A stretch of 64,000 nt of DNA, taken from positions 806,001 to 870,000 of the forward strand of contig NZ_RBKS01000001.1 of NCBI RefSeq assembly GCF_003634555.1. The letters run 5' to 3'. Shown one piece after another: positions 1-64,000 of this stretch (its first letter is position 1; every line of letters begins with the position of its first letter). The notes beneath the pieces are model-generated. The model was not told the DNA's origin. It searched no databases and saw only the letters and a program-made list of their open reading frames with translations. Source of the DNA: Frondihabitans australicus (GTDB lineage Bacteria; Actinomycetota; Actinomycetes; Actinomycetales; Microbacteriaceae). A program made the translations under genes and the position numbers.

Positions 1-18085: not shown

Positions 18086-21000
18086 ATGCAACTGGTCGTC
18101 CGCGGAACATCAACCCGACTCGAAGGCGAACTCGACATCCCGGTGTCGAAGTACCACGCCCACCGCGCTCTCGTCCTGGCCTCCCTCGCTCCCGGCCGCT
18201 CCGTCATCACCGGCGTCTCCACCACCCGTCAGGTCGAGTGGACCGTCGGCACGCTCCGCGCCCTCGGCACGAAGATCACCATCAAGGACGGCACGTACAT
18301 CGTCGAGGGCGGCCCGTACAAGGCCACCGACGTCGTCGACCACGGCTCGAAGGGCGCCGAGGGCCTGCTCAACATGGGCTCCTCCGGCACGACGCTCTAC
18401 TTCATGGTGGGCCTCGCATCGCTCGCCGACCAGCCGATGACCCTGACGGGCATGAAGTACTTCCGTCGCCGGCCGATCAAGGCCCTGCTCGACTCGCTCA
18501 AGCAGATGGGCGTGACCCTCGACGCCGACGAGGACCGCCCTCCGGTGCACGTCCAGCCGGGCCGACCCCTCGGCGGCGACGTGTCGATCGCCGGCACGCT
18601 CAGCCAGTGGATCTCCGGTCTGCTCCTGGTCGCGCCGTTCGCCCAGACCGACACCACGATCCACATCACCGGCGGCACGCTCAACGAGCAGCCCTACGTC
18701 GACCTGACGATCCGCATGATGCGCATGTGGGGGCTCGAGGTCACCCACTCCGACGACTGGCTGACCTTCCACATCCCGGCGAACCAGACTGCCACGCCGC
18801 ACGACTACGTGATCCCGGCCGACATCGGCTCGGCCGCGTTCGGCATCGCGGCGGCCGCGATCCACCCCTCCGACGTGCTCTTCAAGGGCCTCCGCACGCA
18901 TCTGACGAGCGAGACCGACCACCCCGAGTCCGAGTTCCTCGACCTCTCCACGGCGATGGGCGTGCCGTTCTCGATCGACGAGAAGACCGGCTTCGTCCGC
19001 ATCACCAGCGACGGCAAGCCACTCAAGGCCATCGACATCGACTGCCAGCCGATCCCCGACCTCCTGCCGATCCTGTCGACCATGGCGACCTTCGCCGAGG
19101 GCACCTCGACGTTCCGAAACGTCGGGCACATCCGGCTCAAGGAGAGCGACCGCGTCTCGGCCATGCTCCAGCTCAACAACCTGGGCGGCTCGGCCGACCA
19201 GACCCACGACGAGCTGCGGGTCACCGGCGCGTCGGGCCCGCTCACGGGCGCACCGCTGTCGTCGTTCAACGACCACCGGGTGCTCATGTCGCTCGCGATC
19301 GCGGCGACCAGGGCGGTCGGAGCAACGTCGCTCACCTACCCGCGCGCCTACCGCATCTCGTATCCCACCTTCCTCGAGGCCATGACCTCCATCGGTCTCG
19401 ACCTCGACATGGGCGACCCGAAGAGCCTCGAGAGCGCCGAGAACGTCGAGTTCGAACGCGACGAGCTGAGCGAGGAGGCCTCGCTGCAGGAGGCTCCGCT
19501 CGAGCTCCAGGGCGTCGATGCCGATCCGCTCGTGCTCAGCGAGAAGGTCCGCGCTCTGGCCGAGTCGCAGCCCGACGAGCCCGCCGTGATCGAGGTCGGC
19601 GGGGTCGAGCCCGTGACCACGACCTGGCGCGAACTGCAGGACGAAGCGGACCGCGTGTCGCAGCTCCTGCTCGAACTCGGCGTCCAGAAGGGCGAGTCGG
19701 TGGCCATGCAGCTGCCGAACTGGAAGGAGTTCGTCGCGATCACGCTCGGCACCGTCCAGATCGGCGCCGTCGCCACCCCGATCATGCCGGTGTTCGGCCC
19801 GCGCGAGACCACGATGACGCTGTCGCGGTCGCGCGCCCGCGTCGTGTTCCTGCCCAACGTCTTCCGCCGTCGCCGGCCGGCGATCGAGCTGCTCGACGTC
19901 ATCGACGAGGCGAAGGCGCAGAAGCGCCGCCTCGCCCTCGAGCACGTGGTCGTGCTGCGCTCGGAGAGCCGCGGCGACGCCGGCGCCCACAGCGACGTCA
20001 CGCCGATCCCGCAGGCGGTCGCCGCCCGGGTCGAGGCGTCGGAGTGGAACTGGCGCTACTACGACCTCGCCCTCGCCGCGGTCACGCCCGACCAGGGGCT
20101 CATCCGCGAGCGGGCGCCGAAGCCGGACGACGTGTGCCAACTCCTGTTCACCTCCGGCACCACGGGCGAGCCGAAGGGCGTCCAGCACCCGCACCGCACG
20201 CTCGGCCTCGCCACGGCGATGGAGGTGGCGCACCTCGGGCTCACCACCGACGACCGCATCTACATCCCGTCGCCGCTCGCGCACCAGACCGGTTTCCTCT
20301 ACGGCATGCTGCTCTCGTGGCGCCTGGGCGTCGCGAGCGTCATCCAGCCGGTGTGGGACGCCCAGATCTCGCTGAACCAGGCGTTCGCGCAGGGTGGAGC
20401 GACGTTCGTCCAGTGCGCCACGCCGTTCCTCACCGACCTGGTCGACGCGGTCGAGGCGGGCGCCCGGGCTCCTGAGTCCCTCCGGATCTTCGTCGCCACC
20501 GGCGCCGCGGTGCCGCGCGCCCTCGCGCAGAAGGCGACGACCGTGCTCGCCACGAGCGTGCTCGGCGCGTTCGGCACCTCCGAGACCTGTCTCGGCGCGC
20601 TCTCGACGCCGTTCGACGCGCCGGAGGACGCCTGGGGGAGCGACGGCAAGCCGCTCCCCGGAATCCGGCTGCGGATCGTCGACGACGAGGGCGTCGAGCT
20701 GCCCCGAGGCACCGAGGGCAACTACGAGCTGCACTCGCCGACGATGTTCGGCGGCTACCTCGACCGTCCCGACCTCACCGACGACGTCTTCACGAGCGAC
20801 GGCTGGTACCGCACCGGCGACCTCGCGAAGGTCGACGAGAAGGGCTTCCTGCACATCACCGGGCGCGTGAAGGACGTCATCAACCGCGGCGGCGAGAAGA
20901 TCCCCGTGGTCGAGATCGAGAACCTCCTGTACCAGCACCCGATGATCACCGACGCCGCCATCGTCGCCATGCCCGACCCGCGACTGGGCGAGCGCGCCTG

Positions 21001-21241
21001 CGCCTTCGTCGTGGCAGCCAAGCCCGACGCCCACCTCGAGTTCGCCGCGATGCAGAAGTACCTCGGCGACGCGGGCGTGTCGAAGTACTACTGGCCCGAG
21101 CGCCTCGAGTTCATCGACGAGATCCCGCGCAACGTCGTCGGCAAGGTCCAGAAGAACGTCCTGCGCGACATCGCGGCCGAGCTGGTCGCCGCGTCGTCCG
21201 CCGAGTCCGCCGCCGCCGGCACCACCGTCAAGGAGAAGTAG
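18086..21241 (+). CDS. Fusion of EPSP-synthase-like dehydratase and acid-CoA ligase (AnsL/AnsK-like)
   Basis: This 1051-residue protein joins two enzymes. Residues 1-440 are an EPSP-synthase fold with SKYHAHRALVLASL, NMGSSGTTLYF, LKESDRVSAM and FNDHRVLMSLA. By eye the core Lys, Asp and Arg are kept, but PEP-contact residues equivalent to E. coli Arg124 and Lys411 appear replaced. After a charged linker, residues about 470-1045 form an AMP-binding ligase: FTSGTTGEPKG near 686, YRTGDLAKVDEKGFLHITGR near 907 and the catalytic Lys in GKVQKNVLR near 1021. In ansatrienin-type cyclohexanecarboxyl-CoA pathways these are separate proteins acting on shikimate. ATG 18086 follows AGGGAGG. The next gene starts two bases after the stop. 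The function is inferred from context. Confidence 0.85.
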   Translation: MQLVVRGTSTRLEGELDIPVSKYHAHRALVLASLAPGRSVITGVSTTRQVEWTVGTLRALGTKITIKDGTYIVEGGPYKATDVVDHGSKGAEGLLNMGSSGTTLYFMVGLASLADQPMTLTGMKYFRRRPIKALLDSLKQMGVTLDADEDRPPVHVQPGRPLGGDVSIAGTLSQWISGLLLVAPFAQTDTTIHITGGTLNEQPYVDLTIRMMRMWGLEVTHSDDWLTFHIPANQTATPHDYVIPADIGSAAFGIAAAAIHPSDVLFKGLRTHLTSETDHPESEFLDLSTAMGVPFSIDEKTGFVRITSDGKPLKAIDIDCQPIPDLLPILSTMATFAEGTSTFRNVGHIRLKESDRVSAMLQLNNLGGSADQTHDELRVTGASGPLTGAPLSSFNDHRVLMSLAIAATRAVGATSLTYPRAYRISYPTFLEAMTSIGLDLDMGDPKSLESAENVEFERDELSEEASLQEAPLELQGVDADPLVLSEKVRALAESQPDEPAVIEVGGVEPVTTTWRELQDEADRVSQLLLELGVQKGESVAMQLPNWKEFVAITLGTVQIGAVATPIMPVFGPRETTMTLSRSRARVVFLPNVFRRRRPAIELLDVIDEAKAQKRRLALEHVVVLRSESRGDAGAHSDVTPIPQAVAARVEASEWNWRYYDLALAAVTPDQGLIRERAPKPDDVCQLLFTSGTTGEPKGVQHPHRTLGLATAMEVAHLGLTTDDRIYIPSPLAHQTGFLYGMLLSWRLGVASVIQPVWDAQISLNQAFAQGGATFVQCATPFLTDLVDAVEAGARAPESLRIFVATGAAVPRALAQKATTVLATSVLGAFGTSETCLGALSTPFDAPEDAWGSDGKPLPGIRLRIVDDEGVELPRGTEGNYELHSPTMFGGYLDRPDLTDDVFTSDGWYRTGDLAKVDEKGFLHITGRVKDVINRGGEKIPVVEIENLLYQHPMITDAAIVAMPDPRLGERACAFVVAAKPDAHLEFAAMQKYLGDAGVSKYYWPERLEFIDEIPRNVVGKVQKNVLRDIAAELVAASSAESAAAGTTVKEK

Positions 21242-21243
21242 AG

Positions 21244-22425
21244 ATGACCACCACCGCCGCCGCGACGGCCGCCGATTTCGACGAGGCCGACTTCCAGGCG
21301 ATCAAGGCCGACATCACCGCCTGGGTCGAGGGCCCGGGCGAGGCGTACGCCGACGAGATCGAGGCCACCGGGCAGGTGCCCGACCGGCTCCTGCCCGAGC
21401 TGCGCGACCGCGGATACCTCTCGCTCGCAGCCCCCGTCGAACTCGGCGGCCGAGGCATCCCGTTCTCGCGCTACCTCGAGCTGATGGAGATCGTGTCGCG
21501 CTCGCACGCATCCATCCGCATGCTCGTGCACGTCATCAACGGCACCTGGCGCGCCATGGTCCCCTTCGCCACCCCTGAGCAGCTGGAGGAGGTCGTCAAG
21601 CCCTCCATCGCGGGCACGAAGCTCGTCGCCTTCACGCTCACCGAAGCCACGGCCGGCACCGGGCAGGATCTCCGCACCACGGCCCGCCTCGAGGGCGACA
21701 CCTGGTACCTCAACGGCGAGAAGCACCTCATCACCTTCGGCGTGAAGTGCGACTACTGGCTCATCGCCGCCCGGATCGAGGGGTCCACCGCTCCCGACGG
21801 CTTCGTCGCCTTCCTCATGCCGAACACCGGGCTTCCGGGCGCCGAGGTCATCGACGACAGCGACACGATGGGCGTGCGCGGCACGGACCACGCGATCCTG
21901 CGCTTCACCGAGACCCCGGTGCCGGCGTCGGCCCTCCTCGGCGAGGAGGGCGACGGCCTCAAGGTCGCCCTCGGCGGGTTCCTCCTGCCGAGCCGCGTCT
22001 CGGTCGCCATGAGCGCCGTCGGCCTCGCCGAGCGCGCCCAGCAGCTCGCCGTCGAGTACGCCAACCGTCGCGAGACCTTCGGCAAGAGGCTGTCGAGCCG
22101 CCAGGCGATCCAGTTCTACCTGGCCGAGAACTACGCCGACATCGCGGCCGCCCGAGCCCTCGTCATCGAGGCCGCGAAAGCCTACGAGGAGGACCGCGCC
22201 GACGCCGGTGTGCTCTCCAGCGCGTCGAAGATGGTCGCGGTCGACATGCTCGCCCGCGTCACCGACAAGGCCCTCCAGGTCCACGGCGGCCAGGGCTACT
22301 GGAAGCGCAACAAGATCGAGCGCGTGTACCGCGACGCTCGCGCGCAGCGCTTCGAGGAGGGCACGAACGAGATCCAGAAGCTCGTCGTCGGTCGTGCCGT
22401 GGTCTCCGGCGCCGTCTCCTACTGA
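21244..22425 (+). CDS. Acyl-CoA dehydrogenase (AnsM-like)
   Basis: This 393-residue flavoprotein has all the acyl-CoA dehydrogenase blocks: AFTLTEATAGTGQDLRTTA (FAD/substrate), MGVRGTDHAILRF, ERAQQLAVEYANRRETFGK and, at the C-terminus, LQVHGGQGYWKRNKIERVYR followed by FEEGTNEIQ with the probable catalytic Glu. It starts at ATG 21244, with AAGGAG straddling the end of the fusion gene. In the cyclohexanecarboxyl-CoA pathway an acyl-CoA dehydrogenase introduces or shifts a ring double bond between dehydration steps. That role is inferred from its place between the fusion and the ChcA-like gene. Confidence 0.9.
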   Translation: MTTTAAATAADFDEADFQAIKADITAWVEGPGEAYADEIEATGQVPDRLLPELRDRGYLSLAAPVELGGRGIPFSRYLELMEIVSRSHASIRMLVHVINGTWRAMVPFATPEQLEEVVKPSIAGTKLVAFTLTEATAGTGQDLRTTARLEGDTWYLNGEKHLITFGVKCDYWLIAARIEGSTAPDGFVAFLMPNTGLPGAEVIDDSDTMGVRGTDHAILRFTETPVPASALLGEEGDGLKVALGGFLLPSRVSVAMSAVGLAERAQQLAVEYANRRETFGKRLSSRQAIQFYLAENYADIAAARALVIEAAKAYEEDRADAGVLSSASKMVAVDMLARVTDKALQVHGGQGYWKRNKIERVYRDARAQRFEEGTNEIQKLVVGRAVVSGAVSY

Positions 22426-22452
22426 TCCACACCCTCGCAGAAAGGCCTCTCG

Positions 22453-23283
22453 TTGGCTGACTCCACCACCCGTCCTGTAGCCCTCATCACCGGTGCCTCG
22501 CGCGGCATCGGCAAGGTGCTCGCGCTGAAGCTCGCGAGCCGTGGCGTCGACGTCGTCGTGACCTACAAGAAGAACGCCGAGATGGCCGAGGGCACCCTCG
22601 CCGAGATCCGCGAGCTCGGAGCGGACGGCATCACGGCCCAGCTCGACGTCGAGCAGCCCGAGTCGATCGACGCGGTCTTCGCGACGGTCAAGGAGACCTA
22701 CGGCAAGCTCGACATGTTCATCGCGTCCGCCGCTGCGTCGGCCTTCAAGCCGGTGTCGGAGCTGAAGCTCCACCACCTCGATCGCAACTACGCGACGAAC
22801 ATCCGCTCGTTCGTGCTCGGTGCCCAGGCCGCGGCGGCCATCATGCCGAACGGCGGCCGCATCGTCGCGATCACGAGCTACGGCTCGCTGCGAGCCTTCC
22901 CCACCTACGCGTCGCTCGGGGCGGCGAAGGCCGCCAACGAGGCCTACGTGAAGTTCATGGCGACCGAGTTCGGCCCGCGCGGAATCACGGTCAACGCCGT
23001 CAACGGCGGGCTCATCGACACCGACTCGCTCGACTACTTCTACAACTCCGTGCCGGGCATGGCGCCGATGGAGACCGTGCTCGAGAAGATCCCGCTGCAG
23101 CGCAAGGGCACCGCCGACGACGTCGCCGACGCCGTCGACTTCCTCCTGTCCGAGAAGGCGGGCTACATCACCGGCCAGACGCTGTCGGTCGACGGCGGCC
23201 TGACCGTGATCGCGCCGCCGTTCTGGGCCGACACGACGAGCCCCCTTCGTGACGCGGTGCTCGGTGGCTCCGACGCCTCCTGA
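22453..23283 (+). CDS. chcA: ChcA-like enoyl-CoA reductase (SDR family)
   Basis: This 276-residue short-chain dehydrogenase has the NADP site TGASRGIGKVLA. The active-site Tyr and Lys are spaced Y-x6-K (YASLGAAK) rather than the Y-x3-K of ketoreductases. This spacing marks enoyl reductases such as FabI and FabL and agrees with ChcA, the 1-cyclohexenylcarbonyl-CoA reductase of Streptomyces collinus. ChcA is thought to reduce the ring double bond at several steps toward cyclohexanecarboxyl-CoA. The start is TTG 22453, preceded by AAAGG; no better start is in frame. The end overlaps the next gene. Confidence 0.82.
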   Translation: MADSTTRPVALITGASRGIGKVLALKLASRGVDVVVTYKKNAEMAEGTLAEIRELGADGITAQLDVEQPESIDAVFATVKETYGKLDMFIASAAASAFKPVSELKLHHLDRNYATNIRSFVLGAQAAAAIMPNGGRIVAITSYGSLRAFPTYASLGAAKAANEAYVKFMATEFGPRGITVNAVNGGLIDTDSLDYFYNSVPGMAPMETVLEKIPLQRKGTADDVADAVDFLLSEKAGYITGQTLSVDGGLTVIAPPFWADTTSPLRDAVLGGSDAS

Positions 23284-25414
23284 GGTCTCGGATCCTGAGC
23301 CCTCGGGTCCTGAGCCCACTCTCTCGGGCTCGTCCGCGCTCGAGCTGACCCGACGGCCCTGGTCGCTGGGCTCGCTCCGGCTGTCGCACCGCGTGGTCGT
23401 GGGCAGCATGCACACCGGGCTCGAGGTGAAGGACGACGGCGGGGCGGCGCTCGCGCGCTTCTACCAGGAGCGCGTCGAGGGCGGCGCCGACCTCGTCATC
23501 ACGGGTGGCCTCGCGGTCAACTCCGAGGGTCGCGGCGGCGAGGACTACGCCGTCCTCGGGCAGGAGGCCGACGACGCGCGATTCCGGCGGGCCGTCGCCG
23601 CAGTCCACGAGGCGGGTGGGGCCATCTCGGCCCAGCTGTTCCACGCGGGTCGATACGCCCTGACGGCCGGGCTCACGAAGCCCGACGGCTCACCCGAGCG
23701 GTCGGTCGCGCCCTCGCCGGTCCCGTGGCGAGCGGCCCGCGGCGTCGTACCGGTCGAGCTCACCGACGAGGGCGTCCGCAGAACCATCGGCGACTTCGCC
23801 TCCGCGGCCGCGAGGGCGCAGGAGCTCGGGTTCGACGCCGTCGAGGTCATGGCGTCCGAGGGCTACCTCGTCAACCAGTTCTGCTCGCCGATCACGAACC
23901 AGCGCGACGACGAGTGGGGTGGCGACGCTGCTCGCCGCCGCCGCTTCCCGCTCGAGGTGCTTCGCGCGGTGCGTGCCGCGGTGGGGCCGGCCTTCCCCGT
24001 GAGCTTCCGTGTCTCCGGTGACGACCTGATGCCGGGCTCCTCGACGCCCGACGAGGTCGACGCGCTCGTGACAGCCCTGGTCGAGGCCGGTGTCGACGGC
24101 ATCAGCGTCGGCGTCGGCTGGCACGAGTCGACCGTGCCCACCGTGCAGGCGGCCGTGCCGCACGGCGTCTGGGTGCCGATCGCCGAGCGCCTCGCTGGGG
24201 TCGTGCGGGCGACCACCCGCCCGGAGGTCGCTGTCATCGCGAGCAACCGGCTGACCGACCTGCGCGATGTGGAGGACATCCTGTCGCGCGGCACCGTCGA
24301 CGCCGTGGCCCTGGCGCGTCCGTTCCTCGCCGACCCGGCGATCGTCGCCAAGAGCACCTCGGGCCGGTTCGATCTCGTCACCACCTGCATCGGCTGCAAT
24401 CAGGCGTGCATCGACCGCTCGATCTTCGGAAAGCCCGTCTCGTGCCTCGTGAACCCGCGGGCCGCGCGCGAGCTGGAGTTCCCGCTCGTGCCGAGCCGCC
24501 GGATCCTGCGGACCGCCGTCGTCGGCGCCGGCCCCGCGGGCCTCTCGGCCGCCCTTGACCTCGCCCGCCGCGGCAACGACGTCACGGTCTTCGAGGCTCG
24601 CGAGAACCTCGGCGGCCAGTTCGATCTGGCCGCGTCGATCCCGGGCAAGGAGGACTACGCCGGCCCCGTCCGGTCGATCAGCGCCGAGCTCGAGCTGCTC
24701 GGCGCCTCGATCGTCACCGGCACGAGGGTGGGGGCGCAGGAGCTCGCCGCATACGACCACGTGGTGGTGGCCACCGGCGTCTCTCCGCGTGTCCTCGACC
24801 TGCCCGGGATCGACCTCCCGCACGTGCTGAGCTACGAGCAGGCCCTGCGAGGGGGCGTGCCCGACGGGACCGTCGCCATCATCGGAGCGGGCGGCATCGG
24901 AGTCGACACGGCGGCGTTCCTCGTCGAGTCCGGCCACGAGGCGACGCGCGCCTCGCAGTTCGTGGCGTCTGTCGGTCTGCCGTCGTCCGCGACGGACGCG
25001 TCGTCGGCTCCGCAGCGGCGCGATGCCACGAGGCCGCATCCCGTGCGCCCCGGTTCGCAGGTCACGCTCGTCAGCCGGTCGGGCAAGTTCGGCAGCGGCC
25101 TCGGCGTGACGTCGAGGTGGGTGGCGGTCGGTCGGCTCCGCGAGGCCGGCGTGAACTTCGTCGGGGGCGTCTCGTACCGGTCGATCCGGCCCGGCTTCCT
25201 GGACGTCGCGGACGAGTCGGGCGACCTCGTGTCGCTGCCCGCCGACGTGGTCGTCGTCTGCGCCGGGCAGGAGCCCGTGGCCGGCCTGGCCGCATCGCTG
25301 GCGGCCGCCGGGATTCCCCACACCGTGGTCGGGGGTGCCCTGGACGCGCGTGCCGTCGACGCGGTCCGCGCCACGACGGAGGGTCTCGAGGCGTCGCGTC
25401 GCGTCGCCCCCTGA
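23249..25414 (+). CDS. FMN/FAD/4Fe-4S oxidoreductase, 2,4-dienoyl-CoA-reductase-like (AnsJ-like)
   Basis: This protein of about 721 residues has the FadH layout. An old-yellow-enzyme TIM barrel covers residues about 30-350 (SAQLFHAGRY, VMASEGYLVNQFCSPITNQR). Iron-sulfur cysteines follow in CIGCNQAC and CLVNP. Then come FAD and NAD(P) Rossmann motifs VVGAGPAGLSAALDLARRG and IIGAGGIGVDTAAFL. The family reduces 2,4-dienoyl-CoA esters. As the last gene of the operon it probably reduces a conjugated ring diene on the way to cyclohexanecarboxyl-CoA. The start is uncertain: GTG 23249 or GTG 23264, both inside the end of the ChcA-like gene. Confidence 0.85.
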   Translation: MTRCSVAPTPPEVSDPEPSGPEPTLSGSSALELTRRPWSLGSLRLSHRVVVGSMHTGLEVKDDGGAALARFYQERVEGGADLVITGGLAVNSEGRGGEDYAVLGQEADDARFRRAVAAVHEAGGAISAQLFHAGRYALTAGLTKPDGSPERSVAPSPVPWRAARGVVPVELTDEGVRRTIGDFASAAARAQELGFDAVEVMASEGYLVNQFCSPITNQRDDEWGGDAARRRRFPLEVLRAVRAAVGPAFPVSFRVSGDDLMPGSSTPDEVDALVTALVEAGVDGISVGVGWHESTVPTVQAAVPHGVWVPIAERLAGVVRATTRPEVAVIASNRLTDLRDVEDILSRGTVDAVALARPFLADPAIVAKSTSGRFDLVTTCIGCNQACIDRSIFGKPVSCLVNPRAARELEFPLVPSRRILRTAVVGAGPAGLSAALDLARRGNDVTVFEARENLGGQFDLAASIPGKEDYAGPVRSISAELELLGASIVTGTRVGAQELAAYDHVVVATGVSPRVLDLPGIDLPHVLSYEQALRGGVPDGTVAIIGAGGIGVDTAAFLVESGHEATRASQFVASVGLPSSATDASSAPQRRDATRPHPVRPGSQVTLVSRSGKFGSGLGVTSRWVAVGRLREAGVNFVGGVSYRSIRPGFLDVADESGDLVSLPADVVVVCAGQEPVAGLAASLAAAGIPHTVVGGALDARAVDAVRATTEGLEASRRVAP

Positions 25415-25503
25415 CCCTCGCTCCTCCGCCCGCCGCCCCCGTGCGGCCCAGTCTTTCGCCGATCGCCTTCCCTCGGGACGGAGTAGTCAGTGCGGGTGAG
25501 TTA

Positions 25504-25531
25504 CAGGTTCGCCTGAATTCAGGCGAACCTG
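25504..25531. promoter_or_regulatory. 28-bp perfect palindrome, probable operator
   Basis: CAGGTTCGCCTGAA is followed directly by its exact reverse complement, giving a gapless 28-bp palindrome 90 bases after the flavoprotein stop and 200 bases before the ArsR-like gene. It has no loop and no U-run, so a protein-binding site is more likely than a terminator. It lies in a 316-bp gap (25415-25730) with no supported gene. Confidence 0.7.
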
Positions 25532-25563
25532 AAATTGGGGTTCAGGTCGAGAGTGAGGCCAAC

Positions 25564-25593
25564 TTCAGGAATTCCTGAATTCAGGCGAATCTG
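25564..25593. promoter_or_regulatory. Overlapping TTCAGG palindromes, second operator-like site
   Basis: TTCAGGAATTCCTGAA (25564-25579) is a perfect palindrome. It overlaps CCTGAATTCAGG (25574-25585), and TTCAGGCGAATCTG (25580-25593) repeats, with one change, the right half of the palindrome at 25518-25531. Another TTCAGG half-site is at 25541. A possible extended -10 (TGTACAAC) follows directly, so a bound protein would cover that promoter. The inverted repeat GGCCTG-ACGAC-CAGGCC lies further on, at about 25629-25645. Confidence 0.6.
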
Positions 25594-25730
25594 TACAACG
25601 CTCGAGACGAACTCTTCTCCGGTGCTCCGGCCTGACGACCAGGCCTTCACAGGCGCTCAGCGAGGGTGCTTCGGACCTGGGTGCTGTGGAAAGCGGGAAT
25701 CGCCGGTGGCGCGGCCTGGACAATCGCAGC

Positions 25731-26222
25731 ATGAGTCCAGACCGAGCACCATCGGGAGACGCGTGGGACGCAATGGGTCACCCGGCCCGCCGATTCATCA
25801 TCCGCGAGCTCGCTCAGCGCGAGAGCCTGTCGCGCGAGATCGCGGAAGCCGTGCAGCACGTGTTCGGGCTGGGCTGGCCGGCAGTGACGAGACATCTCAA
25901 GATCCTCAACGCGGCCGGATTCGTCCGCGTGCGCCGCGTCTGGAACGAACGGCTTTACCGGTTGGACGATCAAGCGCTCGATCGACTGGAGGACGACGTC
26001 CGAGAACTCGGCCGATTGTGGAGAAAGCGAACCGGCGGCGGATATCACGGTCTGTACGACGAAACTGACGACAGCTGGGGCCGTCCGCGACAACCGCGCA
26101 GGCCGGTCGACGCCGCCGAGGCGTTCGACCGACTTCTGCGCGACGAAGGCATCGATCCGGCGACCGGGAAGTTGGTCCGAGACGCACCGGGGGAGGGATT
26201 GGCCGAAACGGCGGGGGTCTGA
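25731..26222 (+). CDS. ArsR-like winged-helix transcriptional regulator
   Basis: This 163-residue protein has an N-terminal winged helix-turn-helix of the ArsR type (AWDAMGHPARRFIIRELAQ, then WPAVTRHLKILNAAGFVRV and a wing NERLYRLDD). The C-terminal half is charged and has no recognised ligand domain, and metal-binding Cys residues are absent. ATG 25731 follows a GACAAT box by six bases, so the mRNA may be leaderless. The cluster of TTCAGG palindromes just upstream is a candidate operator, and the adjacent chc-type operon is a candidate target. Both links are inference. Confidence 0.75.
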   Translation: MSPDRAPSGDAWDAMGHPARRFIIRELAQRESLSREIAEAVQHVFGLGWPAVTRHLKILNAAGFVRVRRVWNERLYRLDDQALDRLEDDVRELGRLWRKRTGGGYHGLYDETDDSWGRPRQPRRPVDAAEAFDRLLRDEGIDPATGKLVRDAPGEGLAETAGV

Positions 26223-26360
26223 CAGAATGGGGGGTCGAGTCTGCGCGCGCCCGACCCTCTAATCAGGCGCGACGCACGACCCCATCAGAGCTTTCGAGCC
26301 GAGTGTGCCCCCACGCTCACGGCTGGCAACTCGCACCGCAACCATGCACACAGGAGAACC

Positions 26361-26804
26361 GTGGCAGTCAAGATCCGTCTGAAGCGACTCGGTAAGATTC
26401 GCGCGCCCTACTACCGCATCGTCGTCGCCGACTCGCGCACCAAGCGCGACGGCCGCGTGATCGAGGAGATCGGCAAGTACCACCCCACCGAAGAGCCCTC
26501 GCTCATCGAGGTCGACTCCGAGCGCGCCCAGTACTGGCTCGGCGTGGGCGCACAGCCCACCGAGCAGGTCACCGCGCTGCTCAAGCTCACCGGCGACTGG
26601 GGCACCTTCAAGGGTGAGAAGGACGCCAAGAGCACCGTCAAGACCAAGGCCGAGAAGGTCGCCTTCGTCGCCGACGAGAAGAAGAAGCCGGTCCTCAAGC
26701 CGAAGACCGAAAAGGCCGCCGAGCCGGCTCCGGCCGCCGAGGCGCCCGCTGCTTCCGAGGCTCCCGCGAGCGACGAGGCCGCCGCCGAGTCGACCGAGGC
26801 GTAG
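26361..26804 (+). CDS. rpsP: 30S ribosomal protein S16
   Basis: This 147-residue protein starts [20 protein letters not shown], the canonical S16 N-terminus, and the core runs to about residue 85. An Ala/Glu/Lys/Pro-rich tail of about 60 residues follows, as in many actinobacterial S16 proteins. The start is GTG 26361, preceded by AGGAGAACC. The 138-bp leader upstream has a possible CAGAAT box near 26223-26228 and an imperfect inverted repeat (GGGTCG...CGACCC). It heads the rpsP-khpA-rimM-trmD operon. Confidence 0.97.
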
Positions 26805-26807
26805 TCA

Positions 26808-27044
26808 GTGCTCGCACCTGCACTCGAACACCTCGTCCGGGGGATCGTCGATCACCCGGACGAGGTGCAGGTGGTCTCGAAGACCTCCCCGCGCGGCGAC
26901 GTGCTCGAGGTCCGCGTGAACCCCGAAGACCTCGGCCGCGTCATCGGACGCGCCGGGCGCACGGCCAAGGCGCTCCGCACCCTCGTCACGGCTCTGGCCG
27001 ATGGCAAGCGCGTGCGCGTCGACGTCGTCGACACCGATTTCTGA
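26808..27044 (+). CDS. khpA: KH-domain RNA-binding protein KhpA
   Basis: This 78-residue protein has a single KH domain with the GxxG loop in VIGRAGRTAKALRTL. The position between rpsP and rimM is diagnostic for KhpA (YlqC). In other Gram-positives KhpA pairs with KhpB and binds RNA, affecting cell division and small-RNA function. GTG 26808 lies three bases after the rpsP stop, so translation is probably coupled. Confidence 0.93.
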   Translation: MLAPALEHLVRGIVDHPDEVQVVSKTSPRGDVLEVRVNPEDLGRVIGRAGRTAKALRTLVTALADGKRVRVDVVDTDF

Positions 27045-27048
27045 TTCG

Positions 27049-27702
27049 GTGACCGACGCACCAGTCCCCGGCGGCGACGACGAGCGGACCCGCCTCCGGG
27101 TCGGCCGCCTCACCAAGGCGCACGGTCTCAAGGGCGCTCTCAAGCTCGAGCTCTACACCGACGCCCCCGAGAAGCGCTTCGTGCCCGGCGCCGTCTTCGC
27201 CCTTCAGGTGCCGCGCGACTCCGCGTGGCACGGCAAGACCGTCGAGCTCGCAGAGCTCCGCTGGTACAACTCGCACCCCGTCGGCTTCTTCAAGGGAATC
27301 GACGACCGCACCGCCGCCGAGACGCTCGTCAAGGCCATCCTGTGGATCGAGCACGACGGCGTCGAGGTGAGCGATGAGCCCGACGCCTGGTTCGACCACC
27401 AGCTCGTCGGCCTCCGCGTCCTCCGCGACGGCGCCCAGGTCGGCACCATCGCGCGCGTCGACCACCTGCCCGCACAGGACCTCCTGGCGATCGACACCGA
27501 CAGCGGCGAGGTCCTCGTCCCGTTCGTGAGCGCGATCGTGCCGAGCGTCGACCTCGCCGCAGGCACCGTGACAGTCACCCCGCCGGTCGGCCTCTTCGAG
27601 CCGAACCCCGACGACGACGCCGTGCCGAGCGGCGACGCCGCCGCGACGAGCAGCATCGGCGACGACGACGCGAGCGACGACTCCGCACCGTCGGCCGAAT
27701 GA
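27049..27702 (+). CDS. rimM: Ribosome maturation factor RimM
   Basis: This 217-residue protein assists 30S head assembly and binds S19. The N-terminal RimM domain starts [24 protein letters not shown]. The PRC-barrel domain follows from about residue 100 ([29 protein letters not shown]). A 30-residue Asp/Ala/Ser-rich tail ends the protein. GTG 27049 is four bases after khpA; in-frame codons before it would run into khpA. Confidence 0.95.
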
Positions 27703-27709
27703 CCTCGCG

Positions 27710-28456
27710 ATGCGCATCGACATCGTCAGCATCTTCCCCGAGTTCTTCGGCGTGCTCGACGTCTCCCTCCTCGGCAAGGCCCGGCAGCAGGGCCTCCTCG
27801 ACGTTCGCGTCCACGATCTCCGCGACCACACCCACGACCGCCATCGCACCGTCGACGACACCCCGTACGGCGGCGGCGCCGGCATGGTGATGAAGCCCGG
27901 GCCGTGGGGCGAGGCCCTCGACGACCTGCTCGGCGAGAGCGAGACCGAAAGCGACGGCGCAGCGCAGGAGCCGGCTCCTCGCGTGGTCATCATCGTCCCG
28001 TCGCCCGCCGGCCGCCCCTTCACGCAGAAAGAGGCCCGCGCCCTGGCGCTCGAAGACCGCCTGGTCTTCACGTGCGGACGCTACGAGGGAATCGACCAGC
28101 GCGTCATCGACCACGCCGCGACGCGGCCCGGTGTCGAGGTGCGCGAGATCAGCCTCGGCGACTATGTCCTGAACGGCGGCGAGGTCGCCGCGATGGCCAT
28201 GATCGAGGCGATCGGCCGCCTCGTCCCCGGCGTGGTCGGGAACCCCGAGAGCCTCGACCAGGAGAGCCACGAGGGCGACGGGCTGCTCGAGTACCCGAGC
28301 TACACGAAGCCGGCCGAGTGGCGTGGGCTGGCGGTGCCCCCGATCCTGCTCAGCGGAAACCACGGTGCGATCGACGCGTGGCGCCACGAGCAGCAGCTCG
28401 AGCGGACCCGTCGCGTCCGGCCCGACCTGCTGCCCGACGCCGACGCGGCCGAGTAG
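27710..28456 (+). CDS. trmD: tRNA (guanine-N1-)-methyltransferase
   Basis: This 248-residue SPOUT methyltransferase makes m1G37 in tRNAs and so prevents frameshifting. The N-terminus [13 protein letters not shown] and the substrate loop [15 protein letters not shown] are canonical. The knotted SAM site has [13 protein letters not shown] and [17 protein letters not shown]. The gene lies seven bases after rimM and ends the operon, converging with map. A GC-rich inverted repeat (GCGCGC...GCGCGC) in the 22-bp gap may help end transcription. Confidence 0.97.
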
Positions 28457-28478
28457 CGCGCGTCGGCCGGGGCGCGCG

Positions 28479-29249
28479 TCAGTCGCGAGCGGTCAAGACC
28501 AGCGGCCCGTCTTCGGTGATCGCCACCGTGTGCTCGGCGTGCGCCGTGCGCGAGCCGTCCTTGCTGCGCAGGGTCCAGCCGTCGGCGTCGGTGTAGATCT
28601 CGTCGGTCGTCGCCATCAGCCACGGCTCGATCGCGATGACGAGGCCGGGCTTCAGCGGGAAGCCGCGGCCCGGGCGCCCGTCGTTGGCGATGTGCGGGTC
28701 GCCGTGCATCTCGGTGCCGACGCCGTGGCCGCCGAACTGCAGGTTCACGCCGTAGCCCGCCCGGTGCGCGACGGTGCCGATCGCCGACGAGATGTCGCCG
28801 ACCCGGTTGCCGGCCTGCGCTGCGGCGATGCCGGCCGCGAGCGCCTCCTCGACGGTGGCGATGAGCTTCGCGTCGCCGGGGGTCTCGTCGCCGCCCACGA
28901 CGAAGCTGACGGCGCTGTCCGACACCCAGCCGTCGACCGAAGCGGCGAAGTCGAGCGTCAGCAGGTCGCCCCGCTGCAGGCGGTAGTCGTGCGGGAGTCC
29001 GTGCAGAACGGCGTCGTTGACCGACGTGCAGATCACCTTGCCGAACGGGCTCGCGCCGAACGAGGGGTGGTAGTCGATGTAGCAGCTCTCGGCCCCGCGG
29101 GCGTTGATCATGCGGTGCGCGAGGGCGTCGATCTCCAGCAGGTTCACGCCCGGCTCGGCTGCTGCGCGGGTGGCGTCGAGCACGGAGGCGACGAATCGAC
29201 CGGCAGGTCGCATCGCCTCGATCTCGGAGGGCGTTCGGAGGTCGATCAT
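28479..29249 (-). CDS. map: Type I methionine aminopeptidase
   Basis: This 256-residue metalloprotease removes N-terminal Met. The metal ligands are visible in [18 protein letters not shown] (two Asp), [13 protein letters not shown] (His), AIEPWLM (Glu) and AHAEHTVAI (Glu). ATG 29249 gives the usual [17 protein letters not shown] start and follows GGGAG; a large upstream extension of the frame is not coding. It converges with trmD and diverges from rplS. Confidence 0.96.
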
Positions 29250-29469
29250 GCTCCCATTCAACACGGTCGCAGGCTCGTCTTCGAAGGCGTGGCAGGAGCC
29301 CGCGAGAGTGTGGCACAATAGACGCTTGTGCCCGCGCACGACTCTGCCACAGGGGAGTCCGCATCTCACGGGTACGGTGTCGATCGCGAGGCGAAGTCTC
29401 GCGCGGCCCACTTCCTTTGACAATTCACACCCGCGTTCGACCTGTGGCGGTCGCAGAGAGCGAATCATC
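29250..29469 (+). promoter_or_regulatory. rplS promoter and long leader
   Basis: In this 220-bp gap a CACAAT box at 29314-29319 would start an rplS transcript near 29326, leaving a leader of about 144 bases. That is longer than most leaders here and could hold a regulatory structure, but no known ribosomal leader motif was recognised. Confidence 0.4.
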
Positions 29470-29820
29470 ATGAGCCACATCCTCGACAGCCTGGATGCAG
29501 CGTCGCTTCGCAGCGATGTCCCCGACTTCCGCGCCGGCGACACCGTCCGCGTCCACGTGAACATCATCGAAGGCACGCGCTCGCGTGTCCAGGTGTTCCA
29601 GGGCATCGTCATCGGCCGCCAGGGCGACGGCGTCCGCGAGACCTTCACGGTCCGCAAGGTCAGCTTCCAGGTCGGCGTGGAGCGCACGTTCCCCGTGCAC
29701 TCGCCGGTCATCGACCACATCGAGGTCGTCACCCGCGGTGACGTCCGCCGCGCCAAGCTCTACTACCTGCGCGAGCTCCGCGGCAAGAAGGCGAAGATCA
29801 AGGAGAAGCGCGAGAACTGA
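29470..29820 (+). CDS. rplS: 50S ribosomal protein L19
   Basis: This 116-residue L19 protein lies at the 30S-50S interface. Family motifs are [50 protein letters not shown] and the basic end [23 protein letters not shown] 29470 gives MSHILDSLD, as in other actinobacteria. A textbook terminator follows 26 bases after the stop. Confidence 0.97.
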
Positions 29821-29846
29821 TCTCGCCGCACCTTCGCACGATCCTG

Positions 29847-29881
29847 AGCCCCCCGCCCGTACACTCGGGCGGGGGGCTTTT
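29847..29881 (+). terminator. Rho-independent terminator after rplS
   Basis: AGCCCCCCGCCCG and CGGGCGGGGGGCT form a perfect 13-bp GC-rich stem around a six-base TACACT loop, followed by TTTTC. Confidence 0.92.
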
Positions 29882-29901
29882 CGCATGACACGGAAGAATC
29901 G

Positions 29902-30639
29902 ATGACTGAGACGGGTACGACGCACTCGCGCGAGGAGCGTCGGGGCGGCGGATGGAGATTCCTCCGCGACATCCTCATCATCGTCCTCGCCGCTCTGCTG
30001 GTCTCGTTCCTCATCAAGACCTTCCTCGTGCGCTCGTTCTACATCCCGTCGGTGTCGATGCAGAACACCCTGCAGGTCAACGACCGGATCCTCGTCAACG
30101 AGCTGGTGCCGCGAATCGAGTCGATCCACCGAGGCGACGTCATCGTCTTCACCGACCCGGGCGGCTGGCTGTCGAACAGCGAGACGCAGACCTCGACGAC
30201 GTCGTCGAACCCGGTCGTGCACGCCGTCCAGGACGCCCTCACCGCCGTCGGCCTCGGCACGGCCGACTCCGACAACCACCTCGTCAAGCGCGTGATCGGA
30301 CTGCCGGGCGACAAGGTTGCCTGCTGCAACGCCTTCGGCCAGATGACGGTCAACGGCGTGCCGCTCGACGAGCCCTACACGAAGCTCCCGCCGGGCGTCA
30401 CGCGCGAGTCCCAGAACGACTTCTCGGTGACGGTGCCGAAGGGCGAGCTCTGGGTCGAGGGCGACAACCGGTATTCCTCGGCCGACAGCCGGTACCAGCG
30501 CGACACCCCGACGAAGGGCTTCGTGCCGGAGGCGGACGTCGTCGGGCGGGCGTTCGTCATCACCTGGCCGTCGAGCCGGTGGAGCTGGCTCTCCTCGTAC
30601 CCCGATGTCTTCCAGGGCACCGGCAAGGGGGCGTCGTGA
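29902..30639 (+). CDS. lepB: Signal peptidase I
   Basis: This 245-residue membrane protease removes signal peptides of exported proteins. One membrane anchor (FLRDILIIVLAALLVSFLIK) precedes the catalytic Ser in IPSVSMQNTL. The catalytic Lys lies in LVKRVIGLPGDKV and the conserved box in WVEGDNRYSSADSR. ATG 29902 comes just after the rplS terminator. The stop overlaps the rnhB start (TGATG), so the two are translationally coupled. Confidence 0.96.
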   Translation: MTETGTTHSREERRGGGWRFLRDILIIVLAALLVSFLIKTFLVRSFYIPSVSMQNTLQVNDRILVNELVPRIESIHRGDVIVFTDPGGWLSNSETQTSTTSSNPVVHAVQDALTAVGLGTADSDNHLVKRVIGLPGDKVACCNAFGQMTVNGVPLDEPYTKLPPGVTRESQNDFSVTVPKGELWVEGDNRYSSADSRYQRDTPTKGFVPEADVVGRAFVITWPSSRWSWLSSYPDVFQGTGKGAS

Positions 30640-31274
30640 TGGCCGTCGTCGACCCGACGATGGACTTCGAGCGCGAGCTCCACGACTCCGGCGCCGGCTG
30701 GGTCGTCGGCTGCGACGAGGTCGGGCGCGGCGCGATCGCCGGGCCCGTGGCCGTGGGCATGAGCGCCGTCCTGGCCGGGTTCTCGCCGCTGCCCGCGGGG
30801 CTGCGCGACAGCAAGATGCTCAGCGAGAAGAAGCGCGAAGAGCTGTACCCGCAGGCGCTCGAGTGGTGCTCGGTGTCGGCCGTGGGGCTCGCCGGGCCCG
30901 AGGAGGTCGACGAGATCGGCATCATCGCGGCTCTCGGGCTCGCGGGGAGGCGAGCGCTGGTGAGCCTGCACGAGGCGGGTGTCGAGATCCTGCGCTCGGT
31001 CGTGGTCCTCGACGGCAACCACGACTACCTGACCCCGGCTCTGACCAGCGCGCCGACGGTCGTCACCCGCATCAAGGCCGACCGCGACTGCGGCTCGGTG
31101 GCGGCCGCCTCGGTGATCGCCAAGGTGCACCGCGACCGGCTCATGATCGCCCACCACGACGACCACCCGGGCTACGGCTGGGCGGCGAACAAGGGCTACG
31201 GGTCGACGACCCACTACGAGGCGCTGCACGAGCTCGGCCCGTCGCCCCTGCACCGGCTCACCTGGCTGCACTGA
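30639..31274 (+). CDS. rnhB: Ribonuclease HII
   Basis: This 211-residue enzyme cleaves RNA in RNA-DNA hybrids and at misincorporated ribonucleotides. Catalytic acidic residues are in VVGCDEVGRGAIAGPVAVG and in VVVLDGNHDYL and IKADRDCGSVAAASVIAKV, followed by WAANKGYGSTTHYEAL. ATG 30639 overlaps the lepB stop by one base. Confidence 0.96.
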   Translation: MAVVDPTMDFERELHDSGAGWVVGCDEVGRGAIAGPVAVGMSAVLAGFSPLPAGLRDSKMLSEKKREELYPQALEWCSVSAVGLAGPEEVDEIGIIAALGLAGRRALVSLHEAGVEILRSVVVLDGNHDYLTPALTSAPTVVTRIKADRDCGSVAAASVIAKVHRDRLMIAHHDDHPGYGWAANKGYGSTTHYEALHELGPSPLHRLTWLH

Positions 31275-31291
31275 CGTAAGATGAGCGTCCG

Positions 31292-31615
31292 ATGGACGAC
31301 GACGATTTCGAAGACTACGACCGCGAGGTCGAACTGGCTCTCTACCGCGAGTACCGCGACGTGGTGTCGCAGTTCCGGTACGTCATCGAGACCGAGCGGC
31401 GCTTCTACCTGGCGAACGAGGTCGAGCTCGTGCGGCGCGACACCGAGCACGACTTCTACTTCGAGCTGACGATGAGCGACGTCTGGGTGTGGGACGTCTA
31501 CCGCTCCGACCGCTTCGTCAAATCCGTCCGCGTGCTCACCTTCAAAGACGTCAACGTCGAAGAGCTCACAGCCCGCGACCTCGAGCTGCCGAAAGAGCTG
31601 GCGCTCGACGAGTAG
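31292..31615 (+). CDS. DUF2469 family protein
   Basis: This acidic 107-residue protein is found throughout actinobacteria between rnhB and yraN. It starts DDDDFEDYDREVELALYREY and contains FELTMSDVWVWDVYR. Its function is unknown. A TAAGAT box lies nine bases before ATG 31292, pointing to its own leaderless promoter inside the cluster. The region after it (31616-31745) is non-coding and contains a GGGGCGCAGGATC motif. Confidence 0.92.
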   Translation: MDDDDFEDYDREVELALYREYRDVVSQFRYVIETERRFYLANEVELVRRDTEHDFYFELTMSDVWVWDVYRSDRFVKSVRVLTFKDVNVEELTARDLELPKELALDE

Positions 31616-31745
31616 GGCCCTGCCCGCTCCCTGACCCTTCCACCCCTCCTCCACAGGGGCGCAGGATCGGCAGCCCTCTCCACAGATTCCCTCTCACCCC
31701 GTTCCCGGCTCCTCCCTTCGGCGATCCTCGACCCGGGAGGTCGAG

Positions 31746-32120
31746 ATGACGAAGTCGACGAGAAGCAGAGAGCTGGGCATCCGCGGCGAGCAGGAGGCAG
31801 CTGAGCACCTGGAGAGGTCGGGGTTCCGGATCCTGGCCCGCAACTGGCGGTGCGCCGAAGGGGAGATCGACATCGTGGCGCACGAGGCCGCCACTGGCGA
31901 CGTCGTGATCGTCGAGGTGAAGACCCGGCGCGGGCACGGAGCCGGCCATCCGTTCGAGGCGGTGAGTCGCGAGAAGCTCTCACGGCTGCGGACTCTGGCG
32001 ACCGCCTGGTCGCTGGCGCACCCCGGCGTGGGGTGCCGGCGGCGGATCGACGTGGTCGGCGTGACGGCGTGGCCCGACGACAGCCTGACGGTCCAGCACC
32101 TCGTGGCGGTCGACCTGTGA
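31746..32120 (+). CDS. yraN: YraN/UPF0102 family nuclease-fold protein
   Basis: This 124-residue protein has the restriction-endonuclease-like core LGIRGEQEAAEHLERSGFRI, then AEGEIDIVAHE and VIVEVKTRRG, with the D-ExK catalytic pattern. The family (YraN/YhbR-type) sits next to comM in many bacteria; a role in recombination or transformation is suspected but unproven. The stop overlaps the GTG start of comM. Confidence 0.92.
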   Translation: MTKSTRSRELGIRGEQEAAEHLERSGFRILARNWRCAEGEIDIVAHEAATGDVVIVEVKTRRGHGAGHPFEAVSREKLSRLRTLATAWSLAHPGVGCRRRIDVVGVTAWPDDSLTVQHLVAVDL

Positions 32121-33166
32121 GCGTCGCACGCACCCGGGCGGTGTCGCTGCTCGGGCTGACCGGCGCCCTGGTCGAGATCGAAGCCGACATGAGCGACGGC
32201 CTGCCCGGGTTCCTACTCATCGGCCTTCCCGACGCGTCGCTGGGTGAGGCGCGCGATCGCGTCCGGGCGGCCGCGTCGAACTCCGGCTGCCCCCTGCCGC
32301 CGCGCAAGCTCACCGTGAACCTGTCGCCGGCGTCGCTGCCGAAGCACGGCTCGTCGTTCGACCTCGGGATCGCCGTCGCGGCCCTCGCAGCCGCCGACCT
32401 CGTCGACCGCGAGTCCATCGAGCGCGTGGTGCACCTCGGCGAGCTCGGACTCGACGGTCGCCTCCGGCCGGTCAACGGGATCCTGCCCGCGGTTCTCGGG
32501 GCGGCGCGCGCCGGCGCGGCGACGATCATGGTGCCCTCTGCCAACGCCGATGAGGCCTCGCTCGTGCCGGACGTACGGATCGTCGCGGTGCCGAGCCTCC
32601 GCGACGCCGCCATCTGGCACGGCGGCGACTTCGCTCCCGAGCCGGTCGAGGCGATCGCGCGAGAGACCCCTGCGCAGAGCGAGTCTCCCACGCTCGAGCT
32701 GGGCGACGTGATCGGCAACCCGGCGGCCGTCGACGCGCTCATCGTGGCGGCGTCCGGCGGGCACCACCTGCTCATGGTGGGCCCGCCGGGTGCGGGCAAG
32801 AGCATGCTCGCGGCGCGCCTTCCCGGGATCCTGCCGGATCTCGACGTCGCCTCGTCGCTCGAGGTGTCGTCGCTGAGATCCCTCAGCGGGCGGGGTGTCG
32901 CGGGTGCGCTCGAGGTGCGGCCGCCGTTCGAGAGCCCGCATCACTCGTGCAGCGCGGCCGCCCTCGTGGGAGGCGGCAGCTCGGTGATCCGACCGGGTGC
33001 GGCGTCGCTGGCGTCGCGCGGCGTGCTCTTCCTCGACGAGGCTCCCGAGTTCGCCGTCTCGGTGCTCGACTGTCTGCGTCAGCCGCTCGAGTCAGGGGAG
33101 GTCACGATCCATCGGTCGCGGGCCGTCGCTCGATTCCCCGCGCGGTTCCAGCTCGTGGTCGCTTAG
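32117..33166 (+). pseudogene. comM: comM (YifB family Mg-chelatase-like AAA ATPase), 5' part, cut by insertion
   Basis: This encodes the N-terminal 349 residues of ComM, a helicase that helps integrate donor DNA during natural transformation. The Lon-like N domain is followed by Walker A MVGPPGAGKSMLAARLPG and Walker B GVLFLDEAPEF. The frame runs normally to RFPARFQLVVA and then meets TAG at 33164-33166, supplied by the inserted element. The missing part resumes at 41788 with the next expected residues, AANPCPCGQYG. The start is GTG 32117, overlapping the yraN stop. The protein lacks its C-terminal domain and is probably inactive. Confidence 0.93.
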
Positions 33167-33173
33167 ATAGCGT

Positions 33174-33185
33174 CTGACGCGTCAG
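33174..33185. repeat. Left-end palindrome of the element
   Basis: CTGACGCGTCAG is a perfect palindrome 11 bases inside the left junction and just ahead of the TGC-TACAGT promoter of the first recombinase gene. It resembles TGACTAGTCA near the right end and may be a recombinase-binding site that also controls the promoter. Confidence 0.65.
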
Positions 33186-33201
33186 TGCTACAGTCGGGGC
33201 C

Positions 33202-34716
33202 ATGGATGGCGCATTGGATCAGGCTCGGGCAGAAGCGCCTGCGCCATCGTCATGGCGAGTTTGGAGTACGTCGCGCGGTTATCGGAGAGGCGCTGACCCC
33301 GCCTCGTGGATCGCGGAGCGCGAGTGGCTAGATTCGCAGATGCTCGAAGAGGGTTCTCCCTTCATCCTGTCTCCCGATGGCGGATTTGATGTCGATGTAA
33401 ATCGCTACCTGTCACGGGCCGTGATGCTGTCGCGTTCCATAAACACGAGGAAGGCGTACGCCGATGATTTGGCGCGTTTTCTCACGTTTCTCGGCTTAGG
33501 TCGGCCTGGCAGTCGTGAACCGATCGACTGGCGCGAGGCAACGGTCGAAGACCGTCGTCGTTTCAACTTCTGGCGGAATCGGAGTCCGGAAGGCCCTCAC
33601 GTCTCAGCGAGAACGTGGAACCGCGAGGTCACGGCGGTATTTCAGTTCTACGAGTGGGCGGTCAACGAGGATCTTGTCACCGAGTCTCCCTTTGAGACCA
33701 AGAAGACGTGGAGGAGCCACCGTGCGGGCGGCGGTTGGGTCCGCGTTCCGACGGAGACTCGAGCGGATGACGATGCGTCGTTCGCGACTTGGCTGACAGC
33801 ATCGGAGTACCGGCAGTGGCGCGACATCGGGATCCGTGGATTCACGGCACGGGGTCTGCCGGATACGGCTTTCCGGGGGCCGCAGGCTGGCCGCAACGTG
33901 GCGTTCGTTGATCTGATGGTGAGTTCCGGGATGAGGCTGACGGAGCAGGCAGTCCTGTTGAAATCGGACGTCCCGAGTCGTTCCGGGGGCAACTCGCATG
34001 AACGATTGCGCCTCTCCGCTCGGACGACAAAGGGCAGCAAACGGCGGCATGTGTACGTTCCTCATTCCGTACTTGGCGAGATTGAGGCGTACTGCGAGTT
34101 CGAACGCGCTCAGGTCGTCGAAGACGCGCAAATGCGTGGCGACTACGGGTCGTTGGAAGACTGGTTTCTGCAGTCGTCGCCGACGGTAGCGACCGTTGTC
34201 GGTCCCAGCGGAGAGAAACGAAAACTGGCGACTCTCACGGCTCGCGAGCGAATGCGGGTTCTCGTCAGAACCGAGGCGGGCTTAGAGCCGGCCGCCCTGT
34301 GGCTTTCGGAGCGAGGTTTGCCACTTCGACCGCCGAGCTGGCAAACGATATTCCGAGGGGCCAATGAGCGCAACGTGAAGGCCGGCACCGGCATTACCTG
34401 TCATCCTCACGCGCTCCGCCACACGTACGCAATGGCCACGCTGGAGAAGCTCCAGCGAGGCCAGAACGATGTTCTCGCCGACAAGTCCGAGCGGCAGCGA
34501 ATGCACTACGCCCAGGTGTTCGGAGATCCCATCAACTGGTTGCGACTTCGCCTCGGTCACCGATCTGTCACGACAACCCACCTCTACCTCCGGCTTCTGG
34601 GTGACCTCGAGATGGAGACACGGCTTCGTCTCCTGGGTGATGACCAGGAATGGTCGCTTCCTGTCGACGACGGAAATCAGATCACCGACCACTCGATGGC
34701 GAGGACTCAACTGTGA
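33202..34716 (+). CDS. Tyrosine recombinase 1 (TnpA-like) of the comM element
   Basis: This 504-residue site-specific recombinase has a complete active site: Arg in VSSGMRLTEQAV, Lys in TTKGSKRRHVYV, HALRH (His and Arg), His in RLGHRSVTTT and the nucleophile Tyr in THLYLR. An N-terminal SAM-like core-binding domain covers about residues 60-170. It is longer than TnpA of Tn554. An extended -10 box (TGC-TACAGT, 33186-33194) lies seven bases before ATG 33202. Its stop overlaps the next gene (GTGA), so the three recombinases are probably made in fixed ratio. Confidence 0.9.
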   Translation: MDGALDQARAEAPAPSSWRVWSTSRGYRRGADPASWIAEREWLDSQMLEEGSPFILSPDGGFDVDVNRYLSRAVMLSRSINTRKAYADDLARFLTFLGLGRPGSREPIDWREATVEDRRRFNFWRNRSPEGPHVSARTWNREVTAVFQFYEWAVNEDLVTESPFETKKTWRSHRAGGGWVRVPTETRADDDASFATWLTASEYRQWRDIGIRGFTARGLPDTAFRGPQAGRNVAFVDLMVSSGMRLTEQAVLLKSDVPSRSGGNSHERLRLSARTTKGSKRRHVYVPHSVLGEIEAYCEFERAQVVEDAQMRGDYGSLEDWFLQSSPTVATVVGPSGEKRKLATLTARERMRVLVRTEAGLEPAALWLSERGLPLRPPSWQTIFRGANERNVKAGTGITCHPHALRHTYAMATLEKLQRGQNDVLADKSERQRMHYAQVFGDPINWLRLRLGHRSVTTTHLYLRLLGDLEMETRLRLLGDDQEWSLPVDDGNQITDHSMARTQL

Positions 34717-36518
34717 CCCGACGCGCACGTCCCACCGGCAACGGAGTTTCCTCGGTCCAGCCTCTTCACGGCGATGGCTACGTCGATCCGTTGACGGTCA
34801 TGGATGACGGGACAGTCCGAATCGCATTCTCCGGGCTTGATGGCCGGACAGCGACGCTCTCCACTGCGTCTTGGCCGATGCGCCAGCTACATGAAGCAAT
34901 CGGGCGTCAATTCGCTCAGATCGTGACCGTCAGCGGCACACGTAATACGCTCGCGTCGGCAAAGAGTCTCTGGAGCGACTGCAGGAAAGTCGTCCGCTAC
35001 CTCTCGGAGGAAGCCCCCGACCTTCCGGGCCTCGGGGCTCTGCGCGTCGAACACGCGCGTGAGTTCTGGGCGGATCTCACACGGAAGAACTCGGCTAGTG
35101 CAGCGGCCATCATCGGCAATGTCAACGTCGTCCTCGGCAGCGACGACTCGCTTGACAGCGGATTTCTCGTCGAGCTCGGTCGTCCGCGACGCCAGAATCG
35201 TTCGGCAAACCGTGACGGACTCGGCAAGGACCTCAGCGACGCGGAGTTCGAACGAGTCAAGGCCGCCGCGCGCAGCCAGGTCGTCGACATTCGGCAGCGC
35301 GTGCGAAAGGGGCACCGCTTGATTGAGGCCTACCGGAACGACCCCGAGGCGGTTCCCGCCCACGAGAGACGTTTGGCCGCACTTCTGACAGAGTTTGCCG
35401 ACACAGGGTTCATGCCGGTCCTCGCGCCCTTGGGGCCCGACTACCAGTACAACAAGGGCCGGATGAAGTTCGCCGCCCACATCTCCCTCGTCGAGGCAGA
35501 CATGATGCCGCTGTTGGCACTCTTCTGCTGCCTCTCCGGGCGCAACTCGGAAATTGTGAAAGAACTCCCTTTCCGCCACGAGATTCGCGACGGCGTCGCA
35601 CTGAGCTGCAAAGTGGTGAAACGTCGCTCGGGCAAGCACAGTTGGAACGAAACCGCAGTCTGGGAGATTGGCCGAGAGAGTCGACAGCTTCACGAGCCCG
35701 GGGGATTCTTCCTGCTCATCCAAGAACTCACGTCGATGGCCCGGCCCCACGTGGACCAAGACCGACTATTCCTGACCTGGGTGAACCCCTACGGAAAATA
35801 CCGCGACGGATTCCGGTTCGCGTGGTCTCAGGGCCTGGACCAGATCAAGATGCTCTGGGCGCATTGGGCCCGAGAGCAAAACCTCGTCAACGACGACGGT
35901 GGAGAACTCGTCTTTGACCTGAACGCTGTCCGCACGGCATTCATTCGTCAGCGATCACGCGCCCTCGGAGGGCACGCCCCCTCGTCAACGTTCCAAAACA
36001 GCCTCGAGGTCCTCTTCGACAACTACCTCCGAGGAGATCCCGAAACCATCCAATGGGCCAGGAATCTGGTCGCCGACACGTACCGCGACGTCGAGGTCAT
36101 GATCCGCGCTCAGCACGCGAAGACATTCCAGGCCACGGGTGGCCGCATCCCGTCCCTCGACGACGACACCTCAGAGGGTGCCCCGGATCCGGCACTGCGC
36201 GCCTACAACTCCTGCGCCGATCTCCTTCTCGGACCGGTCAACCCAGGGGAGCCCTGCCGGGCAAGTGTCCTGACCTGTTTCAGGTGCCCCAATGCGCTTG
36301 TCGGCGAACGTCACCTCCCCGCACTGGTTCATCTCGAACGTGACCTCCGGGAACGCTCCGAAACGATGCCCATTCACGATTGGTGGGCGCTGTTCGGACA
36401 GGCGTGGATGGCCCTCACCGAAGACGTCCTCACGCGGTTCACCGACGCGCAACTCAACGCGGCCGAGGAGGCGGCTGATGACTTCCCGCCGCTCGAATGG
36501 CTGGAGGACGCCGCATGA
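34713..36518 (+). CDS. Tyrosine recombinase 2 (TnpB-like) of the comM element
   Basis: This 601-residue protein is a divergent tyrosine recombinase. Recognisable active-site parts are Arg in LSGRNSEIVKEL, Arg in DLNAVRTAFIR (the usual His two residues before is Asn-Ala), His in ALGGHAPSSTFQ and a Tyr in FDNYLRGD. The C-terminal region has CADLLLGPVNPGEPCRAS and LTCFRCPNAL, a Cys-rich patch typical of the second integrase in such sets. It starts at GTG 34713 inside the stop of gene 1 and overlaps gene 3 by ATGA. In Tn554, TnpA and TnpB are both needed; the same is inferred here. Confidence 0.82.
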   Translation: MTRRARPTGNGVSSVQPLHGDGYVDPLTVMDDGTVRIAFSGLDGRTATLSTASWPMRQLHEAIGRQFAQIVTVSGTRNTLASAKSLWSDCRKVVRYLSEEAPDLPGLGALRVEHAREFWADLTRKNSASAAAIIGNVNVVLGSDDSLDSGFLVELGRPRRQNRSANRDGLGKDLSDAEFERVKAAARSQVVDIRQRVRKGHRLIEAYRNDPEAVPAHERRLAALLTEFADTGFMPVLAPLGPDYQYNKGRMKFAAHISLVEADMMPLLALFCCLSGRNSEIVKELPFRHEIRDGVALSCKVVKRRSGKHSWNETAVWEIGRESRQLHEPGGFFLLIQELTSMARPHVDQDRLFLTWVNPYGKYRDGFRFAWSQGLDQIKMLWAHWAREQNLVNDDGGELVFDLNAVRTAFIRQRSRALGGHAPSSTFQNSLEVLFDNYLRGDPETIQWARNLVADTYRDVEVMIRAQHAKTFQATGGRIPSLDDDTSEGAPDPALRAYNSCADLLLGPVNPGEPCRASVLTCFRCPNALVGERHLPALVHLERDLRERSETMPIHDWWALFGQAWMALTEDVLTRFTDAQLNAAEEAADDFPPLEWLEDAA

Positions 36519-38593
36519 GTCACGTAGGCCTCGCCGCATCCGCAGCAGCCCACGAGCCGACGCCTTCCGTATTCGGCCGACGGACAATCCGCCTCGATGA
36601 CGCCCGCGGGACCCTTCCGACCTTCGCCGATGACGCGTGGGATCTCTCCGCCATCCAACTCGCCGAGAACCTTCGCAAGCTGACCTTGAACTTCGCGGCC
36701 CTGCCACCGTTCTACAAACTCGTCACGAAGAACCTTTTCCGCACCCTGATCACACTTGAAGGCTCGGACGGTGAGGCTGCCATGGCCGCAGCCACAATCC
36801 ACACCAAACTCTCCAACATCAAAGCGTTCCTGGAATGGCTCAGCGCCGACGGTGAGCCCGCCCTGTCGGCTGTGACGATGAGAGACCTGGAGCGATTCAC
36901 CGACTTCGCGGTCTCCACCTGGAAATCCGTCAAAACGAAGCCCTTCGACGTCGTCGACGCCGTCAGGCTCTTTTACCTGTTCCGCCAGGAACTCGACGGC
37001 GACGGTCTCATGGTCGACCCCGGCCAGACCGAGTGGCGCCGATCCACTCCCTATCCACGATCCAGCGCCGACAACACCACGCTGCGCATCCCGGAAGGCG
37101 TTCTCCGGCCCCTTCTCGAATGGTCACTGCATTGGGTCGACCACTATGCACCCGACATCTTCCGCGCCCGCGACGAATACTTCGAACTCCGAAGCCGAGG
37201 CCGAGTAAGAGCAACTCGACAGCGTTTCGGAGACCCGGGTGTCCCTGCCATCGGTGAACTCGCCAAAGCCCGCCTCCGTGACGTCTTAGACCGCTACGTC
37301 AAAGAAGGACGGCCTTTGCCTAGCCGGCATCTATCAGGGGACGACCGTCGGGTCAACGTGCTCGCGCTGGCGCGAGAAGCGCACGCCAACGACATCTACA
37401 TCGGCACCCATGGACGCGAACTTATCGATACCGCTGCGTCCATTGTCGGCATCGATGACGACACCTACCTGCGAACGGAGACATCAGCGCTGGGGGACCG
37501 GCCAGCTCTCCCTCGTTTCAACACGACGAACTTCCTCAACGAACTTTCAAACCTGCAAGCCGCCTGTTACGTCCTCATCGCGTTCTTCTCGGGCATGCGC
37601 GATGACGAAATCAAGAGCTTGCAACGCGGGTGCCTCCGTGAAGTGCACGATTCGACCGGCGCGATTACGCGCTTCCACGTCAAAGGCATCGCCTACAAGA
37701 ACGAGCCCCCGGGTGGCACCGAGGCGATGTGGGTTGTCGGGGAGTACGCCGCTCGATCCATTCGTGTTCTCGAGCAGCTACACCCGGAGACGCAGGCTGC
37801 ACTATTTGCGGCGCCAGCGCACGGGCAGAGCGCGCAGAAGCGATCCAGACAAGCTGTCCCGTACTCGAAAACAAACCTCGACCTTGCGCGGCTCGTGGCC
37901 GTCATCAACGGTCTCATGGATACCGCAGGGGTCGGCGAGTCGCTCCACCATGAAGGCAGCCCTTGGTCACTGGCTACGAAACAGTTCCGACGGACTCTTG
38001 CTTGGTTCATTGCTCGAAGGCCCGGTGGTTCCATCGCCGGCGCAATCCAGTTCCGCCACCAAACAGTGCAGATGTTCGAAGGGTATCTCGGCACGGACAC
38101 GGCGGGATTCCGCGTCGAGGTCGAGGGCGAAGAGACCCTGCTGCGCGGCGAGTACCTGATCAACGTTGCCCAACAGGGAGCGGGCCACTTCCGAGGCCCG
38201 TCCGCAGCCATAGCGGATACGCGTGCAGCAAACTTCGCGTCCCGAATCGGTTTTCCCGGAAACGTCGCGGAAGGCACCCGCCAGTTCGACATCGCCGTCA
38301 AGCGCGCTCAACCTGACGTCTTCCACGGACCGCACGTGACCTGCGTGTTCAATCGCCCCAAGGCGGCGTGCCTCAACGGCGACACGAAGGCCGTCAGGCC
38401 AGTCTTCGCTCGCTGCCGTCCATTCGCCTGCGCCAACGTCGCGCTCGACGACGAGAACGTGCAGTTCTGGCAGGACGAGTATGTGGGAGTGCAGCGTCTC
38501 CTCGCAGTCTCTGCCACACTCGCACCATTTGTCGTCGATCAGATGACGACATACCTTCAGAACATCGCTGAACTGCTGGGAATTGAAGGCTAG
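36515..38593 (+). CDS. Tyrosine recombinase 3 of the comM element
   Basis: This 692-residue protein is the largest of the three. Active-site remnants are Arg in FFSGMRDDEIKSL, the segment TKQFRRTLAW where the HxxR His is Lys, then QFRHQTVQMFEGYLG with His and the likely nucleophile Tyr. The C-terminal region has CVFNRPKAACL and CRPFACANVAL, another Cys-rich patch. Tn554 has only two recombinases, so this set is closer to the three-integrase elements seen in other genomes. ATG 36515 overlaps the stop of gene 2. Confidence 0.82.
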   Translation: MSHVGLAASAAAHEPTPSVFGRRTIRLDDARGTLPTFADDAWDLSAIQLAENLRKLTLNFAALPPFYKLVTKNLFRTLITLEGSDGEAAMAAATIHTKLSNIKAFLEWLSADGEPALSAVTMRDLERFTDFAVSTWKSVKTKPFDVVDAVRLFYLFRQELDGDGLMVDPGQTEWRRSTPYPRSSADNTTLRIPEGVLRPLLEWSLHWVDHYAPDIFRARDEYFELRSRGRVRATRQRFGDPGVPAIGELAKARLRDVLDRYVKEGRPLPSRHLSGDDRRVNVLALAREAHANDIYIGTHGRELIDTAASIVGIDDDTYLRTETSALGDRPALPRFNTTNFLNELSNLQAACYVLIAFFSGMRDDEIKSLQRGCLREVHDSTGAITRFHVKGIAYKNEPPGGTEAMWVVGEYAARSIRVLEQLHPETQAALFAAPAHGQSAQKRSRQAVPYSKTNLDLARLVAVINGLMDTAGVGESLHHEGSPWSLATKQFRRTLAWFIARRPGGSIAGAIQFRHQTVQMFEGYLGTDTAGFRVEVEGEETLLRGEYLINVAQQGAGHFRGPSAAIADTRAANFASRIGFPGNVAEGTRQFDIAVKRAQPDVFHGPHVTCVFNRPKAACLNGDTKAVRPVFARCRPFACANVALDDENVQFWQDEYVGVQRLLAVSATLAPFVVDQMTTYLQNIAELLGIEG

Positions 38594-38599
38594 ACGAGC

Positions 38600-39013
38600 A
38601 TGGCTACTCCCAAGGACCTCAACCGGGCCGATGTCGAACGGCTCCTCGCCGCCTACCTCGAAGAAGCGGAAGCGGACGGCGGCGAGCCAACCGTCGCCGA
38701 GTTCGCTCGTCGCCTCGACGTCAAACGACCCGCGTTCATCTACGCCTTCCCCGATCTCGTCGCACGCATCGTCTCACCACCATCACGACCGACGCTTGAA
38801 CCTTCAGTCCGGGAAGCTCTCGAAACTAAGCTCCAACGCGAGCGCGGCAGGCGACGTGCGGCCGAACGTGGCCTCGAGCTCTACGCCGCCCAAATCCGCC
38901 GGCTCACCCTCACGAACGCAGAGCTCGAACGGCAGCGCGCGGCTCTCGAGGCAGACCTGGCCTCGCGAGAGGGCATCGCCGACCTTCGGAGCCGGCGACC
39001 CCGTAATCCATAA
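38600..39013 (+). CDS. TnpC/DUF6262-like small accessory protein
   Basis: This 137-residue basic protein lies six bases after the third recombinase gene. The first 65 residues look like a small DNA-binding helical domain (EPTVAEFARRLDVKRPAFIY, TetR-like turn). The rest is a coiled coil (LETKLQRERGRRRAAERGLE, then LTLTNAELERQRAAL). TnpC of Tn554 is a protein of similar size, layout and position that affects transposition orientation and frequency. The match is by architecture, not by a database search. Confidence 0.7.
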   Translation: MATPKDLNRADVERLLAAYLEEAEADGGEPTVAEFARRLDVKRPAFIYAFPDLVARIVSPPSRPTLEPSVREALETKLQRERGRRRAAERGLELYAAQIRRLTLTNAELERQRAALEADLASREGIADLRSRRPRNP

Positions 39014-39159
39014 GTTCGGGTCGCGTCGGCAGTCGAGGACTGGTCACTGGTCTATGAGCCTGCGAATCGAGACTCCGAGGCACCCCTAAACGGGGGTAGG
39101 ACGATTCGTTGCCATCTTTCGGGGTCGTCGTTAGATTTCTCTCACGATCACTTGGGGGA
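39014..39159 (+). promoter_or_regulatory. Junction between transposition genes and cargo
   Basis: This 146-bp gap holds a short hairpin (ACCCC-TAAAC-GGGGGT, about 39083-39098) that may end the recombinase transcript. TTAGAT near 39131 is a possible -10 box for the cargo, and a GGGGGA ribosome-binding site lies before ATG 39160. Confidence 0.4.
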
Positions 39160-40572
39160 ATGACAGTGAAAATCAAAGTATTTGTCGTGTCGGTCGTTGC
39201 TATCACGTCGATTGCCGTGGGGATGGGGTCGGCGGCGTCGGCGGCGCCATCGGCCAGCACCACGTCCGCATCAACGCCGGTCGCTGCGTCGACAGGGCAG
39301 GCAGTGACGGCCGAACAAGCAGCGGAACTGGCTAAGAACGGAGTCGCGACCGGGGTGGCTCCTAGCGTCCCGGGCTCGGCACCGAAGATGAACGCCATGA
39401 AGTCGAAGACGTGTTCTGCGCCTTCGTCCGCGGGCACATACGAGTGCCTCGAGCCGGCCACCGTGGCGAACGTTGGAAAAGCGGAGATGGCCAAGCTGCA
39501 GAAAGCGGCGGCGGGCATCGAGACGAAGCCTTCTAACTCGGCGAAGGCGCCACAGCAGTCTGCCGCGGCCGTCGATGCCGACGGGACCCCGCTCTATCCC
39601 GTCGACTCATGTCAGAAGGCTCAGCCTGAAGGCGAAGTAGTCCAGACCAGATTCGAGGCTTGCCAACTCGACGACTGGGTTGCCGATATCTATCAAACGG
39701 ATGACGACGGCAGTCAGGAACTCATCGGTTGGGTCGACGGTATCGACGCGATTTACTCGCAGATGGTCGACGGCTCGACGAACTGGGCATCCGGTGTGGA
39801 CCTGGAAGTACTCGACACGGTTGGGGCGGGCGCTTCGGCAGTGTTGACGGCCGAGCCCGTGTGCGCAGGTGATGCCTGCAACGTGCTCGAAATTGACGCA
39901 ATCAACATGGACCCGGTGACAGCCGAGGACGAACAAATCGGGTCGGCCTACTACGACTGGACACCCGTCAAGGGTGGCACCGGCCTGGGCGAAGTGGCTT
40001 GGACCGTTACCGTCGAGACGCCCGGTGCAGTGCCCGGTACAGCGGAGTTTAGGAACGTGCCGACGCGCTGCGACAAGGCTCTGCCGAACAGCAACAGCGT
40101 CGGTTGCGTCGACCCCGACACAACCGAATACATCCTGTTCGACACCACGGTTCTGCCATCATTCACGCACCACCTGGCCGAAGCACTCGGATCGGGTCTG
40201 CCTGGAGCCGACTACGGCAGCAACCCTTCGCCCCTGCACAGGCTCGTGAACGCCACGCTCCGCAACAAGAACCGCTCGACAGCCTGCCCGGCATCCTTCC
40301 CTCGACCTTCGGGTGAGAGTTGCGACGAATACCCATTCGCCTCGACCAAGGAGGGCGCCTTCACCGGCAACGGCGCCGGCGCCCGTACGTTCGATGGTTG
40401 CGACATCACCCTGCCGAATCCTTCGTCGACCGGGCCGACCGGTTGTAGCGTCTGCATGATTGATGCGACTCAGAACTCCAAGGCCGGTTCGGATCTTCAG
40501 GTGCAGCTCTACCGCCCGTACCGGATGCTCGACGGCGACACGTTCAACGTCGACTACACGGTCATCAACTAG
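39160..40572 (+). CDS. Secreted NucA/NucB-type deoxyribonuclease
   Basis: This 470-residue exported protein has a clear signal peptide (KIKVFVVSVVAITSIAVGMG, cleavage near ASAAPSA). A Ser/Ala/Lys-rich pro-region follows to about residue 145, then an unknown Cys-containing domain to about 365. The C-terminal 100 residues carry the NucA/NucB hallmark SCDEYPFASTKEGAF with catalytic acidic residues, and end LDGDTFNVDY. NucB degrades extracellular DNA, and NucA of Bacillus subtilis helps DNA uptake. ATG 39160 is chosen over an upstream in-frame start because it gives the signal peptide and follows GGGGGA. It is cargo of the comM element. Confidence 0.8.
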   Translation: MTVKIKVFVVSVVAITSIAVGMGSAASAAPSASTTSASTPVAASTGQAVTAEQAAELAKNGVATGVAPSVPGSAPKMNAMKSKTCSAPSSAGTYECLEPATVANVGKAEMAKLQKAAAGIETKPSNSAKAPQQSAAAVDADGTPLYPVDSCQKAQPEGEVVQTRFEACQLDDWVADIYQTDDDGSQELIGWVDGIDAIYSQMVDGSTNWASGVDLEVLDTVGAGASAVLTAEPVCAGDACNVLEIDAINMDPVTAEDEQIGSAYYDWTPVKGGTGLGEVAWTVTVETPGAVPGTAEFRNVPTRCDKALPNSNSVGCVDPDTTEYILFDTTVLPSFTHHLAEALGSGLPGADYGSNPSPLHRLVNATLRNKNRSTACPASFPRPSGESCDEYPFASTKEGAFTGNGAGARTFDGCDITLPNPSSTGPTGCSVCMIDATQNSKAGSDLQVQLYRPYRMLDGDTFNVDYTVIN

Positions 40573-40583
40573 GAGATGAGCCA

Positions 40584-41174
40584 TTGACCAGCGGAGTCAT
40601 CAACGTCGACGACCACCTCTTCTACCTGAGTAGCCGGGCAATGTACGACTTCGGGGCGGCACGGCAGAGCAGGATCGACGGACTCGTAAGCGATTTCGAC
40701 GGAACGTTGGCTGTCATGGCCGGCATAGCCGCTGGACCTGTCCGCATTCATGCCTCTCTCGTGGACGAAGCGCCTCAAGATCTCGACACGACACCTGACA
40801 CAGGTTCGGGTCGACTCATCACAGCGGGACCGCTCTACTTCTACGGGCCCGACGGCGACACATTCAGCCCGCCAGAATTCGCTGCCGTCGAACGCAGCGC
40901 GTACGGAGTCCAAATACAGGCCGAGGGGCGGGACGTTGCCTGGGACCTCGTCGTGACCGAACCTGTCGAGGACTACAACGTCATCGTCTGGCCCCTCCGC
41001 CCAAGCGAACGGTTCGCACTCCTCAAGCAAGCGCACAAACAAGCACTGGCCAGAACAACGCCAGGAGTCTTCGTCGGCGAAGAAGCGCGCAGAAGGCAAC
41101 GCGAGGCACGCGCGCGGCAAGAGCAAAAACGGAACGGCGGTGACGTCGGTCCGGGGGAAGCCGCACATCGGTGA
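40584..41174 (+). CDS. Candidate nuclease inhibitor (ComJ/Nin-like?), first copy
   Basis: This 196-residue protein without signal peptide or membrane segment is encoded 11 bases after the DNase gene. It starts at TTG 40584, preceded by AGGAGATGAG. Its core has alternating beta-strand patterns and ends in a block GRDVAW...YNVIVWP, shared with the next protein. A charged Arg/Gln-rich helix follows. Genes for NucA-type nucleases are commonly paired with an intracellular inhibitor (Nin/ComJ in Bacillus). The N-terminal VDDHLFYLSSRAMYD and the overall shape could fit that family, but the assignment rests on context. Confidence 0.55.
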   Translation: MTSGVINVDDHLFYLSSRAMYDFGAARQSRIDGLVSDFDGTLAVMAGIAAGPVRIHASLVDEAPQDLDTTPDTGSGRLITAGPLYFYGPDGDTFSPPEFAAVERSAYGVQIQAEGRDVAWDLVVTEPVEDYNVIVWPLRPSERFALLKQAHKQALARTTPGVFVGEEARRRQREARARQEQKRNGGDVGPGEAAHR

Positions 41175-41605
41175 GTCCAAGGCTTGAGCAGGTTCAGTAC
41201 GTCGCGTCGATAGACATCTCGTCTCTGCACGTCATCGGCGCGCAAGCCGCGAGCGAGATTAGGTCGAACGACACGGATGGAGACCTGATCATGTCGCTTC
41301 CCGATGGCCTGCTCGTGACAACGGCAGCCGAGGACGGCGACGTACCGGTCACGGCCGAGCGTTGGGACAGTGAGCCGCCCACCGATGAGTCCTGGGAGGA
41401 ATCGTCGGAGATAACTATCGAGACGCACTCCGAGGATGGGAATCTGTGGGTCGGTGGATATGACTACACCAATCCGGAAGAACCCATTCTGACGGGCGGG
41501 AATGACGGGCGATTCGTTCTGCGGGTGTATGCCTCTGGCCGGCAGATCCCGTGGGTCGGACCGATCACCGAGAGCTACCTCGTGCAGGTCTGGCCTTCGG
41601 AATAG
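41171..41605 (+). CDS. Candidate nuclease inhibitor, second copy
   Basis: This acidic 144-residue cytoplasmic protein starts at GTG 41171, overlapping the stop of the previous gene (GTGA). It ends GRQIPW...YLVQVWPSE, matching the GRDVAW...YNVIVWP block of the preceding protein, so the two are paralogues. The sequence is rich in Glu and Asp, as inhibitors of DNA-binding enzymes often are. No family was recognised with certainty. Together with the DNase gene it forms a compact three-gene cargo unit. Confidence 0.5.
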   Translation: MSPRLEQVQYVASIDISSLHVIGAQAASEIRSNDTDGDLIMSLPDGLLVTTAAEDGDVPVTAERWDSEPPTDESWEESSEITIETHSEDGNLWVGGYDYTNPEEPILTGGNDGRFVLRVYASGRQIPWVGPITESYLVQVWPSE

Positions 41606-41787
41606 CCGGATCTCGCAATGGCTCTGTGCGATTCGTTCGTCTATCTCAAGGTGCCTTTGGCTGCGTCTCTAGGTGCCCGAAGTTCCTGACCTAGTCAGCC
41701 CGGTCGGGAGTACCGACCTTTCCCATTGGCTCTGCTCAGCTCCCCTCGGGCGCTTCTGGTTCTGACTAGTCAAAGTAGCGCCATAAG
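41606..41787. repeat. Right end of the element with inverted repeats
   Basis: This 182-bp non-coding end holds three inverted repeats: CTGAC-CTA-GTCAG (41686-41698), GGTCGG-GAGTA-CCGACC (41702-41718) and the palindrome TGACTAGTCA (41763-41772), 18 bases inside the right junction. The first and last resemble the left-end palindrome. They are probably recombinase-binding sites. Confidence 0.65.
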
Positions 41788-42282
41788 ATGGCGGCCAATC
41801 CCTGCCCCTGCGGGCAGTACGGCGCGCGGGACGCCGCGTGCACGTGCTCGGCCCAGTCGCGGCGGCGCTACCTGGCCCGGCTCTCCGGGCCGCTCGTCGA
41901 CCGCATCGACATGCAGCTCCGGGTGGCCCGGATCGCGTCGGCGCAGTTCCGGCTGGCGGAGAGCGGCGAGGTCACCACGGTCTCGACGGCCGATGCCCGC
42001 GAACGGGTCCTCGGCGCACGTGCGCGTGCCCGCGAACGCCTGCGCGCGACCCCGTGGTCTCTGAACGCGGAGGTGCCCGGGCAGTTCCTCCGCAGCGGCG
42101 ACCGACGCCTCGACGCCTCGCGCACGGGCGCGATCGATCGCGCCCTCGAACTCGGCACGCTGACCATGCGGGGCTACGACCGCGTTCTCCGCCTGGCCTG
42201 GACTCTCGCCGACCTCGATGGCGCCGACCGGCCCGACCGCTCGCACGTCTCGAATGCGCTGGCGCTGAGGAGGTCGCTGTGA
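41788..42282 (+). pseudogene. comM: comM, 3' part, beyond the insertion
   Basis: This is the C-terminal 163 residues of ComM. It opens AANPCPCGQYGARDAACTC (zinc-binding Cys residues) and ends with the usual helical lid ([33 protein letters not shown]). The insertion places an ATG directly in frame at the junction, so a fragment could be translated, but it lacks both nucleotide-binding motifs. The stop overlaps the dprA start (GTGA). Upstream of the ATG no ribosome-binding site is visible. Confidence 0.9.
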
Positions 42283-43529
42283 CCGGGCGAGGGCTGCTCG
42301 CTGGCTTCGGCGACGGCGAGATTGCCGACATGCTCGGCGGTGTCGGCCGCGCTGGCGGCGCTGACAATGTCGCCCGCGCTGCGGGCGCCGGCGGCGCCGG
42401 GGCGAATGACGCCCTCGCCAGCGCCGTGTGGTCGTGCCTCACAGAGCCGGGCGACGGCGCAGCAGGCCTTCTGCGTCTGGCTCTGGGGCCGGCCGGTGCT
42501 CTGGCGGCGCTCGAACTGCCCGACGACGAGATCGTGCGCCGCCTCGAGGCACGCGGTGCCGGCGAGGCGTCCCGTGTCGATCTCACCGGCGCGCGCAAGC
42601 GCTGGGAGCCGCGCATGTCGGCGACCGCCGTGCGATCCGCCTTCCGCGCCGCGTCCGTCCTCGGGGTGCGCCTCGTCGTTCCCGGCGACGCCGAGTGGCC
42701 CGCGGGCCTCGACGATCTCGGCCTCCACGGCCCGGCAGCGCTCTGGATCCGGGGCGACGCGGGTGCGCTCACCGCGAGACCCGGCATCGCGATCGTGGGG
42801 AGTCGTGCCGCGACCGGCTACGGCGAACATGTCGCAGCCGACCTCTCGGACGGTCTGAGCACTCGAGGGTGGTCGGTGTTCTCGGGCGGCGCGTACGGCA
42901 TCGACGGAATGGCGCACCGTACGACCGTGGCGTCCGACGGCCTCACGGTCGCCATCATGGCGGGCGGCGTCGACCGCTACTACCCGGCCGGGAACGCCGA
43001 CCTGCTCCGCCGCGTCGCGGAGACGGGTGCGGTGGTCGCCGAGGCGCCCTGCGGAACCACGCCGTCGCGCTGGAGATTCCTCCAGCGGAACAGGCTCCTC
43101 GCCGCCACGACGGCGGCGACCGTCGTCGTGGAGGCCGGGCATCGCTCGGGCGCGCTGAACACGGCCAACCACGCTCGCGCGCTCGAGCGGCCCCTGGGCG
43201 CCGTGCCCGGTCCGGTGACCTCGCCCGCGTCGGCCAGCTGCCACCGGCTCCTCCGGGAGGGCGGCGCCGAGTGCGTGACGAGCCCTGACGACGTCGTCGC
43301 GCTCGTGACCGGAGGCGTCCTCGACGACGTCGCCCGCTACGGGCCCGGTCGCGACGCACCAGGCGAGATGCGAGTCCTCGACGCCCTGTCGACCCGGTCC
43401 GCGCAAACGGACCTCGACGTCGCGCGACGCTCTGGTCTCGCCGCGGGCGAGATACGGGGGATCCTGGCTGTGCTCGAACTCGGCGGCCGCGCCGAGGAGC
43501 GCGAGACCGGCTGGGTGAGATGTCATTAG
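42279..43529 (+). CDS. dprA: DNA-processing protein DprA
   Basis: This 416-residue protein loads RecA on incoming single strands in natural transformation. The Rossmann-like core has [66 protein letters not shown] and [10 protein letters not shown], all typical of DprA. An N-terminal helical domain covers about residues 1-110, and a C-terminal winged-helix-like segment starts near 360. GTG 42279 overlaps the comM stop. Because comM is cut, transcription now may depend on the element or on a weak local promoter. Confidence 0.95.
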
Positions 43530-43538
43530 GCTCGGGCC

Positions 43539-44453
43539 GTGACCGTCTCCGCGACCCCGCCGACACCCGACTTCACCATCGCGCACCTCAGCGACACGCA
43601 CTTCCTCGGCGGTCGCGCCCCGTGGGGCGGCGTGATCGACACCGACACGCAGATCGAGTCCGCTCTCGCGCAGCTGACGCGCTCAGGGCGCCGCCCCGAC
43701 GCGATCGTGCTCACGGGCGACCTCACCGATCTCGGCGAGCCCGAGGCCTATCGCCGCCTCCGCGCCATCGTCGAGCCCGTCGCCGACGACCTCGGGGCGC
43801 AGCTGGTCTGGGTCATGGGCAACCACGACGAGCGCGGCGTCTACGCGCGCGAGCTCTTCGGGGAAGACCTCGAAGGGCCCGACGAAGACCATCCCCAGGA
43901 TCGCGTCTACGACGTCCGGGGGCTGCGGATCATCGCCTTCGACAGCACCGTGCCCGGGTATCACCACGGCGACGTCGACGCGGCGCAGCTGGAATGGCTG
44001 CGCGGGGTTCTCGCGGATCCTGCGCCCCACGGAACCCTGCTGGCACTGCATCACCCGCCGATCAAGACGCCGCTCGAGCTGATGAACCTGCTGCAGCTGC
44101 AGCACCAGGACGACCTCGCGGAGGTGATACGCGGCACGGACGTGCGAGGCGTGCTCGGCGGTCACCTGCACTACTCGACGTTCGGGCTGTTCGCGGGTGT
44201 GCCGGTCTCGGTGGCGTCGGCCACCTGCAACACCATGGACCTCACGGCGCCGCCGCGCGAGCTGCGGCAGATCGACGCGCTGCGGACCTTCTCGCTCGTG
44301 CACGTCTACCCCGACGGACTCACGCACTCCGTGCTTCCCGTCGACGACTACGAGCCGGTCGAGACCCTCGACTCCGACTTCCTCGCCCGTATCGAGGCTC
44401 TTCCCGCGGCCGAGCAGTTCGAGCGATTCTCGAAGAAGCGGACGATCGGCTGA
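43539..44453 (+). CDS. Metallophosphoesterase, CpdA-like phosphodiesterase
   Basis: This 304-residue calcineurin-like phosphoesterase has the metal motifs [36 protein letters not shown] and [10 protein letters not shown] in order. The layout is that of class III cyclic-nucleotide phosphodiesterases (CpdA, Rv0805). cAMP or other phosphodiester substrates are possible. GTG 43539 lies six bases after a TAGGCT box that overlaps the end of dprA, so it probably has its own leaderless transcript. The xerC start follows three bases after the stop. Confidence 0.88.
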
Positions 44454-44455
44454 TC

Positions 44456-45379
44456 GTGGCGGAGTCGATGGCGCGCGCGGTCGAGGACTTCCTCGGCCAC
44501 CTGCGGCACGCCCGCGGCCTCAGCGACAACACGGTGCGCGCCTACGGCACCGACCTCGACGCCCTCGTGGCCGACATCGGCTGGAGAGTCGACGGCACGC
44601 CCGGCGTCGACGGGCTCGACCTCGAGACCCTGCGCGACTGGCTCTGGCGCTCGACGGAGCAGAAGCTCGCCCGAGCCACCATCGCCCGGCGCTCGGCGTC
44701 GGCGCGAGGCTTCACGAAGTGGCTGCACGAGAGCGGCCGCCTGCCGACCGATGTCGGGGCACGTCTCCGTGCGCCGAAGGCCGAGTCGCACCTCCCGCGG
44801 GTCCTCACCGAAGAGCAGGTCGACGGGGTCCTGCGCGGGCTCGCCGAGAGGGCGGCCGGCGGCGAACCCGGCGCCGTGCGCGATCTCGCCGTGATCGAGC
44901 TGCTCTACGGGTCGGGGCTGCGGGTCTCCGAGCTCACCGGACTCGACAGAGGCGGCGTCGATCTGGAGCGCCTCACGGTCCGTGTGCTCGGCAAGGGGGC
45001 GAAGCAGCGCGTCGTTCCGTTCGGCGTGCCGGCCGCCGCCGCCCTGTCGGCCTACCTCGACCGCGGAAGGCCCGTCCTCGCCGCCCAGGAGGGCGCGGAC
45101 CCCGCCGCGTTCTTCCTCGGCCGATCGGGCCGGCGTCTCGGCTCCCGCGCGGTCTACTCGCTCGTCGCGCGTCTCCTCGAGCCGCTGCCAGGCTCGGGCC
45201 CCGCGGGGCCGCACGCCCTCCGTCACACCGCGGCGACCCACCTCCTCGACGGCGGAGCCGACCTCCGGGCCGTCCAGGAGCTCCTCGGGCACGCGAGCCT
45301 CGGCACGACGCAGATCTACACGCACGTCTCCACCGAGCGCCTCCGCGAGAGCTACCGCTCGGCGCACCCGCGCGCCTGA
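44456..45379 (+). CDS. xerC: Tyrosine recombinase XerC
   Basis: This 307-residue recombinase resolves chromosome dimers at dif together with XerD. The active site is complete: Arg in [15 protein letters not shown], Lys in [39 protein letters not shown] with the nucleophile Tyr. The N-terminal SAM-like domain starts [26 protein letters not shown] 44456 is used; ATG 44468 is an equally possible start. Its place near dprA and rpsB is the normal chromosomal location, so it is not part of the comM element. Confidence 0.94.
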
Positions 45380-45434
45380 ACCCGACGGGGCCGCCGCGTG
45401 GTGCCCCGCTCCCTGCCGCCGCGCCACCGGCCCG

Positions 45435-46037
45435 TCACGGCACCGGGCGCGTCGGCAGCAGCACGGCCGGCCGCAGCTCACCGAGCAGGAGCAGCGGATT
45501 CACGTACCGCCCATCGACCCGCGCGCCCAGATGCAGGCACACCGACACGCCGCAGTGCCCGGTCACGAGGACCCCGATCGGCTGCCCCCGCGCGACCGCC
45601 TCACCCTGCTTCACGACGCCCGCGACCGGCTCGAAGCTCGACAGCACGCCGCCGCGATGCTCGATCGACACCACCGGGCGGTCCACGACCGTGCCCGTGA
45701 AGTGCACGACCCCCGCCTCGGGCGCGACGACGACGGCCCCGTCCGCGGCGGCGATGTCGACGCCGCGATGGCCGGGCGACCACGCCTCGGCCGGCTGGAC
45801 GTAGCCGCGCACCACGTCGTGCGGTGCGGGCAGCGGCCACGTCCACCGGCCCGTGAGCGACGACGGCACGGCCGGCGCCGCACTGGAGACCGGGGCCGCC
45901 GCCGCCTGCTCGAGCACCACCCCCGGCGCCACGCCCGAGAGCACGACCAGGGCGAGCAGGAGCACCGCGAGAGCACCTCGGCAGAGTCGGGCGGGCGGAC
46001 GCGGCCGTGCGGGCGGAGAATCGGGCGAGCGGGACAT
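45435..46037 (-). CDS. Secreted M23-family peptidase (LytM-like)
   Basis: This 200-residue protein has an Arg/Pro-rich N-terminus and a signal or anchor segment (LCRGALAVLLLALVVLSGVA). The M23 domain starts WTWPLPAPHDVVRGYVQP with zinc ligands in GHRGVDIAA. The final motif, usually HxH, reads CLHLGARVDGRYVNPL, so the first His is Cys; similar CLH forms occur in actinobacterial relatives. It may cut peptidoglycan cross-links or act as a regulator. ATG 46037 is preferred over an in-frame ATG 60 bases upstream because it gives a compact signal peptide. It converges with xerC. Confidence 0.87.
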   Translation of the reverse strand: MSRSPDSPPARPRPPARLCRGALAVLLLALVVLSGVAPGVVLEQAAAAPVSSAAPAVPSSLTGRWTWPLPAPHDVVRGYVQPAEAWSPGHRGVDIAAADGAVVVAPEAGVVHFTGTVVDRPVVSIEHRGGVLSSFEPVAGVVKQGEAVARGQPIGVLVTGHCGVSVCLHLGARVDGRYVNPLLLLGELRPAVLLPTRPVP

Positions 46038-46207
46038 ACGCCGATCCTGCTGCGTGATCGACCGCTCGCCGGACGGCGTATGGTGCAGGTGGTGCACAAC
46101 GTTTCGTGCATCGCATTTGTGGGGGAGAGGTGATCACGAGTCGCCCTCCTCGGAGCGCTTCCGCGACGGAAGCCGACGGGGCCGCGAGAACGGCCCGCTG
46201 AGAAGAG

Positions 46208-47665
46208 ATGAGTACCGTGTCACAACCGACCACATCACCGATCGAACTGAGAAGGCTCGACCGCAAGGTCACCGCCCTGGCTGTCGTCGCGGCCATCGGC
46301 GGCTTCCTGTTCGGCTTCGACTCGTCGGTCATTAACGGCGCAGTGAACTCGATCACGTCGCACTTCAAGATCCCCGAGGCTCTTTCGGGCTTCACCGTGG
46401 CGTCGGCCCTGATCGGCTGCGCTGTCGGCGCGTACGTCGCCGGTCGCCTGGCCGACCGCATGGGCCGCATCCGCGTCATGCTGATCGGCTCGGGACTCTT
46501 CCTCGTCTCGTCGATCGGGGCGGGCCTCTCGTTCGCCGTGTGGGACTTCGTCCTGTGGCGCCTCATCGGCGGACTCGGCATCGGCATCGCCTCGGTCATC
46601 GCGCCCGCGTACATCTCCGAGGTCAGCCCGAAGGCGATCCGCGGCCGGCTCGCGTCGTTCCAGCAGCTCGCCATCACCCTCGGCATCTTCGCGGCCCTGC
46701 TCTCCGACCAGCTGCTCGTCACGGGCAACAACGGCGACGCCTCGGCCAACCTCGGCCCGTTCGAGGCCTGGCGGTGGATGTTCCTGGTCGGCATCATCCC
46801 GTCCGTGGTCTACGGCGTCCTCGCGCTGACGCTTCCCGAATCGCCGCGCTATCTCGCTGGTGCGGGCCGGCGGGACGACGCCCGTGACGTGCTGTCGAAG
46901 ATCGTGCCGACCGAGACGGTCGAGACGAACCTGAAGGACATCGAGGACGCCATCCAGAAGGAGGCCTCGATGGAGACGAAGGCGAGCATCCGCGGCACCG
47001 TTCTGGGGCTCAAGGGCATCGTCTGGGTGGGCATCATCCTGGCGATCCTGCAGCAGTTCGTCGGAATCAACGTGATCTTCTACTACTCGACGACGCTCTG
47101 GCAGGCCGTGGGGTTCAAGGCGTCGCAGTCGTTCCTCATCTCGACGATCTCGTCGATCATCAACGTCGTCGTCACGTTCGTCGCGATCATCTGGGCCGAC
47201 CGCTGGGGTCGCCGCCCGCTGCTCATCGCCGGCTCGGTCGGCATGACGCTGAGCCTCGCCTTCATGGCGATCGCGTTCAGCCAGTCGCACCTCGTGAACG
47301 GCAATCCGCAGCTGCCCGGCGCCTGGGGCCCGATCGCCCTCGTCGCGGCCAACATCTTCGTCATCTCGTTCGGCGCCACCTGGGGTCCGCTCATGTGGGT
47401 CCTGCTCGGCGAGATGTTCCCTCCCGGCATCCGCGCCGCCGCGCTGGGCATCGGCTCGACCTTTAACTGGATCGCGAACTTCGTCGTCACCGTGATGTTC
47501 CCCGTCCTGGCCGGCATCAACCTCGCGTTCGCCTACGGGATCTTCGCGTTCTTCGCCCTGGTGTCGTTCTTCTTCGTGTTCTTCAAGATCAAGGAGACCA
47601 AGGGCCGCTCGCTCGAGGAGATGGGCGAATCCGCCCTCGCGGGGGAGGCCTCCGCGCGGGCCTAG
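46208..47665 (+). CDS. Sugar porter family MFS transporter
   Basis: This 485-residue protein with 12 membrane segments belongs to the sugar porter subfamily of the major facilitator superfamily. Signature motifs are [27 protein letters not shown] (loop 2-3), [12 protein letters not shown] after segment 6, [28 protein letters not shown] and the C-terminal [11 protein letters not shown]. It probably brings in a hexose or pentose by proton symport. The exact sugar cannot be told. ATG 46208 is supported by a purine-rich stretch (GAGAAGAG) just upstream. Confidence 0.93.
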
Positions 47666-47671
47666 GCCTGC

Positions 47672-47677
47672 TATTAT
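47672..47677 (+). promoter_or_regulatory. Extended -10 promoter of rpsB-tsf
   Basis: TGC-TATTAT is an extended -10 box just after the MFS stop. It predicts a start near 47684 and an rpsB leader of about 190 bases. Confidence 0.65.
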
Positions 47678-47683
47678 TGCCAC

Positions 47684-47873
47684 GCAGCCCGCTCGGCGGG
47701 CTGACTTCGCGCGCCTACAGCATTCGCAACCGAATGCATCCGGCACCATCCCCACTCGGTCCCTCGTAGAGGGCGGGAGCATGGGCCCGGGCGCCAGGCA
47801 GAGGCGGTCGACCGACCGTCCATCCAACCGAAAAGCGTGCGCGCGTGAGCGCGCAGAGAAAAGGAGAACGGCC
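47684..47873 (+). other. Long structured rpsB leader
   Basis: This 190-base untranslated leader starts with the hairpin AGCCCGC-TCG-GCGGGCT (47686-47702) and contains further inverted repeats such as GCATTCG...CGAATGC near 47720 and GCGCGCGTGAGCGCGC before AAAAGGAGAACGGCC. S2 leaders in other phyla bind S2 and shut down rpsB-tsf; an equivalent here is possible. No known motif was recognised. Confidence 0.45.
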
Positions 47874-48860
47874 ATGGCCGTCGTCACCATCCGCCAGCTG
47901 CTCGACAGCGGCGTCCACTTCGGACACCAGACCCGCCGCTGGAACCCGAAGGTGAAGCGCTTCATCCTCGCCGAGCGCTCGGGCATCCACATCATCGACC
48001 TCCAGCAGTCGCTCGGCTACATCGACAAGGCCTACGACTTCGTCAAGGAGACCGTCGCGCACGGCGGCACCATCCTCTTCGTTGGCACCAAGAAGCAGGC
48101 TCAGGGCTCGATCTCCGAGCAGGCGATCCGCGTCGGCCAGCCCTTCGTCAACCAGCGCTGGCTCGGTGGCCTCCTCACCAACTTCCAGACGGTCTCGAAG
48201 CGCCTCGCTCGCATGAAGGAGCTCGAGGAGATCGACTTCGACGACACCACCCAGGGCTTCACCAAGAAAGAGCTCCTGATCAAGAAGCGCGAGCTCGACA
48301 AGCTCCACAAGACGCTCGGTGGTATCCGCAACCTCACGAAGACGCCGTCGGCACTCTGGGTCGTCGACACCAAGAAGGAGCACCTCGCGATCGACGAGGC
48401 CAAGAAGCTGGGCATCCCGGTCATCGGCATCCTCGACACGAACTGCGACCCCGACGAGATCAACTTCCCGATCCCGGGCAACGACGACGCGATCCGCTCG
48501 GTGGGCCTGCTCACCCGCATCGTCGCCGACGCCGCGGCCGAGGGTCTGATCCAGCGCCACCAGAAGCCCGACGAGAACGACGCGGTCGCCGCCGAGCCCC
48601 TCGCCGAGTGGGAGGCCGAGCTCCTCGCGCAGACCACCGAGGCCGACGACAAGCAGGCCGTCGAGCTCCGCGAGGCCGTCGCCTCCGTGGGCGAGAAGAC
48701 CGAGGCTCCCGAGCCGACCGAGGAGAACGACGCCGACGCGCAGGTCGCCGAGAAGGCCCTGGGCGAGCCCGTCGCCGAGCCGGTGGCCGAGGCCGACCCC
48801 GAGGTCGCGAACGCGGTCGACGCCGACGCCGCTGCGGTCGACGCCGAGTCGTCCAAGTAA
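47874..48860 (+). CDS. rpsB: 30S ribosomal protein S2
   Basis: This 328-residue S2 protein has [59 protein letters not shown] and the C-terminal [20 protein letters not shown]. The last 80 residues are an acidic Ala/Glu/Val-rich tail, common in actinobacteria. ATG 47874 follows AAAAGGAG. It forms the conserved pair with tsf, 35 bases downstream. Confidence 0.97.
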
Positions 48861-48895
48861 TCCCTTCTCTCAGCAAGCCACGAAAGGGCACATCC

Positions 48896-49723
48896 ATGGC
48901 CAACTACTCCCTGGCTGACGTCAAGGTCCTCCGCGACCGTCTCGGCGCCGGCATGCTCGACTCCAAGAACGCTCTCGTCGAGGCGGAGGGCGACCTCGAG
49001 AAGGCGATCGAGATCCTGCGCGTCAAGGGTCTGAAGGGCGTCGCCAAGCGCGAGGGCCGCACCACCACGGCCGGTCTCGTGACCGCCGCCGAGGGCACCG
49101 GCTCCGCGACGATCATCGAGCTCGCCAGCGAGACCGACTTCGTCGCGAAGAACGAGAAGTTCATCGCTCTCGCCGAGAACGTCCTGACGGCCGTCGCGGC
49201 CGCCGGTGCGACGTCGGTCGAGGCCGGCAACGCTAGCGCCATCGAGGGCACCACGGTCGAGTCGTTCGTCAACGACGAGGCCGCGCTGCTCGGTGAGAAG
49301 GTCGAGCTCCGCCAGGTCGCGACCGTCTCCGGCGACCACTTCGCGATCTACCTCCACAAGACCTCCAAGGACCTGCCTCCGCAGGTCGGCGTGGTCGTGG
49401 GCTACACCGGCGGCGACGCCGAGACCGCCCGCTCGATCGCTCAGCACATCGCCTTCGCCGCGCCGACGTTCCTGTCGCGCGACGAGGTCCCGGCCGACGA
49501 CGTCGAGCGCGAGCGCGCCATCGTCGAGGAGACTGCGAAGAACGAGGGCAAGCCGGAGGCGGCGCTGCCCAAGATCATCGAGGGTCGCCTGACCGGCTAC
49601 TTCAAGGAGATCGTCCTCCTCGACCAGGCCTACGCGAAGGACAGCAAGCTGTCGGTGCAGAAGGTCGTCGACGAGGCGGGCATGACCATCCAGGGCTTCG
49701 CCCGCGTGAAGGTCGGCGCGTAA
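48896..49723 (+). CDS. tsf: Elongation factor Ts
   Basis: This 275-residue protein is the nucleotide exchange factor for EF-Tu. The UBA-like N-terminus has [19 protein letters not shown]. The core has the EF-Tu contact block [15 protein letters not shown] (TDF motif) followed by two dimerisation subdomains. The end reads [21 protein letters not shown] 48896 follows GAAAGGG. A strong terminator follows ten bases after the stop. Confidence 0.97.
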
Positions 49724-49733
49724 CAGCGACGTG

Positions 49734-49773
49734 AAGGGGTTCGAGACGAGCAATCGTCTCGAACCCCTTTTCC
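49734..49773 (+). terminator. Rho-independent terminator after tsf
   Basis: AAGGGGTTCGAGACGA and TCGTCTCGAACCCCTT form a perfect 16-bp stem around a GCAA tetraloop, followed by TT. It separates rpsB-tsf from pyrH. Confidence 0.95.
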
Positions 49774-49838
49774 ATGCACCCCGATACCCTGACACCAACC
49801 GTCCGGCGCGCGCGGGCGCCGTCGAGAGAGGCCACATC

Positions 49839-50558
49839 ATGAAGACACCGAAGACCAACCGCAGGCGCGTCCTCCTCAAGCTCTCCGGCGAGGCGTTCGG
49901 CGGCGGATCGCTCGGCGTGAACCCCGACGTCGTCAGCCAGCTCGCGGGCGAGATCGCCGAGGCCTCGAAAGACGTCGAGGTCGCGATCGTCGTCGGCGGC
50001 GGCAACTTCTTCCGCGGCGCCGAGCTCAGCCAGCGTGGCATGGAGCGCGGCCGGGCCGACTACATGGGCATGCTCGGCACCGTCATGAACGCCCTGGCCC
50101 TCCAGGACTTCCTCGAGCAGACCGGCGCGTCGACCCGCGTCCAGTCCGCCATCTCCATGACGCAGGTGGCCGAGCCCTACATCCCGCGGCGCGCGGGCCG
50201 CCATCTCGAGAAGGGCCGCATCGTTATCTTCGGCGCAGGAGCAGGCCTCCCGTACTTCTCGACCGACACGGTGTCCGCCCAGCGCGCCCTCGAGATCGGC
50301 GCCGACGAGGTCCTGGTGGCCAAGAATGGCGTCGACGGGGTTTACTCCGACGACCCGCGGACCAACCCGGCGGCGACGAAGTACGACCACCTGACCTACC
50401 AGGACGCCCTCGTCAAGGGCCTCAAGGTGGTCGACTCGACCGCGTTCAGCCTCTGCATGGACAACGGCATGCCCATGCACGTGTTCGGCATGGAGCCTGC
50501 GGGCAACGTGGCGAAGGCGATCCTGGGCGAGCGCATCGGAACCCTCGTCAGCAACTGA
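49839..50558 (+). CDS. pyrH: UMP kinase
   Basis: This 239-residue amino-acid-kinase-fold enzyme phosphorylates UMP to UDP. Motifs are [58 protein letters not shown] and [16 protein letters not shown] 49839 gives [17 protein letters not shown]. It lies after the tsf terminator with its own weak promoter (TACCCT near 49786), and ahead of frr. Confidence 0.97.
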
Positions 50559-50627
50559 TCGCGACGCGGCGGGCCGGGCGTCCGCCCACCGCCGCCCGAG
50601 TAAGCTGACCAAGACATAAGGAGCATT

Positions 50628-51182
50628 GTGGCGATCACAGACGTACTCAGCGAGACCAAAGAGAAGATGGGCAAGGCCGTCGACGTCGCGAAAGACGACT
50701 TCAACACGGTCCGCACCGGTCGCATCAACCCGGCCCTCTTCCAGAAGATCCCGGTCGACTACTACGGCACGCCCACCCCGCTGTCGCAGCTCGCGTCGCT
50801 GCAGGTCCCCGAGGCCCGCACGATGATCGTCACGCCGTACGACAAGACGGCGCTGAAAGAGATCGAGAAGGCCATCGCGACCTTCCCGAACCTCGGGGCC
50901 AGCCCGACGAACGACGGCACCATCGTCCGCGTGACGATCCCCGAGCTCACGCAGGACCGCCGCAAGGAGTTCGTGAAGATCGTCAAGACGAAGGGCGAGG
51001 ACGCCAAGATCGCGATCCGCAACATCCGCCGCAAGGCGAAAGACGACCTCGACTCGCAGAGCGATGTCGGCGAGGACGAGATCGCCCGCGCCGAGAAGGA
51101 GCTCGAGGCGATCACCAAGAGCTTCGTCGACCAGATCGACGAGGCCCTCAAGAAGAAGGAAGCCGAGCTGCTCGAGGTCTGA
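50628..51182 (+). CDS. frr: Ribosome recycling factor
   Basis: This 184-residue protein splits post-termination ribosomes with EF-G. It has the family core [39 protein letters not shown], and the C-terminal coiled coil ending [13 protein letters not shown]. It starts at GTG 50628 with AAGGAG seven bases before. A TAAGCT box at 50601-50606 suggests its own promoter. The stop overlaps the cdsA start by one base. Confidence 0.97.
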
Positions 51183-52153
51183 TGGCGCGCATGGACGACG
51201 ACCCAGGCGCTCCCGAGCACCACCAGACCGGAGCCGAGCGCGCGCAGGCGGCCCGCTCCGACATCGAGGCGCAGCTGCGTGCGCAGCGCGCGAGGCTCGA
51301 GGCGAGCAACGAGAAGCTGACGGCCCGCACCGGCCGCAACCTGCCGGCGGCGATCGGCATCGGGCTGGGCCTCGGCGGCTCGGTGCTGGTGAGCCTGATC
51401 CTGTTCAAGGCGCTCTTCATGATCGTCGCCGTCGTCCTGATCTTCTTCATCGTCTTCGAGCTGACGACCGCGATCCGGGCCGCGGGGCGCGACGTCCCGC
51501 GTGTGCCGAGCGTCGCGGTCGGCATCGCGATCGTCCCCGCCTCGTACTTCTTCCGGGCGGAAGGGCAGTGGCTGACGCTGATCGGCGGCATCGTCGTGAT
51601 CTCGCTGTGGCGGCTCGCCCTGCAACTGGGCTCGTCCCGGCGCACCGGCGCGACGGACCTCTGGCGCGACCTCGGCTCCGGCGCGTTCGTGCAGATCTAC
51701 ACGACCTTCCTCGGGTCGTTCCTCGTGCTCCTCACAGCTCAGCCCGGCGGGCAGTGGTGGGCTCTCGCGACCCTCATCGTCGTCATCTCGGTCGACACGG
51801 GCGCCTACGCGACGGGTCTGTCCTTCGGCAAGCACCCGATGGCACCGCGGATCAGCCCGAAGAAGACCTGGGAGGGCTTCGCCGGCTCGGTGGCGGCCGC
51901 GATGATCGCGGGCGTGCTGATCTCGCTCTTCATGATCCACCAGCCCTGGTGGCTCGGCCTGGTCATGGGCGCCGTTCTCACCCTCACGGCGACGATGGGA
52001 GACCTCACCGAGTCGCTGATCAAACGCGACCTCGGCATCAAGGACATCTCGACCTGGCTGCCCGGTCACGGCGGGTTCCTCGATCGGCTCGACTCCACGC
52101 TGCCGTCGGCCGTCGTGGCTTACGCGCTGTACCTCATCTTCGCCGCGCACTAG
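51182..52153 (+). CDS. cdsA: Phosphatidate cytidylyltransferase (CDP-DAG synthase)
   Basis: This 323-residue membrane enzyme makes CDP-diacylglycerol for phospholipid synthesis. About seven membrane segments are visible. The signature in the C-terminal half reads SLIKRDLGIKDISTWLPGHG followed by GFLDRLDS, and PKKTWEGFAGS is the upstream conserved block. The N-terminal 50 residues are a charged cytoplasmic segment. ATG 51182 overlaps the frr stop (TGATG); ATG 51191 is an alternative. Confidence 0.95.
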   Translation: MARMDDDPGAPEHHQTGAERAQAARSDIEAQLRAQRARLEASNEKLTARTGRNLPAAIGIGLGLGGSVLVSLILFKALFMIVAVVLIFFIVFELTTAIRAAGRDVPRVPSVAVGIAIVPASYFFRAEGQWLTLIGGIVVISLWRLALQLGSSRRTGATDLWRDLGSGAFVQIYTTFLGSFLVLLTAQPGGQWWALATLIVVISVDTGAYATGLSFGKHPMAPRISPKKTWEGFAGSVAAAMIAGVLISLFMIHQPWWLGLVMGAVLTLTATMGDLTESLIKRDLGIKDISTWLPGHGGFLDRLDSTLPSAVVAYALYLIFAAH

Positions 52154-52232
52154 GCGACGCTCGCGACGCGCATCCTGCGACTCGCGCGAACGCGCATCAG
52201 GCGATGCTCGCGACGCGCACAGGTCGCACTCA
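52153..52232. repeat. Imperfect direct repeat downstream of cdsA
   Basis: GGCGACGCTCGCGACGCGCA (about 52153-52172) is repeated with one change at 52200-52219 as GGCGATGCTCGCGACGCGCA. The spacing is 47 bases, and GTCGCACT/TGCGACT related ends are present. The function is unknown; it lies ahead of the DivIVA-domain gene promoter. Confidence 0.6.
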
Positions 52233-52267
52233 CGTCCTCCCTCGGAAACGTACGGCACAATGGGCGC

Positions 52268-52816
52268 GTGAGTTCGACTTTTTCCACGGTGAGCGGTTCG
52301 CAGCGCGGCTATGACGTCCAGCAGGTCGAGGCCTTCCTCGCCGAGGCCCGCAGCGCGTACTCCGGCGAGCCCGACGCCCCGCACGTCACCGCCGAGACCA
52401 TCCGCCAGACCGCCTTCGCGATGGTCAAGAACGGCTACATCCCCGAGCAGGTCGACTCCGCACTCGAGCGGCTCGAAGACGCCTTCGCCATGCGCGAGCG
52501 TGAGCGCGTGCTCCGCGAGACCGGGGACGAGACCTGGTTCACGCAGGCGCGGTCGGTGGCCGAGGCGATCGTGAACCGGCTCGACCGCCCCGAGAAGCAC
52601 CGCTTCGACCGAGTCTCGTTCCTGTCGAACGGCTACGACACCGGCGACGTCGACCGCCTCGTCGAGAAGCTCAAGGGCTACTTCTCCGAGGGCAAGGCTC
52701 TCAGCATCGAAGACGTCCGCACGAGCGTCTTCCGGCCGAAGCGCGGCGGGTACCGCGAGGGCCAGGTCGACCTGGTGCTCGACAGCGTCGTCGACGTGAT
52801 GCTGGCCGTCCGCTGA
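52268..52816 (+). CDS. DivIVA-domain protein
   Basis: This 182-residue protein has two or three DivIVA-type segments: FSTVSGSQRGYDVQQVEAFL, FDRVSFLSNGYDTGDVDRLV and FRPKRGGYREGQVDLVLDSV. Each carries the GYxxxxVD pattern used for membrane-curvature binding in DivIVA/Wag31. The long coiled coil of true DivIVA is missing. A role in division or pole growth is possible but unproven. GTG 52268 follows a CACAAT box by six bases (leaderless). Confidence 0.82.
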   Translation: MSSTFSTVSGSQRGYDVQQVEAFLAEARSAYSGEPDAPHVTAETIRQTAFAMVKNGYIPEQVDSALERLEDAFAMRERERVLRETGDETWFTQARSVAEAIVNRLDRPEKHRFDRVSFLSNGYDTGDVDRLVEKLKGYFSEGKALSIEDVRTSVFRPKRGGYREGQVDLVLDSVVDVMLAVR

Positions 52817-52909
52817 CGGTTTCCCCGTGTCGATCACGGGGTGCAGGATCCGACTCACCGTGGTTCGGCCTTGGCGGCTCGTGATCCGTCCGTTATAGTT
52901 GTCGGACTT

Positions 52910-53839
52910 ATGGGTAGGCACGCGGCAGTACACGTATCCGGTAAGGCTCGTCCGACAGACGCCGACGCTCTCGCGTCGGCAGGCGCCGTCGACGAGGAGT
53001 TCCGCCGGGAGGGCGTCGAGCGACCCTCCGCGACGCAGACGGGCGACCGCGCTGCGGCCACCGCCGGGTCACGTCGGGCGCTTCGCGAGGCGGCTGCGAC
53101 GGCCGCCGCGGCTGAGGTCGCGCGGCCCGTGGCTGCTCCTGCGCCCGCCGTCAAGCGCGTCGTCTCACCGGCGCCGGTCGCCATCGACGCGCCGGCCTTC
53201 CGTCGCCCGATCCTCACGCGCAAGCGCGTCGCACTGCCCCTCGTGGGCTTCGCCGCGACCTTCGCCTTCGTCTCGGGCTCGCTGATCAACCCGCTGTCGG
53301 GCGCCTACGCCTCCACCGCCTCGGGCACCGACGTCGCCACTCCGGCCGTCGCGACCCGTATCGCCGGCCAGAACTACCAGGTGACGGCGACGGGCGGCCC
53401 GTCCGCCTCGCGCGACAGCTACACCGTCAACTACACGCCGCCGGTGGTGAAGAAGGCCACCGTCAAGGCGACCACCACGTCGACGAGTTCGGCCACGACC
53501 ACCACGACCGCGACTGCTCCCGTCGCCGGCACGCCCGACCCCGGCAGCGCGCAGGCGATCGGCGCCCAGATGGTCGCCGCACGCGGTTGGGGCACCGACC
53601 AGTACAACTGCCTCGTCTCGCTCTGGAACAAAGAGTCCGGCTGGAACGTCTACGCCTCGAACCCGAGCGGCGCCTACGGAATCCCGCAGGCCCTGCCGGG
53701 CAGCAAGATGTCGAGCGCCGGTGCCGACTGGCAGACCAGCGCCGCCACCCAGATCACCTGGGGTCTCGGCTACATCCAGGGCCACTACGGCACTCCGTGC
53801 GCGGCCTGGGCGCACTCCGAAGCCGACAACTGGTACTGA
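52910..53839 (+). CDS. Membrane-anchored lysozyme/transglycosylase-fold protein
   Basis: This 309-residue protein has a cytoplasmic, Ala/Arg-rich N-terminus of about 105 residues and one membrane segment (VALPLVGFAATFAFVSGSLI). A Thr/Ser/Val-rich linker follows. A C-terminal domain of about 100 residues (CLVSLWNKESGWNVYASNPS, GAYGIPQALPGSKM, WGLGYIQGHYGTPCAAW) resembles the soluble lytic transglycosylase fold. The Glu of KESGW would be catalytic. It may trim peptidoglycan. ATG 52910 follows a TATAGT box by ten bases. Confidence 0.85.
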   Translation: MGRHAAVHVSGKARPTDADALASAGAVDEEFRREGVERPSATQTGDRAAATAGSRRALREAAATAAAAEVARPVAAPAPAVKRVVSPAPVAIDAPAFRRPILTRKRVALPLVGFAATFAFVSGSLINPLSGAYASTASGTDVATPAVATRIAGQNYQVTATGGPSASRDSYTVNYTPPVVKKATVKATTTSTSSATTTTTATAPVAGTPDPGSAQAIGAQMVAARGWGTDQYNCLVSLWNKESGWNVYASNPSGAYGIPQALPGSKMSSAGADWQTSAATQITWGLGYIQGHYGTPCAAWAHSEADNWY

Positions 53840-53858
53840 TCCTCCCGGGGTCGCCCTC

Positions 53859-54161
53859 ATGCCGCGCAGCAACCGCCCACGGCGCGGATCGTCACGCCCC
53901 GACGGCGACGACGAGGCCGGCGACCTCTCGCGTGTCCTCTACGGCGGCCAGCACACCGAGATCCGTCGCGGGCGCGCGTACACGGTCCAGGCGATCGCCG
54001 GCACGTCGTCGACGAAGCCGTACGTCTGCCCGGGCTGCACGCTGACCATCGAGCCCGGCACCCCGCACATCGTCGCCTGGCCCGCCGACGGGCTGTTCGG
54101 CGAGGAAGCCGATCTCGCCTCCCGGCGACACTGGCACAACCACTGCTGGAGGATCTCATGA
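53859..54161 (+). CDS. Small actinobacterial protein with Cys/His cluster
   Basis: This 100-residue protein has an Arg-rich start (MPRSNRPRRGSSR), a VCPGC motif in mid-protein and RHWHNHCW at the end, which could together form a zinc site. Relatives in other actinobacteria carry loose names such as ATP/GTP-binding protein, but no nucleotide motif is visible here. ATG 53859 is the first good start after the previous gene. The stop overlaps the hydrolase start (ATGA), implying coupling. The function is unknown. Confidence 0.75.
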   Translation: MPRSNRPRRGSSRPDGDDEAGDLSRVLYGGQHTEIRRGRAYTVQAIAGTSSTKPYVCPGCTLTIEPGTPHIVAWPADGLFGEEADLASRRHWHNHCWRIS

Positions 54162-54907
54162 CGGCAGGCCACCCCGAGGCCGAGTCGACCGAGCGCATCG
54201 AGGTGCGCGGCGGCGTCCTCCTGCCCGCGAAGCGCGCAGACATCGAGCTGCACACCGACGACGGCCTCACTCTCGTCGGGGAGCTCTCGGTTCCTGCCGA
54301 CCGCGCCCCCGTCGCGACGCTGCTGACGCTGCACCCGCTGCCGACCGCGGGCGGCTTCATGGACAGCCACATCATCCGCAAGGCCGCCGCCCGACTTCCG
54401 GCCCAGGCCGACCTCGCCGTGCTCCGGTTCAACTTCCGCAGCGTCTCGTCGCCCCGGGGCCGCTCCGAGGGCGAGTTCGGCGACGGCGAGACCGAGGGCT
54501 ACGACCTCGCGGCGGCGATCGCCTTCCTGGACGAGCAGGGTCTGCCCACGCCGTGGCTGGTGGGCTGGTCGTTCGGCACCGAGGTGGCGATCAAGCACGG
54601 TCTCGAGCACGAGATCGCAGGAGCAGTGCTCCTGTCGCCGCCCCTCCGCCGCGCCACCGCTGACGAGCTCGCCCGCTGGCACGGGGCTGGTCGGCGCCTC
54701 GTCGCCGTGATCCCCGAGTTCGACGACTTCCTGCGACCCGCCGAGGCCCGGCAGCAGTTCGCCAGTGTGCCCGAGACCGAGCTCGTGGAGGTGGAGGGCG
54801 GCAAGCACCTGTGGGTGGGCGAGAACCAGACCCGTCGAGTTCTCAGCGAGATCGTCCGCGTCGTGAACCCCGACGCCCTGCCGCTCGGCGAGCACTGGCC
54901 CGCCTGA
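54158..54907 (+). CDS. Alpha/beta hydrolase
   Basis: This 249-residue protein has the alpha/beta-hydrolase fold. The nucleophile elbow is GWSFGT, the oxyanion region is LLTLHPLPTAGGFMDS, and the conserved His lies in VEGGKHLWVGENQT. It resembles the short dienelactone-hydrolase-like family acting on small esters. The substrate is unknown. It is coupled to the preceding small gene, and a 60-bp inverted repeat follows the stop. Confidence 0.85.
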   Translation: MTAGHPEAESTERIEVRGGVLLPAKRADIELHTDDGLTLVGELSVPADRAPVATLLTLHPLPTAGGFMDSHIIRKAAARLPAQADLAVLRFNFRSVSSPRGRSEGEFGDGETEGYDLAAAIAFLDEQGLPTPWLVGWSFGTEVAIKHGLEHEIAGAVLLSPPLRRATADELARWHGAGRRLVAVIPEFDDFLRPAEARQQFASVPETELVEVEGGKHLWVGENQTRRVLSEIVRVVNPDALPLGEHWPA

Positions 54908-54915
54908 CCCCGCCC

Positions 54916-54975
54916 CGCGACAAAACGCGACACCTGCGACCCGACCGCGCGTCGCAGGTGTCGCGTTTCGTCGCG
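54916..54975. repeat. 60-bp inverted repeat, copy 2
   Basis: Arms 54916-54940 and 54951-54975 (25 bases each, one mismatch) flank a 10-base loop. The left arm is identical to the copy at 9422 except for one base (CACCTG for CACGTG), while the loop differs. It fills the gap between the hydrolase stop and the convergent transporter stop. Confidence 0.85.
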
Positions 54976-56034
54976 CTAGCGCTCGTTCTGCCGGGGTATG
55001 ACCACCTCGCGCACGATCAGCAGCACCGCCGCCGCCACGGGAACCGCGATGAGCGCACCGAGCACGCCGAGCAGCGTGCCGCCCACCAGAGCCGAGATGA
55101 TGACGATGACGCCGGGCACCTTGACCGCCTGGCGCATGACGCGGGGCGAGAAGACGTACGCCTCGACCTGCATGTAGATGAGGTACCAGACGGCGATCGA
55201 GATCCAGGTCGCAGGGGAGAGCGGCAGGAGAGCGACCTGGGCGCAGACGATGACAGCGGCGGCGCCGACCGTGCCGACGAGCGGGATGAGCGCGCCGATG
55301 AACGCCAGGAACGCGAAGAAGGCCGGCAGCTGCGCCCCGACGATCGACAGCACGATGAAGCTCAGCACGCCGTTCAGCAGGGCGAGGGCGACCTGGCCGA
55401 TGACGTAGCGGCCCACCGAGGCGCTGATGGCGTCGGCGAGTCGGGCGAACTCCGACCGGCTCGACTTCGGCACCAGCTGGTACAGGCCGCTCTTCATGCT
55501 CTTGAGCGAGGCCATGAAGTAGAGCGTGAGGATCAGCACGATGATGGTGCCTGTGACCCCGTTGGTGATGGCGACACCGACCGCGAGCACGCCGCCGCCG
55601 ATGGTCACGATGTTCTTCGGGTCGGTGAGGAAGCCGATCACCGTGTTCAGGGCATCCTGCACGTTGAAGACGTTCTTCGGCACGAGCGACTGCAGGTTGT
55701 CGACGAACTGCTGGGCGGTGAGGCTCTGCAGGTAGGTCGCGAGATTGTTCACGAGGTCGGTCGTCTGGCTGACGATGGTCGGCACGATCGCGAAGACGAC
55801 GCCGACGAACGCGGCGAGGACGGCCACCATGACGATCGCGACGGCGGCGGGCCGAGGCACCCGGCGCGCCTCGAGGAAGGCCACGACCGGGTCGAGGCCG
55901 AGCGCGAGGAAGAGGGCGACGCCGACGTAGGTCAGGATCGTCGAGAGCTCGCCGAGCGCCGTTCCGATGAGGACGGCCGCCAGGACGCCGAGCCCGCCGA
56001 ACAGGCCCAGCCGGAACGCGCCGTGGATTCTCAC
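54976..56034 (-). CDS. AI-2E family transporter (TqsA/YdiK-like permease)
   Basis: This 352-residue membrane protein has about eight hydrophobic segments. An N-terminal pair precedes a long soluble stretch (about residues 65-150), then segments with GALIPLVGTVGAAAVIV and VGGTLLGVLGALIAVPVAA, typical of the AI-2E/UPF0118 family. Members have been linked to autoinducer-2 or ion export; the substrate here is unknown. It starts at GTG 56034 inside the stop of the coiled-coil gene (GTGA), so the two are coupled. Confidence 0.88.
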   Translation of the reverse strand: MRIHGAFRLGLFGGLGVLAAVLIGTALGELSTILTYVGVALFLALGLDPVVAFLEARRVPRPAAVAIVMVAVLAAFVGVVFAIVPTIVSQTTDLVNNLATYLQSLTAQQFVDNLQSLVPKNVFNVQDALNTVIGFLTDPKNIVTIGGGVLAVGVAITNGVTGTIIVLILTLYFMASLKSMKSGLYQLVPKSSRSEFARLADAISASVGRYVIGQVALALLNGVLSFIVLSIVGAQLPAFFAFLAFIGALIPLVGTVGAAAVIVCAQVALLPLSPATWISIAVWYLIYMQVEAYVFSPRVMRQAVKVPGVIVIISALVGGTLLGVLGALIAVPVAAAVLLIVREVVIPRQNER

Positions 56035-57782
56035 TCGGGGGAGACCTGCTCGATCTGGCCGATGCTCTGGCGGACGTTCTCGAAGTACGCGGCCACCTGG
56101 TCGCGCTCGCGCGTGATCTCCGCGAGGCGCTCCTCCGCGTCGCCGATGATGTCGCGCGCCTGACGCTCGGCGTCCTTCACGACGAACTCGGCCCGCGACT
56201 GCGCGTTGCTGATGGTCTCGCCTGCGACGCGCTCGGCGTCGAGCCGGGTGGTGCGCGCCTCGGTGTACGCGGCCTCCTCGGCCGCCCGCGACTCGCGGCG
56301 CTTCGTCTCGGCCCGTGCGGTGACGTCGGCCAGCTGCCGGTTCGCCTCGTCGAGATAGGTCTGGGTCTCGGCGACGGCGTCGTTGTGGCGGCTGATGAAG
56401 TCCTGCTCGGCCTCGTCGCGCTTGGTGGCGAGCTCGGCGTCGAGGTCACGGCGCGCCTCGGCGGCCTCGCGCTCGAGGATCCCGTGCACCCGCTCGCGCT
56501 CCGCGCGGAGCTCGGCGTCGAGGGTCTCGCGCTCGTTCTGGAGGCGGGCGCGCTGCTCCTCGTCGTCGTGAGCGAGTCGGGCGCGCGTCTCGGCGAGGTC
56601 GGCCTCGAGGTCGGCCTTGGCCTGAGCCTCCTCCGCGGCGAGGCGAGCGGCCTGGTCGGCGACCTCGCGTGCGAGGGTCGACCGCGTCTGCTCCTGCTCG
56701 CGCTCGATCTGCTCGCGGCTCTGGCGCTCGGTGCGCTCGATCTCGTCGCGGCTGGCGGCCTTCGCGGCCTCGATGTCGTCGTGGGCGTCGGCGACCTCGC
56801 GGTCGAGGTCGGCGCGCGTGGACTCGGCTTCGCGCTCGAGAGCCGTGCGCTGCGCCTGCGCGTCGGCGGCGAGGGCCTCGCGGGCGGCGGAGATCTCGCG
56901 CTCGAGAGCGGCGCGCTGGTTCTCGCGGTCGTCGTCCAGCTCTTCGCGGGTGTTGATGACCTCGCGGTCGAGGGCGTCGCGGCGGCTGCTGACCTCGCGC
57001 TCGAGCTCGGCGCGGGTGGTCTCGTCGAGGCGTGCGAGGTCGTCCCTGACCGTGGCGGCCTCGAGCTCGAGGTCGGCCCGCTGCCGCTCGGAGTCGCTGA
57101 GGAACCGGGCCCGCCCCTCTTCGGTCTGGCGGTCGAGGTCGGCGGCCTCCTCGCGCGCACGGGCCAGGTCGCCTTCGACCTGCTGCCGGAGCTCGGCGAC
57201 CTCGCGCTCGGCGTCGGAGCGCAGGGCCGCGGCCGTGCGCGTGGCCGTCGACACGGCCTCCGCCGCCTCGGTGGTGGCGGTGGCACGCGTGGCGGCGGCG
57301 TCGCGCTCGGCGTCGGCGATCATCGCCGCGGCATCGGCGCGTGCGCGCTCGACGAGCCGGTCGGCCTCGCCGGTGGACTCCTCGACCTGGGCGGCGGCGC
57401 GCCCGCGAGCGTCGTCGAGCATGTCGGCGGCGCGCTCGCCCGCCTCTTCGACGATGCGCTGCGCCTCGGCGGCGGAGGAGGTGCGCAACTCCGACGCGTT
57501 CTTCTCGGTCGTCGCGATGAGGCGACTCGACTGCTCTTCGGCCACGCGGAGGGTCGACTCGAGCTTCGCACCGAGACCGCGGTAGCTGGGGGCTCCGACC
57601 TCGTCGAGCTCGGCCTCGAGGTCGGCGATGCGCTGCTGGAGCTGACGACCCTGGTCGGCCACGTCGGCCCGGTCGTTGTTCGCCTTGATGAGCTCGCGGC
57701 GCAGGTCGCCCAGGGCCTTGTCGACCTCCTCCTTGCGGTAGCCGCGCAGCTCGGTGCCGAACTCTGCCTCGTCTGTCGCCAC
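56031..57782 (-). CDS. Long coiled-coil protein with DivIVA-like N-terminus
   Basis: This 583-residue protein begins EFGTELRGYRKEEVDKALGD, which matches the membrane-binding DivIVA N-terminal pattern. Almost all the rest is Ala/Glu/Arg-rich coiled coil with heptad-like repeats. The end (FVVKDAERQARDIIGDAEERL) also looks like DivIVA. Similar proteins in actinobacteria act as polar or septal scaffolds. GTG 57782 is chosen because of the AGGAG just upstream and the DivIVA-like start. The strong -10 box TAAAAT lies upstream. Coupled to the AI-2E gene. Confidence 0.85.
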   Translation of the reverse strand: MATDEAEFGTELRGYRKEEVDKALGDLRRELIKANNDRADVADQGRQLQQRIADLEAELDEVGAPSYRGLGAKLESTLRVAEEQSSRLIATTEKNASELRTSSAAEAQRIVEEAGERAADMLDDARGRAAAQVEESTGEADRLVERARADAAAMIADAERDAAATRATATTEAAEAVSTATRTAAALRSDAEREVAELRQQVEGDLARAREEAADLDRQTEEGRARFLSDSERQRADLELEAATVRDDLARLDETTRAELEREVSSRRDALDREVINTREELDDDRENQRAALEREISAAREALAADAQAQRTALEREAESTRADLDREVADAHDDIEAAKAASRDEIERTERQSREQIEREQEQTRSTLAREVADQAARLAAEEAQAKADLEADLAETRARLAHDDEEQRARLQNERETLDAELRAERERVHGILEREAAEARRDLDAELATKRDEAEQDFISRHNDAVAETQTYLDEANRQLADVTARAETKRRESRAAEEAAYTEARTTRLDAERVAGETISNAQSRAEFVVKDAERQARDIIGDAEERLAEITRERDQVAAYFENVRQSIGQIEQVSPE

Positions 57783-57972
57783 GTCTTCTCCTGAATGGTC
57801 TCCGGGCCCGCAAAGGGCGAACCTCCGCATTTTAGCGGGATACCCCTCCTCAGGGCGGAGGTAGGTTGCTCTCAGAGACGTCCGCTAACCTGAACCGTCT
57901 TAAATTCGCTGCCGCTCAGCCCGAGGGCGAGCCCGGTCCGATCCGGGTCGGCGGCACGAAGGGAGTGAACAC
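57783..57972. promoter_or_regulatory. Divergent promoter region
   Basis: On the minus strand TAAAAT (57829-57834) is a -10 box for the coiled-coil gene, with a start near 57822. On the plus strand TAACCT (57886-57891) is a candidate for the next gene, whose AAGGGAG site precedes GTG 57973. Confidence 0.55.
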
Positions 57973-59757
57973 GTGCGTTTCGTCATCGCCGTCATCACGC
58001 TGGTGGTGGCGGCCCTGCTGGTGCTGCTCGGCCTGGCCCAGCGGACCGTCTTCGCTCCGCCCTCGTCGGTGACCTCGTCGGTCTCGACCACGAAGTCCGA
58101 CGCGACGCTCACCGTCATCAGCGCGAAGGCGCTGAAGGGCTACGCGGGCCGCGAGCACATCGTCATCTCGGGCAGCGACCAGACGATCATGGCGGCGTAC
58201 GGCCGCACCAGCGACATCAAGGGGTGGGTGGGCGACGCGACCTACAACTCGGTGACCTTCGACAAGACCACCGGCAAGCTGGTCACGAAGAAGATCTCGG
58301 GCTCCGAGACGACCGTGCCGAATCCCCACGGCAGCGACCTCTGGTACCAGGAATACCGCGGCTCCACGCTCGACTTCTCGCTCGACGCGCCGAGCGACAT
58401 CTCGCTCATCATCGCGACCGACGGCACGCACCCGGCCCCGTCGTCGATCTCCGTGACCTGGCCGCTCTCCACCGCGACGCCGCTGGTGGGCCCCCTGATC
58501 TCGGCCGGCCTGCTCGTCTTCCTCATCGGGATCCTGCTGTTCGTGTGGGCGATCCTGCACCACCGCCGCCTCCGCGGCCCGCGCCGCTCGTCCGGCGGTG
58601 GTCGCGGCCCGAAGCTGCCCCGGTCCGAGCGACCGCGCTCGGTCCGGTCGGGTCGCCGCACGGCCCTCGGCATCGAGAGCGGTTCGAAGAGGCGGACGCG
58701 CAGGATCATCGCGGTCGTCCCGGTCGTGGTCGTCGCCTCTGTCGCACTGGCAGGCTGCTCGCCCGACTACTGGCCCCAGCCCGCGAGCGGCGACGCCTCG
58801 AGCCAGGCGACGCCGACGGCCACGGCCACGACGGCTCCCGGCAACCAGCTCCAGCCGCCGGCCATCACGCAGACCCAGGCGACCGACATCATGCAGCGCG
58901 TCGTCTCGGTCGAGAACGTGGCCGACAAGTACTCGAGCGCCCGCGTCCTCGGCGGCCGCTTCGAGGGGCCGGCCCTCGCCCAGCGCTCCGCGTACTACAC
59001 GATCAAGAAGACCGACAAGACGGCAGCCGCCCCGGTGACGATCCCCGAGGGCAAGCTCACGCTGACCCTGCCGCAGCAGACCGACACCTGGCCGCGCACC
59101 GTCTTCGTCGTCGTGCAGTCCTCGACGAGCACGACGACCGCCCCGGTCGGCGTCATGCTCAAGCAGGACTCCGCCCGCGACCCCTACAAGGTCGACTATC
59201 TCGTCGGTCTGGAGGCGCAGGCCAAGCTCACCAACCTCCCGCCGGCGTCGCTGGGGGCCGCGCGTCTCGCTCCCGACGTCAAGCTCCTGCTGGTGCAGCC
59301 CGACGCTCTCGCGGCCGACTACGCCGACATCCTCAAGAACGCCGACGCCAGCGACTTCGCGAAGTATTTCGACGCGACGGGCGACACGCTGCGCGACAAG
59401 ATCGGCCGACCGTACAAGCTCGCGAAGGCCGCCAAGCTGCCGTCCACGGCCAAGATCGCCTACACGTCCGCCGTCGGGTCCGAGCCCAGCATCGCCCTCG
59501 CCACGAACGACGCCGGTGCGATCGTCTCCGTGTCGCTGAACGAGATCGAGACGGTCACGCCGACGAAGGCCGGCGCCGAGGTGAACACCGAGGGCGAGGT
59601 CAAGTCGCTCTCGGGTGTCGCGAAGTCCACCAAGGGCATCACCGCGACCTACGGCGTGCAGCTGCTGTTCTCCGTCCCGCCGGTGGGAAGCAAAGACAAG
59701 GTCGAGCTGTTGGGATTCAGCCAGGGCCTGATCTCCGCGAAAGAGGTGTCCAAGTGA
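57973..59757 (+). CDS. Membrane-anchored secreted protein of unknown function
   Basis: This 594-residue protein has an N-terminal membrane segment (VIAVITLVVAALLVLLGLAQ), an extracytoplasmic region to about residue 170 and a second segment (ISAGLLVFLIGILLFVWAIL). A basic Arg-rich loop and a third segment (IIAVVPVVVVASVALAGCS) follow, the last resembling a lipoprotein-type Cys. A 330-residue outer domain then has no recognised motif. Similar proteins with a DUF8094-like outer domain are common in actinobacteria. It starts at GTG 57973 and its stop overlaps the next gene's start, suggesting coupling. Confidence 0.72.
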   Translation: MRFVIAVITLVVAALLVLLGLAQRTVFAPPSSVTSSVSTTKSDATLTVISAKALKGYAGREHIVISGSDQTIMAAYGRTSDIKGWVGDATYNSVTFDKTTGKLVTKKISGSETTVPNPHGSDLWYQEYRGSTLDFSLDAPSDISLIIATDGTHPAPSSISVTWPLSTATPLVGPLISAGLLVFLIGILLFVWAILHHRRLRGPRRSSGGGRGPKLPRSERPRSVRSGRRTALGIESGSKRRTRRIIAVVPVVVVASVALAGCSPDYWPQPASGDASSQATPTATATTAPGNQLQPPAITQTQATDIMQRVVSVENVADKYSSARVLGGRFEGPALAQRSAYYTIKKTDKTAAAPVTIPEGKLTLTLPQQTDTWPRTVFVVVQSSTSTTTAPVGVMLKQDSARDPYKVDYLVGLEAQAKLTNLPPASLGAARLAPDVKLLLVQPDALAADYADILKNADASDFAKYFDATGDTLRDKIGRPYKLAKAAKLPSTAKIAYTSAVGSEPSIALATNDAGAIVSVSLNEIETVTPTKAGAEVNTEGEVKSLSGVAKSTKGITATYGVQLLFSVPPVGSKDKVELLGFSQGLISAKEVSK

Positions 59758-60725
59758 CCAACGTCCCCCCGTCCCCGGCGTCGCTCCGCGGCGCAGTCGA
59801 CCTCTCCTCCCTCGTCAACCGCGCGCAGGCGCCTGCGCCGGCTCAGGGCGCAGGAGGCGGCGCCGCGCCGTCCGACACCACCCCGACCGGCACCCTGCCC
59901 TCCCTGGTCGTCGACGTCACCGACGCGACGTTCGGCGCGGTCGTCGAGCTCAGCCAGACGGTCCCGGTGATCGTCGACATCTGGGCGGAGTGGTGCGGCC
60001 CGTGCAAGCAGCTCTCGCCGATCCTCGAGAAGGTCGTGAACGAGTACGCCGGCCGGATGGTCCTCGCGAAGGTCGACGCCGACACGAACCCGCAGCTCAC
60101 GCAGGCGTTCCAGGCTCAGTCGATCCCGACGGTCGCGGCGATCGTCGGCGGTCGACCGGTGTCGCTGTTCGTCGGCGCGCTGCCGGAGGCCCAGGTGCGC
60201 GACGTGCTCGAGCAGGTGCTCGAGCTGGCCGCGCAGAACGGCGTGACCGGCACCGTCGCCGTCGACGGTGACGCGCTGGCCGAGCCTGCGGGAGAGCCCG
60301 AGCCCGAACCACTGCCGCCGCACCACCAGGACGCCTACGACGCCATCGAGCGCGGCGACTACGAGGCGGCGCAGGCGGCCTATCGGACGGCGATCGCCCA
60401 GGACCCACGCGACCAGCTCGCCGTGGCGGGCCTGGCGCAGGTGTCGCTGCTCGCACGCCTGCAGGGGACGACGATGGCCGAGGTGAGGAACGCGGCTGCC
60501 GCGGCTCCTGCCGATGTCGATGCCCAGCTCGCGGTGGCCGACCTCGACGTGTCGGGAGGCCACATCGACGACGCGTTCGATCGCCTGCTGGCACTGTTCC
60601 CGTCGCTCGATGCCGACGGGAAGAACGCCGTGCGTACGCGGCTGCTGGAGTACTTCGAGATCGTCGGGACGGACGCCCCGAGCGTCGTCGCCGCCCGACG
60701 TCGCCTCACGATGCTCTTGTACTGA
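59754..60725 (+). CDS. Thioredoxin-like tetratricopeptide chaperone (YbbN/CnoX-like)
   Basis: This 323-residue protein has a thioredoxin domain (residues about 45-160) with WAEWCGPCKQLSP and VDADTNPQLTQAFQAQSIPT. A C-terminal helical repeat region (AYDAIERGDYEAAQAAYRTA to LLEYFEIVG) matches the TPR-like part of CnoX. Unlike E. coli CnoX, it keeps a full CxxC. CnoX-type proteins protect substrates from oxidation and hand them to chaperones. GTG 59754 overlaps the previous stop (GTGA). Confidence 0.9.
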   Translation: MTNVPPSPASLRGAVDLSSLVNRAQAPAPAQGAGGGAAPSDTTPTGTLPSLVVDVTDATFGAVVELSQTVPVIVDIWAEWCGPCKQLSPILEKVVNEYAGRMVLAKVDADTNPQLTQAFQAQSIPTVAAIVGGRPVSLFVGALPEAQVRDVLEQVLELAAQNGVTGTVAVDGDALAEPAGEPEPEPLPPHHQDAYDAIERGDYEAAQAAYRTAIAQDPRDQLAVAGLAQVSLLARLQGTTMAEVRNAAAAAPADVDAQLAVADLDVSGGHIDDAFDRLLALFPSLDADGKNAVRTRLLEYFEIVGTDAPSVVAARRRLTMLLY

Positions 60726-60739
60726 GCCGACGGAGCTTT

Positions 60740-60783
60740 GCGGCCGCCATCCACCCACGGGTGGAGGGCGGCCGCCGTCTTTC
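60740..60783 (+). terminator. Terminator after the thioredoxin-like gene
   Basis: GCGGCCGCC-A-TCCACCC pairs with GGGTGGA-G-GGCGGCCGC (one mismatch), followed by CGTCTTTCC. It is a long GC-rich stem with a short U-rich tail. Confidence 0.75.
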
Positions 60784-60885
60784 CACCCGCAGCCCGCCCT
60801 GGGGCCGTGGGGCGCCGATCGCCGCCGCGCCAGCCTGGACGAGGAGGTCGGCACGGTGCCGCCTCCACGGTGAAAGGCGGTTCCC

Positions 60886-63066
60886 ATGGCTTCCCTCCTC
60901 GCCCGGATCGGCGGATTCAGCGCGCGACACCGATGGTGGGTGGTCGCGGCGTGGCTCGTGCTCCTGGTCGCCGCCGTCGGCTCGGCCGGCGCGTTCTCCA
61001 AGTCGCTCGAGTCGACGTTCACGATCGACGGCCTGCAGTCGATCGACACCCTGAACACGGTGCAGAAGGAGTTCCCCTCGGCGGGCGGCTCGGGCGGCGA
61101 CGTCGTCTTCGCGGCTGCTGCGGGCCAGAAGCTCACCCCGGCCGACGCCCAGGCGGTCGCCGACCTCACGACGCGCCTGAAGTCCGTGCCCGGCGTCACC
61201 GGCGCGGTCGACCCGTTCACCGCGCCCGCCGCGGCGAAGACCCTCTCGCCCGACGGCCGCATCGGCTACGTCGCGGTCTCGATCAGCGGATCGGACCCCA
61301 CGGCCGCGACGACCCGCGGCGTCGAGCACGCCATGGCCGCGGTGCGCAGCGACGACCTGCAGGTCGAGGCGTCGTCGGGCCTCGTGCCGGCCACCACGGC
61401 GTCGAGCAGTCAACTCGTCGGCATCGTCCTCGCCTTCGTGATCCTGTTCATCACGTTCGGATCGCTCCTCGCCGCGGGCCTGCCCCTCGTCACGGCCCTG
61501 TTCGGCCTGGGCACGAGTGTCGCCACGATCTACGCCTCGACGGCGTTCGTGAGCCTGAACTCGACCGCGCCCGTCCTCGCGATCCTGCTGTCGCTCGCCG
61601 TCGGCATCGACTACGCGCTCTTCATCGTCAACCGGCACCGTCGCAACCTCCTCGCCGGTGTGCCCGTGCGCGGGTCGATCCGGCTCGCGGTCGGCACCGC
61701 CGGCTCGGCCGTCTTCTTCGCCGCCGCGACCGTCATCGTGGCACTGGCGGGTCTCTCGGTCGTCGGCGTCGGATTCCTCACGCAGATGGGCCTCTCCGCG
61801 GCGTTCGGCGTGCTGGTGGCGCTCTTGGTCTCACTCACCCTCACCCCGGCGCTCCTGAGCGTCCTCGGCGTCCGCGTGCTGTCGAAGCGGGCCAGGCGCA
61901 GGATCGGCGAGACGACCGACGCGGAGCGCCGCACGCTCTCGACGCGCTGGGTCTCCGGAGTCCTGCGTCGCCCGGTCGTGTTCGTCGTCGCCGCGGTCGC
62001 GGTGCTGGCGATCCTCGCGGTGCCCCTCGCCGGACTCCGCCTCGGGCTGCCGAACGACGGCGACGACACCCCGGGTACGACCACCCGCGAGGCGTACGAC
62101 CTCATGGCCGAGGGCTTCGGCGCCGGATTCGACGGCCCGATCCTGGTGCTCGCCCACGGCGCGACCGCGTCCGACGTGCCGGCCCTCGAGAAGGCCCTGG
62201 ACGGCACCGACGTCGACCGCGTGATTCCCTCCGGGGTCGCAGGATCCGACGTCCTCCTCACCGTGATCCCCGAGTCCGGGCCGTCCGACGCCGCCACCGA
62301 GACACTCGTGCACACCCTCCGGCGGTCGTCGGCTCAGCTCGGCCTCCCGCAGGGGGTCTCCCTCGAGGTGACGGGCACGACCGCCGTGGCGATCGACATC
62401 TCGCAGCGACTCCTCGAGGCGCTGCCGGTGTACCTCGCGCTGGTGGCGGGCTTCGCGTTCCTGCTGCTCATGGTGGTGTTCCGGTCGCTGCTGATCCCGC
62501 TGAAGGCGGTGCTGAGCTTCCTGCTGTCGCTCGGCGCGGCCCTCGGCGCGACCGTCGCGGTGTTCCAGTGGGGGTGGCTCGGCGGGCTCTTCCACGTGGA
62601 TCCTGCGGCTCCGCTGCTGAGCTTCCTGCCGATCCTGGTCGTCGGGGTGCTGTTCGGCCTCTCCATGGACTACGAGATGTTCCTCGTCTCGGGCATGCGC
62701 GAACGACGCGCCCACGGCGACTCGTCGCCCGCCGCCGTCACGACGGGCTTCTCGAACGGGGCCAAGGTGGTCGCCGCTGCGGCGCTGATCATGATCGGCG
62801 TCTTCGGCAACGGCGCGGTGATGGGGCACGGCACCGTGCAGCCGATCGCGTTCGCGCTGGCCGTGGGCGTGCTCGTCGACGCCTTCGTGGTGCGGATGAC
62901 GCTCGTGCCGGCGGTGATGCGCCTGTTCGGCGACGCGGCGTGGTGGCTGCCCCGGTGGCTCGACCGCGTGCTGCCGAACGCGGACGTGGAGGGTGCGGCG
63001 CTCGAGCGCGAGAAGACGGAGGGCGGGCGGCTCTCGGATCCTGCGCCCGCCCTCGTCGGAAGGTAG
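60886..63066 (+). CDS. MMPL family transporter
   Basis: This 726-residue RND-type permease belongs to the MMPL family. Each half has a soluble loop and a block of membrane segments. Conserved segments are LSLAVGIDYALFIVNRHRR and, in the second half, GVLFGLSMDYEMFLVSGMRE, with the proton-relay Asp-Tyr pairs. MmpL proteins export lipids or other hydrophobic molecules. The substrate is unknown. ATG 60886 is the start giving LARIGGFSARHRWWVVAAW. It converges with glgB. Confidence 0.9.
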   Translation: MASLLARIGGFSARHRWWVVAAWLVLLVAAVGSAGAFSKSLESTFTIDGLQSIDTLNTVQKEFPSAGGSGGDVVFAAAAGQKLTPADAQAVADLTTRLKSVPGVTGAVDPFTAPAAAKTLSPDGRIGYVAVSISGSDPTAATTRGVEHAMAAVRSDDLQVEASSGLVPATTASSSQLVGIVLAFVILFITFGSLLAAGLPLVTALFGLGTSVATIYASTAFVSLNSTAPVLAILLSLAVGIDYALFIVNRHRRNLLAGVPVRGSIRLAVGTAGSAVFFAAATVIVALAGLSVVGVGFLTQMGLSAAFGVLVALLVSLTLTPALLSVLGVRVLSKRARRRIGETTDAERRTLSTRWVSGVLRRPVVFVVAAVAVLAILAVPLAGLRLGLPNDGDDTPGTTTREAYDLMAEGFGAGFDGPILVLAHGATASDVPALEKALDGTDVDRVIPSGVAGSDVLLTVIPESGPSDAATETLVHTLRRSSAQLGLPQGVSLEVTGTTAVAIDISQRLLEALPVYLALVAGFAFLLLMVVFRSLLIPLKAVLSFLLSLGAALGATVAVFQWGWLGGLFHVDPAAPLLSFLPILVVGVLFGLSMDYEMFLVSGMRERRAHGDSSPAAVTTGFSNGAKVVAAAALIMIGVFGNGAVMGHGTVQPIAFALAVGVLVDAFVVRMTLVPAVMRLFGDAAWWLPRWLDRVLPNADVEGAALEREKTEGGRLSDPAPALVGR

Positions 63067-63068
63067 GG

Positions 63069-64000
63069 CTACTCGAGGCGCAGCCAGATCACGCCGAGAG
63101 GCGGCAGCGTCACGTCGGCGGACGCCGGGCGACCGGCCCACGGGTCGGCCGTCGCCGTGACGCTGCCCATGTTGCCCACTCCCGACCCGCCGTACTCCAG
63201 CGCGTCGGTGTTCAGGATCTCGTGCCACACGCCCGCCGCGGGCAGCCCGAGGCGCATCTGCACGGGCTGCCCCGAGAAGTTCGCGCAGACGGCGACGCGC
63301 GAACCGCCGGGCGTCTTGCGGAGGAACGCCACGACGCTCTGCTCGGCGGCGCCGCCGTCGATCCACTCGAAGCCGTCGGTGTCGAAGTCGTGCTGCCAGA
63401 GGGCAGGCTCGCCCTGGTACACGTGGTTGAGGGTCTTCACGAGCGAGTGCAGGCCCTGGTGGGTGGGCTGGTCGAGCATCCACCAGTCGAGGCCGCGCTG
63501 CTCGCTCCACTCCGAGGGCTGCCCGAACTCGGAGCCCATGAACAGCAGCTGCTTGCCCGGGTGGCCCCACATGAAGGCGAGGTAGGCGCGCAGGTTCGCG
63601 CGCTTCTGCCACTCGTCGCCGGGCATCTTGCCGTAGAGAGAGCCCTTCCCGTGCACGACCTCGTCGTGGCTGATCGGCAGCATGAAGTTCTCGCTGAACG
63701 CGTACACGAACGAGAACGTGATCTCGTTGTGGTGGTAGCTGCGGTACAGCGGGTCGCGCTGGATGTACTCGAGCGAGTCGTGCATCCAGCCCATGTTCCA
63801 CTTCAGGCCGAAGCCGAGCCCTCCGTCGGCCGTGGGCCTCGTGACGCCGGGCCACGACGTGGACTCTTCGGCGATCATGACGATGCCGGGGTTCTTGCGG
63901 TAGGCAGTCGCATTCGCCTCCTGCAGGAACGAGATGGCCTCGAGGTTCTCGCGGCCGCCGAACTTGTTCGGCACCCACTCGCCGTCGTTGCGCGAGTAGT
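63069..64000 (-). CDS. glgB: 1,4-alpha-glucan branching enzyme GlgB, C-terminal part (5' end outside window)
   Basis: This is the C-terminal 310 residues of a GH13 glycogen branching enzyme; the frame continues past the right edge. The general acid Glu is in [13 protein letters not shown], and the third catalytic Asp is in [14 protein letters not shown]. The [16 protein letters not shown] block and the C-terminal all-beta domain ([19 protein letters not shown]) are typical. It creates alpha-1,6 branches in glycogen. Nothing unusual is seen in the visible part. Confidence 0.95.

Follow-up and report, generated by a model that had tools for sequence, protein, structure and literature searches.

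A GInt-type element carrying a predicted exported DNase splits comM in Frondihabitans australicus at a recurrent insertion site

The comM gene encodes a DNA helicase and has been linked to transformation in other bacteria, and radC is the insertion target of Tn554. Among elements moved by tyrosine recombinases, GInts have been defined by a ginABCD operon, cargo placed after ginD, a short AT-richer 3' end and 6-nt staggered cuts (Bardaji 2017, PMC5385486). They are flanked by imperfect direct repeats of 10-17 nt, their circular excision needs all four genes, and in the published examples insertion mostly takes place at the end of a gene or is considered not to abolish target function completely (PMC5385486). 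RIT elements consist of three recombinases only, which in the archetype measure 315 to 410 aa (PMC10214605). Insertion into comM is known from Tsy, a tyrosine-recombinase transposon with YRec, HTH and TnsF genes that inserts beside the Walker B of comM, and from Tn6022/AbaR, whose comM selector TnsF is an inactivated tyrosine recombinase (Faure 2023, PMC10293859).

The split comM gene and the class of the element

The window analysed here comprises 64,000 nucleotides of the complete 4.04-Mb chromosome of Frondihabitans australicus, an actinobacterium of the Microbacteriaceae. The features of the comM region are as follows, with positions counted from the first letter of the window:

32117-33157, + strand: 5' part of comM/yifB, to codon FQLV (TIGR00368 residues 4-344 of 499)
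33158-41787, + strand: whole GInt element, 8630 bp, its end placed at the hexamer of the comM C-terminal part (comM-C); excision repairs ComM
33158-33163, + strand: left hexamer GTCGCT (attL), after which the element begins TAGATAGCGTCTGAC; similarly placed in other comM GInts
33202-34716, + strand: ginA, tyrosine recombinase, 504 aa (PF00589 E=1.1e-7, PF02899)
34794-36518, + strand: ginB, large recombinase-type protein, about 574 aa; start uncertain, the ORF opening at 34650
36497-38593, + strand: ginC, 698 aa
38600-39013, + strand: ginD-like gene for a small coiled-coil protein, 137 aa, directly 3' of ginC as in relatives
39109-40572, + strand: predicted exported NucA/NucB DNase, 487 aa from the first TTG (PF14040)
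40584-41174, + strand: DNase partner copy 1, putative inhibitor/immunity protein, 196 aa (partner profile E=1.2e-9)
41171-41605, + strand: DNase partner copy 2, 144 aa (same profile, E=1e-13)
41606-41787, no strand: short non-coding 3' end, GC 58%, closing with CTGACTAGTCA to GCCATAAG, an imperfect inverse of the left end
41788-42282, + strand: 3' part of comM, starting ATGGCG GCC AAT (MAANPCPCG), 164 aa (PF13335, PF01078; TIGR00368 residues 344-499)
42336-43529, + strand: dprA, intact, downstream of comM (TIGR00732 E=1.5e-59, above the cut-off)

The initial annotation had proposed that a Tn554-like element spanning 33163-41790 breaks comM right beside dprA. The break was confirmed by ComM/YifB (TIGR00368) matches on both sides (E=6.7e-103 and 7e-28) and lies within the conserved (L/M/V)A-ANPCPCG motif, FQLV being the last residues at 33157 and MAANPCPCG resuming at 41788, with 8,630 bp between them. 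The intact dprA indeed begins at 42336, just 3' of the comM end at 42282, and the element exists as described once its limits are corrected to 33158-41787. In-silico removal of this interval gave, in frame, a ComM of 511 aa that aligned with those of two genus-mates with 0 gaps (identity 82.6% across 501 residues for one and 79.1% across 511 for the other), and the reading frame is therefore exactly regained. Neither half of comM shows signs of decay. As long as the element stays integrated, ComM would be split ahead of its C-terminal domain with probable loss of its function, and precise excision would restore it.

The element differs in composition from its surroundings (62% GC, versus 70-74% in the flanks; 58% at its 3' end, versus 70% in the adjoining flank). 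Its ends are imperfect inverted repeats finishing in CATAA-like motifs, which would permit insertion in either orientation, and CAYAAG followed by the hexamer is common to the 3' ends of other comM GInts. The two 6-bp cores, GTCGCT at attL and ATGGCG at attR, are equal at 3 of 6 bases and thus form a weak direct repeat. At every comM-C end read, the hexamer on the comM side encodes L-A or M-A in frame, ATGGCG being the commonest hexamer at the comM site among 52 motif matches. The left hexamer was also considered as proof of an earlier comM donor and rejected: T is its final base at each of the nine ends read at the comM N-terminal part (comM-N), the window included, which means that the element itself may have supplied part of it. 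No second copy of the element was found in the host genome.

Three long recombinase-type proteins are present as the initial annotation had stated, together with the small coiled-coil GinD. GinA shares 37-44% identity with GinA of actinobacterial relatives. The ginB product gave no Pfam match, and the gene is homologous to the second gene in nearly all relatives. GinC may be catalytic in this element, unlike what has been described for other groups, because R368, R498/R499, H521 and Y530 are invariant in the alignment of its relatives. The ginD-like gene has tblastn matches at the same position in L076, L083, L102, L108, L117 and other related loci, and the ginABCD-type order of four genes is present on plasmids and chromosomes across Actinomycetota. 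Judged from this gene content, namely three tandem recombinase-type genes at the 5' end, a small ginD immediately 3' of ginC, cargo straight after ginD (39109 on) and a short AT-rich 3' end, the element is a GInt, an already known type.

The element thus described shares with the GInts of PMC5385486 the ginABCD order at the 5' end, site-specific insertion and the 6-nt core; by contrast, that paper reports no GInt from Actinomycetota or in comM, the gene core is cut here rather than the gene end, and the cargo is very small (about 2.5 kb). The label Tn554-like is imprecise. Site-specific transposition by tyrosine recombinases, a 6-bp footprint, a TnpC that corresponds to GinD and imperfect terminal inverted repeats are common to both (PMC10214605), but the tnpA-tnpB-tnpC set of Tn554 has no third recombinase-type gene (PMC10214605), whereas here there are three long ones, of about 504, 574 and 698 aa, besides the small gene. 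An RIT element is not indicated either, the proteins being longer (504, about 574 and 698 aa) and accompanied by the fourth small gene. Like Tsy and Tn6022/AbaR, the element hits comM at a conserved motif and has a targeting protein of the tyrosine-recombinase family; however, the gene sets differ, and insertion is at ANPCPCG, about 40 codons past FLDE, whereas the TnsF site is Walker B. The proposed contrast with the recombinases of AbaR has to be amended: Tn6022 is Tn7-like, but its comM selector TnsF is an inactivated tyrosine recombinase, and insertion of a tyrosine-recombinase transposon into comM was already known from Tsy (PMC10293859).

Insertion sites of related elements and comM in the host family

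Scanning the genome contigs with the single GinC sequence gave 0 matches and an alignment-based scan gave 80 loci, GinC relatives being seen in 274 plasmid records and 366 genome stretches. Plasmid and genome loci yielded 77 non-redundant GinC rows, the window included, and the ginA-side boundary was visible in 63. These relatives were sampled starting from the GinC of the window and are all at or below about 40% identity, none above that level being found among the plasmid and genome loci searched; in the tree the GinC of the window is a long branch whose exact placement is unsure. comM was the commonest identified target (20 of the 63 resolved boundaries), dprA was the target in 2, and 41 lay elsewhere, in ligD, ligA, umuC, pstA, a methyltransferase, tRNA or intergenic sequence. 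Assignment to comM and dprA was by tblastn, and the remaining targets were identified by eye in the ORFs at the boundary.

The comM GInts, found in Streptomyces, Microbacterium, Curtobacterium, Mycobacterium and Corynebacterium, break the gene at identical codons wherever the exact junction was read, 8 of the 20 in forward and 12 in reversed orientation. In the forward L090 the cargo lies between comM-N and ginA, and in the reversed L083 and L091 comM-N lies beyond ginD. The comM label changes 8 times on each of the two trees, GinC and GinA, and well-supported branches of the GinC tree force 7 of its changes, so comM was reached repeatedly, although part of these changes may be losses. That comM is a repeated landing site of the GInt family in Actinomycetota, in both orientations, is new, and the convergent targeting suggested by the initial annotation is borne out by 20 of 63 relatives at the same codons and at least 7-8 target changes on two trees. 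Target genes other than comM follow the same pattern, insertion falling in the most conserved codons of a common gene, as at AYGID in dprA (L060, L066) and at TNPPF in a methyltransferase; ligA and pstA are further cases.

Individual loci were observed to differ further. An extra ginB-like gene lies upstream of ginA in three Streptomyces GInts (L083, L088 and L091), two of which are comM insertions in which comM-N starts no more than about 0.5 kb from the ginC end. In L137, L138, L148 and L154 (Streptomyces, Saccharopolyspora) an ATP-dependent DNA ligase of ligD type is broken at a PK(F/W)DG-type active-site motif, and in an Arthrobacter GInt (L103:6730) a umuC-like gene is broken at NNDGCV.

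Within Microbacteriaceae, comM was present in 360 of the 400 sampled genomes, and among about 150 comM matches listed those of the window's genome and of G236 were cut at the GInt site. In the genus-mate G004 a prophage-like insert (L071:1446-17393) interrupts comM close to the 3' end of the gene, past about residue 136 of its C half; the insert contains a tape-measure-like gene and, at the end facing dprA, encodes a serine recombinase of 469 aa. In another genus-mate, G150, whose completeness is given as 100%, comM and dprA were not detected. Neither G004 nor G150 had a GinC match. With comM cut in one and undetected in the other, its function thus appears dispensable in this genus. Also among the matches listed, comM of G080 (L195:about 5573) ends right after the Walker B FLDE, close to the TnsF/Tsy target region, and is followed by phage-like genes; in G286 (L072:4613-5658; assembly 92% complete) the N half of comM matches two overlapping frames, an apparent frameshift. 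ComEC was found in the host genome, a presence that does not show competence, and a paper on transformation of Micrococcus luteus does not mention comM (PMC8467076).

The DNase and its partner proteins

The cargo had been described as encoding an exported NucA/NucB-type DNase, and this was upheld. The C-terminal domain matches PF14040 (E=1.4e-8, 35.6 bits versus a cut-off of 23.8), a Sec-type signal peptide read by eye probably starts at MTVKIK and is cleaved near ASA, and H355, D406-E407 and N456 are invariant among the relatives of the protein. These residues probably correspond to the catalytic H53, D93-E94 and N117 of NucB (PMC5758888), and the DNase is predicted to be active. PF14040 was present in 3 of 149 relatives and in no other sampled family member, so the DNase is foreign cargo. 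No other sampled GInt carried it within the stretches covered, an absence that applies to the parts covered, as most large comM GInt loci end inside their cargo; in G236, where the whole 32-kb island of the comM GInt was read, neither DNase nor partner was found. A Rhodococcus GInt (L106) was rejected as a second carrier, its gene lying about 1.4 kb past the end of similarity to sister copies; this NucA/NucB-type exported protein (L106:18055-19452), just outside the GInt, has no partner gene.

Five proteins whose genes immediately follow NucA/NucB genes in Streptomyces supplied the partner profile, which was searched against 22,685 ORFs. Seven Streptomyces plasmids, two of them additional to the sources of the profile, and one viral contig (L207:2788-4302) have a partner gene directly 3' of a NucA/NucB DNase. 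Because of this gene order and the homology, the small cytoplasmic partner most likely inhibits the DNase, and the DNase with its two partner copies would form a module of an exported nuclease with self-immunity. The arrangement resembles Bacillus NucA-Nin (ComJ), in which the gene of a glutamate-dependent NucA/NucB DNase stands beside a small inhibitor gene (PMC5758888), but here the partner was not recognised as ComJ and is present in two copies, and the DNase is extended by a long additional N-terminal region. Identification of the partners as ComJ/Nin found no support, PF11033 giving no match in the host genome up to E=10. A fold of the partner predicted from two sequences was unusable (pLDDT 33.5), and no relevant match was obtained when solved structures were searched with the profiles of the DNase and its partner. 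The conserved actinobacterial pair of DNase and partner may represent a new family of inhibitors of NucA/NucB nucleases.

Possible reasons for the comM insertion

The simplest reading combines a safe, conserved landing site with an ordinary competitive DNase module, and we consider it quite probable that the element is a GInt in a conserved, dispensable comM site carrying a secreted DNase with a putative inhibitor, for competition or eDNA use. The ginABCD products would cut a 6-bp core in the near-invariant comM codons, and a circular form of the island would integrate there, comM serving mainly as a conserved, widespread and dispensable landing site and the DNase with its self-immunity partners serving competition or the use of eDNA. 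Beyond the observed family, insertion site, recurrence, in-frame repair in silico and DNase and partner homology, this reading expects the element to be mobile and the safety of the site to be the cause of comM targeting; the cut in a gene core, as against the gene-end sites of published GInts, speaks against it, as do the weak direct repeat and, for the inhibitor role, the lack of a ComJ/Nin match. By contrast, a fixed, immobile remnant in a pseudogenised comM would fit the lack of a second genome copy and of a GinC relative above about 40% identity, but is improbable given that all seven genes are open and that the comM halves are undamaged, aligning gap-free with genus-mates at 79-83% identity.

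Alternatively, GInts may have been selected into comM and dprA to cut their loss by recombination, with the DNase as unrelated cargo. This would be in line with comM being the commonest identified target after at least 7-8 target changes and with its use by Tn6022/AbaR and Tsy (PMC10293859), a serine-integrase prophage and the phage-like insert of G080. However, motif conservation alone explains comM targeting and is shared by the ligD, ligA, umuC, pstA and methyltransferase targets, which are not competence genes, and we regard such selection as rather unlikely. The initial annotation had joined both parts into one anti-transformation strategy, in which the comM break stops curing by transformation and the DNase destroys incoming DNA outside the cell. 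The many independent hits on comM and two on dprA, the ComEC of the host, and the lowered transformation of Acinetobacter upon ComM loss, with less mobile-element removal as a proposed consequence (PMC11472951), agree with it. Such a strategy is possible but finds no support among the relatives: 41 of 63 sit outside comM and dprA, and no other sampled comM GInt has the DNase, two outcomes that the initial annotation had itself named as refuting. Moreover, of the two genus-mates lacking a GinC match, one has its comM interrupted by another element and the other has neither comM nor dprA, and the role of ComM in transformation is taken from other bacteria, not Actinomycetota. In B. subtilis NucA promotes transformation, and a NucA-type DNase alone thus does not imply a block. 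It is very doubtful, then, that Actinomycetota GInts repeatedly evolved to disable comM-dprA against curing, with the DNase here as a second barrier.

With a GInt at a conserved landing site as the preferred reading, comM in Gram-positive bacteria becomes a recurrent landing site for a further mobile-element class, which uses another motif than the Walker B site of Tn6022 and Tsy. As GInts sit at comM as well as at ligD, umuC and dprA, the question of why comM is used becomes testable by comparing sister GInts. Other compact comM GInts carry different cargo, with TOPRIM-like proteins in two as read by eye; these genes, in Streptomyces (L118:12408-13769 and L153:12458-13846), possibly belong to a defence system.
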